A stretch of 64,000 nucleotides of DNA from Gimesia sp. (GTDB taxonomy: Bacteria > Planctomycetota > Planctomycetia > Planctomycetales > Planctomycetaceae). Each line of letters starts with the position of its first letter. Position 1 is the first letter of the stretch. Where the stretch lies: NCBI GenBank assembly GCA_002706765.1, contig PAJV01000039.1:32924-96923 (forward strand), read 5' to 3'. The translations under genes were made by a program, and so were the position numbers. Positions 1 to 64,000 of this stretch are shown here, in pieces. The notes beneath the pieces were generated by a model. That model saw only the letters and a program-made list of their open reading frames with translations. It was not told the DNA's origin and did no database searches.

Positions 1-1
1 G

Positions 2-337
2 TTTGTCGACAGCCTGCTCGTTCCTGCAGGATTAAACGTGGCCGACCAGCGGATTGTTGAACTGACCGCAGCAGGCGATCTGGTGGTAACAGCTGATATC
101 CCTCTGGCAGCGCAAGTAGTAGAGAAAGGTGCGCAGGCACTTAATCCGCGTGGTACACTTTACACTGACGAAAACGTCGGGCAACGACTCGCGTCCCGGG
201 ATCTGATGGACGACCTGCGGGGCGAAGGACTGGTGACAGGCGGTCCCGCCAACTTCAATGCCAAAGATCGCCAGGCGTTCGCCAATCAACTGGATCGCTG
301 GTTGACCGCCGCTAAAAAACAACGCCCGGCAAGCTAA
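2..337 (+). CDS. UPF0178 (YaiI/YqxD) family protein, 3' part
   Basis: The 3' part of a gene whose start lies before the window; 111 codons are visible and position 1 belongs to the preceding codon. The visible protein matches the YaiI/YqxD (DUF188, PIN-like) family well: a VPAGLNVADQRIV stretch, then TADIPLAAQVVEKGAQALNPRG, the RDLMDDLR segment and the C-terminal QANLDRW-like motif (here FANQLDRWL). Members are about 150 residues, so roughly 40 N-terminal residues are missing. The biochemical role of the family is not established; a nuclease-like PIN fold is proposed. It converges on the anion transporter gene and the two share an intergenic hairpin. Confidence 0.9.
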   Translation, partial: FVDSLLVPAGLNVADQRIVELTAAGDLVVTADIPLAAQVVEKGAQALNPRGTLYTDENVGQRLASRDLMDDLRGEGLVTGGPANFNAKDRQAFANQLDRWLTAAKKQRPAS

Positions 338-350
338 CTCACCGGGCGTT
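313..350 (-). terminator. Intrinsic terminator of the SulP gene
   Basis: Perfect 9-bp inverted repeat AACGCCCGG (321-329) and CCGGGCGTT (342-350) with a 12-nt loop. Read on the minus strand the hairpin is followed by a run of T (complement of the A run at 314-319), as expected for termination of the leftward transporter gene. The hairpin overlaps the last codons of the convergent gene. Confidence 0.75.
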
Positions 351-372
351 GACTGTTTCAGTTTGAAAAAGC

Positions 373-2094
373 TTAAATCATCTTCGTGATGTGATAGTGC
401 TGATCTTCAGAAATATCGACTTCGGCCAGATCGCCGGCCCGTTCAATCAGACGTTTACAGTCGGCATTCAGATTTCGCAGGTGCAGGCATTTGCCTTCCT
501 GGCGATAACGTTCTGCAATCTTGTTAATCGCTTCAATCGCTGACTGATCGTAAACGCGCGAGAAGTAAAAATCGATCGCCACGATCGGCGGATCATTCAC
601 CGGATCCAGCAACTCACGAAAACTGCTCACCGAGGCAAAGAACAGCGGGCCATGCAGCTGGTACACTTTTTTGTCGTCATCTTCGAAGTGAATGTCAGCC
701 ATCATATGAGTCGCATGGTGCCAGGCGAAGATCAATGCCTGCACGATGATTCCCAGTAAAACAGCGACTGCCAGATTGTGGAACAACACCGTATAACCGG
801 CCACCAGTACCATCACCAGCACATCGCTTTTGGGAACTCGATTCCAGGTGTGCAGCGTACTCCATTCGAACGTTCCAATCACCACCATGAACATCACACC
901 CACCAGCGCTGCCATGGGCACCATGGAGATCACAGGCTTCAACAGCACAACCAGGACCAACAGACCCACGGCTCCGACGACACCCGACAGACGCCCGCGC
1001 CCGCCTGAGTTCACGTTGATCAGTGACTGGCCAATCATCGCACAGCCGCCCATGCCCCCAAACAGGCCACAGACAATGTTCGCAGCACCCTGGCCAATAC
1101 ATTCCCGATTACCGCTGCCCCGGGTCTCGGTTATTTCATCAATCAACGTCAGCGTCATCAGCGATTCAATCAATCCGACCCCTGCCAGGATCAGAGAAAA
1201 CGGAAGGATAATCAGCAGCGTTTCCCAGGAAAACGGCGCCAGTACATACCGCGAATCCAGGAAGAACAGCATTGGCAGCGGCTCTTTTGCCGGCTGTACC
1301 GAAGCCACTACCGTTGCGATTTGTGTTTCATTTAAAACGGAAGTCGCGGCAGGCTGTTCTGTCGCATCCACTTTTTCAGACGCCAGTGCTTTCTGCTCAG
1401 CTTCCGTAACCGCTTTCGCTTTCAGATTATTCATCATCAGGTCGTCCACGGTCTGGACAACATTATTCTGTCCGGCAGGAATCCAGTTCTCCGGGGCGAA
1501 TTTATTGATTCCGACCGCGATCACGGAGACCATGATAATAGCGGCCAGCGAACTCGGCACCGCTTTCGTCAGTTTGGGAAGCAGAACAATCACCGCCATC
1601 GTGAGGGCAACCAGACCGATCATAATTGTCATGGGAGTCCCCGACAGAAACGTCATCGTTCCATCAGCGCCCAGCGTTTTGAAACTTCCGATCTGGGCCA
1701 GACCAATCACGATCGCCAGTCCATTCACAAATCCCAGCATCACCGAGTGAGGCACCAGGCGAATCAGTTTACCCAGCCGCAACACGCCTACTGTAACCTG
1801 CAGCAGACCACACAGAATGACAGCGGGAAACAGGTACTGAATTCCATGCATGGCGACCAGGGAGACGATCACCACGGCCATCGCGCCGGTGGCTCCGGAA
1901 ATCATACCGGGGCGGCCCCCAGCCAGGGCACTGACAAAACCAATAAAAAATGCGGAGTACAGACCAACGGTCGGAGGAACTCCTGCGACGAATGCGAAAG
2001 CAACTGCTTCCGGCACCAGCGCCAGAGACACCGTTAAACCTGACAGTACATCATCCTTGACAGAAGCCTTATGCTTCGAAAAAAACGCTAACAT
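373..2094 (-). CDS. SulP family anion transporter with STAS domain
   Basis: A multi-pass inner-membrane transporter of the SLC26/SulP family, which moves inorganic anions such as sulfate or bicarbonate; the substrate cannot be read from sequence. The first membrane segment has the family-typical [21 protein letters not shown]. Many hydrophobic segments follow, and a STAS domain occupies about the last 110 residues ([20 protein letters not shown] region). I chose the ATG at 2094 (573 aa) because GGAG lies 6-7 nt upstream and the hydrophobic domain starts soon after; the frame stays open to 2220 but that extension is not membrane-like and has no ribosome site. Unusual: a hydrophilic, Ala/Glu-rich insertion of roughly 60 residues between membrane segments ([20 protein letters not shown] region), larger than the loops I expect in this family. 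Confidence 0.92.
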
Positions 2095-2649
2095 CAAATC
2101 TCCAATAACATTCTCAAGGTTTGTCTGCACAGTTAGCCTGGAACGCGAACCTTTCGCCAGCAGACTCTCCGTGCCAACACGGAAACGGGGGTGCACAGGA
2201 AACGAAGCGCTCAAGTGCAAAAGCAGGCTTGAATTTCAGAATCGCAGTCGCGCAATTCCGGATATTCAAGCTTCAGCAACACAAACTATTGGTCCATCAA
2301 TCCTGTATTAATCAGATGGGCAATGTCAGGCGAGCGCGTCAACGAGCGCATATCATTTCGGCCAACATGCCAATTCAGGTCTGATAAGACACTTTTCAAT
2401 GTTCAGATTCAAGCAGAACCTTTCGACGAGACGCTAAACCATCACAGGGAGCGCGTTGCAGAATAATCGGGTGGGACGTTGAAGGGCTTAACCTTTTCGA
2501 GCTGAAGACGTACTGTCCCTCAGTTCTTTACTAATCCACGACCTTTGTAATGCATTCTGCCACCTGTCACAAGCGGGAACCTGTAAGAAACACCGATTTT
2601 ATGCCACATTCATCTGTTATTCACATTATTTTTCAGGATCTGGTACAGA
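2095..2649. other. Intergenic, no gene seen
   Basis: Upstream region of the SulP gene. No reading frame here has both a ribosome binding site and protein-like composition. It presumably carries the SulP promoter, but no convincing -35/-10 pair stands out. Confidence 0.5.
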
Positions 2650-2904
2650 TCAGTATTCTGATTTCTGTGTCTGAAAGATGAACAATGCCTGCTTGTCTGT
2701 ATTCCACCATCGCCACATGAGAAACTCTTCCAATACCTGATGCTCAAAGTACGCTTTCTCAACACGAAATAAAAACCCCGGTGGAACGGACTGCGAAAGT
2801 CGTTCAACATTCAGAGAAGCCGGGATGGTCCCGAATAAAATTCGGGACGAGCGCAGCGAGCAGGAAGTTGCAGCAGACGCGTTCCTTCTCGCTTCGGGTT
2901 CCTT
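2650..2904 (-). other. Start-less open frame downstream of the lipoprotein gene
   Basis: An 85-codon frame bounded by TAA (2905-2907) and TGA (2650-2652), beginning directly after the lipoprotein gene but in another frame. It has no ATG, GTG or TTG in its first two thirds. Its second half reads like real protein (VERLSQSVPPGFLFRVEKAY, then LEEFLMWRWWNTDKQALFIF), while its first half is generated by a palindromic repeat. I read it as either a decayed gene fused to a dispersed repeat or a chance open frame. Confidence 0.25.
2828..2848. repeat. Perfect 9-bp palindrome in a G/C-rich repeat-like segment
   Basis: GTCCCGAAT (2828-2836), a 3-nt loop, and ATTCGGGAC (2840-2848). It is flanked by GAGCGCAGCGAGC, and further complementary blocks lie to about 2890. 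This resembles an extragenic palindromic repeat. There is no T run for a clean terminator on either strand, although it may slow transcription of the pilin-like operon upstream. Confidence 0.4.
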
Positions 2905-2908
2905 TTAC

Positions 2909-3222
2909 TCAGCGCCCGGTCTGATCTTCCATCAGGCGGCGTGCTTCCAGCGTCGCCGTTTCCCAGTCTCCTGCATTTGCTGATGCCACAATCTCATTCA
3001 ACCAGTCTGCTTCCCGTTCATTGATCTCTTTTTCTTTGAGGGAACTCTGAATCAACGTCTGCACCGTTTCCAGACGTTCCTTGCTCTTCTGATTACAGAC
3101 TGAGTACAGAGCTTTGGAAATTTCATACGTTTTCGGAGAAACAGCCGGGTAGCCACAGCCACTGGAAAGCAGCAGTGGCATCTGAAACAAGACGGTCGAA
3201 AACAGGATGGTTCGATTTCGCA

Positions 3223-3223
<1 letters not shown>
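2909..3223 (-). CDS. Small predicted lipoprotein, partner of the DUF1559 gene
   Basis: A 104-aa exported protein. The N-terminus is basic and then hydrophobic, ending in a lipobox-like LLSSGC with the lipidated Cys at about residue 23. The mature part is charged and probably helical (SSLKEKEINEREADWLNEIV). Its ATG overlaps the stop of the DUF1559 gene by one base (TAATG), so translation is probably coupled. Small lipoproteins directly after DUF1559 genes are a common planctomycete arrangement, but their role is unknown. I do not recognise a named domain. Confidence 0.75.
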
Positions 3224-4305
<1,082 letters not shown>

Positions 4306-4348
4306 TCGAAAAGCCTTGATACTTCTTTAAAGGTGGTAAATTTAAAAA

Positions 4349-4391
4349 TGTAGCATGGGCTACACTTTGTCGTATTGTAGCCACGGCTACA
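4349..4391. promoter_or_regulatory. Twin palindromes upstream of the DUF1559 operon
   Basis: Two related inverted repeats, TGTAGC-N4-GCTACA (4349-4364) and TGTAGCC-AC-GGCTACA (4376-4391), with centres 27 bp apart, lie 44-86 bp upstream of the leftward DUF1559 start. The duplicated symmetric half-sites suggest an operator for a dimeric regulator, or tandem hairpins in the leader RNA. The half-site orientation is opposite to the BlaI-type ACTACA/TGTAGT sites at 11415-11429. Confidence 0.45.
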
Positions 4392-5125
4392 TTTCTGTCA
4401 ATCGAAAACCGGGAAAATTCTTGCCGGGTTCCCGGATTACCCTCCCTGCTGTTGAATTTAAATCCGGGTGACGAGCGACTGTCAGCAGGATCCTCTCATT
4501 GAGGTTCACTTTGATTCCTGAAAACAGACCACCGCTGATCAGACTTCCCGCAGCGAAACAAATTCCACTTGACCTGCTCGCGCCGATCGCGATTCTCTTA
4601 TATCTGAGTCGCGCGCGTGTCCAGTTTCTGTTCAACTGAATGTTTCTGAACCAGTTTGTTCCAGCACCATAAAACTCAACTGATTTTTGCAAAAATGACC
4701 GATTCCTGTTTTTCACTTGTTCCCGATTCACAGTCGAATAACCTGCGGATCGACACACTTCAGTCCGCTACCGCCCCGGCATCGACCCGGTTCAGGCTTG
4801 GATCGCCCCTGTATCAACCCGTATCGCCACAGCCAGTTAGAGCTTATTACCGGCAGACTCCCTCTGAAAGCAGATGACATGACTGGTCTCCTCATGAAAA
4901 AACTCCATTACAAAAAGTGAAAGCAGAAAACAGTCCAGCCGTACCAGCGCTGATCGGTTACCCACAGCAGGTCGGCACTGCCTGACGGTACGTGCGAACG
5001 GATCGCCCGGCGTAATCAACTATTTTACCGAAGGGCACAGGTGGCGAGAGAGCAACTGCGGGAAGTGAAAATCCTGAGCAGTGCAGAGCCACTGATGAAT
5101 GTGCTGCAGTTTCCGCAGCAGGCGC
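4392..5125. other. Intergenic, no supported gene
   Basis: Several open frames of 60-120 codons exist on both strands, but none has a ribosome binding site, a recognisable motif or a convincing start. A plus-strand frame around 4957-5182 is protein-like (RRAQVAREQLREVKILSSAE) but has no start codon in its first half and runs into the 3' end of the opposite-strand gene. I treat it as possible debris only. Confidence 0.4.
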
Positions 5126-5959
5126 TTAACGTCGTTGCATCACAATTGTCGCCGTTTGAGTTCTCAGCGATTCCAGGGTGATGCCCTGCTGACGCTGCAG
5201 TTGTCCCAGTCTGATATCACCACTGAAATCGGGGTGAGTTAATTTGAGCCCCAGTTCAGGCGCGTCAGGCAGGGCCTCTCGCACACGGGGATGAAATTGA
5301 AGCTGGTCGTCTGCTGGAACATTATTGAGTCGCCAGCGACCGTCGGCATCCGTTACCACATCATCCTTCTCAGCCAGACACGACTGCGGCTCAGGGCGAA
5401 CTCCTGGCTGCCGTGGTGTGTTATCGAACATCGCCAGCGGGGTGATTGATGTGATATTTTCAACGGCAACCCGGACGCCGGCAATCGGTTGTCCCTGTTC
5501 GTCTTTGACGATACCACCAATCGACGTCCCCCGTTCCAGTTGAAACGTGAATTCATCCGGAATCTGACCCCCATCGGTCTGAAATTCCCGCGCCCACCAG
5601 GCATGCAGCGGACAGTATTTGTCTTTACTGACCCACATCCGCAGATCGACGTTTTTGCCTTTCATTTCCAGCACAGCGATGCCCCGTGCGTCTGTTGTAT
5701 GATGGCTATTCTCGAGCAGATGTTTCTCCGCGGCTTCCGCGAAAAAACAATGGTTCTGAAAGATCCGGACATCAGCAAGGGGCTGCCGGTCTGCATCAAT
5801 CACGCGAACCGTTAACGTTCGAATCCGAAAGGGTTTGACAGCACTCACCGGCTTTTCAGCCATCAGGACTTCGGGAATAATTACCGTGAACAGACCGGCA
5901 ACGGCAGCAAGGATCATAATCAGAAATCGACGAGTCATATCTATTTCAAATCGCTGCAC
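5126..5959 (-). CDS. Secreted carboxypeptidase-regulatory-like domain protein
   Basis: A 277-aa exported protein. GTG at 5959 is preceded by AGGGAG at good distance; the next in-frame ATG (5938) has no ribosome site, so GTG is preferred. A signal peptide covers about residues 8-34. Two beta-sandwich modules of the carboxypeptidase regulatory (CarboxypepD_reg-like) type follow: LTVRVIDADRQPLADVRIF with DARGIAVLEM, and IGGIVKDEQGQPIAGVRVAV with TDADGRWRLNNVPAD. The same module type forms the ectodomains of the M56 proteins at 7521-10925 and 28107-32375. Proteins of this type usually continue with further modules after the motif seen at its C-terminus (ATIVMQRR), so it may be a short relative or a truncated copy. 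It has no catalytic motif and is presumably a binding or structural surface protein. Confidence 0.75.
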   Translation of the reverse strand: MQRFEIDMTRRFLIMILAAVAGLFTVIIPEVLMAEKPVSAVKPFRIRTLTVRVIDADRQPLADVRIFQNHCFFAEAAEKHLLENSHHTTDARGIAVLEMKGKNVDLRMWVSKDKYCPLHAWWAREFQTDGGQIPDEFTFQLERGTSIGGIVKDEQGQPIAGVRVAVENITSITPLAMFDNTPRQPGVRPEPQSCLAEKDDVVTDADGRWRLNNVPADDQLQFHPRVREALPDAPELGLKLTHPDFSGDIRLGQLQRQQGITLESLRTQTATIVMQRR

Positions 5960-6332
5960 AGTGATAACTCCCTAATGTGAACTGATCGAATGACCAAAGG
6001 TATCACCGACCCCCAAAACGGTCAAGATGAGCCGCAACCCAGACCCCATGAGTCGATTTCAGGGATGTCGGCAGCTGACGGGAAACGATCAGATCATCTC
6101 ACCGAACGGGCAAATAATCACCTGCTCAACTTTAATAATATCCATTCAGTAGACTCAATCATTGATGTCACGGAAAGATGGCCCCCGAGTCCATGATCAC
6201 ATTCTCAAAACAATGTCTGATACAAGTACATCAATCCGATTCAGCTACATCAGATAGACGGCGGAATGCGACTCTGGTTAGAATCAAACCTTGAATCCAT
6301 ACAACTTCGAACAACATCGAAAGGACAGACGC
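5960..6332. other. Intergenic between divergent genes
   Basis: Holds the promoters of the divergent genes on either side. A 68-codon plus-strand frame (5990-6196) has no ribosome site and a low-complexity polar composition, so I do not count it. No clear operator is seen. Confidence 0.4.
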
Positions 6333-7448
6333 ATGAAGGCGGCTCCGTTACTGGCGTTGATCGGGATCATGATTCCCACACTCGTGCAGGCACAAACTGA
6401 TTCGGCGAAACCCGAACTCTTCAATCAGCGTGTGGCCGATTCAAATCCGTTGCGGACGGAGCAGGCCCGTGAACTGGATGAATATATCAAAACTATTGCC
6501 GCAGATCATCGGCGGTTCGAACAGCTGTTCCAGCCCGATTATTCTTCTGTCGAAGCCTTCGAAAAATCGGCGGAACCGTTGCGAGCCGCGTTCTGTGAGA
6601 GCATCGGTTATCCGCCTCCTGGCAAACGGCCCGACCAGGCTGCCTCTTATAAAAAGATCGGCGAAGACAGCCTCGGCGTGTACTATCGGGCGATGTTTCC
6701 GATTCTGCCACACGTGCATTCCGAAGGGATTTTGATCGTCCCCAAATCAGCGAAAGCGAAAACGCCGCTGATCATCTCCATGCACGGGGGCGGCGGTTCA
6801 CCCGAAGTTGCGTTGTTCAACGGCGGAGCCAATTATCATGACATGGTCCGCGGTGCCGTCAAACGGGGTTTTATTGTCTATGCGCCGCAGCATCTGTTTA
6901 AGGCGGACGGTTATCCCCCAGACATTCGTCGACAGATTGATGACCGGATGCGTCTTATCGGCACTAGTATCACCGCCGTGGAAATCGCCAAGATCACTTA
7001 TGCCATTGATGAACTCATTCAACGTCCCGATGTCGATGCCAGCCGGATCGGCATGGTCGGACTTTCCTATGGTGGCTACTACGCACAAGTGACTCCCGCC
7101 GTCGACCCGCGGATTAAAGTCTCTGTTTCCAGTTGCTACTTCGGCGTACAGGAAGGTCGCTATGCGAAAGAGGAACTTTCAGTTCCCAGCGACTTTCGGT
7201 TTATGAATCGCATGACGCTGTTCAACGACGCCGACCTCGTCGCGCTGATTTGTCCGCGGGCGCATCAGATCCAGGCCGGTTCACGTGACAATGCCTCGCA
7301 CAGAGAAATGGGAAAACAGATCTCACCCCAGGCCGCAGCATTTTACGAACAGCTCAAGCTGAGTGACCGCTTTGAACACGTGATCTTCGAAGGGGGCCAC
7401 GAATTCAACGACAAAGCCGCCTGGGCATTTGTCGAAAAATATTTGTAA
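6333..7448 (+). CDS. Exported alpha/beta hydrolase (dienelactone hydrolase/acetyl xylan esterase-like)
   Basis: A 371-aa secreted serine hydrolase. The chosen ATG at 6333 has AAGGAC 8 nt upstream and begins a signal peptide (MKAAPLLALIGIMIPTLVQA). Alpha/beta-hydrolase features: an oxyanion-hole type MHGGGG segment, the nucleophile elbow G-L-S-Y-G (GMVGLSYGGYYAQ), and a C-terminal FEGGHEF that supplies the catalytic His; the acid is probably in the CPRAHQIQAGSRD stretch. Family members hydrolyse esters or peptides and often act on sugar esters. The substrate here is unknown. It stands alone, divergent from the carboxypeptidase-regulatory-like gene. Confidence 0.82.
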   Translation: MKAAPLLALIGIMIPTLVQAQTDSAKPELFNQRVADSNPLRTEQARELDEYIKTIAADHRRFEQLFQPDYSSVEAFEKSAEPLRAAFCESIGYPPPGKRPDQAASYKKIGEDSLGVYYRAMFPILPHVHSEGILIVPKSAKAKTPLIISMHGGGGSPEVALFNGGANYHDMVRGAVKRGFIVYAPQHLFKADGYPPDIRRQIDDRMRLIGTSITAVEIAKITYAIDELIQRPDVDASRIGMVGLSYGGYYAQVTPAVDPRIKVSVSSCYFGVQEGRYAKEELSVPSDFRFMNRMTLFNDADLVALICPRAHQIQAGSRDNASHREMGKQISPQAAAFYEQLKLSDRFEHVIFEGGHEFNDKAAWAFVEKYL

Positions 7449-7520
7449 GCTGTTCCTCTTCAGTCTGATTCAATCAATACTGAAAGACCAGCCGGGGAGG
7501 AAGGAATAGAAAAATGGCTG

Positions 7521-10500
7521 CTATTTCTTTTCCGGAACTTTGATCACACCCAGTTCAATAGTTTCCCCGGGTTTTACCTTGATTCGCTCTGGCAGATGGT
7601 AACTACCCAGAACAGAGAAGAGCGAGTATTCTGCTCCAACCAGCAGGTTGTGAAACTCGAAGTCTCCGTCTGGTTCACACTGGAAACTTTTTTCGACCCT
7701 GATAATATCGTGGTTCGGCGCTGAGTCTGTTCCCGGAATCGCACGACGGAGAAGTTCGATTCTGGATCCAGTCAGAGGGATGCCTTTCTCTGTAGTCAAC
7801 TGGCCTTTTACCGTACCCATGGGCTCCAGTTGAACCTTCTGTACAAGACCATCTTCGGGAACACCGGAAATGGTGACGGCACGCCCCAGGTGCAAACCAC
7901 GGTGCTGGAAGAAAATCGTGTGGGTCTGATTCTCATAGAAGCCATCTATTGTGGAATGATTCCCTTTTGTCCTCGTATCGGGACGACCATTTATTGTATA
8001 TTCCGTGAGAGGATTGCCATCGGGGCCGACCACTTCAAACGGGACACAAGCACCGCGGTCAATCTGTAGTTCCACGTTGAATTCTTTTTCTCCCGGCGGG
8101 ACCGTGACCAGCTTCAGTGTTTGATAACTGGTAATCGAACAATAATCGTATGTTTTTAATGTGCTCACGTTTTTATTGATCAGGTCCTTTAATTCTTCCA
8201 GTCCGGCTCCTGTCTGGTAATCCGGATTACGGAGCTGCGCAGCGATGATTCCTTCTCCCGGAATGCCCAGCAGCGAAAATGATCCATCCGCAGCAGACTT
8301 GAATCGCTGGCGCATGGGTTGCACGGCGTTTCCGGGAGCCTGATATCGCAGGTATTGAATCGCATTTTTGTTGGAACGTAGGGGGAAGTAGTCAAAGCGG
8401 ACATCGGGAACAGGCTTACCCGTCCGTTGATCCGTGATTTTTCCTCGAAACAGGATTGCCCGACGCAGTTTCACATCGAGAGAAACAGGTTCATTCCCTT
8501 CAGGTTCTGCAAAGTACAAGGGCGTTCTAAAGTAGGGTTGATCTCCTTCAGGAATTACATTCAGAAACACTTCGCTGTGACGGGGCAGGTTTTCGATACG
8601 GAATTTTCCCTCAGCGTCGGTCGTACAGTCAAGATCGATATCGCGGATATGCGTGTTGTTATATCCGGGCCTCTTAATACGGTAACCAGTTCGGATTGCT
8701 GTGATGCGTGCTGAAATCGGCGCACCGGTCTCCCGGTCGCGAACAATTCCATCGATCACGAGATCCGGTTCCGGAACCAGTCGGAAATCAGCACCATAAT
8801 AAGTGGCATTAACGAGGTCGCTGCGTTCCAGCGGTCTCGCCTGAACCAGCTGCATTTCTCTTGTCACCACCGCAATAAACTGGGTGGCAATGCCGGGGCC
8901 TTTAATCTTCAGAATGGCGAGGCGGTCCTTTCCGAGATCAGGAATCAGGAAGCGACCTTCGCGATTTGTTTTGAACGTAGAGGGGATACCTGGAGTATTC
9001 GCGCTAACGTGTGTATCGACAGGAAACTGGCCCGCCGTGGATTGGTCGCTGTCTTGCAGAATATGATTTTCGTAAGAAGGTAACAGTCCCTGCTTACGAA
9101 GTTCGGGTAACTCCTGCAGCCAGCGATCGACGGCGCCTTCATTCGTGTTCCAGAGCGAGACCAGCGATACAGTCAGTCCGTCAATCCCTTCGCCTGCCTG
9201 GTTTACCAGTTGTCCACGGATGGGTGGCGTATTTTCTCTGAGGACAAATTGCAGTGGTTTGCCCTGAGTGTGGTCCAGGGTGGAAATCCAGGCTGGTGCG
9301 TGTTCCGGTGCTGTGGCCAGAATAATGGTACCAGGGTTGGAACCAGAAAGTATTAGTTGATTTTTAGGGTCGCGATGAAAACGGGTCCATCCGTCATTAA
9401 ATTCTACGCGAAAATGACCGTCTGTATTTGTATGGACTCTCGCCAGAGAATTATGAGTCGGAACAAAAATATCCGCACCCGCATTCAATCGATGCGCGCT
9501 CGAATGCACGACATTGATCGTGGCTCCTTCGACTGGGTTCCCCTGTGAGTCAATAACCTTGCCGGTGTAGCTGAATGCCTGATCTGTGGGTGCGCTGTTT
9601 TTTTTTGTTTTGTCAGTGACAGTCGGTTTCTTAACGGAGACGTCAGGCGTTTCCGGTTGTGTAGAATTCGATTTCTGAGACGCATTCACTGGCTGATCTG
9701 ATTTGACGGTCTCAGCCGCCGCCATTGAGACCGTGCCCGAAGCGGTAGTGATTGCAAGTCCTGCTGAAAGGACAATAATTAATGACCATGCACGCAGACT
9801 CAGTCGCGTCACCAGGCTGCGGCGTTCATCCAATAGTCCCGCCACACGCTGCTCCAGTTTCCAGCGAGAAGTAAATAATCCGACGGTACCAGGAATCGCC
9901 CGTGGAGTATTCAGAAGCTGGGACAATGTTAATAGTGTGAGGCTGTATGAAGAGGCGTCGGTGACAGACAGCACGTAGTTATCACAGACTTCCTCTCGGG
10001 ACTGGGCAACCTGTCGATTTAACAAACCGACAAGCGGGTGCAGCCAGAATAGGGCTCGAATGATATTTTGCAGCAGCACAACGATTTGATCGCCGCGCAA
10101 CAGGTGTGCCAGTTCGTGAATCAGAACGTTTCGCAGTTGTTCGGCATTGACCTGCTCCGGTAAGCTTTCCGGTAAAATGATCCCTGGAGAGCGGATGCCC
10201 ACTGCAACAGGGCCTGAAACCTGATCTGAAAATAACAGTCGTGGAAGCCTTCGACCATGATCAGGATTCAGCGCCAGCCAGGACTGGTTCAGTGTTTCTG
10301 CCAGATGCCCGCTGGTATTCTCTTTTGCTGTCTGTACCAACTTTGACAACCGCAACCAGTTGACAGCGAACCGAATCAGCAGCCCCAGTGACACGCAACA
10401 CCAGATCATCAGGCTGGCTGCTACAACAGGTGGCAGCAACCAGCCTCCCTGTGAAGAAGCAGCGGTATTCGCAAAGTAAAAGATCGGTTCTGCTGGTTCG

Positions 10501-10925
10501 ATGGAGTTTTCCAGTGCCGACACGGGGACAGCGTCTTGAACTGGTCTGACAGATTCAACATGATTTCGTGTAGGCAGAGCATTCGTCTCGGGATTGGAGA
10601 TGGTAGAAGGATCAGTAAGAGGTAGTCCGGTAGGCTGCACTGCTGCCAGAGTATCCTGAGAAGACATTAGAAGCGTAGGCGATAAATGATTTCTCCGGGG
10701 AATCGAAAACAGACTGTATCCAGTTGATTGCAGCACGGCAGTGTAGATCGGGCAAAAACTGATCAGGAATAATGCGCAACACAATAACCAGTAGCGTGCC
10801 GCCGGTGATCGCCGCAACACAAGACCAGCCAGAATCGCGACCAATGCAATGAAGCTGATCTGAATCAGAATATTGAAAGCCCAGAGGATGACCTGATCAG
10901 TGGGACTCCATGGCATAAAATTCAT
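7521..10925 (-). CDS. M56 (BlaR1-like) membrane metallopeptidase with large carboxypeptidase-regulatory-like ectodomain
   Basis: An 1134-aa membrane protein. The N-terminal third is an M56 peptidase: transmembrane segments near residues 14-38, 43-62 and 162-188, zinc motif HELAH at about 270-274, FWLHPL shortly after, and the downstream acidic ligand region REEVCDNYVL. A fourth membrane segment at about 378-400 is followed by a Thr/Lys-rich linker and some 700 residues of beta-sandwich modules (GKVIDSQGNPVEGATINVV, IDGIVRDRETGAPISARITA and others). In BlaR1 and MecR1 the C-terminal domain is a penicillin sensor and the protease inactivates the BlaI repressor; here the sensor is replaced by these modules, so the ligand is unknown. 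Its start overlaps the BlaI gene by 4 nt (ATGA), which indicates coupled translation. Confidence 0.9.
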   Translation of the reverse strand: MNFMPWSPTDQVILWAFNILIQISFIALVAILAGLVLRRSPAARYWLLCCALFLISFCPIYTAVLQSTGYSLFSIPRRNHLSPTLLMSSQDTLAAVQPTGLPLTDPSTISNPETNALPTRNHVESVRPVQDAVPVSALENSIEPAEPIFYFANTAASSQGGWLLPPVVAASLMIWCCVSLGLLIRFAVNWLRLSKLVQTAKENTSGHLAETLNQSWLALNPDHGRRLPRLLFSDQVSGPVAVGIRSPGIILPESLPEQVNAEQLRNVLIHELAHLLRGDQIVVLLQNIIRALFWLHPLVGLLNRQVAQSREEVCDNYVLSVTDASSYSLTLLTLSQLLNTPRAIPGTVGLFTSRWKLEQRVAGLLDERRSLVTRLSLRAWSLIIVLSAGLAITTASGTVSMAAAETVKSDQPVNASQKSNSTQPETPDVSVKKPTVTDKTKKNSAPTDQAFSYTGKVIDSQGNPVEGATINVVHSSAHRLNAGADIFVPTHNSLARVHTNTDGHFRVEFNDGWTRFHRDPKNQLILSGSNPGTIILATAPEHAPAWISTLDHTQGKPLQFVLRENTPPIRGQLVNQAGEGIDGLTVSLVSLWNTNEGAVDRWLQELPELRKQGLLPSYENHILQDSDQSTAGQFPVDTHVSANTPGIPSTFKTNREGRFLIPDLGKDRLAILKIKGPGIATQFIAVVTREMQLVQARPLERSDLVNATYYGADFRLVPEPDLVIDGIVRDRETGAPISARITAIRTGYRIKRPGYNNTHIRDIDLDCTTDAEGKFRIENLPRHSEVFLNVIPEGDQPYFRTPLYFAEPEGNEPVSLDVKLRRAILFRGKITDQRTGKPVPDVRFDYFPLRSNKNAIQYLRYQAPGNAVQPMRQRFKSAADGSFSLLGIPGEGIIAAQLRNPDYQTGAGLEELKDLINKNVSTLKTYDYCSITSYQTLKLVTVPPGEKEFNVELQIDRGACVPFEVVGPDGNPLTEYTINGRPDTRTKGNHSTIDGFYENQTHTIFFQHRGLHLGRAVTISGVPEDGLVQKVQLEPMGTVKGQLTTEKGIPLTGSRIELLRRAIPGTDSAPNHDIIRVEKSFQCEPDGDFEFHNLLVGAEYSLFSVLGSYHLPERIKVKPGETIELGVIKVPEKK

Positions 10926-11341
10926 GGCTGGTTCTTCCTCCGATTTTCCGACTGTTTTTGTTTCGACTCTGCCTGTTCAATCATGGTACGTATCCGTTCT
11001 GTTTCGGCAGCAGTCAGGCCGCGGTATTCTATTAATGCCGTGACCAGATCCTCCGGGGAACCAGCAAAAAGCCGGTCCACCATCTGGCTGACGCGCATGC
11101 CGAGTGAAGCAGTTTTGGGACGTGCCGCCGAGTACACAAAGGTGCGACCCTGCGTTCGATGTTGCAGCCAGCCCCGCTCTTCGAGTCGCACCATCATGGT
11201 CAGCACAGTGTTTCTTGCCAGATTCCGTTTTGGTTCAAGGAGATCCCGTACCTCAGTGACAGTGACTTCACCTGAGGCCCAGACAATTTCCATGAGTTCT
11301 CGTTGTGCTGTGGTAAGTGGAGAAGTGTCGAGAGAGGTCAT
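10922..11341 (-). CDS. BlaI/MecI/CopY family repressor
   Basis: A 139-aa winged-helix repressor. LTTAQRELMEIVWASGEVTV opens the DNA-binding domain, NTVLTMMVRLEERGWLQ is the recognition helix and wing region, and the C-terminal part (LVTALIEYRGLTAAETERIR) is the dimerisation and proteolysis region. It is co-transcribed with the downstream M56 gene, so the pair forms a BlaI/BlaR1-type signalling unit in which the membrane protease is expected to relieve repression. Two BlaI-type operator sites lie just upstream of the start, consistent with autoregulation. The C-terminus has a charged tail (AESKQKQSENRRKNQ). Confidence 0.93.
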   Translation of the reverse strand: MTSLDTSPLTTAQRELMEIVWASGEVTVTEVRDLLEPKRNLARNTVLTMMVRLEERGWLQHRTQGRTFVYSAARPKTASLGMRVSQMVDRLFAGSPEDLVTALIEYRGLTAAETERIRTMIEQAESKQKQSENRRKNQP

Positions 11342-11393
11342 ACTGGTTATTCCAGATCGATTCAGGTTCGTTAAATCATTCTAATTTTTGCGA

Positions 11394-11429
11394 CTACAGT
11401 CAGTAGGCATTATGACTACATCGTGTAGT
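11394..11429. promoter_or_regulatory. BlaI-type twin operator
   Basis: A perfect palindrome ACTACA-TCG-TGTAGT (11415-11429) and a weaker site CTAC-N5-GTAG (11394-11406), with centres about 22 bp (two helical turns) apart, lie directly upstream of the BlaI gene start at 11341. The TACA/TGTA core agrees with known BlaI/MecI operators. The arrangement implies cooperative, autoregulatory binding. Confidence 0.7.
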
Positions 11430-11771
11430 TAATTCAAGGATTTTCTTTAGATCTATGTATTTAAATTTCGAATGGATGTATGTGGCGACTGGCACAAGAC
11501 GGCTCGGCTTGCGTGGGCTGGGGTGAATAGGTTGTTCTGATGGGGTGGCTTGAGGTGATCACGGGGTATCACGGTTTAAAACGCATCTGAATTGACCACA
11601 TCAAACGGCAAGTTGCTGTAAAGCTGTTGAAGTGTGACGGACGATATACAGGGTATTCATTGAGATTCGATTTGTGGTCACTTTGATCACAGTTTTCCGT
11701 GCGTGCTTCGCGGAACAGAACGAATACCTGCCGTTAACTCTCTATCGATACGATTTGAGTGATATTGTCCG
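11430..11771. other. Divergent intergenic region with a palindrome at 11673-11691
   Basis: It separates the leftward BlaI/M56 unit from the rightward metal-type cluster. Apart from the BlaI operators it holds TGTGGTCA-CTT-TGATCACA (11673-11691), an imperfect palindrome about 80 bp upstream of the gene at 11772 that could be an operator. A direct repeat of ATCACGG lies at about 11559-11573. No gene is seen. Confidence 0.4.
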
Positions 11772-12164
11772 ATGAAAGTGCTGCGTCTGTTTTTGATCGC
11801 CCTGATACTGCAACCGTGCCCCGTCTGCTGGGGACATGGGGTGTCTGCGATCAGCGAACTGGCACATAAGGAATCGGAGCAGGCAAGTGGTGTGACGATT
11901 CGTCCCGCGTGCTGTTCCCATGAATGTCATCTGCACGATCACCCTGACTCAACAGCACACGATGAGCAGCATGATTGCCCCTGTGTCTGCCATATTTCTG
12001 ATCTCGTATTTGCACAAACTACACCCGCCGTGAATCTCCGCAGCATGACCACCACCCACAGCATGTTGATCGTCGAGGATCAGACACCGGGCCGCATGGC
12101 CGTTTTCAATACCACCGCCATCGATACTTCACAAGCTGCGATCATAGCACCATTGCGCTTATAG
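11772..12164 (+). CDS. Small exported Cys/His-rich protein, function unknown
   Basis: A 130-aa protein starting with a signal peptide (MKVLRLFLIALILQPCPVCWG). The middle is strikingly rich in Cys and His: RPACCSHECHLHDHPDS, then HDEQHDCPCVCHI. This suggests soft-metal (Cu, Zn or Ni) binding in the periplasm, but I recognise no named family. The remainder is polar with a TTTHSM segment. No strong ribosome site is visible. It precedes the thioredoxin-like and ABC-transporter genes on the same strand with a 193-nt gap, so a shared metal-related role is plausible but inferred. Confidence 0.65.
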   Translation: MKVLRLFLIALILQPCPVCWGHGVSAISELAHKESEQASGVTIRPACCSHECHLHDHPDSTAHDEQHDCPCVCHISDLVFAQTTPAVNLRSMTTTHSMLIVEDQTPGRMAVFNTTAIDTSQAAIIAPLRL

Positions 12165-12357
12165 ATTTTCTTCTCGGGCCCGCTGGTCCCGCTTCGGAAT
12201 TCAGCCTGCTGTCCTGCCACTGGTATGAGGATTGCGTGAGACAGCCATTCCGATCCGTTTTGTTCCGCGACAGTCAGTCTCCTTATGAGAATGCCACTCC
12301 GGAACTTCCATTTGAAATAAATACAAATCATTAATACAAAACCAGGGGAACTTTAAC

Positions 12358-13149
12358 ATGTTCACACGTTCGAATTTCAGTTCGTTGAAAAATAATCGAC
12401 TGCAGTTGTGTATGGTCTGTGCTTTTGTGATGGCGTTGTCGTCGGTCAGTTCAGCTGAGGAAGTACAAAAGATCGCATCGCTCAGTAAAGTCGAAACCTC
12501 CAGGGCCGCGGCAGCGAAGGAGAACAAATATACTTTCATCATGTTCTGGAAAAACCAGGACGATGCCACCAAGGCCATGTGGAGTACCCTGCAGCAGAAT
12601 CTGTCAGGCAAAAACGACACGACCACATTTGTCGCCGTGAATACCAGCGATCCTGCGGAAGCGAAGATTGTCGAAGAGTACGGCGTTTCCCGCGCGCCGA
12701 TGCCGTTAACCCTGGCGGTAGCACCCAATGGTGCGATCACCGGTTCTTTTGTCAAACAGATCAATGCCGACTACATTCAGCAGTCGTTCGTGTCTCCCGC
12801 CAAGTGCCGCTGCATGAAGACACTGCAGAGCCGCAAAATGGTCCTGCTGTGTGTGAATCCGGGTTCCGGTTCAGAACTGCCTCAAGGCGTGAAAGACTTC
12901 AAGTCCGTTCCCTGCTATCAGAATGTGGTGGAAGTGGTCAACGTCTCACAGGCAGAAGCCGGGGAAGCTGACTTTCTGAAAGAACTCGAAGTACCACAGG
13001 ATGGACAGAATACCAAAGTTGTATTCATGGCACCTCCCGGCGTGATGGTGGGTATGTACAACGGAAGTGTGACGAGCGAGCAACTGATTGCCGAACTGAA
13101 AAAGGCCGGTAAAAGCTGTGGCGTCGACGGCTGTAAACACTGTAAATAA
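12358..13149 (+). CDS. Exported thioredoxin-like protein with C-terminal Cys motif
   Basis: A 263-aa exported protein with AGGGGAA about 9 nt before the ATG. A signal peptide spans about residues 15-33. The first domain has a thioredoxin-like layout (YTFIMFWKNQDDATKAMW, TFVAVNTSDPAEAKIVEEYG, then RAPMPLTLAVAPNGAITGSF, the cis-Pro region) but lacks the usual CXXC at the active-site position. A CRCMK motif follows the first domain, and the protein ends CGVDGCKHCK, a likely metal or thiol site. A second similar alpha/beta half follows the CRC motif. It is first in a tight unit with the permease and ATPase genes (29- and 3-nt gaps). Its role could be metal or thiol delivery to that transporter, which is inference. 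Confidence 0.7.
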   Translation: MFTRSNFSSLKNNRLQLCMVCAFVMALSSVSSAEEVQKIASLSKVETSRAAAAKENKYTFIMFWKNQDDATKAMWSTLQQNLSGKNDTTTFVAVNTSDPAEAKIVEEYGVSRAPMPLTLAVAPNGAITGSFVKQINADYIQQSFVSPAKCRCMKTLQSRKMVLLCVNPGSGSELPQGVKDFKSVPCYQNVVEVVNVSQAEAGEADFLKELEVPQDGQNTKVVFMAPPGVMVGMYNGSVTSEQLIAELKKAGKSCGVDGCKHCK

Positions 13150-13178
13150 TTCGTCTCATTTTTAAAGGGGGCTGTCTC

Positions 13179-14396
13179 ATGACAATGAGATCAATTATCT
13201 GGAAAGAACTGCGCGAGCGACCGACCGCGTTGATTGCCAGTCTGCTGGCGATCATGTTGAGCGTCACCGCATTAGTGGCGATCCGCAATGTGACGATTTT
13301 CTCCGAGAAAGAAGTCGCCGGCAAGCTCGATAAACTGGGAGCCAATGTGCTTATTCTGCCCAAAGGCGTCACACTGCAGGATTATTATACCGCCGACATG
13401 CACGCGGAAACGATCCCGGAAGAACATGTCGCGGAACTGGCACTTGCCGGGCTGACTGGCGTGGAAGCGCTTTCGCCCAAGCTGTGTGTGCCCACGGAGA
13501 TTAACGGTAAAAATGTCATTCTCACAGGCATTCTGCCTCAGGCCGAGATTCAGAAAATGGCCGCCTGGCAGGGGGGCATGATTTTTAAAAAGCACGAAGG
13601 CTGTAAAGCGAAGATCAATGTGATCGATGAAAACCAGGATGCCCCGGAAGCTTTGGCAGAAAGACGCGCATTACAGAACCTGAATGAGAACGAGGTCATT
13701 CTCGGCTCAGACTATGCCGCCAGTAATGGACTGGCCGCCGGCGATACCCTGGAACTGCTGGGCGAAAAGTTTGAGGTCCTGACGACACTGCCGTCGACGG
13801 GAACTGTCGACGACAGTCGCGTCTTCGCACACCTGCATACAGTGCAGCGTCTGTCGAAATCAGGAGAAGTCGTTAACATCATCGAAGTCATGGGCTGCTG
13901 TGAAGATGTCGCCAACGGCCTGGTAGGCGATCTGCAGGCGCTGCTGCCGGGCACGAAGGTGGTGACGATTGCGAATGTAGTGGAAACCCAGGTTTCCATT
14001 AATCGCATGATGACCAATCTGTCGTACCTGTTCCTGGCGATTCTGATCGCGGTCGGCGGTGCGAGCATGGCCAGTGCCAGCTTTGCTAACGTGATGGAAC
14101 GTCGACGCGAAATCGGTACTCTGATGGCCCTGGGCGCCACACCCCGCTTTGTCACGCAACTCTTCCTGGCCAAAGCGGCCCTGCTGGGGTTGGCAGGCGG
14201 TATTACCGGTTACATTGCCGGCAGCGTACTGGCCATCTTCCTCGGGCCGGCATTTGCCGATGTCTCGGTTCTGCCCGTTCCCAGTCTGGCATTCATCTCT
14301 GCGGCGATTGCCGTGCTGGTGACGATTGCCGCCAGTTATATACCCGCACGACAGGCAGCGAAACTCGATCCCTGTATGTGCTTCAAGGAGGTTTGA
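13179..14396 (+). CDS. MacB/FtsX-type ABC transporter permease
   Basis: A 405-aa permease with a strong AAGGGGGC ribosome site. There is one membrane helix near residues 15-36 (LIASLLAIMLSVTALVAI), a long periplasmic MacB-like core (about 40-270), and three C-terminal helices including the FtsX signature region (GGASMASASFANVMERRREI, then GTLMALGATPRFVTQLFLAK). The periplasmic domain has several Cys (CVPTEINGKN, HEGCKAKIN, MGCCEDVANG). Such permeases act as mechanotransmitters rather than classic importers. It pairs with the ATPase gene 3 nt downstream. Confidence 0.88.
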   Translation: MTMRSIIWKELRERPTALIASLLAIMLSVTALVAIRNVTIFSEKEVAGKLDKLGANVLILPKGVTLQDYYTADMHAETIPEEHVAELALAGLTGVEALSPKLCVPTEINGKNVILTGILPQAEIQKMAAWQGGMIFKKHEGCKAKINVIDENQDAPEALAERRALQNLNENEVILGSDYAASNGLAAGDTLELLGEKFEVLTTLPSTGTVDDSRVFAHLHTVQRLSKSGEVVNIIEVMGCCEDVANGLVGDLQALLPGTKVVTIANVVETQVSINRMMTNLSYLFLAILIAVGGASMASASFANVMERRREIGTLMALGATPRFVTQLFLAKAALLGLAGGITGYIAGSVLAIFLGPAFADVSVLPVPSLAFISAAIAVLVTIAASYIPARQAAKLDPCMCFKEV

Positions 14397-14399
14397 TCC

Positions 14400-15092
14400 A
14401 TGCTCACGTTAGAAGCAGTTCGCAAAGTATATCGCAAAAAACAGGACGAAGTCGTCGCCCTCGATTCGACCAGCCTGGAAATTGCGCGGGGCGACTTTAT
14501 CGCCATCATCGGGCCCAGTGGCAGTGGAAAAACAACACTGCTCTCCATGCTGGGAGCAATGTCCGCTCCCACGGAAGGACGGATTCTGCTGGACGGGGAG
14601 TCAATCTACGATCTGCCCGTCAATCTGCGCGCGGAAGTCAGGCAAAATAAGATTGGCTTTGTGTTTCAGACGTTCAATCTGATTCCTTATCTCACGGCGA
14701 TCGAAAACGTACAGGTCCCGATGCTGCTGGCGAAAAAACATCGCGGCGAGCAGCAGGAGAAAGCAGCAGCGCTGCTCAGAAAAGTCGGCCTGCAGGATCG
14801 TCTGCAGCATAAGCCGGCAGAGTTGAGTGTGGGGCAGCAGCAGCGCGTCGCTCTGGCGCGCATGCTGGCCAACGATCCGTCGATCATTCTGGCCGACGAA
14901 CCCACAGGCAACCTCGACCCGGATACCAAAGATCAGGTGATGGAGTTTCTGACCCAGTTCAATGAAGAAGGGCGTACGATTATCATGGTGACCCATGATC
15001 TGTCCGCCGCCAGCTGTGCCAGAAAAACACTGACACTCTCAGAAGGAACGATCTGCGATACGCAGCAGAAGCAGTTATTGAAGACGGCGTAA
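14400..15092 (+). CDS. ABC transporter ATP-binding protein (LolD/MacB type)
   Basis: A 230-aa nucleotide-binding subunit with Walker [13 protein letters not shown]-loop [11 protein letters not shown], signature [15 protein letters not shown], Walker [13 protein letters not shown] and H-loop TH (IMVTHDLS). It is the energising partner of the permease just upstream; a perfect AAGGAGG ribosome site lies inside the last codons of the permease gene. The subfamily serves lipoprotein-release, macrolide and FtsX-like systems. The exported Cys-rich neighbours point to an envelope metal or thiol function, which is inferred. The unit ends in a strong terminator. Confidence 0.93.
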
Positions 15093-15115
15093 ATCGCTTC
15101 TGATTTCAATCGACT

Positions 15116-15153
15116 CCGGGCTGGTTCAGATTGTTGAGCCAGCCCGGTTTTTT
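15116..15153 (+). terminator. Intrinsic terminator of the ABC cluster
   Basis: CCGGGCTGG (15116-15124) pairs with CCAGCCCGG (15139-15147), extended inward by further pairs, and is followed directly by T6 (15148-15153). A textbook rho-independent terminator. Confidence 0.9.
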
Positions 15154-15182
15154 ATTTGCCTGAAAGAAATGAATCTGGATGA

Positions 15183-17309
15183 TCATTCCTCTTTCGGCTC
15201 TTCTTTCTTCATGAGTGCTTCGTGTGAAATGACACACTGATAGAACTTCTGCCGTTTCAATGAACGTTCGAGTGCACCCCGATTGAATGGTCCTGTAGTC
15301 TCAAATGAGAATTCTTTATCACCTTCATTGAACTTCAGTGTTTTAAGATCAATCCAGGAAAATCCGTCGAGCGCATCCCGTGCACTGGACAGTGGTTTCC
15401 CTTTGGATCCTCCTCCAAACAGGCCGTACTTGACTGTCACTTTCACGTTTTCCTTTATGGGAGCAGGATCGGCTGTTCGTCTGGCAGTCATTCCAGGTTG
15501 CAGCGGATTCCCTTTTCCATTCGATGCAGGCAGGGTTGTACTCAGATACTTACACTCCAGCATTATCGCGGATAATACATTGATGATATATTCAATTTCT
15601 TTGGATTCATTTCCGCCGACGCGTACTTTAAAGTTCAATATCCCGTGCTCAAAGTCCATCTGCAGTGTATGAGGAATATAACCATCCACTCCACACAGAT
15701 TCATATTTGCTGAATGCATCTTCTCGATTTCGTCATACTCGGGGAGAGGCTGACCGCTGTCGACAAAACTGAAATACATGGTTTTTTCATAGGATTCCGG
15801 GTCATATTCAAAATCATCCACTGAAATCGGTTCATCTGCAACAAGAACACCCAGGGAGTCAATTTCATTCACCATTTTAATCAGGTCAGCCGGCGGGACA
15901 CGATCTATGAGAAAAGCTAACTCCATTGTGTCAAAATTAATGCTCACTGATTTTTTGAAATAACCGGGCAGACCACCATCGATTTTGTAATCGAGATCAG
16001 AATGAATATTTTGCAGTGTATTCACATCTGATACGTTTCCGCGATAAAAGGGATTGGTGAGTAATTCTTCGGCATTCGTGATTTTCAAAACAACCCGTTT
16101 CATAGGTCTGTTAGGAGTCCAGAATACCGGTCCGGGAGGTTCAATCGATATGGGGGTGTTTGAGAGTTGCAGTTTCACCAGTAACTCTTTATTGAGTTGT
16201 TCTGTGAATCTGATATCGGGAATATGATCAAGCTGAAAAGTAGCGGTCTTTTTTAGCAGATCGACGTCGAGGGTGTCTTGGATATACCCTGTCGATTTTG
16301 TCTCCAGATAACTTTGCAGACTTGATATCAAAGCAGTTCGCCAGAATGTATAGGAGTGCGAATTTTGAATTTGTCTGTTTTCAAAATCATCGATGGAGGT
16401 AATCTGGTAAGTCACCTGAGACGGATTGAGCTGCTGCTCGGTTCTTAATTCGATTATTCGATATGGCATCGCGCTAATTGCGACGGGTAGTTCATAGAGG
16501 TTGTTGATCTGAATTCCCAGGTTAGAACTGGGATATGTGATGACTTGGAATATCATTCTTCGATATTTCAGGTTCAACTTAAGTGAGTCAGGCACATATT
16601 CGGGCACCTCACTTTTAAAGCGTTCGTTTAAGATCAGACGCAGCGCTTCCGAACCGATCTGAAAATTCTGGTCCACCTGTGACTGATATTCAGGACTGAC
16701 TTTGAGAAGGAAATAGTGCAGTTCCTGTTTCACCAGAGAATTTTCGCCTGATTCTGCTGCCAGTGTTTCACGGAGCGTTTTATCCAGCGGAGCGATTGTC
16801 ACATGCTGATAACAGACCTCATTTATCTTTCGTACCAGGTCACTGACATCTTCCGAAGTTAATCGGAGCGTGAGCCTGTTTTGTCTCAAATCGACGCGTA
16901 CCGAACCAGGCTGATAAAAACCGAAGTTTTTCTGTAATGTTGAATCCAGTGATCGTTGTGCTGAATTGGCAGCCAGGTCGAAGTTCTTCTCTGACTTTTC
17001 CAGAAACTGTTTCACATTTTTATGTAATGCCACAATCTTAAACACCAGTTCAGTCGAATTGCTGGTCGACGGCGTGGCAGGAGGATTGGCATAACTGGAG
17101 ATTTTCGGAGTCCGACGTTCCGTCGTACTGCGGGGCACAGTATCACGATTCCCGGATTCCTGACCTGTTGAGGAATTAATTTCGTGGAGTGGGATCAATT
17201 TCTGTTTTTCCGAGGGAGACGAACTGCCACAGGCAGTAGCCAGGCAGAGACACAGTCCCAGCAGGAACCAGGAGTTGATAAAAGACAACCAGCGTTTGTT
17301 GTCTGTCAT
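15183..17309 (-). CDS. Large lipoprotein made of about six degenerate alpha/beta modules
   Basis: A 708-aa predicted lipoprotein of no family I recognise. ATG at 17309 is preferred because the signal sequence begins there (NKRWLSFINSWFLLGLCLC) and ends in the lipobox LATAC; the frame is open to 17372. After a Ser/Thr/Pro-rich linker I see six related modules of about 80-95 residues. Each starts with a strand such as LVFKIVAL, LHYFLLKV, VTYQITSI, VVLKITNA, TMYFSFVD or VKVTVKYG, then a helix, then a strand pair such as SVRVDLRQNRLTLRL, SLKLNLKYRRMIFQV, TLDVDLLKKTATFQL, SVSINFDTMELAFLI or TLQMDFEHGILNFKV, then a helix. This beta-alpha-beta-beta-alpha-beta order resembles a ferredoxin-like fold (as in HMA domains). 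The modules lack CXXC, so metal binding is not implied. Confidence 0.75.
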   Translation of the reverse strand: MTDNKRWLSFINSWFLLGLCLCLATACGSSSPSEKQKLIPLHEINSSTGQESGNRDTVPRSTTERRTPKISSYANPPATPSTSNSTELVFKIVALHKNVKQFLEKSEKNFDLAANSAQRSLDSTLQKNFGFYQPGSVRVDLRQNRLTLRLTSEDVSDLVRKINEVCYQHVTIAPLDKTLRETLAAESGENSLVKQELHYFLLKVSPEYQSQVDQNFQIGSEALRLILNERFKSEVPEYVPDSLKLNLKYRRMIFQVITYPSSNLGIQINNLYELPVAISAMPYRIIELRTEQQLNPSQVTYQITSIDDFENRQIQNSHSYTFWRTALISSLQSYLETKSTGYIQDTLDVDLLKKTATFQLDHIPDIRFTEQLNKELLVKLQLSNTPISIEPPGPVFWTPNRPMKRVVLKITNAEELLTNPFYRGNVSDVNTLQNIHSDLDYKIDGGLPGYFKKSVSINFDTMELAFLIDRVPPADLIKMVNEIDSLGVLVADEPISVDDFEYDPESYEKTMYFSFVDSGQPLPEYDEIEKMHSANMNLCGVDGYIPHTLQMDFEHGILNFKVRVGGNESKEIEYIINVLSAIMLECKYLSTTLPASNGKGNPLQPGMTARRTADPAPIKENVKVTVKYGLFGGGSKGKPLSSARDALDGFSWIDLKTLKFNEGDKEFSFETTGPFNRGALERSLKRQKFYQCVISHEALMKKEEPKEE

Positions 17310-17416
17310 GTTCTGTTTCACAAAACCTGTTTGATCAGTCGCAGAATCAGAAATTACGAATGGATGAATCATGGCGAACCCGGTGGTAAAACTATTCTGG
17401 TGTGAACCATAAGACG

Positions 17417-17485
17417 GTGTCCAGTTTTACTGTAGCGTCTCCAGGAGAATTTGAACCGAGTAAAGTTGATTGGGAGACGCTATGG
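17417..17485 (-). repeat. 69-bp dispersed repeat, copy A
   Basis: The reverse complement of 17417-17485 matches 39268-39336 over the same 69-bp length, with about 11-12 differences concentrated in the middle. Both copies share CCATAGCGTCT at one end and GGAGACGCTACAGTAAAACT plus GGACAC at the other. TAGCGTCT/AGACGCTA form an inverted repeat within the unit. It looks like a small mobile-element end or MITE-like element. Copy A lies about 110 bp upstream of the six-module lipoprotein gene. Confidence 0.7.
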
Positions 17486-17736
17486 TGAAATGTGACGCCC
17501 TATAGATTAAATTGATCATTAACTGTAAACAAGATTAGCTATCCGCTATTTATCACAATTTCATCCAGGTTCTCCGGATAATCCTCCCCGGCACCGAGGG
17601 CTTGTGCTGATAGTGTTAAGCGATGAAACAGCTTGCACTTGGATGTCAATTCCCTTTCCCTGAGGCTGTCAAAATGAATAAGATCGCGGTACCATGGAAC
17701 GCCAGAATATTCTCACGACACTCAAGGCGAGACAGG
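17486..17736. other. Intergenic, upstream of the MntR-like gene
   Basis: A/T-rich stretch with no gene. The metalloregulator promoter should be here; I see no clear palindromic metal box. The reading frame of the regulator is open upstream to 17623, but that part has no ribosome site. Confidence 0.35.
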
Positions 17737-18156
17737 ATGGCTAAGAAGCAGCAACCTAAGAATCAACACGAGCGCACGCGTGTGGATCATGCAACGGAAA
17801 TTGCAGAGGACTATGTAGAAGCGATTGCGGAAGTGATTGAAGAGCAGGGCGTCTGCCGGGTGAAAGATCTGGCGGAACATTTCGCCGTGAGTCACGTGAC
17901 CGTCAATCGTACCGTGGCCCGTCTGCAGCGGGACGGTTATGTCACCACCGAACCTTACAGTCCCGTTGAATTGACCACCCAGGGCGCGCGGCTGGCCAAA
18001 GACTCCCGCCGTCGCCATGAAATCGTGCTCAGTTTTCTGATTGCGCTCGGCGTCAGTGAAGAGACCGCCGCAACCGATTCCGAAGGCATCGAACATCATG
18101 TCAGCCCGGAAACACTGGCGATCATGGAATCATTCGTCTCCAACGTTCGGGGCTGA
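17737..18156 (+). CDS. mntR: MntR/DtxR-like metal-dependent transcriptional regulator
   Basis: A 139-aa regulator. ATG at 17737 has AAGGCGAG about 9 nt upstream. The protein matches the proteobacterial-type MntR layout: AEDYVEAIAEVIEEQGVCRV opens the winged helix, the recognition helix is SHVTVNRTVARLQRDGYVTT, and the C-terminal dimerisation helices carry metal-ligand candidates (RRHEIVLSFL, DSEGIEHHVSPETL with Glu and His residues). Family members bind Mn2+ and repress manganese uptake genes. No manganese transporter is nearby, so its targets lie elsewhere or include itself. Confidence 0.85.
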   Translation: MAKKQQPKNQHERTRVDHATEIAEDYVEAIAEVIEEQGVCRVKDLAEHFAVSHVTVNRTVARLQRDGYVTTEPYSPVELTTQGARLAKDSRRRHEIVLSFLIALGVSEETAATDSEGIEHHVSPETLAIMESFVSNVRG

Positions 18157-18287
18157 AGCAGTTGCAGAAAATGATCGCACTTTTCCTGCTCCGAAATAAT
18201 ATTCTTAGCTGAATTCGTTCCCCGGGTCTGCTAGCATGGATGTACACAGTCTGTATCATCCCTTATCAGTCACTACGGAGCGCGTTC

Positions 18288-19760
18288 ATGATCTGCAGCC
18301 TCGGTCGATTCATTGCCAGTTTTCTGTTCTGTCTTCTTGTTACGATTCAGTCTGCTTCCGCCGCCGACAATCGGCCCAACGTGCTGTTTCTGATCTGCGA
18401 CGATCTGAATTGTGATCTGGGTTGCTACGGTCATCCCCAGGTACAGTCACCGAACATCGATCAACTGGCAAAGCGGGGCGTTCGCTTTGAACATGCCTAC
18501 TGTCAGTTTCCCTTATGTGGACCCAGCCGGGCCTCCTTCATGACGGGCATGTACCCCGATCAGACACTCGTGCATCGCAACGCGATCTACATCCGCGAAC
18601 ATGTACCCAACGTAAAAACCATGTCGCAGATGTTCCGTGATAACGGTTACTTTGCCACCCGCGTGGGGAAAATCTATCACTACAACGTACCCTTGCATAT
18701 TGGCACCGGCGGACACGATGACCCTTATTCCTGGAATCAGACCTTCAATCCCCGCGGCCGCGATGTGGATGATGAAGACCAGATCTTCAGCCTCGTACCG
18801 GGAAGCTTTGGGGGCACCCTCAGCTGGCTGGCTGCCGAAGGAACCGACGCTGAACAGACCGACGGTATCGCCGCCGACATCGCCATTCAGCAGCTGAAAA
18901 AATTCGCAGCTTCGAAAGAACCCTTCTTCCTCGCCGTCGGCCTGTATCGACCGCATACTCCGTATGTCGCACCCAAAGCCTATTTCGAAAAATACCCGCT
19001 CGATCAGATCAAAGTGCCGCAGATCCCGGACGGCTACCTGAAAACCATTCCCGTACCGGCGCGGAAATCGGTGAACCGTAAAAAAGATCAGATCGACCTG
19101 CCCGATGAACTGGCACGCCAGGCGATACAGGCGTATTACGCATCAATCACCTTCGCCGATGCCCAGCTGGGACACATCCTGACTGCTCTGAAAGAAACAG
19201 GCCTGGATGAAAATACGGTCGTCGTTTTCACCTCTGATCACGGCTATCACATGGGCGAGCATGGTCACTGGCAGAAATCGACGCTGTTTGAAAATGCGGC
19301 TCACGTGCCGCTGATCATTGCCGGTCCCGGTGTCACCGCGAAAGGGCAGGCCGCCGCGACTCCAGCAGAAATGGTCGACTTTTATCCGACGCTCGCCGAG
19401 TTGTGTGAACTGAAAGCACCCGCGTCAGTGTCCGGTATCAGCCAGGTTCCGGCTTTAAAGGATGCGACAGCAACACCACGTAAAACCGCCCTCACGCAAT
19501 ATGCAAACGGTTACAGCATTCGCACCCCCACGTTCCGTTACACCGAGTGGGGCAAGAACGGCAGTGAAGGGGTGGAACTCTACAATCACACATCCGATCC
19601 TGCGGAAATGCACAACCTGGCAAACCTGGCTGATACGCAAAAATTGCGGGATGAACTGGCTGAGATTCTTCACGAACGCATCGCACACGCGAATGTTGCC
19701 CCCCAAGGCGTCAAGCAGATTTCCTTCGAGAACCGTCGCCGCGTTCCCAGACAAAAATGA
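18288..19760 (+). CDS. Sulfatase (iduronate-2-sulfatase-like), exported
   Basis: A 490-aa secreted sulfatase. ATG at 18288 has CGGAG 8 nt upstream and opens a signal peptide ending ASAADN. Metal site VLFLICDDLNCDLGCYG; the formylglycine motif C-G-P-S-R-A (LCGPSRASFMTGMYP) shows a Cys-type enzyme needing formylglycine maturation; DHGYHMGEHGHWQKSTLFE is the second metal and substrate region characteristic of iduronate-2-sulfatase-like members. Planctomycetes use many such enzymes to desulfate marine algal polysaccharides. It is followed by the amidohydrolase gene on the same strand (84-nt gap). Confidence 0.93.
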   Translation: MICSLGRFIASFLFCLLVTIQSASAADNRPNVLFLICDDLNCDLGCYGHPQVQSPNIDQLAKRGVRFEHAYCQFPLCGPSRASFMTGMYPDQTLVHRNAIYIREHVPNVKTMSQMFRDNGYFATRVGKIYHYNVPLHIGTGGHDDPYSWNQTFNPRGRDVDDEDQIFSLVPGSFGGTLSWLAAEGTDAEQTDGIAADIAIQQLKKFAASKEPFFLAVGLYRPHTPYVAPKAYFEKYPLDQIKVPQIPDGYLKTIPVPARKSVNRKKDQIDLPDELARQAIQAYYASITFADAQLGHILTALKETGLDENTVVVFTSDHGYHMGEHGHWQKSTLFENAAHVPLIIAGPGVTAKGQAAATPAEMVDFYPTLAELCELKAPASVSGISQVPALKDATATPRKTALTQYANGYSIRTPTFRYTEWGKNGSEGVELYNHTSDPAEMHNLANLADTQKLRDELAEILHERIAHANVAPQGVKQISFENRRRVPRQK

Positions 19761-19844
19761 GTTCCAGACTTGAATTTCCTCAAAGGGTCGTTTTGAATGG
19801 AATCACCACGACCCGATCTCACCATTACCGAACTGGAACGAAAT

Positions 19845-20801
19845 ATGAATCTCTCCCGCCGCGAATTTTCCAAATCACTTCTGCTGGCCAGCCTCAGTGC
19901 CGTCGCCGGTCAATGGCCCACCAGAGTCGTCCGGGCTGCTGAGCCCAGCATCAAAGCGGGCACCGGCTTCATTGACGTTCATACCCATATTGGCACCTAT
20001 ACCGACCCGAAAAAAAATCTGACGGCGGAAGGGCTGATCAAATGGATGGACGAGAATCAGATCGAAAAATCCTGCGTCCTGCCTTTGACTTCACCGGAAT
20101 CGACCAAGTATCTACAGACGACCGAGTCCGTCCTGGCTGCTGCCAAAGATCATCCTGATCGCCTGGTTCCCTTCTGCTCCGTCGACCCGCGCACCACGCA
20201 CGCCGGCAGTGTGAAAGCATTAGTCGGCATGATCCAGGCCTGGGTCGATCAGGGTGCGAAAGGTTTCGGCGAACACAAGGTAGGACTCAACTTTGATGAT
20301 CCACTGATGATGCGCGTCTACGAAGCCTGCCAGGAAGTGGGCATCCCGCTGCTGTTTCATATCGATACCATTCGCGGCAAAGATGTCCCCGGACTGAAGC
20401 GTTTGGAGAACGCGCTGAAAACATTCCCCGGGCTGAATTTCATCGGCCATGGTCCCGGCTGGTGGGCTTCGATTTCCGGTGGACTCACTCCGAAGGAACT
20501 GGGCGGGTACCCCAAAGATAAAGTCAAACCGGGCGGCGCCATCGATGATCTCATGACCCGCTATCCCAATATATATGGTGATCTCTCGGCAGGTTCCGGC
20601 GCGAATGCGATCTCACGTGATCTGGAATTTGGAACCGAATTTTTAATCCGTCGCCAGGATCGAATTCTGTTCGGCACCGATTACCTGGCGCCAGGACAGA
20701 ATGTTCCGCAGTTTGAACTGTTTGAAAAACTGGAATTGCCGGCGGAAGTCAGTGCGAAAATTAATCGGGAAAATGCGATCAAACTCCTGAAACTGACTTA
20801 A
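19845..20801 (+). CDS. Tat-exported amidohydrolase family protein
   Basis: A 318-aa TIM-barrel metal hydrolase or decarboxylase (amidohydrolase 2 type). ATG at 19845 has GGAA 7 nt upstream. Twin-arginine signal SRREFSKSLLLASL. Metal ligands: HTHIG near the start of the mature protein, LLFHIDTIRG, FIGHGPGWW, and the late Asp in LFGTDYLAPG. It lies after the sulfatase, and the same strand and short gap suggest a shared transcript. The reaction is unknown; relatives act on lactones or decarboxylate aromatic acids. Confidence 0.85.
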   Translation: MNLSRREFSKSLLLASLSAVAGQWPTRVVRAAEPSIKAGTGFIDVHTHIGTYTDPKKNLTAEGLIKWMDENQIEKSCVLPLTSPESTKYLQTTESVLAAAKDHPDRLVPFCSVDPRTTHAGSVKALVGMIQAWVDQGAKGFGEHKVGLNFDDPLMMRVYEACQEVGIPLLFHIDTIRGKDVPGLKRLENALKTFPGLNFIGHGPGWWASISGGLTPKELGGYPKDKVKPGGAIDDLMTRYPNIYGDLSAGSGANAISRDLEFGTEFLIRRQDRILFGTDYLAPGQNVPQFELFEKLELPAEVSAKINRENAIKLLKLT

Positions 20802-21094
20802 GTTTCAGCTTTCACGCCTTCCGAGAGTGTTCTGCTGGCAGGTATTGCAGGAATTATATCACCGGCATACTGTGTTTATGAATACATATTGTTGGATTCT
20901 CAATATTTCTCAGGAACTTCCTGTTGTTATTTCCGATCATATTTGTGTATGCTGATACTTATTAAATGTCCTGCCTGAGCTGCTCACCACAGGGGATATG
21001 ACAGAAAAGAAGCTTCCTTTTTATTTGGGAGGCCGATTTCTATCTAACCCTAAATAAATAATCGAACCTTCGATTACCTGACGGGAGAATTCAA

Positions 21095-22504
21095 ATGTCC
21101 CAGCCACTCAATCGATCCCACAATTCCCACGGACTACATCACCAGTCGGGCAGTGGATTTTCCGCGTTTGCCCCTGGCTCTGATCTGGTTCACGTTGGCA
21201 GCCGTCGCTGGTTTCTGCAGATGGGAATGGCGGGTCTCGCCGGTCTCTCGATGCCGGAATTACTCAAGCGACAGGCACTGGCAGCACCGCAGGCAAAACT
21301 TACACATTCGGTTCAGGCCAAGTCGGTGATTATGATCTGGCTGTCCGGTGGACCCAGCCAGCTTGATATGTGGGATCTCAAACCGCAGGCGCCGAAAGAG
21401 ATCCGTGGTCCCTTCAATCCGATTCAGACCTCCGTCAGTGGTATCGAAATCTGTGAGCATATGCCGCAGCAGGCTGCGATGATGGACAAGTTCGCCATCA
21501 TCCGTTCCATGGATGCGACCGCCAGTAACCATACCCCGACCACTTTCCAGGCCTGTAATCCCAAGTCACGCCGCACGAATGACAATCGCGATGGCGGCGG
21601 ATATCCTTCCATGGGTTCAGTCGCCGCGAAATTCCGTGGTCCCAATGTACCGGGTATGCCAGGCTTCGTCGCATTGGCCGACAGCATGGCTGCCGACATC
21701 TATGGGGCCGGCCATCTGGGCCATCGCTATGAACCACTGGATGGCGTCAAGTCAGCCGGAAAATTCGGTATGCCTGACGGTATGCAGACCGCTCGTTTGA
21801 CGGACCGTGAAGAATTACGCCAGCAGTTTGATCGACTGCGAAAACATACAGAGCTCTCGCCCGAACTTTCCCTGCAGGATCGTTATGTGCAGGAAGCGTA
21901 CGACATGGTGCTCTCGGGCAATGTCGCCAAAGCCTTTGATGTGAACCGGGAATCAGCACAGGTTCGCGAAAAGTACGGCAATCATTCCTTCGGACAGAAA
22001 TCGCTTCTGGCCCGCCGACTCGTTGAAGCAGGTGTGACATTTATTACCATGAGCGATGCCTGGGGCCACTGGGATCATCACGGCGACGAAGTCAAATGGG
22101 GCGGCATCAACAAAGGCCTCAAGCCGATGCTGCCGGTTCTCGATCATGGCATCGCCACGTTAATCAGTGATCTCGATGAACGGGGCCTGCTCGATACGAC
22201 GCTGGTACTCGTACTGGGTGAATTCGGTCGTGGTCCCGTCATTACCAAAACCGATGGACGCGGACACTGGACTCCCGTAATGTCGATGCTGGCAGCGGGC
22301 GCAGGTGTACCCGGTGGTCAGGTGATTGGTGCCACGGATCGTCGGGGCGGGGAAATCGCAGAACGCCGACTGGGGCCCGGAGATCTGGGTGCCACCGTCT
22401 TCAAGAAACTGGGCATTGATCCCTACGGTCACTGGATTAAACCGGGCGGACGTCCCACACCACTGGTCGAAGGGCCTTCCGCTCCGATTGCCGAGCTGGG
22501 TTAA
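21095..22504 (+). CDS. DUF1501 family protein, Tat-exported
   Basis: A 469-aa protein with GGGAG 8 nt before its ATG. A Tat-like signal (SRRWFLQMGMAGLAG) sits behind an unusually long polar N-terminus of about 35 residues. The DUF1501 core is clear: MIWLSGGPSQLDMWDLKP, HTPTTFQACNPKSRR, then VLVLGEFGRGPVITKTDGRG and a C-terminal GHWIKPGGRP. The fold is alkaline-phosphatase/sulfatase-like, but the function is unknown. In planctomycetes DUF1501 genes usually sit beside a DUF1549/DUF1553 cytochrome gene; none is here. It overlaps the 3' end of the convergent sulfatase gene by 4 nt. Confidence 0.93.
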   Translation: MSQPLNRSHNSHGLHHQSGSGFSAFAPGSDLVHVGSRRWFLQMGMAGLAGLSMPELLKRQALAAPQAKLTHSVQAKSVIMIWLSGGPSQLDMWDLKPQAPKEIRGPFNPIQTSVSGIEICEHMPQQAAMMDKFAIIRSMDATASNHTPTTFQACNPKSRRTNDNRDGGGYPSMGSVAAKFRGPNVPGMPGFVALADSMAADIYGAGHLGHRYEPLDGVKSAGKFGMPDGMQTARLTDREELRQQFDRLRKHTELSPELSLQDRYVQEAYDMVLSGNVAKAFDVNRESAQVREKYGNHSFGQKSLLARRLVEAGVTFITMSDAWGHWDHHGDEVKWGGINKGLKPMLPVLDHGIATLISDLDERGLLDTTLVLVLGEFGRGPVITKTDGRGHWTPVMSMLAAGAGVPGGQVIGATDRRGGEIAERRLGPGDLGATVFKKLGIDPYGHWIKPGGRPTPLVEGPSAPIAELG

Positions 22505-23946
22505 TTTGTGTTGGGCTGATCCGTAAATGGATCCGTTGGATACCTCGCGTCCATATTCTGCAGCGTTTGTTTCAGTAGAGTCCCCAACTGCGCCGTGCGC
22601 TCAGGTTGGCTGTTGCTCAAGTCGTGCTGCTCACCCGGATCGTTACGCAAATCGTACAACTCCCGTTTTCCCGATTCATAAAACTGCAACAGTTTCGAGT
22701 CCCCCACACGAATCGCCGATACCGGGCGCGTTTTACTGACCGCGAAGTCATTCACGCCGATGGTCTCCCTGGCTTTCTTGTATCCTTTCTCGGGATGATA
22801 ATAGGGAAAATGCCACGTCAACGCCCGTTCGGGCCAGGCGGCAGTTGCCCCGTGAAACAGGGGGAGCAGGCTTTCTCCATCCAGCGTCAACGCCGAACAA
22901 TCGACTCGGGCCACATCACAAAACGTGGGAAACAGATCGATACCGCTCACCGGCGTAGCACACGCGGAGTCAGCCACAACATGCTGCGGCCAGCGTACCA
23001 GTAGAGGCACACGGATGCCCGCTTCATACAGATTCCATTTACTGCCCCGCAGTGGCGCATTGTCAGCATATTCGGGAGTACCGCCGTTATCTGAAGTGAA
23101 AACAACCAGCGTCGAGTCGCGCAGACCACTTTGATCTAACGCTGCCAGGACCTGCCCCACATACGCGTCCAAAGTTTCTATGAACGCACCGTAATGCGTG
23201 CGGCGATTCTCATCACCGGTGTCATTAACGACGCGCTTCTGATATTTTTTCACCAGCCAGTCCGTCGGTGCGCGGACCGGTGTATGGACATGGAAGTAGG
23301 ACAGATACAGGAAAAAAGGCTGCTCCCGTTTCTGCTTGAGAAAATCAATCGCGTGTTCTGTCACCGCGTCAGGCGGGAATTCGCCCTCCGCGAAATCGCC
23401 GGGCTTCCAGTCGAATTTCTTGGCATAGGGATGACTGCCGAACGTTTCTTTCGCCGTCTGAAATCCCTGTTGTTGCGGTCCATGTGTCGGACTCCAGCCC
23501 AGATATCCCTTGTAATGTTTGCTCACGTGCCATTTGCCGAAGAAGCCGGTCGCATAATCTGACTGTTGCAGAATTTCTGCAATCGTGACTTTTGTTAAGG
23601 GCAACTCCCGCGTATAAGGGGGCGGCTGCAGAGAGCGGGACGGCGGCTCGACACCAGCGGGCTTTGTCACAAATTCAAAATGCAGCCGCGCGGGAGTTTT
23701 TCCCGTCAGAATCGCTGCCCGTGAAGCAGAGCAGATCGGCGCAGGAGAATACGCAGCAGTGAACCGCAGCCCCTGTTTTGCCAGTTGATCCAGGTGCGGC
23801 GTCTCAGCAAGTGTGCCTCCATAACAACCCAGGTCTTTCCAGCCCAGGTCATCCGCCAGAATGAAGACAATATTGGGTGACTTCTCTGCAGCGGAAACCG
23901 GCAGGCTGAAACTGAACAGGAACAAAACAGATAGAACACGCCACAT
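22501..23946 (-). CDS. Sulfatase (arylsulfatase A-like), exported
   Basis: A 481-aa secreted sulfatase with GAGG about 8 nt before its ATG. A signal peptide ends VSAAEKS. Metal site IVFILADDLGWKDLGCYGG; the formylglycine motif C-S-A-S-R-A (ICSASRAAILTGKTP) is of the Cys type; VVFTSDNGGTPEY carries further metal ligands. The C-terminal region has a typical LYDLRNDPGEQHDLSN. The upstream Ig-like gene is 30 nt away on the same strand, so they probably form one transcript. The substrate is not deducible. Confidence 0.93.
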   Translation of the reverse strand: MWRVLSVLFLFSFSLPVSAAEKSPNIVFILADDLGWKDLGCYGGTLAETPHLDQLAKQGLRFTAAYSPAPICSASRAAILTGKTPARLHFEFVTKPAGVEPPSRSLQPPPYTRELPLTKVTIAEILQQSDYATGFFGKWHVSKHYKGYLGWSPTHGPQQQGFQTAKETFGSHPYAKKFDWKPGDFAEGEFPPDAVTEHAIDFLKQKREQPFFLYLSYFHVHTPVRAPTDWLVKKYQKRVVNDTGDENRRTHYGAFIETLDAYVGQVLAALDQSGLRDSTLVVFTSDNGGTPEYADNAPLRGSKWNLYEAGIRVPLLVRWPQHVVADSACATPVSGIDLFPTFCDVARVDCSALTLDGESLLPLFHGATAAWPERALTWHFPYYHPEKGYKKARETIGVNDFAVSKTRPVSAIRVGDSKLLQFYESGKRELYDLRNDPGEQHDLSNSQPERTAQLGTLLKQTLQNMDARYPTDPFTDQPNTN

Positions 23947-23976
23947 CTGTGAACCTCAACTTTGAGGGAACATGAA

Positions 23977-25176
23977 TTATTTGATTTCGAACGGCAGTGT
24001 CACAGTCTCTTTTCGTGGGCTTGAGTCGGACCGCTGTTTCGAAAGATCCACGGCGAAGGGCTGCTGCAGACTGTTACCTGCCAGATCTTCCAGCACGGTT
24101 CCTACGACAAGTCGATAGTCGCCCGGCTGCCACGCTGTGACTGGAATAAACTTCCAGACCGACTCCCCTTCGTCCAACTGGATCTCACCCGGGATCGATT
24201 TGCCGGTTTCAGTCTGTACGCGCAACTGGCTGTGCAGCAATGCGAAATCCAGCGACTCTCCCAGCTGGCAGATCAAAGGTGCGCGGGTGCCCGCATCAGG
24301 CGTGGTTAATTTCCAGTCGTCGATTTCTGGCTGGCGTTCATCCATCTCAACTGCTTTGAATGTTTTTTTGACTTCGCTGCCGAGCGCATGCCCCGACAGT
24401 GCGGCCCAGTGAGGACTGATTCGCAGTTCGTATTCCTGCCCTGCATTGAGAATGGCCCCCAGTTCCACATTCAGATTCACACCCGTTTTCTGACGACCCG
24501 GGTGAAACCAGAGCGTGAGCTGTTTGCCATCGCGTGACCAGAGCTCCGTATGACGAAACGGACGGGGTACCTCCTGCTTCTGCGTTTTATTGAACAGAGA
24601 AAAGTGTTCGAAGATATCTCCCTGCTGCATTGGCTCGGAGAATTGAATATAAAATTTCAGATGGTTAGCGGGCAGTTGGTTTCCTGAAGGATAAATCGAC
24701 AGTACGCGAGGCGGTAAACTTTCAGACAGAGGAATCGCGTAGGTTGCCTGCAGACATCGTTCCGGTTTTTTTGTGACCCGTTTTAAGGCAGCGGGATCAA
24801 AGGTCGCCTGGTAGCGGTTTCCACGCACCAGGGGAAAGGATGGTTTAAATTCCAGGCGATCCTCCTTCAAGCGGTAGTTACCCAGCATCGCAGGCAGACT
24901 CTGATCTGTTTGCGTCTCCCGTTTCAGAAAAAGCACCCGTTCAAACTGCGTGTCGTCCGCATCAGCTAATGACGCCCAGGACCGGACATCAGCAGCGGTC
25001 ACCACGACACGACACAATCGCGAGTCTTTCTGATCCGCTTCAAATGACAGGTGAAACGGTTCATTCTTCGGTGCACCAGCGGCGAAAACCAGTGTATCCA
25101 TGAAGAGAATACAGGCGGTGAACAGCATGATGTGTCCGCTGTAGGGCCAGCCAACTGCAGATGATGGGTTTAACAT
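23977..25176 (-). CDS. Exported protein with bacterial Ig-like (Big_5/SbsA-type) domains
   Basis: A 399-aa exported protein. ATG at 25176 is preferred, with GGGGGA about 11 nt upstream; the frame is open to a TTG at 25215 without a ribosome site. A hydrophobic segment (IMLFTACILFMDTLVFA) is the signal. The body holds SbsA/Big_5-like repeats: RVLSIYPSGNQLPANHLKFY with IQFSEPMQ, and later KFIPVTAWQPGDYRLVV with LEDLAGNSLQQPF. Such modules are structural or carbohydrate-binding; no catalytic residues are seen. It is 30 nt upstream of the sulfatase gene and likely co-expressed. Confidence 0.75.
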   Translation of the reverse strand: MLNPSSAVGWPYSGHIMLFTACILFMDTLVFAAGAPKNEPFHLSFEADQKDSRLCRVVVTAADVRSWASLADADDTQFERVLFLKRETQTDQSLPAMLGNYRLKEDRLEFKPSFPLVRGNRYQATFDPAALKRVTKKPERCLQATYAIPLSESLPPRVLSIYPSGNQLPANHLKFYIQFSEPMQQGDIFEHFSLFNKTQKQEVPRPFRHTELWSRDGKQLTLWFHPGRQKTGVNLNVELGAILNAGQEYELRISPHWAALSGHALGSEVKKTFKAVEMDERQPEIDDWKLTTPDAGTRAPLICQLGESLDFALLHSQLRVQTETGKSIPGEIQLDEGESVWKFIPVTAWQPGDYRLVVGTVLEDLAGNSLQQPFAVDLSKQRSDSSPRKETVTLPFEIK

Positions 25177-25238
25177 CAGAGACACTTTCCCCCAGGTCGA
25201 ACGACGCTGGATCAAGCGAAAGTAGATTATGAAAAGAA

Positions 25239-25280
25239 CAGGCTCTTTCCCATTCCCAAACCTGAACAGAAAAGAGCCTG
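25239..25280 (-). terminator. Intrinsic terminator of the beta-propeller-like gene
   Basis: CAGGCTCTTT (25239-25248) pairs with AAAGAGCCTG (25271-25280) across a 22-nt loop. On the minus strand the stem is followed by TTCTTTTC. It lies 21 nt past the stop of the leftward gene at 25302. Confidence 0.75.
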
Positions 25281-25301
25281 CGAACCGGAGGAGTTCACTT
25301 G

Positions 25302-26459
25302 TTATGGCAATTCGGTAATTTCCAGATCGCGGTGCCCGTCGTTATCACGCAGCACGACGATTTCTTTTTTCTGCAGCTTGTCGATGTGCACCGCGCCGGA
25401 CAGTTGATCGACAATTTCGATGCCATCAGGGCCAGTCTTCTGTTTCACATCGCGGCGGGCTGCTTCTTCGTTAATATCTTCTGCATCCAGGTAATCCATA
25501 TTCACACGCACGCCCCACCATTTACTCGGGCCATACATGTTCTTTTTCCAGTGTACGCGGAAGGTGTTGGTCAACAGCCATTCCTTGCCGTCACTCTCAT
25601 AAGTCAGCATGTCCAGTGGGCGGTTGCCCGTACCCAGTTCCACGACGCTGGTTCCTTTGACTTTGCTGCCGGACTGCAGTTCATCCAGGGGGAACTTGGC
25701 GATCGGCGTACAGGTGAAGGCACCGACAATGTAGTTTTTGCCCTTGCTAGAGTAAGGCACGAACGATTGAATCGGTGCCTTGGTTTCCCACTTGCGGTGT
25801 GCGACATGATAGGTTTCCGCGCTGTAGATGTCGGCGGACGTTCCATGCGTTAAGGGCAGGGGAATCGAATAGATCTTGTTGGCGAACTCTTCATTCGACT
25901 GTGCTGCCGCCAATAGACGGTCGCTGGCCAGAGCCACGCCGGTGATGTTGCGGATTTTGGATTCTTTTCCTCCGGGCAGTGCGACCTGGATATAGTCGAC
26001 TTCCGCGAGATCAAAATTCTTGACCTTACCCTTAGCATCAATCATCAGAATCGCGGGCTGTCCGTCGGTCTTGCGATTCACGGAAAGGTAGACGTTACCG
26101 CTCTGCGAGTTGACGGCCATGTCGGCAATGTCGATCTGTGAGGGTTCGACGCCCAAGCTGGAAGCAACCGCGACATCCACTTTGGGAACTTTCTGTTCCA
26201 GTTTCTTCATCGGTCCCACATCGTGAGTATCAATGACTGTAATTGTTGCCTTCGCAGGGTCCGCCACCACCAGCAATCCGCCGGGTCCAAATGTGATTTT
26301 TCCAACCGACTTGAAATCGGGATTTCCTTTTTGCACATCTTTGAGATACTTGCTTGCTGCGTCTTTGGTCACGCCCGCCTGTAACAGCGGATCGCCCGTC
26401 AGTAGCAGCATCAACGCCAGGATACTGACGGTGCCTTTCATGAGTCTTGATCTGATCAT
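25302..26459 (-). CDS. Exported beta-propeller-like protein, function unknown
   Basis: A 385-aa protein. ATG at 26459 has AAGGGA 9 nt upstream; the frame is open further to 26552. A signal peptide (GTVSILALMLLLTGDPLLQAG) precedes blades with propeller-like text: KITFGPGGLLVVADPAKATI, IADMAVNSQSGNVYLSVNRK, NITGVALASDRLLAAAQSNE, PLDMLTYESDGKEWLLTNT. No catalytic motif is recognised. It stands between the sulfatase operon and the glycerophosphodiesterase gene and has its own terminator. Confidence 0.7.
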   Translation of the reverse strand: MIRSRLMKGTVSILALMLLLTGDPLLQAGVTKDAASKYLKDVQKGNPDFKSVGKITFGPGGLLVVADPAKATITVIDTHDVGPMKKLEQKVPKVDVAVASSLGVEPSQIDIADMAVNSQSGNVYLSVNRKTDGQPAILMIDAKGKVKNFDLAEVDYIQVALPGGKESKIRNITGVALASDRLLAAAQSNEEFANKIYSIPLPLTHGTSADIYSAETYHVAHRKWETKAPIQSFVPYSSKGKNYIVGAFTCTPIAKFPLDELQSGSKVKGTSVVELGTGNRPLDMLTYESDGKEWLLTNTFRVHWKKNMYGPSKWWGVRVNMDYLDAEDINEEAARRDVKQKTGPDGIEIVDQLSGAVHIDKLQKKEIVVLRDNDGHRDLEITELP

Positions 26460-26731
26460 CAAACTGGTTCCCTTAAAAAACTTGAAATCGAGGGTCTCCC
26501 CTTCCAACCACCTGACCTCAATCCTAATTCTCTGAATTTTGATAGTCAACAAGATTGTCAGAATCAGCTGGCTTTCAACAGATTCTTCATAACATTCGAA
26601 TAAAGTGAATCAGATCGGAAAATCCGCTTTAGAATCGTTTCTCCCTCATCGCCCGCATGCTAAAGTGAATGTCTCAATCAGCGAAGTCGCACCCTCCGTA
26701 TGAATTACGTCTTCCCTGGGAGTCTGACCCG

Positions 26732-27574
26732 ATGACGAAACTCGCTTTTATCCTGTTTGCATTCTGCAGTCTTCTCGGTCCGACTGTACGGACTACTGTG
26801 GCCGATGCAGGGTCAGAAACCCGTTTCTTACAGAACGGCGTCACCGCACATCGGGGTAACTCAGGTGAATATCCTGAGAACACCATGCCTGCCTTCCGCA
26901 GCGGGGTTGCCGTTGGCGCGGACTGGATTGAACTTGATATTTTCATCACAAAAGATGGACAACTGGTCGTGACACACGATCAGACCACAGGCCGCGTTGG
27001 CGATAAAAATCTGGACGTCGCCGGTTCCACTTATGAAGAACTCAAAACAGTCGACGTCGCGACAGACTTCCGTAAACGGCATCAACTGACGAAAAAAGAA
27101 TGCCCGCCCGCGCGGATGCCGCTGTTGGAAGAGGTGCTCAAAATGATAAAACAGCAGCACAAAACCCGCGTCTCGATTCAACCCAAAGCCGACTGCGTGA
27201 AGAAAGCGGTGGCTCTGGTGAAGCAACTCAAGATGGAGCCCTGGGTCGGCTTCAATGACGGGAACCTGAAATACATGACACAGGTCAAACAGCTGGCGCC
27301 TGCCATCCCCGTCTTCTGGGATCGCGGCGCCGACACGGATATCGATGTCGACATCAAGATCGCACAGCAGCGGGGCTTTGCAGCACTCGTCCTGCACCAT
27401 CAAGGCATCACAGCCGAGAAAGTCCGCAAGATCAAAGCCGCCGGCCTCGAACCGGGTGCCTGGACCGTCAACGATCCCGCAGTCATGAAACAACTGTTAA
27501 AGCAGGGCGTCGAACGCATTTATACCGACGAGCCCGCTCTGCTGCTGCAGTTGAAACAGCGCCAATCTGAATGA
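26732..27574 (+). CDS. Exported glycerophosphodiester phosphodiesterase
   Basis: A 280-aa TIM-barrel enzyme that cleaves glycerophosphodiesters to glycerol-3-phosphate and an alcohol. ATG at 26732 has GGGAG 8-9 nt upstream and starts a signal peptide. The catalytic core is intact: TAHRGNSGEYPENTMPAF (His-Arg and Glu), WIELDIFITKDGQLVVTHDQ (Glu, Asp, second His), and a C-terminal GAWTVNDPAVMKQLLKQGVE. The signal peptide indicates periplasmic phosphate or glycerol scavenging. Downstream lie the second BlaI operator and gene on the same strand. Confidence 0.92.
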   Translation: MTKLAFILFAFCSLLGPTVRTTVADAGSETRFLQNGVTAHRGNSGEYPENTMPAFRSGVAVGADWIELDIFITKDGQLVVTHDQTTGRVGDKNLDVAGSTYEELKTVDVATDFRKRHQLTKKECPPARMPLLEEVLKMIKQQHKTRVSIQPKADCVKKAVALVKQLKMEPWVGFNDGNLKYMTQVKQLAPAIPVFWDRGADTDIDVDIKIAQQRGFAALVLHHQGITAEKVRKIKAAGLEPGAWTVNDPAVMKQLLKQGVERIYTDEPALLLQLKQRQSE

Positions 27575-27600
27575 GCTGTCTGAGGTCAGATGTCACAAAA

Positions 27601-27657
27601 CTGTGAAAAGTTCACAGATTCACCTTGAAGTCGCGTGCAAAGTGTGAAAAGATCACA
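27601..27657. promoter_or_regulatory. Twin operator of the second BlaI gene
   Basis: A perfect 17-bp palindrome C-TGTGAA-AAG-TTCACA-G (27601-27617) and a near copy TGTGAA-AAG-ATCACA (27643-27657), with centres 41 bp (about four helical turns) apart, end 42 bp before the BlaI-like start. The half-site TGTGAA differs from the ACTACA half-site of the first pair. Likely autoregulatory operators for this repressor. Confidence 0.65.
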
Positions 27658-27698
27658 GATAGGAAGGGTGTTTCCTTATTTTTGTCAGAGGATCTTTG

Positions 27699-28055
27699 AT
27701 GGATCAACCCAATCAGAATGAACTGGAAGTGCTGCGTCTGTTGTGGAACAGATCGTCTCAGAAACCGGGTGAAATCCAGGACGCTTTTGGCTGGGACATC
27801 GATAATGGTACGCTGCGCAGCGTGCTGGTCGGCATGGTCGAGCGGGGTCTGCTGACGCGGAAACGCAACGGACGGGCTTATCTGTATGCGCCCAAAGTCA
27901 AACGCGAAACACAACTGCGACAAACTGTCCGGCGGCTGGCAGAAGTCTTTACCGGCGGTTCCACGGGACAGTTGCTGATGGAACTGGCCGAGAAAGAACG
28001 ACTCACACCCGAAGAACTCAAACAGCTCAAGAAAATTGCCCGCGGCGAATCGTAA
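27699..28055 (+). CDS. BlaI/MecI family repressor (second pair)
   Basis: A 118-aa winged-helix repressor. ATG at 27699 has AGAGGAT about 7 nt upstream. The layout follows BlaI: QNELEVLRLLWNRSSQKPGE, the recognition region NGTLRSVLVGMVERGLLTRK, and YLYAPKVKRETQLRQTVRRL with a C-terminal EKERLTPEELKQLKKI. It is shorter than the first paralog (139 aa) and differs at the start of the DNA-binding domain. It is followed 51 nt downstream by its M56 partner, so the pair forms a second independent BlaI/M56 signalling unit. Confidence 0.92.
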   Translation: MDQPNQNELEVLRLLWNRSSQKPGEIQDAFGWDIDNGTLRSVLVGMVERGLLTRKRNGRAYLYAPKVKRETQLRQTVRRLAEVFTGGSTGQLLMELAEKERLTPEELKQLKKIARGES

Positions 28056-28106
28056 CGGACGGCTTCTGGCTTACTTTCGAAATTTCAATCTGCAGAGGAC
28101 CTGGAA

Positions 28107-31100
28107 ATGGATGACATCTCTTTCATCATACACACTCTGGTCCGACTTAGTCTGTTGCTGGCACTGGGTTGGGTGACGCTGCGACTGATCCGCAATCGTA
28201 ATCCGCGCTGGTCTGTATTCACCTGCCGTTCTCTGATTTCAGCGGCCCTGCTCATGCCAATCGCCTGTCTGTATCTGCCTGTCACCAGTCTGGCGGTTCT
28301 GCCGCCGACCGTTTCAGAAACCGAAGATTCAGAAACAGAGGATCTGGCTGAGACATCGACCGCAAACAAGACGCCGGTCCTGAGGAAAAGTGTAGACCCT
28401 GATCCCATCGGTCTGCTGCCACCTGCTCACTTACCTGCGCGGACTTCTCCTCTGGAATCAGAACAATCCAGCACGAAGAGGAAAGCAGAACCGTTAATTG
28501 CCGAACTGCCGCAAGTCGCAGCTTCCAGTCCTGACCGGGCTGCAGAGAAAGCAACACCTGTGAAGCAGGCAATACATCCGATCTCCACTTCCATTCCGCA
28601 TGCAGCGTTGCCTGTTCAATCTGAATTCCGTTGGTGGCTGGTCTGCTGGGTCGCCGGCAGTTCGCTGTTACTGCTGCGGATCGGCTGGCAGATTCAACGG
28701 ACGCGAAAACTGTTACGTCGTTCTGAAATGGCGCCTGCTGCACTGCAGAGAGAATGCGATGTGCTGGCAGCGCAGTTCAAACTCAAACGAGTGCCTACCA
28801 TATATATTTCGCGGGATATTGAAGGTCCGTGTACCGTTGGTCTGATACAACCTGCCATCTTACTGCCTGCTGCCTGGGTTCAACACCTTTCTGAAACCGA
28901 ACGCCGCGCGATTCTGGTACATGAATTATCGCATGTAGCCGGCAGTGATTTACTCTGGGATTTCCTTTCGCGGCTGGTGATTGCATTTTACTGGTTTCAT
29001 CCACTGGTCTGGAGACTGCCGGCCCGTCATCAACTGGTATGCGAGCATCTTTCAGACGCACTGGCTGCCACCGCGACCGAAAGTCTGAGCCATTACCGCA
29101 GGATGCTTGCCCAATGGTCGCTCCGTCGTCAGGGAGCGAAATCTCGTCTGGCTGCCCTGGCGATGGCGGATCGTTCGCAGATGCTGCGTCGGCTGAAATG
29201 GCTGGAAAAACCGTCTGCTGTGGATCAACTGACATTTTCATGGCGGTATAGCTTCGCAGTCATCACACTTTTAACGGTCACTGGTGTTGCGACGGTTCAC
29301 TTCAGTCCGCAGGTACTGGCACAGAAAACAGAGCAGCCGGAAGAAGTCAAAAATGCAGAGCCGAAAGACAATACAGAAAACCCCAAAGCAGATCCGAAGA
29401 AAGCCGCCGCACCCCGGATCAGAAAACCGGGTGAGCCCGATATCAATCTGAAGCAGACCACACCTAAAATTGTGCGCGTGGTGAATGAAAAAGATGAACC
29501 CATTGAAGGTGCCAGTGTTCGCGTTGGCTGGTGGGAAGATAACGAAGGTGACATGCTGGGAAAAATTGTCATCAATCCTCCAATCACCGATCAGAAAGGG
29601 GAAGTGACGATCCAGGTCCCCGCGGGTGCCGCCCGCGCACAGATCTCTGCTGAAGCGGCTGGGTATGCAAAAGCAGGAAAACAATATTCACTCAGCGGCA
29701 ATCCAAAACTGGTTCTGCAGCCGGGGCGGATTATTCGCGTCAAAGCGCTGGATGTGAAAGGAAACCGACTGCCCGAAGCGTATCCCCTGCTGGAAGAAAC
29801 CCGAGTGATCGGACGTGAGTTCAAGCAGGATGCGCACCGCCTGGGTTACTTTACTTCTCCGGTGGTAAAGCTGGACCGTCGTTTGATGCGAGTTGTGGCG
29901 AGAAACGAAGAAGGACTCGTTCTGTTCAGTCACCTGATCGATGTCACGAACCCGGAACGCGTGGAAGAGGACGGCACGATTGTGGCCATCCTGGAACCGG
30001 GAATCCGCCTGGAAGGTCGCCTGGACGACTCGGTACCGCGGCCGATCAAAAATGGGTGCGTCGAACTCTATATCGATGAAGTTGCCGAACATAAGATCGG
30101 CGGTGGCTGGACCTGGCAACAGACCGCGGCTGTGAAAGAGGATGGTACGTTTGAATTTGACTCGCTGCCGACCGGTGGACACGCGCAGCTGTTTGCCCTG
30201 GTGGACGGTTTCCAGTCGACGCGACCGACGGTTGCGTCATTGAAAAACTATCTGCAACTGCACAACGCCGGACCGGAATCGATCCTCGACAATGCCATCG
30301 AGCGTCACGACGCGTTCTGGCCACACCTGTTTCCGCTCACTCCGGGACTTTATAAAACCGAGGTGGAGCTTCCCTGCACGCCGACTACGTCTCTGGATGT
30401 CAATGTGGTCGATCCCATTGGTCAGCCGATCGAAGGGGCCCAGGTCAAATTCAATCCTAACGGGCTGTTTTTGGGTGGGGAACTGTTCATTCCCGCCACG
30501 GAATCTTTGACGATCGAGAATCAGATAGTCCCTCGCAACATGGATGAGATCAAGCAGCGTTATCAGTGGGCACAGAACACATTTCTGCGCGTGAGGACCG
30601 ATGCGCAGGGGATCGCCCGGGTCCGGAACCTGCCCGCCGACGATCGGGAATCGTACAAGGTTTCCGTCGACGGTTATCAGATGCCCGTCTATCCGACTTC
30701 TTCCTTAGACGATCCCTCGCGGTATGCACTTATTGATCTGGCAGGGGGTCAGACGCTGCGGCGGACGATTACGATGGAAAAATTTGTTCCCAGCGCGTCA
30801 CGAAAAATACTGGTGGTCGACCGCCAGGCAGAGCCGGTTCCTGATATCAAGATCACCGTCAGCGAGATCGCTTTTGAGAATGCTCCCGACGACTGGCAGC
30901 TCTGGGCGTCTCAGCGTTTTGGACCGTTGGCGACAGGCAAAACGGAAGAGGACGGGAGCGTACAACTGCAGGTGCCAGTGGAAGTGAATGGCCAGGCAGT
31001 TTCCCGTCTGCGAATTACGATTGCGGGACGTATGAAAATAGAAAGTACTTTACGCGACGCTTATGTACAACACAAAAGACTGATCATTCCCCGCGAAGCT

Positions 31101-32375
31101 GACGGGCGGGTGGTTGTACTTACTGTCTCTGACGAAGAACCCAAAGAGAAACACGCATTCTTTGATGTCGCGGTTGATTACCTGCAGCCAACTGAACTAC
31201 TCAGCGATTCGCCGAAAACACTGATTCAACAGTTGCAGAAACAGCCCTCGTTGATCGTGTTAAAGCAGTTGCTCTCGTTGAACGATTTTGATGCTGCGAG
31301 CCCCCTCCGCTTCCGGGGTGATTGGAATCTGACCAGCAAGCCCGGCAAAAAAAAATCGGAACACACACCGGTCATTACCGTTCCTGCGGAAGGGGGAGAG
31401 CGATTAGTGGTTCTGTGTGATGTCCGTCCGCAGGATGCAAGCTGGAATACCAAACCGCGTCTGCGCTCCCCGCCCATGGCGGCATTCGTTTTTAAAGCCG
31501 ACGATGGTTCGCTGATTCAGATGATCGGGGGCTGGGCTTCTTCTAAAGGTGATTACGCGCATGTCATGTTCAACAACCTGGGGGGGACTGACGATTATTT
31601 TGTTTCTACCTCAGCTTTTGAAATACATAATCCTTTTGAATATATCCAGCAATGGTACCAGATCGGACATGAAGATAAGCCGGCGATCACCTTTTATAAC
31701 TATGCAAACGCGACCGGTTGGAATGGCAAGCCGGGGCCCTCAGAGCCGCTGGCAGAATTTGGCTATCTGGATTTGAAATTTAACGGCAAAAATCTGGATC
31801 ATCTTGTTAGCGGCGTGTTACCCAATGGAGCCCTGGCACCTCGTAAACTGTACTGGGATGGCGTTCGCGAGCAGTTCATTGGCCCGGTCCGCGCGAGTGT
31901 GGACGGTACGCCCCTCTACCAGGTGGATCTGCAACATTCCTATCAGTTTAACCCACTGGAGGTCGAGCCTGGCGAACTGGTCGTGGCCGGCGGTCGTCGC
32001 GGCTATAAAAACTGGCATGCGTGGAACTGTGTGGTTCCCCTGGGAAAAACCGCCAGACTGCGGCTGTTCGCCGTGGATGAGTCCGGCAACAAGCCGGTCG
32101 AGACAGAATATTTCACACATGATCTCGCCGCAGGACAGCACAATCTGCAGCTGCATTTCGAAGACACGAAAGATGACCCGACTCAGTCAGAAGGACAAAT
32201 TCAAATTGATGATTCGACGAAAGAAAAAATGACGGTCCCCCGTGTGCCTGTCACTGGCGTTCCCTCCGTTAAAGGAGTTCCGATTTATCGCACGGGGAAA
32301 GAATCGCTCGACCTGTTCAATCGCCCGACCGCTCAAAAACAACAACGGCTCATCTGGCGGGTGGAACTGAAATAA
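28107..32375 (+). CDS. M56 (BlaR1-like) metallopeptidase with very large carboxypeptidase-regulatory-like ectodomain
   Basis: A 1422-aa membrane protein with GAGGA 8 nt before its ATG. N-terminal membrane helices at about 10-28, 41-65 and 176-192 flank a variable linker; zinc motif HELSH at about 272-276 with FYWFHPLVW after it, and the acidic region LVCEHLSDALAA. A further helix near 378-398 is followed by an acidic/Lys-rich linker and roughly 1000 residues of beta-sandwich modules (IVRVVNEKDEPIEGASVRVG, LDVNVVDPIGQPIEGAQVKF, KILVVDRQAEPVPDIKITVS). There is no penicillin-binding domain, so the signal is something other than a beta-lactam. It is the partner of the BlaI repressor just upstream and paralogous to 7521-10925. 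Confidence 0.9.
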   Translation: MDDISFIIHTLVRLSLLLALGWVTLRLIRNRNPRWSVFTCRSLISAALLMPIACLYLPVTSLAVLPPTVSETEDSETEDLAETSTANKTPVLRKSVDPDPIGLLPPAHLPARTSPLESEQSSTKRKAEPLIAELPQVAASSPDRAAEKATPVKQAIHPISTSIPHAALPVQSEFRWWLVCWVAGSSLLLLRIGWQIQRTRKLLRRSEMAPAALQRECDVLAAQFKLKRVPTIYISRDIEGPCTVGLIQPAILLPAAWVQHLSETERRAILVHELSHVAGSDLLWDFLSRLVIAFYWFHPLVWRLPARHQLVCEHLSDALAATATESLSHYRRMLAQWSLRRQGAKSRLAALAMADRSQMLRRLKWLEKPSAVDQLTFSWRYSFAVITLLTVTGVATVHFSPQVLAQKTEQPEEVKNAEPKDNTENPKADPKKAAAPRIRKPGEPDINLKQTTPKIVRVVNEKDEPIEGASVRVGWWEDNEGDMLGKIVINPPITDQKGEVTIQVPAGAARAQISAEAAGYAKAGKQYSLSGNPKLVLQPGRIIRVKALDVKGNRLPEAYPLLEETRVIGREFKQDAHRLGYFTSPVVKLDRRLMRVVARNEEGLVLFSHLIDVTNPERVEEDGTIVAILEPGIRLEGRLDDSVPRPIKNGCVELYIDEVAEHKIGGGWTWQQTAAVKEDGTFEFDSLPTGGHAQLFALVDGFQSTRPTVASLKNYLQLHNAGPESILDNAIERHDAFWPHLFPLTPGLYKTEVELPCTPTTSLDVNVVDPIGQPIEGAQVKFNPNGLFLGGELFIPATESLTIENQIVPRNMDEIKQRYQWAQNTFLRVRTDAQGIARVRNLPADDRESYKVSVDGYQMPVYPTSSLDDPSRYALIDLAGGQTLRRTITMEKFVPSASRKILVVDRQAEPVPDIKITVSEIAFENAPDDWQLWASQRFGPLATGKTEEDGSVQLQVPVEVNGQAVSRLRITIAGRMKIESTLRDAYVQHKRLIIPREADGRVVVLTVSDEEPKEKHAFFDVAVDYLQPTELLSDSPKTLIQQLQKQPSLIVLKQLLSLNDFDAASPLRFRGDWNLTSKPGKKKSEHTPVITVPAEGGERLVVLCDVRPQDASWNTKPRLRSPPMAAFVFKADDGSLIQMIGGWASSKGDYAHVMFNNLGGTDDYFVSTSAFEIHNPFEYIQQWYQIGHEDKPAITFYNYANATGWNGKPGPSEPLAEFGYLDLKFNGKNLDHLVSGVLPNGALAPRKLYWDGVREQFIGPVRASVDGTPLYQVDLQHSYQFNPLEVEPGELVVAGGRRGYKNWHAWNCVVPLGKTARLRLFAVDESGNKPVETEYFTHDLAAGQHNLQLHFEDTKDDPTQSEGQIQIDDSTKEKMTVPRVPVTGVPSVKGVPIYRTGKESLDLFNRPTAQKQQRLIWRVELK

Positions 32376-32388
32376 ATTCAGATCCGTT

Positions 32389-33663
32389 TCAGCTTACAAA
32401 GTCGGGCAGATTGCGATTCGGCTGATTCCATTTGATCCGGCCGAGCAGTACATCGCCTTTGGCTTTGTTGCGAGGCATCCATTCGCCGACGGTCACGCAG
32501 GATTCGTCCGGGCTGACGTTGGTGACGTCGAAGTTGCCCATCAGCGCGACCTGGTTGGCATCGTTCACGCCGTCGCCGACCAGGGGAAGAACGACCTGCT
32601 CGGTCTCGCGAATCAGGCAGAGCTTCTCCGGATCGACCTGTGCGACCCAGAGCGGGGATCGCCAGCGGATCACATTTTTGTTCGTTTCATCCTGGCGGGT
32701 ATAAACCAGAAACAGGCCGTCAGAATGTGTGAGCCAGTGCTGCTGCGTAGTCGACATGCCGATCGACGTACCATCGTCAAAGGCCCAGGCGGTCTGTCGC
32801 TGGTAGTTCAATCCGTCCGGGCTGACCGCGACATAGCCGTGACCGTCTTCAGCACGAATGGTCATGAAGTACCGGTCCTGGAACCGCGTGATCGAAGGTT
32901 CCAGCAAGCCACGCCCGACTGCATTTTTCAACGGCGGTCCGACTTCGCGAATTGTCAGCTCAGAGCCGTCAAACGCGCAGCGGACGCCTGCCACCATTCG
33001 CGGCTGTTTGTTCGCGCCGAAGGTGAATGACATCATGATATCGCCGTTGGGCATGACGAAACGCTGTCCACAGTTGTTGGTATAAATCTCCGAGCCGCGC
33101 GGATCATCCCATTTGAGCACGTTCCGCTCAGACCATTGCCCTGCTTTGTCTCGAACCGCATACACGGGGTAGCGGGCCAGCTGATCCCCTTTGGCAAACC
33201 GGGGACCGCGATAAAAGACGACATGCCCGAGCGCGAGGATGGTCCCGGTCTGCGGATGATATTGCGGCGTGACATCACACACGCCTGCCTGCAGCCCCGG
33301 ATGCCCTTTGACCGGATCGCGGTCCAGCGCAGGAATCGCTGTCGGCTCACTCCACGTCTTCCCTCGATCATTCGATTCACACCAGTGAACCGGCCCGAAA
33401 TAATCCGAGCCCCCAATCTCCTGCAGGTTCATAAAAAACGTCGCGTTTCCGTTCGGCCCGGGAACCATGCACCCCCGCGGATGAAACCAGGTGACCCCCG
33501 CACCATCCCGATTACGAAACAGCGTCTCTTTGGAGATCGAGCCCATCAAAGGCTTCGATTCCGCAGCCTGCAACGAGGCTGTTCCAGCACCTGAAGCAGC
33601 CGCGAGAGAACAAAGGGAGGAATGGAGAAAGTCACGACGGGTGAGGGGCGGGGATTGTGTCAT
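32389..33663 (-). CDS. Tat-exported sialidase/BNR-repeat-like protein
   Basis: A 424-aa exported protein with a Tat signal (TRRDFLHSSLCSLAAASGAG) and GGAA about 10 nt before the ATG. The sequence has sialidase-type beta-propeller features: the Asp-box-like SNDRGKTWSEP, an early Arg region (FHPRGCMVPGPNG), RGLLEPSITRFQDRYFMTIR, and SPDGLNYQRQTAWAFDDGTS. The catalytic Tyr/Glu set of true sialidases cannot be confirmed by eye, so the glycosidase substrate is uncertain. It converges on the M56 gene with a 13-nt gap. An inverted repeat ATGTTGT-N15-ACAACAT (33718-33746) lies 55 bp upstream of its start. Confidence 0.75.
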   Translation of the reverse strand: MTQSPPLTRRDFLHSSLCSLAAASGAGTASLQAAESKPLMGSISKETLFRNRDGAGVTWFHPRGCMVPGPNGNATFFMNLQEIGGSDYFGPVHWCESNDRGKTWSEPTAIPALDRDPVKGHPGLQAGVCDVTPQYHPQTGTILALGHVVFYRGPRFAKGDQLARYPVYAVRDKAGQWSERNVLKWDDPRGSEIYTNNCGQRFVMPNGDIMMSFTFGANKQPRMVAGVRCAFDGSELTIREVGPPLKNAVGRGLLEPSITRFQDRYFMTIRAEDGHGYVAVSPDGLNYQRQTAWAFDDGTSIGMSTTQQHWLTHSDGLFLVYTRQDETNKNVIRWRSPLWVAQVDPEKLCLIRETEQVVLPLVGDGVNDANQVALMGNFDVTNVSPDESCVTVGEWMPRNKAKGDVLLGRIKWNQPNRNLPDFVS

Positions 33664-33755
33664 AGAATGGGCTTTCCAACTGTGGCTTATACTCTTGACA
33701 TCTGAATTCAGAAATGAATGTTGTTAATTTGATTATATTACAACATCAGAAGAAA

Positions 33756-34511
33756 TCATGTTAGAAAAATGTGTTCTCGATGTCTTTGCAGACATTCCTG
33801 ATCCGGACGGAAGCGAGTGGGGAATTGAATCGGTTGTCCCTCATGGGGTTTGAAGAAGCGGCTCATGGCTTCGACTGAATACGATTCACGCAGTTGCTGA
33901 GAATAGATCAACCGGAATTTCTCATCCAATGTGATCAAACCACGATCAAATGCCTTGTCGTGAAGTGCATTCAGACAGAGACCATTGTGGGGATCTGCCC
34001 GTTTCGTGGGATCATCACTCCAGGGAATAATGTGGCTCGCAATGAGAAGTTCTTTATTCTGTATTCCCGTGACACAACAGCGTTCCTCATAGGATGCCAT
34101 GACCGTCGAACGGAAAAAGCGTTGGGCACGCCGTACTTTCGTTACCCGGGTCGATTCTGTTTCTCCTTCGAACTGTGGTCGTTTCTCAACAGGCTCATCC
34201 TGTTGCAGGTTCATTTCCTGTTCGAGCCGTTGACTTTCATTCGCAAGCCCTTCCCAGTCTGCATGGAATTCCTGCCAGATTGATCGATCCGCGTTAGATG
34301 CACTCGAAAGGCCTTTGACACCTCGCTGTTGATGGTACGGATCAAGAGACGCCAGATTTGAGAGCTTCATGGCTACACTCGAAGACGAACGACCAATGCA
34401 TTCTGCCAGTTGTATGACTTCGCTATTTCTTTGATGAAACTTACCAAAAGGGAGACGGCAATAGAGGCTCATGGCCAGAATCAATTCGTCACGAGTCCAA
34501 TTACGTGCCAT
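33756..34511 (-). CDS. HNH endonuclease family protein
   Basis: A 251-aa protein. The N-terminal domain (WTRDELILAMSLYCRLPFGK, then IGRSSSSVAMKLSNLASLDP) is a helical DNA-recognition-like module seen in HNH_2 (PF13391-type) proteins. The C-terminal HNH nuclease has ERCCVTGIQNKELLIASHII, then PWSDDPTKRADPHNGLCLNA, LHDKAFDRGLITL. Such proteins act as restriction-like nucleases against foreign or modified DNA. No methyltransferase is adjacent, so this is a stand-alone nuclease. No strong ribosome site precedes the ATG. Confidence 0.85.
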   Translation of the reverse strand: MARNWTRDELILAMSLYCRLPFGKFHQRNSEVIQLAECIGRSSSSVAMKLSNLASLDPYHQQRGVKGLSSASNADRSIWQEFHADWEGLANESQRLEQEMNLQQDEPVEKRPQFEGETESTRVTKVRRAQRFFRSTVMASYEERCCVTGIQNKELLIASHIIPWSDDPTKRADPHNGLCLNALHDKAFDRGLITLDEKFRLIYSQQLRESYSVEAMSRFFKPHEGQPIQFPTRFRPDQECLQRHREHIFLT

Positions 34512-34918
34512 CGTGTTTTTGCCCAGGTAGAGTTTTCAAGGTGAACATGTATTATAATCAAATAGTTGAGCAATACCAGGAGCAGGGTGTCCCTGCAGAG
34601 TCGAACGGCACTCGATAATTTGCAGCGATATTTCAACAACAAACAATCATTTTGTTCTGTTTTCCGGATCAACCTTTCCCATTAAGGCTAAGTCGACCCC
34701 TGATCGGGGTGGCATTGTCTTTGTGGGGGCTGGGATGCGGGTGACCGGTCTGCTGTGTTTCCGGGTGGATCTTACCGATGCCGGTTGGCTCAGATCGCTG
34801 CACAGGAAGCATGGTGCTGGTTGAAATCAACTGCGGCGTTTTGCCGGACCTGAGGCGGGGAGGTCCGCAGATCGACTTGTAATTGACTGCAGTTTGCAGT
34901 ATCTCTCCGGAAAACCTC
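34512..34918. other. Intergenic, hairpins only
   Basis: No gene. Small hairpins: ACCCC-TGATC-GGGGT (34696-34710) and GGACCT/AGGTCC (about 34849-34869). Part of an 880-bp gap between the HNH nuclease and the sensor kinase. Confidence 0.4.
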
Positions 34919-35140
34919 TCAAATCTTCAGGAGATCCTGTTCGAGCTTGTCAGTGATCTGTTGGCGATCCCTTTCGGAGTTGTTGAGACGGTAGGCGAGC
35001 AGGTAGAAACGCTGTTGATGAGATCGTTTCTGTCCATGTCTGCCTGGATATTCAAAGCTCGATTGGAATGAGTATTTCCCCTGCCATTTGAAAAATATAA
35101 GTATTGAGAAAATCAAATCTGCTGTATACACTAAACTCAC
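34919..35140 (-). other. Possible gene remnant
   Basis: A 73-codon minus-strand frame from GTG with no ribosome site. Its C-terminal half is protein-like and helical (RFYLLAYRLNNSERDRQQIT, DKLEQDLLKI); its N-terminal half is not. It may be the tail of a decayed gene. I do not recognise it. Confidence 0.15.
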
Positions 35141-35202
35141 AAAATACCTGTCCCATGGTTGTCGGCCCGGTATGGATCAGGTTTGTGGCTGAGGACGGTC
35201 AA

Positions 35203-35310
35203 TCAGAAGTTGATGAAGTCCTGCGCTGCCTTTTCCCTGTCAATCAGCGTCACGAAAGAGACGCGGGTATCTGAATAAAAGATCAGTTTGAATGCGGGGT
35301 GAATCACCAT
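35203..35310 (-). CDS. Candidate 35-aa small protein
   Basis: A short frame from ATG at 35310 to TGA at 35203-35205 encoding 35 residues. It has a good ribosome site (GAAGGGA about 9 nt upstream) and a protein-like sequence: MVIHPAFKLIFYSDTRVSFV at the start and DREKAAQDFINF at the end. It lies divergently about 80 bp upstream of the ethylene-receptor-like kinase gene. It may be a real small protein or part of a decayed gene together with the frame at 34919-35140. No family is recognised. Confidence 0.3.
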   Translation of the reverse strand: MVIHPAFKLIFYSDTRVSFVTLIDREKAAQDFINF

Positions 35311-35392
35311 TGTCAAATTCCCTTCAATGATGGCTGAAATGAAAGCGTCAGTTTAAAAGTGTTTCTGGCAAGCAGGAGTGAAGGCAGAGTGG

Positions 35393-37849
35393 ATGATTGA
35401 GTTCTTTTCGAAGCTCTTTGATACATCGGACTATCCTGCGCGCTGGAATTGTGGCAACTGGACGAGTGGTGAAGGCTGGCTGCACATTCTTTCCGATATC
35501 GGTACGTGGTCCGCTTATACAGCGATCCCGATCGTGCTGATCTATTTCACCTATAAACGGAGAGATATTCCCTATCCCAGACTGTTCAGTTTATTTGCAG
35601 CTTTCATCCTGTTGTGCGGCGCGGTCCATCTGGTTGAAGCGATCATTTTCTGGTATCCGATTTATCGGATTTCAGGATTGTTGAAACTGGCGACGGCAGT
35701 GGTCTCGTGGGCCACTGTGATTGTATTAATCAGATATACGCCACACCTATTGCAGATACCCTCGATCGCAGTCACCAACAAACGTCTGGTAGAGGAAGTT
35801 GAACAGCGAAAAGTCATCGAACGGGATCTGCGCTGGATGCAATCCCGGTATGAGGCGTTTTTAACCGGCACCAGCAGTATTATCTGGACCACAGATCCGC
35901 GGGGGAATTTTATTGTCCCCCAGGTTTCCTGGCAGCGTTTCACGGGACAGACCTGGGAAGATCACCAGGGGGACGGCTGGCTGAAAGCGCTGCTGCCGGA
36001 AGACCGAGCGGAACTGGCTGCGCTGTGGAGTAAACCGATCGGGAAGCAGACCTGTTTTCGGGTGCATGGGCATATCTGGCACGCGGAGAGCGAGTCCTAT
36101 CGCCCCGTGATTACCGAAGCCGTCCCCGTATTTGATGAGGAAGGGCAAATCCTGGAATGGGTGGGCACGGTCAGTGATATTCATGAGCAGCGAATGGCGG
36201 AAGAAAGCCTGAGCGCCGCCGAGGCAGAGTCCAGCCGGCAGAAACGGGAACTGGAGCTGATTTATGATACCGCACCTGTGGGGATGGGGCTGGTGGATCG
36301 CGAATACCGTTATATGCGGATCAATGATACCCTGGCCCGCATTAACGGGATTCCCCGGGAAGCACACCTGGGGCGCGTCTGTTTCGAGTTGATTCCCGAA
36401 CTCGCGGAGCGAATCAAACCACTCTACGATCAGGTATTTCAGACTGGTAAAGCGGTGAAAAACCAGGAAGTACGCGGCAAGACTCCCGCCAGCGAAACGG
36501 AACGCTGCTGGCTGGTGAACTATCATCCGATGACGCACAGGACTGGTGAGGTCTGGGGTGTGAGTTCGACTGTTCAGGACATTACTGACCGCAAAGAAAT
36601 GGAAGAAGCATTACGGGACAGCGAGCAGCAGGCGTCGCAGGCGAATCTTGCCAAGAGTGAATTTCTGGCAAATATGAGTCATGAAATTCGGACTCCCATG
36701 GCTGCAATCCTGGGGTACGCCGACGTTTTGATCGGGCATCTGAGTGACCCCGATAATCTGAACTGTGTCATGATCATGAAGCGGAATGGAGAACACCTGC
36801 TGGAGCTGATTAATGACATCCTGGATTTATCACGCATTGAAGCGGGTAAACTCGAAGTGGAGTTGAAAGAGGCACCACTGCGTGAACTGGTTGCTGACGT
36901 CCAGGCACTGATGCAGGTTCGTGCGGACGAAAAGAATCTGATGTTGAATGTCAAATTCTCCGGACAGGTTCCAGAAACGATCATCACGGATTCCACCCGA
37001 CTGCGACAGATCCTGATCAATCTGATCGGAAATGCCATCAAATTTACCGAGCATGGCGAGGTTCGCCTGGTGATCAGGCTGCACTCCGATTCTGAAAAGC
37101 CGATGATCGAATTTGCCGTCCAGGACACCGGCATCGGCATGAGTGAAGACCAGATCCAGCGCCTGTTTAAACCTTTTTCGCAGGGAGATTCTTCGGTCAC
37201 ACGCGCTTATGGAGGCAGTGGTCTCGGACTGGCAATCAGCAAACGCCTGGTGCAGATGCTCAAAGGCCAGTTAAAGGTGAAGAGTGAAACCGGCCAGGGC
37301 TCTGTCTTTCGGGTCCGTATTCCCACGGGTCCCATTAAAGGCATTCCACTGATTGAGTCCGGAATTCTGGAACGAAAATCAAATGCGGGCGAAGCTGTTT
37401 CGAAAATCCATCGTCTGAATTGCCGGGTGCTGGTTGTGGACGACCGTCGTGAAGTCCGGCATATCAGCCAGCACTTTCTGGAAAAAGCCGGTGCCTCAGT
37501 CGCTTCAGCCGAAGATGGTCAACAGGGCATCGACATGGCATTGATTGCCCGTGACGCAGGTGATCCGTTTGATGTGATCCTGATGGATATGCAGATGCCT
37601 CAGGTGGATGGTTTACAGGCGATTGCAGAACTGCGGGCTGCCGGCCTGGATTCGCCGATTATCGCGCTCACTGCCGATGCGATGAAAGGGGACCGCGAAC
37701 GCTGCCTGCAGGGAGGTTGCGATGATTATTTATCCAAACCCATCGATCACGGGCAGATGGTAGAGATGGTCTGGCGGTATTCTGAGGAAGTCACCGCAGA
37801 CGCGCTCCAGGTACAACGTCAGGAGCAGGCGGCTCGCTTCCGGAATTAA
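35393..37849 (+). CDS. Hybrid histidine kinase with ETR1-like (ethylene-binding-type) sensor domain
   Basis: An 818-aa hybrid kinase. ATG at 35393 has AAGG 8 nt upstream; a GTG at 35378 is the alternative. The N-terminal membrane domain (about residues 30-120) matches the plant ETR1 ethylene-binding domain: LSDIGTWSAYTAIPIVLIYF in helix 1, AAFILLCGAVHLVEAIIF in helix 2, TAVVSWATVIVLI in helix 3. ETR1 residues Asp25, Ala31, Tyr32, Pro36, Ile62, Cys65 and His69 correspond to Asp35, Ala41, Tyr42, Pro46, Ile72, Cys75 and His79, a constant offset of 10; Cys65 and His69 bind the copper cofactor. Cys99 and Ala102 are replaced by Trp and Val. Two PAS domains follow (about 150-265 and 285-400), then HisKA (MSHEIRTPMAA, His about 430), HATPase (NAIKFTEHG, GGSGLGLAI) and a receiver domain (phospho-Asp about 732 in ILMDMQMP). 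Confidence 0.92.
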   Translation: MIEFFSKLFDTSDYPARWNCGNWTSGEGWLHILSDIGTWSAYTAIPIVLIYFTYKRRDIPYPRLFSLFAAFILLCGAVHLVEAIIFWYPIYRISGLLKLATAVVSWATVIVLIRYTPHLLQIPSIAVTNKRLVEEVEQRKVIERDLRWMQSRYEAFLTGTSSIIWTTDPRGNFIVPQVSWQRFTGQTWEDHQGDGWLKALLPEDRAELAALWSKPIGKQTCFRVHGHIWHAESESYRPVITEAVPVFDEEGQILEWVGTVSDIHEQRMAEESLSAAEAESSRQKRELELIYDTAPVGMGLVDREYRYMRINDTLARINGIPREAHLGRVCFELIPELAERIKPLYDQVFQTGKAVKNQEVRGKTPASETERCWLVNYHPMTHRTGEVWGVSSTVQDITDRKEMEEALRDSEQQASQANLAKSEFLANMSHEIRTPMAAILGYADVLIGHLSDPDNLNCVMIMKRNGEHLLELINDILDLSRIEAGKLEVELKEAPLRELVADVQALMQVRADEKNLMLNVKFSGQVPETIITDSTRLRQILINLIGNAIKFTEHGEVRLVIRLHSDSEKPMIEFAVQDTGIGMSEDQIQRLFKPFSQGDSSVTRAYGGSGLGLAISKRLVQMLKGQLKVKSETGQGSVFRVRIPTGPIKGIPLIESGILERKSNAGEAVSKIHRLNCRVLVVDDRREVRHISQHFLEKAGASVASAEDGQQGIDMALIARDAGDPFDVILMDMQMPQVDGLQAIAELRAAGLDSPIIALTADAMKGDRERCLQGGCDDYLSKPIDHGQMVEMVWRYSEEVTADALQVQRQEQAARFRN

Positions 37850-38370
37850 CTTCTGCAGTTTATTGAGACCGCCCCTGAAATCAGTGGACCTGAAATTCTC
37901 TGTGTCTTCCTGCGCTCGACAGGATGCTGCCGATTTGTGCCAATCCTGATTCTCCCCAGAAACTGAAAGCGATTCTTCCTCTATTTCAGCCCGGATCCGC
38001 GCCAGCTGAAATCCGATTAAAAACGTATTAAAAGCGAGGGAGTTTCATGGATTAAATTAGCTTGCTCTGTGTAAATAACGTCATTGTACACATTGGTTTA
38101 CATGAAATTCATAACGTTTGAACAACTGTAAATCGCTCATTTTGAATAGTTGAAATAAATCAGTCTAATTTGAATGGACACAGGAGGGAATGAAAGGATA
38201 TATGGAGTACTCTGCATATCTTAATCAATAATCCTAAAAAAATATTGTCAAATTTATTTTGCATAGGTTCTATGTAAAAGCCGTGATTCTACACCTTGAT
38301 CTATCTGGTGTTCGCGCTGTAGCAGGCACCTCAATTTCCTTTCAAGATCTTACTATTGATGGAGACTCAG
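37850..38370. other. Intergenic with overlapping inverted repeats
   Basis: No gene. Overlapping symmetric elements TGTGTA (38068-38073)/TACACA (38087-38092) and TGTAAA (38070-38075)/TTTACA (38097-38102) lie about 270-300 bp upstream of the DUF1559 start. The flanking sequence is A/T-rich and may hold the DUF1559 promoter. Confidence 0.35.
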
Positions 38371-39252
38371 TTGAATACGACTCTACGCAGAAGGGCGTTC
38401 ACATTAATTGAACTTCTGGTTGTGATCGCCATTATCGCCATTTTAATTGCTTTATTATTGCCTGCCGTGCAACAGGCGCGTGAAGCTGCCCGCAGAAGCA
38501 GTTGCAAAAACAACTTCAAACAGATTGGGTTAGCGCTTCACAACTACCATGATACTCATCGAATTCTCCCTCCCGGTTACTGTCGTGCTGGCTCGGGTGA
38601 TTACAACAATTTCATTGGCTGGGGAACCTTCATACTGCCATTTCTGGATCAGGCAAATCTGTATAACGAGATTTCCTCCAACGGTGCGTTTGATATAAAG
38701 TGGAATACGTTGACTGCCATTACCGATGGTCCCGCGAAAACGGTTCTGCCGGCCTATATCTGCCCTTCCGATCCGATGGGCGGAACCAACTCTGATATCT
38801 CCGGCGGCTATGGAAAGTCCAACTACCTGATGGTGGGTTCAAAGTATCCTGCTTCCGCTCCGATTATTGCCTTTGGCCGTAACAGTGCCGTCCGCATTCG
38901 CGATTTCACAGATGGCGTGAGTAATACTATGCTGGGGGGCGAACGCACCACACAGGGTTCGAATAATATTGGCGGAATCTGGATCGGGGCATCCGGGGCC
39001 AGTGCCGGTTATATCATCCACGGCGCACCTCAGTTCCTGCGAGAGTCTGATCCTTCTCTGTATCTGGTTTCAACTCAGATCAACGGAACAACGACGAATG
39101 ATGGTCGATATGGTTTCAGTAGTGCACATGTCGGGGGAGCTCACTTCCTGCTGGGTGACGGCCGGGTGCGTTTCCTGAGCGAGAATATCGACAAGACGAC
39201 TTACGACAATCTCGCTTCCATCGAAGATGGAAGTGTACTGGGTGAATTCTAG
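38371..39252 (+). CDS. DUF1559 protein with type IV prepilin-like N-terminus (second copy)
   Basis: A 293-aa pseudopilin-like protein. I prefer the TTG at 38371 as start: GGAG (38361-38364) sits 6 nt upstream and the product begins with a short basic n-region before AFTLIELLVVIAIIAILIAL. An ATG at 38359 is in frame but has no ribosome site. The prepilin motif with Glu at +5 is intact, as are LPAVQQAREAARRSSCKNNF, the CPSDPMGGTN region and the C-terminal GDGRVRFLSENIDKTTYDNL. Unlike the first copy, no small lipoprotein gene follows; a dispersed repeat and a terminator do. Confidence 0.9.
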   Translation: MNTTLRRRAFTLIELLVVIAIIAILIALLLPAVQQAREAARRSSCKNNFKQIGLALHNYHDTHRILPPGYCRAGSGDYNNFIGWGTFILPFLDQANLYNEISSNGAFDIKWNTLTAITDGPAKTVLPAYICPSDPMGGTNSDISGGYGKSNYLMVGSKYPASAPIIAFGRNSAVRIRDFTDGVSNTMLGGERTTQGSNNIGGIWIGASGASAGYIIHGAPQFLRESDPSLYLVSTQINGTTTNDGRYGFSSAHVGGAHFLLGDGRVRFLSENIDKTTYDNLASIEDGSVLGEF

Positions 39253-39267
39253 ATTGCATCGAATTAA

Positions 39268-39336
39268 CCATAGCGTCTTTCAATCGACCTTTCTCGGTCT
39301 GAATGACTCTGGAGACGCTACAGTAAAACTGGACAC
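39268..39336 (+). repeat. 69-bp dispersed repeat, copy B
   Basis: Matches copy A (17417-17485) in inverted orientation over the same 69-bp length; the conserved ends are CCATAGCGTCT and GGAGACGCTACAGTAAAACT plus GGACAC, the centre is diverged. It begins 16 bp after the DUF1559 stop and before the terminator. Conserved ends with a variable centre are what a small mobile element or IS-end remnant would leave. Confidence 0.7.
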
Positions 39337-39382
39337 ATTCTAATCGGGTGACTGGTTAACCTGAGCAGAGCGTTCTAAAATG

Positions 39383-39420
39383 GCCCGGCTTCTTCTACTT
39401 GAGAAGTCGGGCTTTTTCGT
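39383..39420 (+). terminator. Intrinsic terminator after the DUF1559 gene
   Basis: GCCCGGCTTCT (39383-39393) pairs with AGAAGTCGGGC (39402-39412) with one G-T pair, followed by TTTTTCGTTTTT. Strong rho-independent terminator. Confidence 0.88.
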
Positions 39421-39482
39421 TTTTCCAATCGACCAATCGAACCACAGCCTCGCAACCTGTATGTCAACAGAATCCGGGATGA

Positions 39483-41600
39483 ATGAGCAACGATCAAGCG
39501 AAGCCAGTTCACAGCAGGTGGCAGGGAGCAGGCATTTACTGCCTGGCGCTCTGCGTGCGTCTGTTCTACCTGGTGTCGTATCTCAATTCTCCCCTGGCGG
39601 GACATTATCGCACCGATCACCAGTTCTACCGCGACTGGGGGCTTGATCTTGCCCGGGGAACGGGAAACACCGCGGAAGCGTTTACGCAGGGGCCTTTATA
39701 TGCCTGGATCCTGGGTTTCTGGTATTGGCTGTTTGACACGCCGGAAACGTTGATTTTTATCCTGCAGGCTTTCGTAGGGAGCGGAACCTGTCTGTTAATT
39801 TACGCTTCGGCGCAGAGACTGTTTACTCAACGGGTTGCCATCATCGCCGGCATTCTTACTGCGGGCTTCGGTCCGCTGGTCTTCTATGATGTCATGCTGA
39901 TGAAAACATTTCTCAGCCCGTTTTTTACCGCGTTGATTCTTTATGCCTGTCTGCGCTATCGGGAACAGCAGCATCTGCGCTGGTTGTGCCTGGCAGGCTT
40001 ATCCATCGGGCTGGCAGTTCTGGTGCGTGAAAATCATATTCTGCTGTTAATCCCGGTGATCCTGTTTCTCTGGCAGAGTTCCGAATTGCATCCGCTGACG
40101 AATCGGGTCCGGTTGAAAGCAACGCTGGTTTTGCTCTGTTCCAGTGCAGTGGTGCTGGTCCCGGTGGCGATTCGAAATACACTGGTGACGGGAGAATTCG
40201 TGGCGGTGACCACGGGTGGCGGCGAGGTCTTTTATATGGCACAGGGGCCGGAAGCAAACGGGTATTATTCACCACCTCCTTTCGTCCGCACACACCCTCT
40301 GTTTGAGCACGAAGATTTTCGCCTGGAAGCCCGGGAGCGGACGGGGCAACCAGCGCTCTCTCCCGCGGAGTGTTCGCGTTACTGGTTCTGGCAGGGAATG
40401 AAAAGTACTGCCGCTGCGCCTCTGCGAACATTGAAGTTGACGGCAACGAAATTACAGATTCTGCTGAATGATTACGAAGTACCCGACAGCGCTTATTTCC
40501 AAACGACGCGAGAATTTATCGCGCCGCTGGCGTATCTGCCTGCCTTTGGGTTATTCAGCGGACTGGGGTGCCTGGGGTTGCTTGTTTCCTGTAAAGAGAG
40601 AAAGCAACTGCTGCTGCCGGGGGGCCTGCTATTGGCGCACATCATCTCAATATTACTCATCTATAATTTTGGCCGGTTTCGCGCAGGACTGCTGCCTCTC
40701 TGGCTGCTGTTTGCCGCTGTAGGGATTGACTGGTTGTGGACTGCCTGGACCAGACCGGCTGTGAATCGCTGGCCCCGACTGGCTGCTGTGCCGTTTGTGA
40801 TTCTGATCACGTTGTTTTCCATGTTGCCTCACCCTGGCAGAATTCAGGCTGGTTACCCGGAGGATGAAGCTGCTTATCGTCAGTTTCTGCAGTCGCGAGC
40901 ACAGCTACTGCAGCAGTTGAACCGCATGCGAAAGCAGGTTGATCCTGAAACTCCTGAGGGAGCAGTTCAGCTCGCTTCAATTCTGATGCAGCTGGAGCGT
41001 TTTCACGAAGCACGTGATCTGTTGCTGCCGCTTGCTGATCAATATCCCGACAATCTGCAGGTACAGCGTTTTCTGGGGAGCCTGCTTACGCAGACACGGG
41101 AGTGGCCGGCGGCGATAAAACATCTGGAACAGGCTCACAAGCTGGCTCCCGATGACGCAGAAATCTGCAATAATCTGGGGAGTGCCTGTGAGAAAGCCGC
41201 CGAAGTCTCCCGGCAGAAAAACAGGGCGGAACTGTATGCAGCGGCGGCCCGATACTGGGAAAAGGCACTCAGTCTTGATTCACGGAATGCATTAGCACGG
41301 TATAATCTCGCGCGGAATAAAATACGATTGCATCAGTATTCAGCAGCGCTGGCAGATCTGAATCAGCTGTTGAAGGATCATCCCGAGTTTGAGCTGGCAG
41401 AACGGGGACTGGAACCGCTCGTCATGTCGCCTGATTCAACACTGTCTGCGGAAGAGTTTCAGACAGCCGCCCAGAACCTGAAACAGCTGGCCCGGTTCTA
41501 TGAGCAGACCGGACGCAGGCCATTCCAGAAGCACGCACTCCAACTGGCTGAAATAGCAACCCGCCGCAGTGAATCGCAAAAGAAAGCCGCACAAAAATAA
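39483..41600 (+). CDS. Membrane glycosyltransferase (GT39/ArnT-like) fused to TPR repeats
   Basis: A 705-aa protein. The N-terminal half (about residues 18-450) is a multi-pass PMT/ArnT-type glycosyltransferase: DHQFYRDWGLDLARGTGNTA with the early acidic catalytic loop, FTQGPLYAWILGFWYWLF, and helices such as YASAQRLFTQRVAIIAGILT and FGPLVFYDVMLMKTFLSPFF. These enzymes transfer sugars from polyprenyl-phosphate donors on the outer face of the inner membrane. The C-terminal third is TPR-like: PEGAVQLASILMQLERFHEA, RFLGSLLTQTREWPAAIKHL, APDDAEICNNLGSACEKAAE, ALARYNLARNKIRLHQYSAA. The acceptor is unknown. It converges on a lipoprotein gene. Confidence 0.85.
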   Translation: MSNDQAKPVHSRWQGAGIYCLALCVRLFYLVSYLNSPLAGHYRTDHQFYRDWGLDLARGTGNTAEAFTQGPLYAWILGFWYWLFDTPETLIFILQAFVGSGTCLLIYASAQRLFTQRVAIIAGILTAGFGPLVFYDVMLMKTFLSPFFTALILYACLRYREQQHLRWLCLAGLSIGLAVLVRENHILLLIPVILFLWQSSELHPLTNRVRLKATLVLLCSSAVVLVPVAIRNTLVTGEFVAVTTGGGEVFYMAQGPEANGYYSPPPFVRTHPLFEHEDFRLEARERTGQPALSPAECSRYWFWQGMKSTAAAPLRTLKLTATKLQILLNDYEVPDSAYFQTTREFIAPLAYLPAFGLFSGLGCLGLLVSCKERKQLLLPGGLLLAHIISILLIYNFGRFRAGLLPLWLLFAAVGIDWLWTAWTRPAVNRWPRLAAVPFVILITLFSMLPHPGRIQAGYPEDEAAYRQFLQSRAQLLQQLNRMRKQVDPETPEGAVQLASILMQLERFHEARDLLLPLADQYPDNLQVQRFLGSLLTQTREWPAAIKHLEQAHKLAPDDAEICNNLGSACEKAAEVSRQKNRAELYAAAARYWEKALSLDSRNALARYNLARNKIRLHQYSAALADLNQLLKDHPEFELAERGLEPLVMSPDSTLSAEEFQTAAQNLKQLARFYEQTGRRPFQKHALQLAEIATRRSESQKKAAQK

Positions 41601-41625
41601 CGGCAGAGCATTCCAGCAAGATCGA

Positions 41626-42060
41626 TTATTTTGACTGCAGATCAAAATCGATTGTATTTTCGCCTGCTTTCACATCAGCCGTCAGTGTTGTGTTTGCGTT
41701 GTACTGAGCGGGCACCTTTTCTTTGGGAACCTGCTTTTGTGCTTCCTTCGTTTCCAGGTTGCCTTCAGGAGCGTTAAATGTGGTAATGCTCACTGAGTGT
41801 TTCCCGATTTTGGCACCTTTGAGCGTTCCCGAGTAATCTAACTCATAGTGGCCCTCGGCATCAGTTGTTCCTGTGGAGGTTCGTCCGTTTTCTGGTTGAA
41901 ATTGAACCTGGGCGTCTGCAAGCGGTGCGCCGTCGAGGGTAACGGTTCCGGTAACGGTCCCGGTTTCCGGCACATCATCGGGGCCGGAGCTGCAACCATG
42001 AAACAAAAACGAGCTGCAAATCAGTAGTACAAACATACGTAGTGGAGCGTTGATTTTCAT
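41626..42060 (-). CDS. Small lipoprotein with carboxypeptidase-regulatory-like domain
   Basis: A 144-aa predicted lipoprotein. ATG at 42060 is preferred because it starts the signal (KINAPLRMFVLLICSSFLFH) and the lipobox is HGC; the frame is open to 42114. The mature part is one beta-sandwich: TGTVTGTVTLDGAPLADAQV, QFQPENGRTSTGTTDAEGHY, then IGKHSVSITTFNAPEG. Very common planctomycete type, usually of unknown function, often near DUF1559 genes. Confidence 0.8.
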   Translation of the reverse strand: MKINAPLRMFVLLICSSFLFHGCSSGPDDVPETGTVTGTVTLDGAPLADAQVQFQPENGRTSTGTTDAEGHYELDYSGTLKGAKIGKHSVSITTFNAPEGNLETKEAQKQVPKEKVPAQYNANTTLTADVKAGENTIDFDLQSK

Positions 42061-42235
42061 GAGGAGCGTCTTATTCCTGAAAGATAGGTTTAAACGATGC
42101 AGAGGGCGATTCAAATCGACCGCTCGAAGTTAGCGAAAACACTCTGTTGTATCCACGGTACACCTGGCTTTTACCGGGAAATATTTTGAAATCTTTCTGC
42201 ACCTCTCAGGGCAGATATACAAACCAGTATGCAAA

Positions 42236-42273
42236 GAAAAAACCAGGCCTCTGCACACCCGCGAGACCTGGCT
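42236..42273 (-). terminator. Intrinsic terminator of transaldolase
   Basis: On the minus strand AAGCCAGGTCTC pairs with GAGGCCTGGTT (one internal mismatch), followed by TTTTTCTTT (complement of the A run at 42234-42242). It lies 37 nt past the stop of the transaldolase gene. Confidence 0.75.
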
Positions 42274-42309
42274 TCCAATAACATTTGAATCAACTTTGAT
42301 ACTGTTCGA

Positions 42310-43395
42310 TCAGTCAGCCTGAACCAATGATTCACTTTTGGTGGTGATGACTTCCATCAGTTCATTCCAGGATTTAACGAACGACTCTGCGCCTTCTTCC
42401 TGAAGCCGGGCGGCTAATGCCTGGTTGTCAACTCCGGTTTGCGTGAATTCATTGAGTATGGATTCACTATCACCCCCGTCTACGGCCAATGCGTCTCCGA
42501 GTTCACCATGATCGGCAAAGGCATTCAGAGTCTGTTCAGGCATCGTGTTGACGGTAAAGGGCGAGGCGAGCGAAGTGATATACAATACATCGGAGGCATT
42601 GGGATCTTTCGATCCTGTACTGGCCCAGAGCAGACGCTGTGGACGGGCACCAAAGTTCAATGCTCGCTGCCAGCGCGGTGAACTGATCAGATCCAGATAG
42701 GCTTTGTATGCCTTGAGTCCAATGGCAATCCCGAGGCGATTGTGGAGTGTTTCCGGCACATCGTCGACAATGGCCCGGTCCCAGCGGCTGATAAACAGGG
42801 AGGCGACGGAACCGACGGCGGGATTCAGGCCTGCTTCAATGCGTCGTTCCACGCCACGCAGATAAGCTTCGGCAGCCGCAACATAATGCTCGCTGGAAAA
42901 CAACAGTGTCACGTTCACGGGAATCCCGGCGAAGGTGGCTTCTTCAATCGCGGGCAGCCCCTCTTTCGTACCGGGGATTTTAATCAGCACGTTCGGGCGA
43001 CCCGCGCGGGCATGCAGATCTTTCGCTGCCGCCAGGGTACTCTCGGTGTCATAAGCGAGCAGAGGAGAGACTTCCAGTGAAACCCAGCCATCAACACCAT
43101 CAGTGCGATCCCAGACGGGGCGAAACAGATCGGCGGCCTGGGTGATGTCTTCGAGGGCCACCTCAAAAAACAGTTCTTCGCCTTCTTTGCCGTTTTTATA
43201 TTTTTCCTGAATGGTACTGTCGTAGGACTGACTGTTATTGATGGCCTGATGAAAAATGGTGGGATTGGAAGTGAGGCCGGTTACCGAAAGTTCATCGATA
43301 TAACGCTGCAGAGTACCGCTGCTGAGCAGATCACGCGTGATGTTATCGAGCCAGAGACTTTGTCCCAGGTTGTGAAGTTGCTGATTCGCATTCAT
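42310..43395 (-). CDS. tal: Transaldolase
   Basis: A 361-aa enzyme of the pentose phosphate pathway that moves a dihydroxyacetone unit from sedoheptulose-7-phosphate to glyceraldehyde-3-phosphate. ATG at 43395 has a perfect GGAGGT 7 nt upstream. Landmarks: LWLDNITRDLLSSGTLQRYI, the TAL motif TGLTSNPTIFHQAI, WVSLEVSPLLAYDTEST, the Schiff-base Lys in NVLIKIPGTKEGLPAI, GIPVNVTLLFSSEHY, and VASLFISRWD. Length and layout fit the subfamily often linked to glucose-6-phosphate isomerase (tal-pgi type), but no isomerase domain follows here. It is a single gene with its own terminator. Confidence 0.95.
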   Translation of the reverse strand: MNANQQLHNLGQSLWLDNITRDLLSSGTLQRYIDELSVTGLTSNPTIFHQAINNSQSYDSTIQEKYKNGKEGEELFFEVALEDITQAADLFRPVWDRTDGVDGWVSLEVSPLLAYDTESTLAAAKDLHARAGRPNVLIKIPGTKEGLPAIEEATFAGIPVNVTLLFSSEHYVAAAEAYLRGVERRIEAGLNPAVGSVASLFISRWDRAIVDDVPETLHNRLGIAIGLKAYKAYLDLISSPRWQRALNFGARPQRLLWASTGSKDPNASDVLYITSLASPFTVNTMPEQTLNAFADHGELGDALAVDGGDSESILNEFTQTGVDNQALAARLQEEGAESFVKSWNELMEVITTKSESLVQAD

Positions 43396-43623
43396 CAGTA
43401 TTACCTCCGGATTTGGTGGTGAATTTTGTATTAGTTTCAGATTTGTCAAGAATCTATTTTATTGTCGTCAAATTTCTCCGGCAATGGAAGGCTGAGTCCC
43501 AGGCCATCTGATCGGGTACGACAATATTTCGTGACGACTGCTGAGAAGATGCGGGATTGAAATTCAGTCGACTGGGAAAAATTCCCGGTAAGCATTATAT
43601 TGAACTGTTCGAAATCCAGGTTT

Positions 43624-43654
43624 GCAGGAAGTGATATTTTTTCTCACTTCCTGC
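43624..43654. promoter_or_regulatory. Perfect 11-bp hairpin upstream of the FAD-dependent oxidoreductase gene
   Basis: GCAGGAAGTGA (43624-43634) and TCACTTCCTGC (43644-43654) flank a T-rich 9-nt loop. It lies 77 bp before the ATG at 43732. It may be an operator, a leader hairpin or a terminator-like attenuator. The rest of the 43396-43731 gap holds the transaldolase promoter and a spaced inverted repeat TATTGTCGT/ACGACAATA (43460-43526); no gene is seen. Confidence 0.4.
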
Positions 43655-43731
43655 TGATCAAGAGATGGTAAGCGAATCAAAATTGTCGACGGCCGCAATT
43701 CTGATCAAGTTCAAATGAGAGAGAATCATCA

Positions 43732-45798
43732 ATGAAGAAACAACTGCTCAGCGCCCTGTTTATTCTGCTCCAGGTACTGCCGGTCGGACTTTCCGCACGC
43801 GAGCAGGTAGACGGGAAGGTCACCCGCGCTGATGTCCTCGTTTATGGATCCACGCCCGGTGGTGTCTGTGCAGCGATTGCAGCCTCTCGCGAAGGTGCGT
43901 CAGTCATTCTTCTTGAACCGACCGGACATGTGGGGGGCTTGAATACAGGCGGGCTGAGTTTCAGTGATTCCAACCAGACTGTGCGCAGTACGCTGATGGG
44001 CCTGTTTGATGAATGGCACACGCGTATTGAACAGGATTATGCTGCACGGGGTATCCGGTTACCTTACCAGGTTCGAATCAAAGATCAGTCCAAATGGACT
44101 TATGAACCACACGTGGCGCAGCGCGTTACAAATCAGATGCTGAAAGAAGCGAACGTCAAAGTTCTGACGAAACATTCCCTGCAATCAGTCACAAAGGAAG
44201 GAACCCGGATTACGAGCCTCGCTGCTGGCAAAGCGAATTTCGCTGCCAGCACATTTATCGATGCAACTTACGAAGGCGACCTGATGGCAGCGGCCGGAGT
44301 CAGCTGGACGATTGGCCGGGAAGGAAAAGCAGAATTTGGCGAATCTCTCGCGGGTAAACGTTATCCGAAAAGCAGAATAGACATCGATGGATTCGACAGC
44401 GATGGTCAAATTCTTCCCTTCATCACCACGACTGATGCCGGCCCGGAGGAGGAAGGAGATTCCAATGTCATGGTTTACAGCTTCCGGCTGTGTCTGACTG
44501 AGGATCCGGCTAACCGCGTACCCTTCCCGAAACCGGATCACTATGATCCTGCCCGTTTCGAAGTGATGCGTCGTTTTGCCAAAGCGGGAGGTCGCCTGGG
44601 TTGGGACCTGTATCCACTGCCTGGTGGAAAGCTGGATGGGAACAATTCGATAGGCGGTCAATTCTCACTCGGGCTGGTTGGTGCCGGGAATGGCTGGAGT
44701 GAAGCTGACGCAGCGGGGCGAGTCGTCATCTGGGAAAAACATAAGCAGTATACGCTGGAGTTCTATCACTTTTTGACGACCGATCCTGCCGTCCCTGAGA
44801 AAATCCGGAAATCCTATGCCCGGCTGGGACTCTGCAAAGATGAATTTCCTGAGTACGGCCACTTTTCTCCTGCCTTGTATGTCCGTGAAGGACGACGCAT
44901 GCGAGGCATGTATGTACTCAGTCAGAAAGATATTCTGGAAGAACCGGAAAAGCAGGACCCCATCGCGGTCTCTTCATTCCCGATCGATTCACATGACTGC
45001 CAGCGGATTGCCTTGAAGGACGGCGGTGTGATCAATGAAGGAACAATCTTTCCCGTCAGGAAAAGCAGTCCCAAACAGGGATACGCCTATCATGTTCCGT
45101 ATCGATCCCTGTTACCTCAACCGGAAGAATGTTCTAACTTAATTGTGCCTGTTGCACTCTCCTGCACTCATGTGGGTATCTCATCCCTCCGTGTGGAACC
45201 GACCTGGATGATACTGGGACAAAGTGCGGGAGTGGCAGCAGCATTGTCGGCTCGCAAGGATGTCTCCGTTCAAGAACTGCCTTACAAACTGCTTCGCGAT
45301 CGTCTTCTGGCACAGGGCCAGGTACTCGAATTGCCTCCACCCACGGAAGCGAACGAAGAGAGGCATTCGATCGATCCAAAGACTCTGCCCGGAATCGTGC
45401 TGGACAATCAGAGTGCCAGGCTGTCTGGTCACTGGAGCCATTCGACCAATTTCAAACCACATATTGGTAAAGGTTATCTCCACGATGAAAAGCGGGGCGA
45501 CGGAAAGGCGATGGCTGTCTTCCGCTTTAAGGCGCCCCAGAGTGGACGCTACCAGATCCTGTTGGCATACTCGGCCCATGAGACCCGTGCGAAAAATGTT
45601 CCACTCACGGTTTCCTCCGGAACAGAAAAAACGACACTTGTTGTCGATCAGACCAAGGCATTGCCCCAGGGAAAACAATTCCGTCCGCTCGGTATTGTCG
45701 ATCTGGAGGGCAATACGGAAACCACAATTACGATGACCAATGATAAAACCAATGGATTTGTCATCCTGGATGCACTTCAGTTACTGCCAGTCAAGTGA
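43732..45798 (+). CDS. Exported FAD-dependent oxidoreductase (FAD_oxidored family) with golvesin-like C-terminus
   Basis: A 688-aa exported protein with a GAGAGA ribosome site. A signal peptide ends about residue 22 (GLSAREQ). The dinucleotide-binding motif is DVLVYGSTPGGVCAAIAASR followed by EGASVILLEP; GHVGGLNTGGLSF is the family signature, and LIVPVALSCTHVGISSLRVE with GQSAGVAAALSA lies near the end of the oxidoreductase part. The last 130 or so residues (FRFKAPQSGRYQILLAYSAH, GFVILDALQLLP) look like a golvesin/xanthan-lyase C-terminal carbohydrate-binding-like domain. The substrate is probably a sugar or polysaccharide-derived compound, which is inferred from family context. Confidence 0.88.
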   Translation: MKKQLLSALFILLQVLPVGLSAREQVDGKVTRADVLVYGSTPGGVCAAIAASREGASVILLEPTGHVGGLNTGGLSFSDSNQTVRSTLMGLFDEWHTRIEQDYAARGIRLPYQVRIKDQSKWTYEPHVAQRVTNQMLKEANVKVLTKHSLQSVTKEGTRITSLAAGKANFAASTFIDATYEGDLMAAAGVSWTIGREGKAEFGESLAGKRYPKSRIDIDGFDSDGQILPFITTTDAGPEEEGDSNVMVYSFRLCLTEDPANRVPFPKPDHYDPARFEVMRRFAKAGGRLGWDLYPLPGGKLDGNNSIGGQFSLGLVGAGNGWSEADAAGRVVIWEKHKQYTLEFYHFLTTDPAVPEKIRKSYARLGLCKDEFPEYGHFSPALYVREGRRMRGMYVLSQKDILEEPEKQDPIAVSSFPIDSHDCQRIALKDGGVINEGTIFPVRKSSPKQGYAYHVPYRSLLPQPEECSNLIVPVALSCTHVGISSLRVEPTWMILGQSAGVAAALSARKDVSVQELPYKLLRDRLLAQGQVLELPPPTEANEERHSIDPKTLPGIVLDNQSARLSGHWSHSTNFKPHIGKGYLHDEKRGDGKAMAVFRFKAPQSGRYQILLAYSAHETRAKNVPLTVSSGTEKTTLVVDQTKALPQGKQFRPLGIVDLEGNTETTITMTNDKTNGFVILDALQLLPVK

Positions 45799-45849
45799 GG
45801 TGACTCTCGTGAACCGGATGTTTTGCGTCAGGGCTTCGTGAAGACACGC

Positions 45850-48800
45850 TTATGATTTACCCGTTCCGGCTGTGGTGAGAGTTGCAGGCTCCTGCGTGTG
45901 TGCCGAGTTGTTGCTGGCTGCGGGCTTCCGTGCGAAGCGTCGCAATACAACATAGAAAACGGGTGTCAGAAACAGGCCGAACAACGTCACGCCCAGCATA
46001 CCGCTGAAGACGGCTGTTCCGAGTACCCGGCGCATTTCAAAACCGGCACCGGTGGCAATCAGCAGTGGTATCACACCCAGAATGAAGGAGAACGCCGTCA
46101 TCAGAATGGGGCGTAACCGTAACCGGCAGGCATCGACGGCGGCCTGGAAACGATCTTTGCCGGCATCTTCTTCCGCCTTCGCGAATTCGACAATCAGAAT
46201 CGCATTCTTACACGCCAGTCCCACCAGTACGATAAAACCAATCTGCGTCAGAATATTATTGTCCATGCCTCGAAACCAGATGCCGATGATGGAAAACAAC
46301 AGACAGAGGGGAACAATTAAAATGATCGCCAGTGGCAGAACCCAGCTTTCGTATTGGGCAGCCAGGGTCAGGAACACGAACAGAACGGCCAGCGGAAACA
46401 GAAACACAATTGTATTCCCTGCTTGTCTTTCCTGGTAAGCGATCTCCGTCCAGGCATAACCAAAGCCCGGAGGCAGATTTTCGTCGGCCAGCTGTTCCAT
46501 CGTGGTTAATGACTGCCCCGTGCTGTATCCCTGCATGGTATTTCCATTCAGGTCCGCCGCCGGGAATAAATTGAACCGTACGATGCGATCCGGGCCCGCT
46601 GTCCTTTTCAGTTCGACGACTGATCCCAGAGGCACACTCGTACCGCGGGCGCTGCGTGTCCGCAAACGCAGAATGTCGTCCGGTTCGTCACGGAATTCCG
46701 GTTCCGCCTGGGCGGTCACGCGATAGGTTCGTCCGAGGAAATTGAAGTCATTCACGTAGACAGAACCAAGATAGACCTCGAGTGCTTCAAAAATATTACT
46801 GATGGGAATGTCGAGCATCTGGGCTTTGGTGCGATCAACATTTGCATAAATCTGCGGGACGCTGATCCGGAAGTTGGAGAAGACCTGCACGAGCCCCGGC
46901 TGTTGATTCGCCTGCGCCACCATCCGTTCGGTGACCTGGTTTAACGCATCCACGCCGGCGCCCCCCTGGTCCTGCACATACATTTTGTATCCGCCGCCCC
47001 GTCCGATTCCTCGCACCGGTGGAGGCGGAATAATGAAGACCTCTGCTTCGTTGACCACAGCGACCTCGCGTCTCAGATCATTAATGATTTCATTGACGCC
47101 GCGTCCTCGCGCAGCCCGTTCCTTCGCATCTTCCAGTGGTAGAAATGCCACAGCGGCGTTGGGACTGATGGTAAACGTCGACCCTGACAGTCCGGCAATT
47201 CCTACCGAGTGCGCGACCCCGTCAATCGTGCTGCCAATCGCGGCAACGCGTTTTGTGACGTCATCGGTTCGTGCCAATGATGCCCCGTCGGGCAGTCGGA
47301 TACTGACAATGATATAACCCTGGTCCTGGGCGGGGATAAAACCCGAGGGAACCAGGCCGAAGCTGAACCAGGTAGCGACCAGCAATCCGCCGTAAATCAC
47401 CAGTGTCATGCCGGAAAGTCTGATGATCCGCGAAACGATGCCGGCATAAATATTGCCGGTGATGTCAAAAAAGCGATTAAACGAGCGGAAGAACCAGCCA
47501 AACAGCAGATCGACGATTTTGCCCATCCGGTTGCGTTCGGCTGTTTTGGGTTTGAGCAGCAGCGCACAAAGTGCCGGGCTCAAAGTCAATGAAACAAATG
47601 TAGAGAATCCCGTAGAAATGGCGATCGTGAGGGCAAACTGCTGATAGAACTGACCGCTGAGACTGGGAACAAACATCGTGGGAACAAACACGGCGATCAA
47701 TACCAGGGTGGTCGCAATCAAAGCGGAGCCGACTTCATCCATCGCTTTATGAGTCGCTTCACGCGGCGAGAGCCCGTCCGCAATCAGTCGCTCCACATTT
47801 TCGACAACCACAATCGCGTCGTCAACCACGATGCCAATCGCGAGCACGAGACCAAACAGTGAGAGTGTATTGAGGGTCACACCAAACAGCTGCATGGCGG
47901 CGAAGGTGCCGATGAGCGAAATGGGAATCGCGATTACCGGGATGATCGTGGGACGCCATCCGTGCAGAAACAGAAAGACGGTCAGCACCACCAGGATGGT
48001 CGTGATATACAGGGTTTCGAAGACCTCCGCGATGGATTCTTCAACATAATCGGTCGGGTTGTAGGCAATTTCATAACCCACTCCGTCGGGAAAGTCTTTG
48101 TTGAGATTTGCCATGGTCTGCTTGACTTCATCAGCCGCATCGACGGCATTCGTTCCAGGTCGCTGATAGATGAGAATCGCCACGGCAGGCTTGCCATCCA
48201 GGTAACTGATGCGCGAGTAGTCCTGAGCGCCGAGTTCGATGCGGGCCACATCACTCAGACGCGTGACGCGACCATCGTTGCCGCGTTTAACCACGATCTG
48301 CCCGAATTCTTCGACTTCCTGCAACCGTCCCTGTGTGGTCACATTCAACTGAAATGCACCACTTTGATCAATGGGGGGCTGCCCGATGACACCAGCGGCC
48401 ACCTGTACGTTCTGCTGACGGACCTCATTGACTATATCACCAACCGTAAGGCCCACGTGAGACATCTTTTCGATATCCAGCCAGACCCGCATGGAATACT
48501 CATTCCCACCGGCCACACGGATATCGCCAACACCGTCCAGTCGCATGAGCGAATCGCGAATCCGCAGAAAAGCAAAGTTGCTGATATAAAGCTGATCGCG
48601 ACTGTTATCAGGGGAATTCAGATGCACCACCATCAGCATGTCGGGGATCTGCTTGCGGGTCGTCACTCCAATCTGACGCACAGCTTCAGGCAATCTCGCC
48701 TCGGCTACCGCAACCCGGTTCTGTACCAGTACCTGGGCATCGTCAAGATCAGTGCCCAGTTTGAAAGTCACAGTGAGTTGCATGGTTCCATCACTGCTGG

Positions 48801-49050
48801 AGGATGACTCCATGTAAAGCATGTCGTCAACGCCATTCATTTCCTGCTCGATGGGCGTAGCCACGGTGTCTGCAATCACCTGGGGTGTTGCTCCGGGATA
48901 ACTGGCACGGACCACAATCGTCGGCGGAGCCACATTTGGATACTGAGATACCGGCAATGCGATATAGGCAATGGACCCGATTAAGACGACCATGAACGAT
49001 AATACGGAAGCAAAGATCGGCCGCTCGATAAAGAAATGCGGAAATTTCAT
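45850..49050 (-). CDS. RND efflux transporter, AcrB/MexB (HAE1) type
   Basis: A 1066-aa inner-membrane proton-driven multidrug exporter. GGGGA lies about 8 nt before the ATG. Family landmarks: N-terminal FFIERPIFASVLSFMVVLIG, VSQYPNVAPPTIVVRASYPG, the paired Asp in GIVVDDAIVVVENVERLIAD, the Lys in VLVGLACKNAILIVEFAKAE, and C-terminal GTAVFSGMLGVTLFGLFLTP. Full length for the family (about 1040 aa). It overlaps the adaptor gene by 4 nt (ATGA), so the two are translationally coupled. No outer-membrane TolC-type gene or regulator is adjacent, so the channel must come from elsewhere. Confidence 0.96.
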   Translation of the reverse strand: MKFPHFFIERPIFASVLSFMVVLIGSIAYIALPVSQYPNVAPPTIVVRASYPGATPQVIADTVATPIEQEMNGVDDMLYMESSSSSDGTMQLTVTFKLGTDLDDAQVLVQNRVAVAEARLPEAVRQIGVTTRKQIPDMLMVVHLNSPDNSRDQLYISNFAFLRIRDSLMRLDGVGDIRVAGGNEYSMRVWLDIEKMSHVGLTVGDIVNEVRQQNVQVAAGVIGQPPIDQSGAFQLNVTTQGRLQEVEEFGQIVVKRGNDGRVTRLSDVARIELGAQDYSRISYLDGKPAVAILIYQRPGTNAVDAADEVKQTMANLNKDFPDGVGYEIAYNPTDYVEESIAEVFETLYITTILVVLTVFLFLHGWRPTIIPVIAIPISLIGTFAAMQLFGVTLNTLSLFGLVLAIGIVVDDAIVVVENVERLIADGLSPREATHKAMDEVGSALIATTLVLIAVFVPTMFVPSLSGQFYQQFALTIAISTGFSTFVSLTLSPALCALLLKPKTAERNRMGKIVDLLFGWFFRSFNRFFDITGNIYAGIVSRIIRLSGMTLVIYGGLLVATWFSFGLVPSGFIPAQDQGYIIVSIRLPDGASLARTDDVTKRVAAIGSTIDGVAHSVGIAGLSGSTFTISPNAAVAFLPLEDAKERAARGRGVNEIINDLRREVAVVNEAEVFIIPPPPVRGIGRGGGYKMYVQDQGGAGVDALNQVTERMVAQANQQPGLVQVFSNFRISVPQIYANVDRTKAQMLDIPISNIFEALEVYLGSVYVNDFNFLGRTYRVTAQAEPEFRDEPDDILRLRTRSARGTSVPLGSVVELKRTAGPDRIVRFNLFPAADLNGNTMQGYSTGQSLTTMEQLADENLPPGFGYAWTEIAYQERQAGNTIVFLFPLAVLFVFLTLAAQYESWVLPLAIILIVPLCLLFSIIGIWFRGMDNNILTQIGFIVLVGLACKNAILIVEFAKAEEDAGKDRFQAAVDACRLRLRPILMTAFSFILGVIPLLIATGAGFEMRRVLGTAVFSGMLGVTLFGLFLTPVFYVVLRRFARKPAASNNSAHTQEPATLTTAGTGKS

Positions 49051-50459
49051 TGAGCATCCCCTGGAGCGTCGACAACCGCAGTCACCTTTTGAGTTCCAGG
49101 CCGGGGAAGCGGATCAGGGGCAGGGGAGATCCATTGCTCGGGAGGCAGCGGTTCATAATCGTCGGGCAATCCATCTTCGACCACTTCGATTGTTCCCTGC
49201 TGCGAAGTCACTTCCATTTCTGGGCGCGCCTGCAGCAGACCTTCAATGATGAGCGATTCGCTTCCGGATAATCCCTCGCGTACCACGCGCAGTCCGTCTA
49301 CGATCGGCCCGAGTGTCACAATGCGACGCTGCACTACATTATCAACAACATGATAGACGTATTGAGACGACTGATCGGTGCCAATAGCGGAATCTGGAAT
49401 CAGAACTGCCTCGTAAGAGGCACTGCCGGGAATCCGGATGCGGGCAAACATCCCCGGTACGAGTACCTGGTCTTTGTTGGGAAACACACATCGCGCCCGC
49501 ATACTCGCCGTATCGGCATCAAAGCGGTTATCGACGAAGTCCATGTGTCCCTGATGCGGGAAGCCGGATTCATCGACCAGTCCCAGGAAAACCGGATTCT
49601 TGGCTTCGCGTGAACTGGCTCGTTTCCCTGACTGGGCCTGGCGAATGTATTTCAGAACGTCCTGTTCGTTCGCGTCGAAATTGCAGTAAATCGGCTTTAC
49701 AGAAGTAATGGTGGTCAGCAGGCTCGAATTGGTCGTCCCGCCGTTGATCAGGTTGCCTTCCGAGACGTGTTTACGACTGATACGCCCGGAAACGGGGGCA
49801 AAAATCTGCGTGTAATCCAGGTTGAGCTGGGCCGTTTCGATTCCGGCTTTGGCTGCTTCGATCACCGCCATTGCTGTTTCGATCGTCGCTTTCGCAGAAC
49901 TGATACCGGCCTGACTTGCTTCGTGGTCTGCTTTTGCCTGCAGGTAGGCGGCTTCCTGTTGATCCAGCTCATCCTGCGTTGTTACATTTTTTGATTTCAG
50001 GGAACGCGCCCGTTTCAATTGTGCCGTCGACAGGACCAGCTGCGCTTCTGATTGCTGATATTGTGCTTTCGCTTCCTCTAACTGGGCTTTCGCCTGAACC
50101 AACTGCGAATTTGCCTGACTCAACGCTGCCCGCGCGCCATTCAGTTCTGCCTGATAGGGACGTGGATCGATAATAAAAAGCAGGTCCCCTTTGTTGACGA
50201 TTTGTCCTTCGTCAAAATGGGTCGATTTTAAATAGCCACTGACACGCGCCCGGATCTCAACGAAATCAATCGCTTCGAGTCTCCCCGTGTACGCATCCCA
50301 CTCCACGATCTGTTTGGTAACCGGTTTGGCTACTGTGACGACCGGTAATACTTTCTCAACAGGGGCGGAATTCTGCGAGTTGCAACCAGTGAGGGCAACA
50401 CAGAAACTGAGTAAGAGTACCGTCATTAATTGCGGTAGAAAATTCAGGTGACGTATCAA
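49047..50459 (-). CDS. RND efflux membrane-fusion (periplasmic adaptor) lipoprotein
   Basis: A 470-aa adaptor of the HlyD/AcrA class that links the RND pump to an outer-membrane channel. I favour TTG at 50459: GGAGG stands 10 nt upstream and the product starts IRHLNFLPQLMTVLLLSFCV with lipobox ALTGC. The frame is open to a GTG at 50498 that lacks a ribosome site. Motifs: VSGYLKSTHFDEGQIVNKGD (lipoyl half), a long Ala/Gln-rich coiled-coil hairpin (about residues 85-200, QANSQLVQAKAQLEEAKAQY), and LDYTQIFAPVSGRISRKHVS (second lipoyl half). Confidence 0.93.
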   Translation of the reverse strand: MIRHLNFLPQLMTVLLLSFCVALTGCNSQNSAPVEKVLPVVTVAKPVTKQIVEWDAYTGRLEAIDFVEIRARVSGYLKSTHFDEGQIVNKGDLLFIIDPRPYQAELNGARAALSQANSQLVQAKAQLEEAKAQYQQSEAQLVLSTAQLKRARSLKSKNVTTQDELDQQEAAYLQAKADHEASQAGISSAKATIETAMAVIEAAKAGIETAQLNLDYTQIFAPVSGRISRKHVSEGNLINGGTTNSSLLTTITSVKPIYCNFDANEQDVLKYIRQAQSGKRASSREAKNPVFLGLVDESGFPHQGHMDFVDNRFDADTASMRARCVFPNKDQVLVPGMFARIRIPGSASYEAVLIPDSAIGTDQSSQYVYHVVDNVVQRRIVTLGPIVDGLRVVREGLSGSESLIIEGLLQARPEMEVTSQQGTIEVVEDGLPDDYEPLPPEQWISPAPDPLPRPGTQKVTAVVDAPGDAQ

Positions 50460-50877
50460 GGTAACAATGCCTCCGCACAGGCAGGGATGTCCTGCCACAT
50501 GTCGTAATTCGGTTGATCTCGGGTGAGCTGTGTAGGCGGGTTTCAGCAGACCGTAAGCCTGACTAATAGTCTTTGCGGGAATGATTTACATGTAGTCTAT
50601 GTCTGCGAGGTGAACAAGGCAACTCAGCAAAATGGAAATTGGGAGAAAAAGTTTGAAAGTCAAAGGCTTGCAGGTTCCAAAATGAAAACCAGAAACAGAC
50701 TTCAGGTGACGCATGTACTGACAGCGAACTGTTTACGGTGTACTCAACAGGTTGATTCCTATAGAATAAATGACCCTGATGCGCATGGTTTCCGTGACGC
50801 ATCCAACACCATCAAGGGTGTCAACGTACTTTCATATACAGGACTTCTGATAAATATCTCCAAGAGGAAATCACTCG
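50460..50877. other. Intergenic between divergent genes
   Basis: It should hold the promoters of the efflux operon (left) and the Gfo/Idh/MocA gene (right). Long open frames here (for example plus-strand 50523-50993) lack ribosome sites and overlap the true gene start. No repressor site stands out. Confidence 0.4.
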
Positions 50878-52248
50878 ATGTCAACATCTCAAAAAATTAC
50901 GCGCCGCAATTTTATTCAGGGAGTCGCCTTCGCAGGGGCTGCCACTGTTTTGAGTCCCTCGGCACATCGAGCATTCGGATATCAGTCGCCTAATGATCGA
51001 CCGGTTTTCGCGACGATCGGTCTGCGGAACCAGGGTTGGTCAATTACCTCGAAGTCATTCAAATTCGCAGATTTTGCGGCACTCGCTGATGTGGACGCGA
51101 ATGTACTCGGTGCAAATGTCGAAAAAACAGAAAAGAAACAGGGCAAGAAACCGGACGCCTACAAAGACTATCGCAAAGTGCTGGATCGAAAAGACATTGA
51201 TGCCGTGATGATCGCAACCCCCGATCACTGGCATACGAAAATCGCGGTCGAAGCGATGTACGCCGGGAAAGACGTCTACTGTGAAAAGCCACTGACGCTG
51301 ACGATTGACGAAGGCAAGTTGATTGAAAAAGTCGTGAAAGAAACGGGCCGCGTCTTCCAGGTGGGTACGATGCAGCGATCGGAATCGGGACAGCGGTTCC
51401 TGCAGGCGATCGCGTTGATCCGCGATGGTCGTATCGGCACCGTGCAAAAAGTAACCTGCGGGATCAACGGAATGGAAGGCTCCCCGGTAATTCCTGTCAC
51501 TGCAGTTCCCGAAGGACTGGACTATGAATTCTGGCTGGGGCCGGCTCCCAAAGTTGATTACCGGGCTCTGCCTGAAATGCGCGAAGGATATGGAGGTGGC
51601 GTTCCGCTTTACAGCAACTGTCATTATTCCTTCCGAAACTGGCACGAGTATTCTGGTGGAAAATTAACCGACTGGGGTGCGCATCACGTCGACATTGCCT
51701 GCTGGGCCCTGGGTGCCAGTGATACTGGTCCCAGTAAAGTTTCTCCCGTGGAATACAAATTACCCGTCGAATATAAGGACGGTTTCCCCACGGTCAACGA
51801 TCAGTACAATGCCGCCACGGAATTCAAAATCAAAGTCGATATGCCCAACGATGTAGAAATGATTATCACCAGTGAAGGGGATAATGGGATTCTCTTTGAA
51901 GGTACCAAAGGCCGCTTCTTCGTCAACCGCGGGAAAATCGTCGGGGCACCTGTCGAAGCGCTGAAAGACAATCCCTTGCCGGAAGGTGCCATCGAAGAAG
52001 TTTATGGCGGCAAGGTGAGTGCGAACCACACTGCCAACTTTATCGAAGGCATGAACTCACGCAAGCAGCCCATTTCCGATGTCTGGTCGCATAACCGCAT
52101 GTTGGAGATCTGTCATCTCTCCAACATCTCCATGCGTCTGGGACGTGACCTCAAATGGGATCCCGTAAAACGCGAAATCATTGACGACGCCCAGGCAAAT
52201 TCGTTCCTCTCGCGTGAAAGCCGCAAGGGTTACGAAATCAACATGTAA
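50878..52248 (+). CDS. Tat-exported Gfo/Idh/MocA family oxidoreductase
   Basis: A 456-aa NAD(P)-dependent sugar oxidoreductase-like protein. Tat signal TRRNFIQGVAFAGAATVLSP. The Rossmann part is modified (RPVFATIGLRNQGW), followed by DAVMIATPDHWHTKIAVEAM and the family CEKPLTLTIDEGK motif with the catalytic-region Lys. TDWGAHHVDIACWALGASDT lies in the C-terminal alpha/beta domain. Planctomycetes carry dozens of exported members thought to act on sugars and glycoside derivatives. A strong terminator follows; there is no operon partner. Confidence 0.92.
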   Translation: MSTSQKITRRNFIQGVAFAGAATVLSPSAHRAFGYQSPNDRPVFATIGLRNQGWSITSKSFKFADFAALADVDANVLGANVEKTEKKQGKKPDAYKDYRKVLDRKDIDAVMIATPDHWHTKIAVEAMYAGKDVYCEKPLTLTIDEGKLIEKVVKETGRVFQVGTMQRSESGQRFLQAIALIRDGRIGTVQKVTCGINGMEGSPVIPVTAVPEGLDYEFWLGPAPKVDYRALPEMREGYGGGVPLYSNCHYSFRNWHEYSGGKLTDWGAHHVDIACWALGASDTGPSKVSPVEYKLPVEYKDGFPTVNDQYNAATEFKIKVDMPNDVEMIITSEGDNGILFEGTKGRFFVNRGKIVGAPVEALKDNPLPEGAIEEVYGGKVSANHTANFIEGMNSRKQPISDVWSHNRMLEICHLSNISMRLGRDLKWDPVKREIIDDAQANSFLSRESRKGYEINM

Positions 52249-52276
52249 AAAGTGAAGTAACGGATGTAAGAATCTG

Positions 52277-52327
52277 CTGAAACCGGAATTCCTGCCACAG
52301 GGGCTCCATTCCGGTTTCAGTTTTCTT
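52277..52327 (+). terminator. Intrinsic terminator of the Gfo/Idh/MocA gene
   Basis: A perfect 13-bp stem, CTGAAACCGGAAT (52277-52289) with ATTCCGGTTTCAG (52308-52320), followed by TTTTCTTT. It lies 29 nt after the stop codon. Confidence 0.88.
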
Positions 52328-52447
52328 TCCTGGCTTCAGCGGGTGAGATCAGACTGTCGTGGTCTTCGTCCAGTCGATCAGTATCAGACGCAGTTTAACA
52401 GAATACCTGAAAAGCTGGCTTTCTCTGTCTGGAGAACTGGCCGGCAT

Positions 52448-53698
52448 TCAGGGGTTAAGCACTGGTAAGTCTTGAACATTCTTTTGAGGAACCTCATTAT
52501 TTCTCTGAAGGTGTTCTCGGAATGCATCAGCAAGCTGCTGGCCTTGCCAGTCTGCTTTCTGACCGGCACCATATATGGTCCGCTGAAGTTCCTGAACTGC
52601 CGTTTTGAGTTCTTCACTGATTCTCTGTCCCGATGCCTGGGACCTTTCCCATTGCTGCCAGGCCGATTCTGCAGCCCCGGGGTCATTTTTATGGCAGGCG
52701 GATAACAGTGCCCTGGCTGCCATCTTCTCAGATGGGTTCCAACGTTGTCTGAGCTGATGGAGAACGCTCCTGATTCTGCGCTGCTGCCAGTATCCGATTC
52801 CCAACAGCATCATCAGTAATCCCCACCAGGCGTACGACAACGTTCGCGTCTTTTCTACCGGAAGCTCTGATTTAACGGTTGAAGTACTTTTGACTTGAAA
52901 GGTGACTGCTGGCAATGTCTGCGAGCCGAATTCTTTTTTCTCCGGATCCCACCACTGGTACCTTATCGCCGGTAACGTCCAGTTCCCAGGCTGCTGCATC
53001 TGATAGGTAATGGTGTCGCTGCGTATTCCAATGAAATCGCCGCGCTCGGTGCGGTCAGTAACTTGAGGACGATTCAGATAGATTCGAATTCCTTTCGGCA
53101 CGGTTCCCGGAGGGGGGGCTAATGCCATCCCTGTCACGTTATCTGCAGTCTGGGTAATCGTGCGACGAAACACAGCTCCCTGCTCTGTGACTTCCGGCTG
53201 AGGGTCCCAGCTTTCCGTTATCTTGAGTGATGTGGTGGTGACCAGAAAATCGTCCCGGGAACTCCCTTGGGGACGCTCTACTTTGATTTTGACAGCTGGA
53301 ACCTGAGCCGTCTGGTCATGTGACGGGCCGGTAAAACCATTGCGATGACTGAAGCGTACTTCAAAGACCGGGATTTCAAGAGTTCCGCTCTGCTGGGAAA
53401 ACAAGGCAAATTCATGCGTCTGTACAAACCACGAGTCCCCATCAATCTCTTCAGAAGAAACAACGGGTCGCCCCGTCTTAACGATGATCACGCGGGGAAT
53501 TTCAGGCAGGGTAAAACTGGCGGCACCCGAAAACGAACCATTCGCACGCAGCTGCACGGTAAAGGGGATCTGCTGACCGACCCACCAGCTTTGTTCCTTG
53601 ATTTGAATGCTGGCCGGCCGTACTTCTGCGGCATGGATCATCCGGGGTAACACCAGCAACAGGTATATCGTCAGCGTCAAACATAAAGAAACCTTCAT
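52448..53698 (-). CDS. batD: BatD-like membrane protein (aerotolerance operon)
   Basis: A 416-aa exported and membrane-anchored protein. A signal peptide (LCLTLTIYLLLVLPRMIHA) is followed by BatD-type beta domains: VGQQIPFTVQLRANGSFSGA, SFTLPEIPRVIIVKTGRPVV, ITYQMQQPGNWTLPAIRYQW. A transmembrane helix near 285-302 (YAWWGLLMMLLGIGYW) precedes a cytosolic helical tail. The ATG overlaps the TPR gene by 4 nt. It closes the moxR-bat operon; in other bacteria Bat proteins support tolerance to oxidative or envelope stress, mechanism unknown. Confidence 0.85.
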   Translation of the reverse strand: MKVSLCLTLTIYLLLVLPRMIHAAEVRPASIQIKEQSWWVGQQIPFTVQLRANGSFSGAASFTLPEIPRVIIVKTGRPVVSSEEIDGDSWFVQTHEFALFSQQSGTLEIPVFEVRFSHRNGFTGPSHDQTAQVPAVKIKVERPQGSSRDDFLVTTTSLKITESWDPQPEVTEQGAVFRRTITQTADNVTGMALAPPPGTVPKGIRIYLNRPQVTDRTERGDFIGIRSDTITYQMQQPGNWTLPAIRYQWWDPEKKEFGSQTLPAVTFQVKSTSTVKSELPVEKTRTLSYAWWGLLMMLLGIGYWQQRRIRSVLHQLRQRWNPSEKMAARALLSACHKNDPGAAESAWQQWERSQASGQRISEELKTAVQELQRTIYGAGQKADWQGQQLADAFREHLQRNNEVPQKNVQDLPVLNP

Positions 53699-54276
53699 TG
53701 CTGACCCTCTTCCCGTGCATACTGATAAGCGAATTTGGAACGAAGAAAATCAGCAGGATTCGTCTGCACTCGTCTTAACCAGATTGACTGGATACTCGCA
53801 TCAGACGAGGCTTGTTCTCCAGCTGTTTCTGTATCCTGTCCGCCGGAGTCCTGCTTCCTGTCATATACAATTTTGTCGGCTCCCTCTCTCTGATCACCCA
53901 GGTCTCCCCCTGTTGATTCTTTCATTTTCGCGCGTGCTTCCGCGATGGCACGATTCTCCTCTGCCTCTTTCCACTCAGGTCGAAGTTTGAGTGCCTGGTC
54001 ATACTGTTCGATGGCAGTCTCATATTTACCGAGCAGCATCCAGGCATTGCCGGCATTAAACTTCGCCTGGGGTGTTGAGGCCCTGGCATATGCCTGCGCC
54101 GCTTTTTCGAACTCACCCGCCCGGTACCAGGCCGTTCCCTGCCAGCGTGGATCTTGGAATACTTTCGCAGCTTCCTGGTATTTCTGTTGTTTAAACAGAC
54201 GCTGCCCCTGCTGGTCCGTCGTTAACCACCAGTTGGTCCATGACAGCGCAAGCAGTGCAATGATCGAGCTTCTCAT
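53695..54276 (-). CDS. TPR protein of the bat operon (BatC-like)
   Basis: A 193-aa protein. N-terminal hydrophobic segment RSSIIALLALSWTNWWL, then TPR units: TDQQGQRLFKQQKYQEAAKV, GTAWYRAGEFEKAAQAYARA and AKFNAGNAWMLLGKYETAIE, plus a third that continues into QYDQALKLRPEWKEAEENRA. A polar, Gly/Asp/Gln-rich tail with KIVYDRKQDSGGQ follows. Position between BatB and BatD, with 4-nt overlaps on both sides, identifies it as the BatC-type partner. TPRs likely bind the vWA proteins. Confidence 0.8.
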   Translation of the reverse strand: MRSSIIALLALSWTNWWLTTDQQGQRLFKQQKYQEAAKVFQDPRWQGTAWYRAGEFEKAAQAYARASTPQAKFNAGNAWMLLGKYETAIEQYDQALKLRPEWKEAEENRAIAEARAKMKESTGGDLGDQREGADKIVYDRKQDSGGQDTETAGEQASSDASIQSIWLRRVQTNPADFLRSKFAYQYAREEGQQ

Positions 54277-55196
54277 GTTTCTCCCCTGCCGCTGGTTCGT
54301 TCCTCACGTCGGAAAGAGAATGCTACCATCATCGCGAGTAAGGGAACCAGCCAGTATCCGGCTTCTTCCCAGCGCTGGTCTTTTCCAGAGACGCTGATCA
54401 CCGATTTCCGTTCGGCCGTTTTTGAAATATGTTCCAGATCTTCATCGTCCGGCGTCAGCTTGACCACTGTCGCTTGCAGAGATTCCGCTGCCTGTTGAAC
54501 GGTCGCATCATCCCTGAGTGAAAGAAACTGGATGGGGTACGCGGCGGTTTTCTTTTGAGCGTTCTTCAATGCAGCTGAATCGGCTATCACACTGTCTGCT
54601 ATGACCAGCAGGGTTCCACCTGAATTCTGCCCGGAAAGAATCTGGTCTGCTTTCTCGATTGCCAGATCAAGCCGGTCGCCGGGTTCAGGCATAATCTCTG
54701 AACTGATTTGTGAAGCCATCTCTGCTACAACGGAGGTGTCCCGCGTAGGTGGTAGCACCAGATGGGCCGAACCAGCATACGCGATCAAACCGATTGGCTG
54801 TCCTTTACGGATTTTCACCAGATCGGCAATTTTCAGCCGGGCGCGCTCCAATGCTGAGGGCTGAGGATCGGGCTGGTTCATACTCTTGTCAGCTTTTAGC
54901 AGCACCATCAGGGGCGCAGCATCCGCGGCAAACGGGTTGGGTTCCTGTTTCCACGTGGGGCCGGAGCTGGCGATGATGGCAATCATCCAGCCAGCGAGTA
55001 ACCAGAACGTTGCCTGGTCTCGATGGTTCAAATTTCTGACAATCAGCGCCTGCAATAATTCCGGAGCAACCTGCTCGCGCCAGCCGCGTAATGGTTCCGT
55101 ATTTCGATACCAGAGCCACCATAATCCTGCAGCGAGTGGGATAAGCAGTAACCAGCCGGGACGGAGGAAATGAAAGTGGGTCCAGAATTCCATCAT
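54273..55196 (-). CDS. batB: BatB-like vWA membrane protein
   Basis: A 307-aa protein with an N-terminal hydrophobic segment (PGWLLLIPLAAGLWWLW), a second helix near 65-80 (FWLLAGWMIAIIA), a vWA domain from about residue 90, and a C-terminal helix (AGYWLVPLLAMMVAFSF). The MIDAS-type motif is degenerate: VLLKADKSMNQPD has Asp-x-Ser-x-Asn where BatA has Asp-x-Ser-x-Ser. It overlaps BatA upstream and the TPR gene downstream by 4 nt each. It is expected to pair with BatA in the periplasm. Confidence 0.82.
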   Translation of the reverse strand: MMEFWTHFHFLRPGWLLLIPLAAGLWWLWYRNTEPLRGWREQVAPELLQALIVRNLNHRDQATFWLLAGWMIAIIASSGPTWKQEPNPFAADAAPLMVLLKADKSMNQPDPQPSALERARLKIADLVKIRKGQPIGLIAYAGSAHLVLPPTRDTSVVAEMASQISSEIMPEPGDRLDLAIEKADQILSGQNSGGTLLVIADSVIADSAALKNAQKKTAAYPIQFLSLRDDATVQQAAESLQATVVKLTPDDEDLEHISKTAERKSVISVSGKDQRWEEAGYWLVPLLAMMVAFSFRREERTSGRGET

Positions 55197-56230
55197 GACA
55201 CTACCTCCAGCTGGCCATTCTGCGGATTCACCCTGACTTCCGTCTGTTGAGCTTTTAATGGAATCTTACGGCGGGATCGGTAAACGGTATACGATTTCTC
55301 AATCAGGGAAACAAACAGAGCAGCCACGACGAAATAATAATACAGGTCTCGGCGCGGACGATGGCTGATTGTCTTTACCTCCCGGGTTTCGATTTTATCC
55401 AGTTCCTGGTAGATCGATTCCAGTTGCCTGCGATCGGCGGCGAAATAATATGAACCCTTTGCCGCTTGGGCGACATCCTTTAATGCCTGTTGGTCGAGCT
55501 TATCCTCGCCAGCAGTCGTGGGATCTCCCATGGCAACGGTATAGATGCGAATCTCACGCTGGGCAGCGATCCGGGCTGCTTCCACCGGTGGGACTTGACT
55601 TTTCGTGTCATTTCCATCTGTCAGGGCAATGATTGTTTTCGCAGGCACCTGGCTGTCCTGAAAGAGATTCACTCCCAGTCCGATCGCATCGCCGAACGCG
55701 GTCTGCGGTCCGGCCATTCCCACATCACATTCGTCAAGCAGCGTTCGGGTGAGTGACAAATCGGTCGAAAAGGGAGCCTGGAGATAGGGTGCCGAGCCAA
55801 AGACAACCAGACCCACACGGTCTCCCTTGCGTCGAACCAGAAAATCCCCCAGAACTTCTTTCACCGCTTCCAGCCTGGTAATCGCCTGGCCTGCAGGGTT
55901 CATAAAGTCTTTCTGGTCCATTGAACTGGAGAGGTCCACCAGCAGCAGCAGGTCACGGACAGGAATCTCTTTAACGACCGGAGGCTCAATCCACTGCGGG
56001 CGTGCCAGCGCGCACAGAACCAGTAGCCAGATGAGCGCGGGCAGCATCAGTTTCCACGTCTTCCTGACAGTCGCCGGAACTGCTCCCTGCTGCTGCATCA
56101 CTGCCGACAGACGTGCGCCAAAAGGAACACGTACAGCGATTCCTCCTGTTTGTCGGGCGGGGAAAAAAACTCTCACCAGCCAGGGAAGTGGCAGCAAGGC
56201 AAAGATCCAGGGATACGAAAAGGCAAACAT
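55193..56230 (-). CDS. batA: BatA-like vWA membrane protein
   Basis: A 345-aa protein. ATG at 56230 starts at the usual BatA position (FAFSYPWIFALLPLPWLVRV), 13 nt after the stop of the DUF4381 gene; the frame is open to 56314 without support. A second helix (LMLPALIWLLVLCALARPQW) precedes the vWA domain with an intact MIDAS: DLLLLVDLSSSMDQ, the Thr region PQTAFGDAIGLGVNLF, and IIALTDGNDTKS. A C-terminal helix (YYYFVVAALFVSLIEK) anchors it. Confidence 0.87.
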   Translation of the reverse strand: MFAFSYPWIFALLPLPWLVRVFFPARQTGGIAVRVPFGARLSAVMQQQGAVPATVRKTWKLMLPALIWLLVLCALARPQWIEPPVVKEIPVRDLLLLVDLSSSMDQKDFMNPAGQAITRLEAVKEVLGDFLVRRKGDRVGLVVFGSAPYLQAPFSTDLSLTRTLLDECDVGMAGPQTAFGDAIGLGVNLFQDSQVPAKTIIALTDGNDTKSQVPPVEAARIAAQREIRIYTVAMGDPTTAGEDKLDQQALKDVAQAAKGSYYFAADRRQLESIYQELDKIETREVKTISHRPRRDLYYYFVVAALFVSLIEKSYTVYRSRRKIPLKAQQTEVRVNPQNGQLEVVS

Positions 56231-56243
56231 AAGGGCTAACCGA

Positions 56244-56726
56244 TCAGCGTTGTTTCGCAGGTTGGGTATCACACAGCGGGTTTTGGTGATGTCGTCTGAT
56301 CCATTGGGCAGCATACGCTTTGAGCTCTTTTATATCGCAGTCAGATTCCGTTGAATCGTAGACGCCAGCCGACAGTTGTTGACGAATCTGGTCCGGCATA
56401 CTGACAGGTGCCCGGTCTATCAGCCATTCGGTCCAGCTCGAACCTGTTTTTGCTGCTATTTCGGATCGAGGGGCAACCGCAAGCGCCGTACGCCTTAAAA
56501 GTTCAGAGACCGCTGGAATCGAACAAGCCTGTTGCAGTTCGACCAGCGCGATTCGGCGATAATGATTAGATCTCCAATGCTGCCAGTAACAACAGCCCAG
56601 GTACAGAATCGCGCAGAGCAGAACCACCAGGACCACATACCAGCCAGGTGCCCAAGGCCACCAGGAGATCGGTTCGGGGACGATAATATCGTGCATCCGA
56701 TCAAGGTCTGTTGCGTCATTTTTCAT
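56244..56726 (-). CDS. DUF4381 membrane protein of the bat operon
   Basis: A 160-aa protein. DMHDIIVPEPISWWPWAPGW-like text (here LDRMHDIIVPEPISWWPWAP) followed by a single helix (WYVVLVVLLCAILYLGCCYW) is the DUF4381 signature. A cytosolic helical part follows with ELLRRTALAVAPRSEIAAKT. It sits between DUF58 and BatA, its usual place in moxR-bat operons. Its start overlaps the DUF58 gene by 4 nt. Confidence 0.85.
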   Translation of the reverse strand: MKNDATDLDRMHDIIVPEPISWWPWAPGWYVVLVVLLCAILYLGCCYWQHWRSNHYRRIALVELQQACSIPAVSELLRRTALAVAPRSEIAAKTGSSWTEWLIDRAPVSMPDQIRQQLSAGVYDSTESDCDIKELKAYAAQWIRRHHQNPLCDTQPAKQR

Positions 56727-57637
56727 TTTGCTGTCGTCCGATGCCCCAGCAGCGAAAGAACCTGCTTACCTGCCGAAACCGATGTGGAAATCGGCATGAC
56801 GGGAACTTTCAAGTTGCGAAATATTTTCTGCCATTCATCGACACGGTCCTGGAACGCCTGTCGGAACTGACTTTGAAACAGGCCGCCTTCCGGAATCTCC
56901 CATATTGACCCTCTATCGACGGCCACCATGCCGGGGGCACCGCAAAGTGAAGCTCCCAGTGGATCATAGACGGCTGCGACCAGCATGTCGTTGCGCGCGG
57001 CAATGAGAGTCGAGAGCCTGCGCGTTTCCGCATCAGCGCCATCCAGATCACTGATCAAGACCACCAGGCAATCATGTTTCGCCACGTGTAACGCTTTTTC
57101 CAAGGCATCGTTTAAAGTAGTTGTGCCTGCTGCTGGCTGGTCTGACGCCAGTTGCTGATTCATTTTGACGATCTCATGAAACAGCCTTAACACGCGCGTT
57201 CGGCTGCGATGCGGTCTGATTTCTACCACTTCGTTTTCATTAAAGACGATGCCCCCCACCCGATCTCCGGCTTCCAGCGAGCGCCAGGCACCTAATGCAG
57301 CCAGTTCCGCTGCCACCACTGACTTGAATGCCCGGCGCGAGCCGAAAAACATCGAAGAACGCTGATCCACGACAATTATAACCGGGCGTTCACGCTCTTC
57401 ACTATAAGACCGCACGTGTGTTGAGCGGAGTCGTGCTGTTGCTTTCCAGTCGATGGTCCGGACGTCGTCTCCCGGGTGATAATGCCGCAGTTCTTCAAAA
57501 GTCAATCCCCGCCCCCGCAAACGGGATGCGTGGCGTCCCGACAATAATGAGGAAACCGGTTGCCGGGGCAGCAATGAAAATCCCCGTGCTTCGGCTTTCA
57601 TCAATATCATTTCTTTGAGTGAGATGGAGACGCTCAT
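56723..57637 (-). CDS. DUF58 domain protein
   Basis: A 304-aa cytosolic vWA-like protein. GAGG lies about 9 nt before the ATG. Family landmarks: SGRHASRLRGRGLTFEELRH, YHPGDDVRTIDWKATARLRS, then PVIIVVDQRSSMFFGSRRAF, a MIDAS-like motif. DUF58 proteins nearly always follow a MoxR ATPase, which is thought to remodel them or insert metal. Here the MoxR gene is 9 nt upstream and DUF4381 overlaps downstream. Confidence 0.9.
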   Translation of the reverse strand: MSVSISLKEMILMKAEARGFSLLPRQPVSSLLSGRHASRLRGRGLTFEELRHYHPGDDVRTIDWKATARLRSTHVRSYSEERERPVIIVVDQRSSMFFGSRRAFKSVVAAELAALGAWRSLEAGDRVGGIVFNENEVVEIRPHRSRTRVLRLFHEIVKMNQQLASDQPAAGTTTLNDALEKALHVAKHDCLVVLISDLDGADAETRRLSTLIAARNDMLVAAVYDPLGASLCGAPGMVAVDRGSIWEIPEGGLFQSQFRQAFQDRVDEWQKIFRNLKVPVMPISTSVSAGKQVLSLLGHRTTAK

Positions 57638-57646
57638 TGGCTGTCC

Positions 57647-58606
57647 TCAGATGGCGACGACCATTTTCAGAAGTTCTTCGATGACATCCGTTCGCGAGAT
57701 ACCCTCTGCTTCTGCTTCGTATGTTAAATGAACCCGGTGTGCCAGACATGCGGGAGCGACTGCGCGAATATTATCCGGCGAGACAAAATCCTGATGATTC
57801 AGCCAGGCATGTGCGCGGGCCGCCGCGTCCAGGGCAAGCGTCCCCCGGGGACTGGCACCCAGACGAATCCAATGGGAGAGTTTCCCCTCGAAGCGATCCG
57901 GATGTCGGGTAGCCAGAACCAGATCCACAATATATTGTTCAGCAGCTGCGGCGACCTGGATATCAAAGATCTGCTTGCGGGCTGCGAAGATTGCTTCCTG
58001 AGGTACAGGAGTCGGTAACTGCTGGCCTTGCGAGGCTTTTTCTTTTCGAACCAGTCGCAGAATGGCAAGTTCATTCTCACTGACAGGATAGTCTACATTG
58101 ACATACAGCAGAAACCGGTCCATCTGCGCTTCCGGCAGAGGATACGTTCCCTCCTGTTCAATCGGGTTCTGCGTCGCCAGTACGAGAAACAGATCAGGCA
58201 GTCGATGTGTCTCCCCCGCCACCGTGACCTGACGCTCTTCCATCGCCTCCAGCAGAGATGACTGCACTTTCGCCGGTGCCCGGTTGATTTCATCAGCCAG
58301 AATCAGATTTCCGAAAACAGGACCCGGCTGAAACTCAAACGTCGCGTTCTGCTCGCGGTAGATTTCTGAACCTGTCACATCAGAAGGTAACAGGTCCGGA
58401 GTAAACTGGATGCGACTGAAGCTGCTTTCGATCAATCCGGATAGCGTTTTGATAGAGCGCGTTTTGGCAGTTCCAGGCAGACCCTCAAGTAATACATGTC
58501 CATCTGCCAGCAGCGCAATCAACAATCGTTCGACCACCGTCTGCTGTCCCAGGATCGCCTGATTCATGGCTTCAGAAATCTGCAGAATCGATTCACGCGG
58601 ATCCAT
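57647..58606 (-). CDS. moxR: MoxR family AAA+ ATPase
   Basis: A 319-aa chaperone-like ATPase, first gene of the bat operon. Ribosome site AAGGAA about 7 nt before the ATG. Walker A LEGLPGTAKTRSIKTL, then FSRIQFTPDLLPSDVTGSEI, Walker B LILADEINRAPAKVQSSLLE, sensor region LATQNPIEQEGTYPLPEAQM. MoxR ATPases act on vWA proteins; the targets here are probably the DUF58 and Bat proteins encoded downstream. A 13-bp hairpin lies just upstream of its start. Confidence 0.95.
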   Translation of the reverse strand: MDPRESILQISEAMNQAILGQQTVVERLLIALLADGHVLLEGLPGTAKTRSIKTLSGLIESSFSRIQFTPDLLPSDVTGSEIYREQNATFEFQPGPVFGNLILADEINRAPAKVQSSLLEAMEERQVTVAGETHRLPDLFLVLATQNPIEQEGTYPLPEAQMDRFLLYVNVDYPVSENELAILRLVRKEKASQGQQLPTPVPQEAIFAARKQIFDIQVAAAAEQYIVDLVLATRHPDRFEGKLSHWIRLGASPRGTLALDAAARAHAWLNHQDFVSPDNIRAVAPACLAHRVHLTYEAEAEGISRTDVIEELLKMVVAI

Positions 58607-58661
58607 GCACGTTCCTTTTATCAGTGTCTGGCAACTTCAGGAGCATTGCCTGTCAAAGAGA

Positions 58662-58699
58662 TCAAAGCGGAGCGCCTGTTAAAAGTCGCTCCGCTTTGA
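58662..58699 (-). terminator. 13-bp perfect hairpin between sulfatase and moxR
   Basis: TCAAAGCGGAGCG (58662-58674) and CGCTCCGCTTTGA (58687-58699), 12-nt loop. It follows the leftward sulfatase gene by 30 nt. There is no strong T run after it on the minus strand, so it may be a weak terminator that lets some sulfatase transcript read into the bat operon, or a leader structure for moxR. Confidence 0.5.
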
Positions 58700-58728
58700 A
58701 CGAAATACTTCAGTCAGTCAGGCAAGGT

Positions 58729-60300
58729 TTATTGTGCCCCGCCAGTCCCTTCCTGCAGTTTTTTCATCACATCATCCAGATTGAAACTGGATGGTTTCTG
58801 ACGGGGAGGAAACTCTTTGAACGTTTCCAGGAAATTCCCCGCGTATTGCTGAGCAGGAACCAGCAGGAATGCGTGGTCCAGCATCCAGTCATAATAGGTA
58901 TTGGATGTGATGTCTGCCTGTTCGTAAGGATCTGCCCTCAGGTCAAACATTTTTGGGAGTCTGAGTGGTGTAAAAGGCTCTGCCCAGACTTTGAGTGTTC
59001 CCCTCGCACGCTGTTCCAGAAAGACCAGTTTCCAGTTTTCGAATCTTAAACCCACCAGTTGTCCATCGTCATTAAAGTAGAAGAACGAATTGCGTGGGGA
59101 CTCTTTCTCCTGACCGGTCAGATAAGGCAGAATGTTATACCCATCCAGGTGAACTTTAAACTGTTTCTCACCCGCGGTATGCCCTTTGAGCAGTTTGCCT
59201 TTGATGTCTTTCTCACCCGCGGCTGCCAGTAGAGTAGGTAACCAGTCGAGGCCACTGACGATTTCATTTGAAACAGTACCTGCTTTGATTTTTCCCGGCC
59301 AGCGAATCGCACAAGGCACGCGGAACGCACCTTCCCAGTTGGAATTTTTCTCATTGCGGAAGGGGCTCAGGCCAGCATCGGGCCAGGAATTTTTATGCGG
59401 ACCGTTATCAGTTGTGTAAATCACAATCGTATTATCGGCAATTCCCAGTTCATCGAGTTTCTTTAATAGTGTTCCGACCTGCTTGTCATGCTCAATCATT
59501 CCGTCTGCGTATTCTGTGCGCGCCGTGAGGCCTGGTTTGTCACGATGCTCTTCCCGGACATGGGTTCGAAAATGCATGCGGGTGGCATTCCACCAGCAGA
59601 AGAATGGTTTTTCCGCTTTTGTCTGGCGTTCAATGAAATCGATGGCGGCAGCCGAAGTTTCGTCATCGACTGTCTCCATTCGTTTTTTCGTCAACGGGCC
59701 AGTATCTTCAATTTTGCCGTCGGCGCTTGATTTAATCACACCACGAGGCCCGAATTTCTTCCGGAATTCTGGATCACTGGGGTAATTGCGGTTTTCCGGT
59801 TCTTCTTCCGCATTCAGATGGTAAAGGTTACCCAGGAACTCATCGAAACCATGATTGGTCGGCAGGAATTCATCCTTGTCTCCCAGGTGATTTTTGCCAA
59901 ACTGCCCGGTACTGTATCCCAGTGGCTTAAGAAGTTCTGCGATCGTGGGATCTTCTGCCCGTAATCCCAGATCAGCTCCGGGAAGTCCCACCTTGGAAAG
60001 TCCAGTTCGATAAGTACATTGACCAGTCAGAAATGTGGAACGACCTGCAGTACAGCTCTGTTCCGCGTAATAGTCAGTGAATATCACACCTTCCCGGGCA
60101 ACCCGGTCAATGTTCGGCGTGCGGTAGCCCACCAGCCCCATTGAATAGGACGAGACATTCGTCTGCCCGATGTCGTCACCAAATATAACGAGAATATTCG
60201 GTTTGTTACTACTTGAGCTGTTCTGTTGCGCAAACGACTGTGTCACCAGTGTGGCACAGACCAGGAGCGCGACAGCCCCAGACAGAGATAATCTTTTCAT
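58729..60300 (-). CDS. Arylsulfatase, exported
   Basis: A 523-aa secreted sulfatase with GGGAG about 9 nt before the ATG. A signal peptide ends FAQQN. Metal site ILVIFGDDIGQTNVSSYSMG; formylglycine motif C-T-A-G-R-S (SCTAGRSTFLTGQCTYRTGL) of the Cys type with Gly in place of the common Ser; VIYTTDNGPHKNSWPDAGLS. The FNRNEKNSNWEGAFRVP-type stretch (here SPFRNEKNSNWEGAFRVPCA) carries the conserved substrate-side Lys and Arg. Length and layout fit a full enzyme. It is separate from the two sulfatases near 18-24 kb. Confidence 0.93.
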   Translation of the reverse strand: MKRLSLSGAVALLVCATLVTQSFAQQNSSSSNKPNILVIFGDDIGQTNVSSYSMGLVGYRTPNIDRVAREGVIFTDYYAEQSCTAGRSTFLTGQCTYRTGLSKVGLPGADLGLRAEDPTIAELLKPLGYSTGQFGKNHLGDKDEFLPTNHGFDEFLGNLYHLNAEEEPENRNYPSDPEFRKKFGPRGVIKSSADGKIEDTGPLTKKRMETVDDETSAAAIDFIERQTKAEKPFFCWWNATRMHFRTHVREEHRDKPGLTARTEYADGMIEHDKQVGTLLKKLDELGIADNTIVIYTTDNGPHKNSWPDAGLSPFRNEKNSNWEGAFRVPCAIRWPGKIKAGTVSNEIVSGLDWLPTLLAAAGEKDIKGKLLKGHTAGEKQFKVHLDGYNILPYLTGQEKESPRNSFFYFNDDGQLVGLRFENWKLVFLEQRARGTLKVWAEPFTPLRLPKMFDLRADPYEQADITSNTYYDWMLDHAFLLVPAQQYAGNFLETFKEFPPRQKPSSFNLDDVMKKLQEGTGGAQ

Positions 60301-60957
60301 AGCGGCTGCTCCCTGACAGGATTTTGAAATGACAATGTCTCAAGCGAGGGTTCAGTCAACTGAATACGAAAATCAGTTTGTTTGACAGGCCCGGAAACTG
60401 AACTGCAAAGTGACACTTATTCATCGATACTACCCAAAACGATTTCTGTTAGCCAGTGAAAAAATGATGAAATCGATTCGGAATGATTGCCTTAATCTTC
60501 TTGTTGATTTTAGGAAATAGAGACAGCTTTTTATGCAACTGTTGCTGCAAAACAACAGAGTGTGAATCAGACTTCCAGATATTTTGGTCTAATAATCTTG
60601 TGGGAGATACAAGGTGTTCTGCCTGACATCATGATTCATTAGGTTTGCTCATTAATTACCGGTCCTGCGAGAAGCTTTTCCTGAGCCTGAAATCGCGGGT
60701 GACCTACCGTTCCTCCGGATGCAAGATTTTAGACAGCGAGGTTACTTTGATCAGTCTCCTGAAGCAGAAAATTTATGAAAAGGATTTTGCACTCATCGTG
60801 ACAGAACCCATTATCTCTGTCCTGTAAAATGAGATAGCGCTGCTTGCCGACATTCTGAATCGGGGTTTTCAAGACGACGTTTCTGTGATACAAATTGCGC
60901 TCTCATTTCTTCGCCTTTCTCCGAAATCTATTGCACCTCTCACCTCTCCCATTCATC
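60301..60957. other. Intergenic, no supported gene
   Basis: Between the divergent sulfatase and porin genes. A 60-codon frame at 60645-60827 has no ribosome site and nothing recognisable. A weak CTGTTG/CAACAG inverted repeat lies near 60539-60558. It likely holds both promoters. Confidence 0.4.
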
Positions 60958-62367
60958 ATGCAATTGATCTCAATCAATATTGGTACCTTTCTGTTCGCGA
61001 TTGCTGCAGTTGTCACCAGCGTCGCAGCCAGGGACATTCCCTCTTCAATTCCGCCTGCGCCAGCTGCTCAGGGAGAAGCGGATCGGTTTCCTGATTCTGA
61101 GACAGAAGGACCCGGCAGAGTCCGGTTTATCTTTGATGAGAATGCAGACCTGGATTCTTATGAGAGTCCAGAGTCACGGTCTGAAAATGGGATTGTCACT
61201 CCGTTGACGATGTCTACCGGATCCGAAGAAGTGAATCCGGAACTGTTGGCGAATCCTTATTTTACTGATGCGAGAAAATTCAATGTGGGTCTGGATCTGT
61301 ATTCTGCTCCTTCTTTTTCGGACGGTTTGATCATCTTTGGTAAAGATGCCGCGATGAAAATCGGCGGTCTGGTGAAAGCCGACTTCATCTATGATTTCGA
61401 TCCGATTGACTCGACAGACTCTTTTGTGACATCCAGCATTCCAATCGGGGCGCCCCATCGGACCAATGCCCGGTTTCATGCCCGGCAGTCGCGGATGAGC
61501 TTTGATACACGGTGGCTTACCAACGACCGGCTGATTCGCGTGTATGTGGAGGGAGATTTTTTCAGTGACGGAAATCGTTTTCGTTTACGACATGCTTTTG
61601 GTGAATCGGGGTCGCTCCTGGTCGGACAGACGTGGACCACTTTTGCCGATGTGGCAGCTGCCCCGGCGACTCTGGATTTTGAAGGTTCCGTTTCCAGCGT
61701 CAACCGACGACAGGCGCAAGCCCGCTGGACACAAAATATCTTTAATGAAAATACCACCTTCGCGGTATCGGTGGAGGATACGAATTTTATCATTGAGCCC
61801 CCGATGGGTATCACGGGAGAGCCACGTAATCCCTCACCCGATTTTGTGACCCGACTGCGATATGAAAACGATTGTGCCCAATATCAGATTGCCGGTCTGT
61901 ACCGGGTCGTGGGCTTTCAACCGACCGGTCAGTCAGTGGTCACGGCGTTTGCCTGGGGTTTCAACATGACGGGAGTGCGGTTGATCACAGAGCGCACCAA
62001 AGTTTATTCGCAGATTGTTTTCGGCGAGGGAATCGGCAGTTATCGTTCTCTGCCGGATGCAGCCCCTACAGCGGCAAATCAGGCTGGTCTGCTCCCCATG
62101 TTTGGCTGGATGGTCGGTTTAACTCACGACTGGAATGATTCACTCAGTTCCAACTTTACCTATGCCGAAAACAGCCTTGATACCACGGCATTTCAATCTC
62201 CGACCGATGTGAAACAGATCACTTACCTGGCTGCCAACCTGATCTGGAGTCCCATGAATAATGTCAAAATCGGAGTCGAATATCTCTACGGAACAAAAGA
62301 TAATGTAGGAGGTGACTCAGGTGATGCCCATCGATTACAGACTTCCTTCATCTTTGACCTGCCCTGA
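60958..62367 (+). CDS. DcaP-like outer-membrane porin
   Basis: A 469-aa outer-membrane beta-barrel protein. ATG at 60958 starts a signal-like segment (QLISINIGTFLFAIAAVVTS); the frame is open from a TTG at 60895, and neither has a clear ribosome site, so the start is uncertain. A Pro/Glu/Asp-rich linker of about 80 residues comes first. The barrel then reads GLVKADFIYDFDPIDSTDSF, FHARQSRMSFDTRW, LLVGQTWTTFADVAAAPATL and ends with the aromatic-rich strand TSFIFDLP. DcaP-type trimers take up dicarboxylates or related anions; the substrate here is unknown. Confidence 0.8.
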   Translation: MQLISINIGTFLFAIAAVVTSVAARDIPSSIPPAPAAQGEADRFPDSETEGPGRVRFIFDENADLDSYESPESRSENGIVTPLTMSTGSEEVNPELLANPYFTDARKFNVGLDLYSAPSFSDGLIIFGKDAAMKIGGLVKADFIYDFDPIDSTDSFVTSSIPIGAPHRTNARFHARQSRMSFDTRWLTNDRLIRVYVEGDFFSDGNRFRLRHAFGESGSLLVGQTWTTFADVAAAPATLDFEGSVSSVNRRQAQARWTQNIFNENTTFAVSVEDTNFIIEPPMGITGEPRNPSPDFVTRLRYENDCAQYQIAGLYRVVGFQPTGQSVVTAFAWGFNMTGVRLITERTKVYSQIVFGEGIGSYRSLPDAAPTAANQAGLLPMFGWMVGLTHDWNDSLSSNFTYAENSLDTTAFQSPTDVKQITYLAANLIWSPMNNVKIGVEYLYGTKDNVGGDSGDAHRLQTSFIFDLP

Positions 62368-62509
62368 TCCCGGGAACAGGTGGAAAGTCACTTTCAGTCC
62401 GGAAAGCTGATCTTCCTAGCGCCATTCGCATACGCAGAAATCCAAGCCGGTTGGGATCAAGAGGTAAACCGTAACGAAACACCCAAGCCCATCTGACTTT
62501 TTTGAACCG

Positions 62510-63892
62510 TTATAAGTCGATGACAGCTCTCAAGCCGACCAGCAGGGCGGTGTCTACTGTCTGGCGGGCCGGACGGAGTACCTGCATGTCGGCGGTGAGA
62601 TGAAACCATTTTGTGACTTCGATATTGTAGAACAGTTCCACGCCGTATCCATCCCCCACGCCTCCCAGAATGTTATTGATGAAGGGAGCCAGTCGGTCAC
62701 TGGTGGCGGAATAATACCAGCCTACCCCGAAGGTATCTGCTTCGCGGCTGGAGATCGGGCTGTTTCCCCCGACACCAAAGCTGAGGAACCATTCAATCGG
62801 GTTCGTATCTGCGTCCGCAATACCGGCACGACCAAAGACACCCCAGCCGCGCGAGGGATCACAGGGGTCCACAAAAAGATATTGATCGAAGTTCCAGTAC
62901 AATGACCAGGAATCCGTTTTGCGATCGATGGGAATATCAGGCAGAACGATAAACGGATCCTGTTCAAGAGCCGCATAATCTCGACTGCTCCAGCTGGCAC
63001 CAAACAGGAAATGTCCAGGTCGGCCAAAAAGATTTGTGGGAAGTCGCAGTTCCGGGATGACGGAGGCACCGTTGGCAAACAGTTCCTCAAAGCCACTGGT
63101 GCGGGAGGTATCGGTGGAGTTGATCACGGTGAAGGTAAAGATCGGCTCACCATCCCGCAGAATCAGGAAGCCGGTTCCCAGCGAAGAGTAAACAATGGTA
63201 CGCAGGCCAATGGGAGTGGCAACAAAAGCGGCGTTCGAGAATTGTGTTTTACCACGACCGTGTGCGAATGCATTCATGTCACCATCGAGTGTATCCAGTT
63301 TACCGGCGAAAACCCCGAACGATTCGGAAAACATCTGGGTAAACAGAACATTAGTCAGATAGAGCTGATCACTGTCGGCGACCGGGAGATCAGTCAGTAC
63401 GTTGGCCGGGATGATTGCCCCTGTGGCACTGTTAATACTTTCGCCGAAACGGTGCTCTGCGCGAAGCTTCACAAACAATCCCTGCGGGCCGCCGAGCTTG
63501 CCCGAATCGATATTCATTACGTAGTCGCCGTGCCCGGCGTAGCGGAATTCCTGCTCAGCGCCTCCTGCTGCAACCCCCATATAAAACTGGGCGACGTCGG
63601 CATCGAATGTGATACCTTGTTCCGCCAGACAGGGACGTCGTTGAAACAGGTTTTCCGTCAGAGTGGTTTGAGTCCAGAAGTCAGGTTCACTCCATTCGCA
63701 GCTGGTGCACGCCTCTTGATCGCTGAGGTCTGCTGACTGGGACTCTTCGATCAGCGACTCCGGTAACGCATCGTTGGCGAATGTGCTGCGAGCGGAAATG
63801 ACTAGACTGGCAATGCAAAGGGAATACCCGACCGATCTGAGAATCGGACGAATTTGCAAATTGTGGCGACGTTTCATCAAGCCTGTGAGCAT
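62510..63892 (-). CDS. OprB-like carbohydrate-selective porin
   Basis: A 460-aa outer-membrane porin. A signal peptide (GYSLCIASLVISARSTFA) follows a basic start; ATG at 63892 or 63877 are both possible. Barrel features of OprB: EQGITFDADVAQFYMGVAAG, GHGDYVMNIDSGKLGGPQGL, FVKLRAEHRFGESIN, AGKLDTLDGDMNAFAHGRGK, and the C-terminal FYNIEVTKWFHLTADMQVLR with RAVIDL ending in an aliphatic residue. It imports sugars in other bacteria. Its convergent neighbour is the DcaP-like porin, so the two outer-membrane porin genes stand end to end. Confidence 0.88.
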   Translation of the reverse strand: MLTGLMKRRHNLQIRPILRSVGYSLCIASLVISARSTFANDALPESLIEESQSADLSDQEACTSCEWSEPDFWTQTTLTENLFQRRPCLAEQGITFDADVAQFYMGVAAGGAEQEFRYAGHGDYVMNIDSGKLGGPQGLFVKLRAEHRFGESINSATGAIIPANVLTDLPVADSDQLYLTNVLFTQMFSESFGVFAGKLDTLDGDMNAFAHGRGKTQFSNAAFVATPIGLRTIVYSSLGTGFLILRDGEPIFTFTVINSTDTSRTSGFEELFANGASVIPELRLPTNLFGRPGHFLFGASWSSRDYAALEQDPFIVLPDIPIDRKTDSWSLYWNFDQYLFVDPCDPSRGWGVFGRAGIADADTNPIEWFLSFGVGGNSPISSREADTFGVGWYYSATSDRLAPFINNILGGVGDGYGVELFYNIEVTKWFHLTADMQVLRPARQTVDTALLVGLRAVIDL

Positions 63893-64000
63893 AGCAAATC
63901 TCGAAAAGCATCCTGAAAAATAAGCAGGTCCTTTCGGTACTTTTCGTCGTGTTTCTCCCTCGACACGATGAATTTTCCATTCAATCCGAATAATCAGAAC

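Follow-up and report, generated by a model that had tools for sequence, protein, structure and literature searches.

A hybrid histidine kinase with an ETR1_N membrane domain

The window, a 64,000-nt stretch of DNA from a Gimesia genome assembly (7.9 Mb in 78 contigs), carries on its forward strand a gene for an 818-residue protein (hereinafter designated the Gimesia kinase). The reading frame is open throughout, and an in-frame GTG lies 15 bases upstream of the ATG start. The protein consists of an N-terminal membrane domain of the Pfam family ETR1_N, two PAS regions, HisKA, HATPase_c and REC (Table 1), and displays the complete set of features of a bacterial hybrid histidine kinase: an H-box with His430 as the putative phospho-acceptor, N, G1 and G2 boxes that we read as LIGNAIKFT, DTGIGM and GSGLGL, and a receiver domain in which Asp732 of the stretch DVILMDMQMPQ is the likely phospho-acceptor. 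The PAS-HisKA-REC layout given in a first-pass annotation of this DNA is correct in the parts that it names but incomplete, as there are two PAS regions and, in addition, an HATPase_c domain. A GAF domain following the membrane domain, a trait of plant ETR and ERS receptors, is absent among the 14 Pfam families that match the protein at E <= 1; PAS occupies that place instead.

Table 1 Features of the Gimesia kinase gene (positions in the window).
Feature	Residues	Position	Strand	Basis or remark
Hybrid histidine kinase ORF, ATG start	818 aa	35393..37849	+	ETR1_N-PAS-PAS-HisKA-HATPase_c-REC
ETR1_N membrane sensor domain	28-122	35474..35758	+	Pfam PF25487; AlphaFold2 helices
Asp35 (ETR1 Asp25)	35	35495..35497	+	Alignment
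Tyr42, Ile45, Pro46 (ETR1 Tyr32, Ile35, Pro36)	42-46	35516..35530	+	Alignment; helix 1 conserved face
Ile72, Cys75, Gly76, His79 (ETR1 Ile62, Cys65, Gly66, His69)	72-79	35606..35629	+	Alignment; conservation
Lys98, Thr101, Ser105 of helix 3 (ETR1 Lys91, Thr94, Ser98)	98-105	35684..35707	+	Alignment; conservation
Predicted signalling helix, membrane domain to first PAS	125-155	35765..35857	+	AlphaFold2 model
PAS region 1 (PAS_3)	179-260	35927..36172	+	Pfam
PAS region 2 (PAS_4)	292-402	36266..36598	+	Pfam
HisKA	420-485	36650..36847	+	Pfam; H-box SHEIRTPM starts at residue 429
HATPase_c	533-645	36989..37327	+	Pfam and motif reading
REC	679-793	37427..37771	+	Pfam

With a score of 119 bits, where the cut-off is 27, the ETR1_N profile matches the protein over profile positions 3-97 (95 of 97 positions). 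The E-value of 1.1e-34 is far beyond chance and bears out the original reading of an ETR1-like N-terminal sensor by the profile comparison proposed with it. The same family search of 14 control genomes returns zero matches.

Aligning the domain with the N-terminus of Arabidopsis ETR1 yields 37 identities among 104 aligned residues. In this alignment all of the residue pairs named in the first-pass annotation hold (ETR1 D25, A31, Y32, P36, I62, C65 and H69 with Gimesia D35, A41, Y42, P46, I72, C75 and H79, respectively), as do the likeness of the CGAVH motif to the plant CGATH, the deviations at C99 (W106) and A102 (V109), and a loop between helices 2 and 3 that is three residues shorter than in ETR1. 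The alignment further retains ETR1 I35, K91, T94, S98 and P110 (I45, K98, T101, S105 and P117), and Gimesia G76 (ETR1 Gly66) and A102 are additional positions in the mapping. ETR1 A31, I62, C65 and A102 are sites of classical etr1 alleles, and Cys4 and Cys6 of the ETR1 N-terminus lie outside the aligned region. The seven residues on which ethylene binding by AtETR1 is reported to depend (D25, Y32, I35, P36, I62, C65 and H69) have counterparts throughout in the Gimesia kinase (D35, Y42, I45, P46, I72, C75 and H79). The copper site of ETR1 comprises Asp25, Cys65 and His69 according to one study (PMC12643061), and a modelling study has the copper held by C65 and H69, with infrequent contact to D25 (PMC6586836).

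Conservation and predicted geometry of the site

Bacterial relatives of the domain were collected by a profile search of genomes, a contig scan with DNA patterns and a plasmid search, giving an alignment with 138 rows of the domain from bacterial DNA; 128 rows are unique, the Gimesia query copy included. Among the 37 ETR1_N places found in the phylum, 32 yielded loci (30, plus 2 from other searches). The contig scan covers 80 of 150 relatives with patterns that span the D25 and I62 columns, so that these rows are biased; the plasmid rows represent 8 of 18 matching records. The complete seven-residue set occurs in 117 of the 128 unique rows, namely in 39 of 46 planctomycete rows found with Pfam (which include the query copy, L002), 70 of 74 pattern-found rows and 8 of 8 plasmid rows. 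The D/C/H copper ligands occur together in 124 of the 128 rows, and the helix 3 equivalents of ETR1 Lys91, Thr94 and Ser98 are kept in 120, 125 and 128, respectively.

Taken singly, the copper ligands are among the best-kept positions (H in 128, C in 127 and D in 125 of 128 rows), a pattern that could also point to a copper or copper-redox sensor, for which Cu(I) occupancy would be the signal and ethylene incidental. For many of the lineages that host ETR1_N we know of no tie to ethylene, and Cu(I) alone is reported to rigidify ETR1 (PMC12643061). However, the rest of the pocket is kept nearly as well (Y42, I45, P46 and I72 equivalents in 128, 127, 124 and 123 of 128 rows), the seven neighbouring proteins that we scanned include no copper-handling one, and we regard a copper sensor as unlikely.

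Of the 128 rows, 92 have W at ETR1 position 99 and 102 have V at position 102. None of the eight plasmid rows, which come from alpha- and betaproteobacteria and cyanobacteria, has W at position 99, suggesting that this residue is mainly a planctomycete-type trait. We considered W106, V109 and the short loop as marks of lost function and rejected this reading, because all three are common among the aligned rows and because AzoEtr1 of Azospirillum brasilense, which binds ethylene, likewise lacks Cys99 and the plant loop.

The 11 rows without at least one of the seven residues are natural candidates for lost or altered ligand binding, and some of them may be non-binding. The set is broken at P36 in L026, L022 and L024, at I62 in L016, L006 and L126, and at both in L108. 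L029 departs at D25, I35 and I62, L128 carries E in place of D25, and L121 carries S in place of C65. The remaining row, L028, is broken at D25, where a match starting at profile position 12 makes an alignment effect conceivable.

AlphaFold2, run on a 59-row alignment as a monomer, predicts helices at residues 25-55, 62-84, 91-119 and 125-155; the best model has a mean pLDDT of 94.3 and a pTM of 0.73, and the five models span 94.3 to 74.7. The inward-facing side of each helix was gauged by conservation moments, as a proxy. The moment of helix 1 is equalled by 5 of 5000 shuffles, with D35, Y42, I45 and P46 deviating from the conserved face by 43, 23, -36 and 63 degrees; that of helix 2 is equalled by 3 of 5000, with I72, C75 and H79 at 35, -24 and 15 degrees; and that of helix 3 is equalled by 64 of 5000, with K98 and S105 at -5 and -25 degrees. 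By this proxy, all seven residues map to the conserved sides of helices 1 and 2, and C75 and H79 deviate by no more than 25 degrees from a helix 2 face that is presumably buried; an orientation towards lipid is what the first-pass annotation had named as speaking against its proposal. The angles fit an inward-facing site. Solved structures give three matches by sequence, the best at E 0.14 and no relative among them, and 97 matches by fold at E <= 10, zero of which reach E <= 0.001; none of them anchors the geometry of the site.

Orthologues, neighbourhood and distribution

Seven orthologues stood out by similarity. The two near ones (L138 and L139) are 89-90% identical to the Gimesia kinase, with dS of 0.81-0.96 and dN of 0.051-0.057, and the gene is under purifying selection. 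All parts of the protein are 87-93% identical in these two comparisons, with no excess in the sensor. Against the four deeper full-length orthologues (L140, L141, L143 and L144), for which dS is near saturation, the sensor retains 78-79% identity, compared with 61-64% for PAS, 72-73% for the kinase and 71-72% for REC. That the sensor is the best-conserved part at this depth, and that its seven binding residues are all retained, argues against a domain that merely anchors or dimerises the protein in the membrane while PAS does the sensing. The two PAS regions downstream would suit such an arrangement, and the PAS domains could be carriers of the main signal; a plain anchor nevertheless strikes us as highly improbable.

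Much of the neighbourhood of the kinase gene is also present in L138 and L139, the HNH gene in L139 only. The four deeper orthologues share solely a 39-40% match to the distant ORF at 21062-22504, and the contig of L142, which is cut inside the kinase gene, has no other ORF in common. The seven neighbouring proteins scanned are M56 peptidase-like, weakly BNR-like, HNH and DUF1559 proteins, a PMT_2/TPR protein, a weakly CarboxypepD_reg-like protein and a transaldolase; two small ORFs at 34669-35176 lie outside the scan. None of the seven is a response regulator, and the first-pass annotation, which assigns no signalling partner, stands on this point; none of the seven is ethylene-related or copper-handling. 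A copper ATPase model finds six matches in the Gimesia genome, three of them over the cut-off, which we do not count as evidence because all 14 control genomes match as well.

The same genome encodes a second ETR1_N kinase (G000:C58, L049:6968-11083), a protein of 1371 residues with several PAS domains, HisKA, HATPase_c, two REC domains and Hpt. Judged by its domains, it would combine a sensor of the ethylene-receptor type with all steps of a phosphorelay. Its sensor (L001) is identical to that of the Gimesia kinase at 66 of 115 residues and keeps the seven residues.

Of the 17 genomes of the genus, 11 carry ETR1_N, with up to three copies each, and 6 lack it. Across the phylum it is present in 28 of 294 genomes, the Gimesia genome counted, and it occurs in 14 of 194 and 14 of 198 genomes of the phyla of Haloferula and Mucilaginibacter, respectively; these two were picked as centres for having ETR1_N, and both are counted. 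Matching contigs bear the titles Verrucomicrobia, Bacteroidetes, Omnitrophota, Acidobacteria and Chlamydiia, or those of members thereof. The plasmid search returned 18 matching records, all below 60% identity, whose hosts include Azospirillum, Pseudanabaena, Acaryochloris, Kovacikia and Rhizobium. The first-pass annotation placed ETR1-like proteins in plants and cyanobacteria; the statement is too narrow, as they are on record from proteobacteria and fungi too.

Among the 80 of 150 relatives covered, the best tblastn E-value, with an uncultured Gimesia MAG set aside, belongs to an Omnitrophota MAG contig (L051:2540-4147), with 60% over 109 residues; some planctomycete matches have a higher identity over a shorter stretch. 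Shared descent, transfer or a mis-binned contig could each account for it. On plasmid pMB01 of Acaryochloris 'Moss Beach' (L134:3031-5513), the annotation divides an ETR1_N kinase into three successive CDS (a hypothetical protein, a HisKA part and an ATP-binding part), and the gene looks broken or fragmented.

In a tree of 129 rows, the Gimesia domain falls in a supported set of eight rows (SH-aLRT 97), and its five nearest rows all belong to the same genus. The alignment has few columns and 63 of the 126 inner branches are open, and for these reasons the tree does not place the joins among bacterial, cyanobacterial and plant members. The Gimesia kinase adds one more bacterial protein to a known family, already in Pfam, and is not a new type of system; the breadth of ETR1_N in the group of Planctomycetota and Verrucomicrobiota is the mildly new part. 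By title, none of the literature matches listed deals with a planctomycete ethylene receptor, and surveys of bacterial homologues may mention one.

Proposed mechanism and relation to known receptors

The Gimesia kinase resembles Arabidopsis ETR1 in its three membrane helices, the seven binding residues, the CGxxH motif and the Lys/Thr/Ser of helix 3. It also shares C-terminal histidine kinase and receiver parts with ETR1 (PMC12643061, PMC6586836). It departs from ETR1 in having W at position 99 and V at 102, a loop before helix 3 that is three residues shorter, and PAS instead of GAF.

In AzoEtr1 (L130), Pfam likewise identifies ETR1_N (E 9.8e-39), with PAS, HisKA and HATPase_c after it; its sensor is identical to the Gimesia domain at 44 of 113 residues. 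The seven residues and the short loop are common to both, whereas AzoEtr1 has V at position 99 and A at 102 where the Gimesia kinase has W and V. AzoEtr1 lacks REC, and its response-regulator gene is separate and overlapping (PMC11819568); in the Gimesia kinase, by contrast, REC is part of the protein, and the scanned neighbours include no regulator. In the same study, the first 130 residues of AzoEtr1 expressed in Pichia confer saturable 14C-ethylene binding, and azoetr1-disrupted cells display little or no saturable binding (PMC11819568).

SynEtr1 of Synechocystis and GeiEtr1 and GeiEtr2 of Geitlerinema likewise have a bacterial sensor domain on a histidine kinase; we compared them by description, the cyanobacterial rows in our alignment being three plasmid homologues (L131, L132 and L134). 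Cyanobacterial members are reported to bind ethylene, GeiEtr1 and GeiEtr2 keep the seven residues, and GeiEtr2 also has PAS and receiver parts (PMC6682694). The three proteins carry GAF or cyanobacteriochrome parts, unlike the Gimesia kinase.

Cu(I) chemistry is general, and a different small pi-acceptor, such as another alkene, CO or isoprene, might be the true signal. W106, V109 and the other differences from the plant domain would be compatible with such a ligand, but AzoEtr1 and the cyanobacterial members, which are bacterial and reportedly bind ethylene without plant-level identity (PMC11819568, PMC6682694), argue against it, and we consider it quite unlikely.

Because the copper-site residues are kept together with the other residues of the pocket, the best reading of the domain is Cu(I)-dependent binding of ethylene or a similar olefin. 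The patchy occurrence of ETR1_N, the 11 of 128 relatives with an incomplete set, the monomeric nature of the models and the spread of their pLDDT count against it, as do the seven scanned neighbours, which give no hint of ethylene and, unlike in AzoEtr1, no adjacent response regulator. On balance, and from sequence features, the Gimesia protein is likely to be a Cu(I)-dependent ethylene- or olefin-binding hybrid kinase, with ethylene or a comparable small gas as its probable signal.

In the mechanism that we infer, from copper and ligand through dimer and signal path to partner, a dimer of the three-helix domain would hold Cu(I) between Cys75 and His79 of helix 2, near Asp35 of helix 1. Ethylene or another small olefin would bind the copper in a pocket lined by Tyr42, Ile45, Pro46 and Ile72, and the altered helix packing would be conveyed by helix 3, with Lys98 and Ser105, to the long signalling helix. 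This helix would act through the two PAS domains to set autophosphorylation of His430, from which the phosphate would pass to Asp732 of the attached REC and on to an unlinked Hpt or response regulator.

The single Gimesia gene is ordinary for its kind, and the wider spread is worth noting. We tentatively put forward, at somewhat short of even chances, that sensing of ethylene or small olefins by Cu(I) receptors is widespread in Planctomycetota/Verrucomicrobiota and Bacteroidota, with Gimesia-type planctomycetes relying on between one and three of these kinases in each cell, some of them containing an entire phosphorelay, to perceive ethylene given off by algae or by organic matter in decay. 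Cultured isolates of Gimesia exist, with algae among their sources (PMC7716864), and the idea is therefore directly testable. If it is true, ethylene would be a signal for bacteria well beyond the plant-associated and photosynthetic ones studied in the literature that we consulted.
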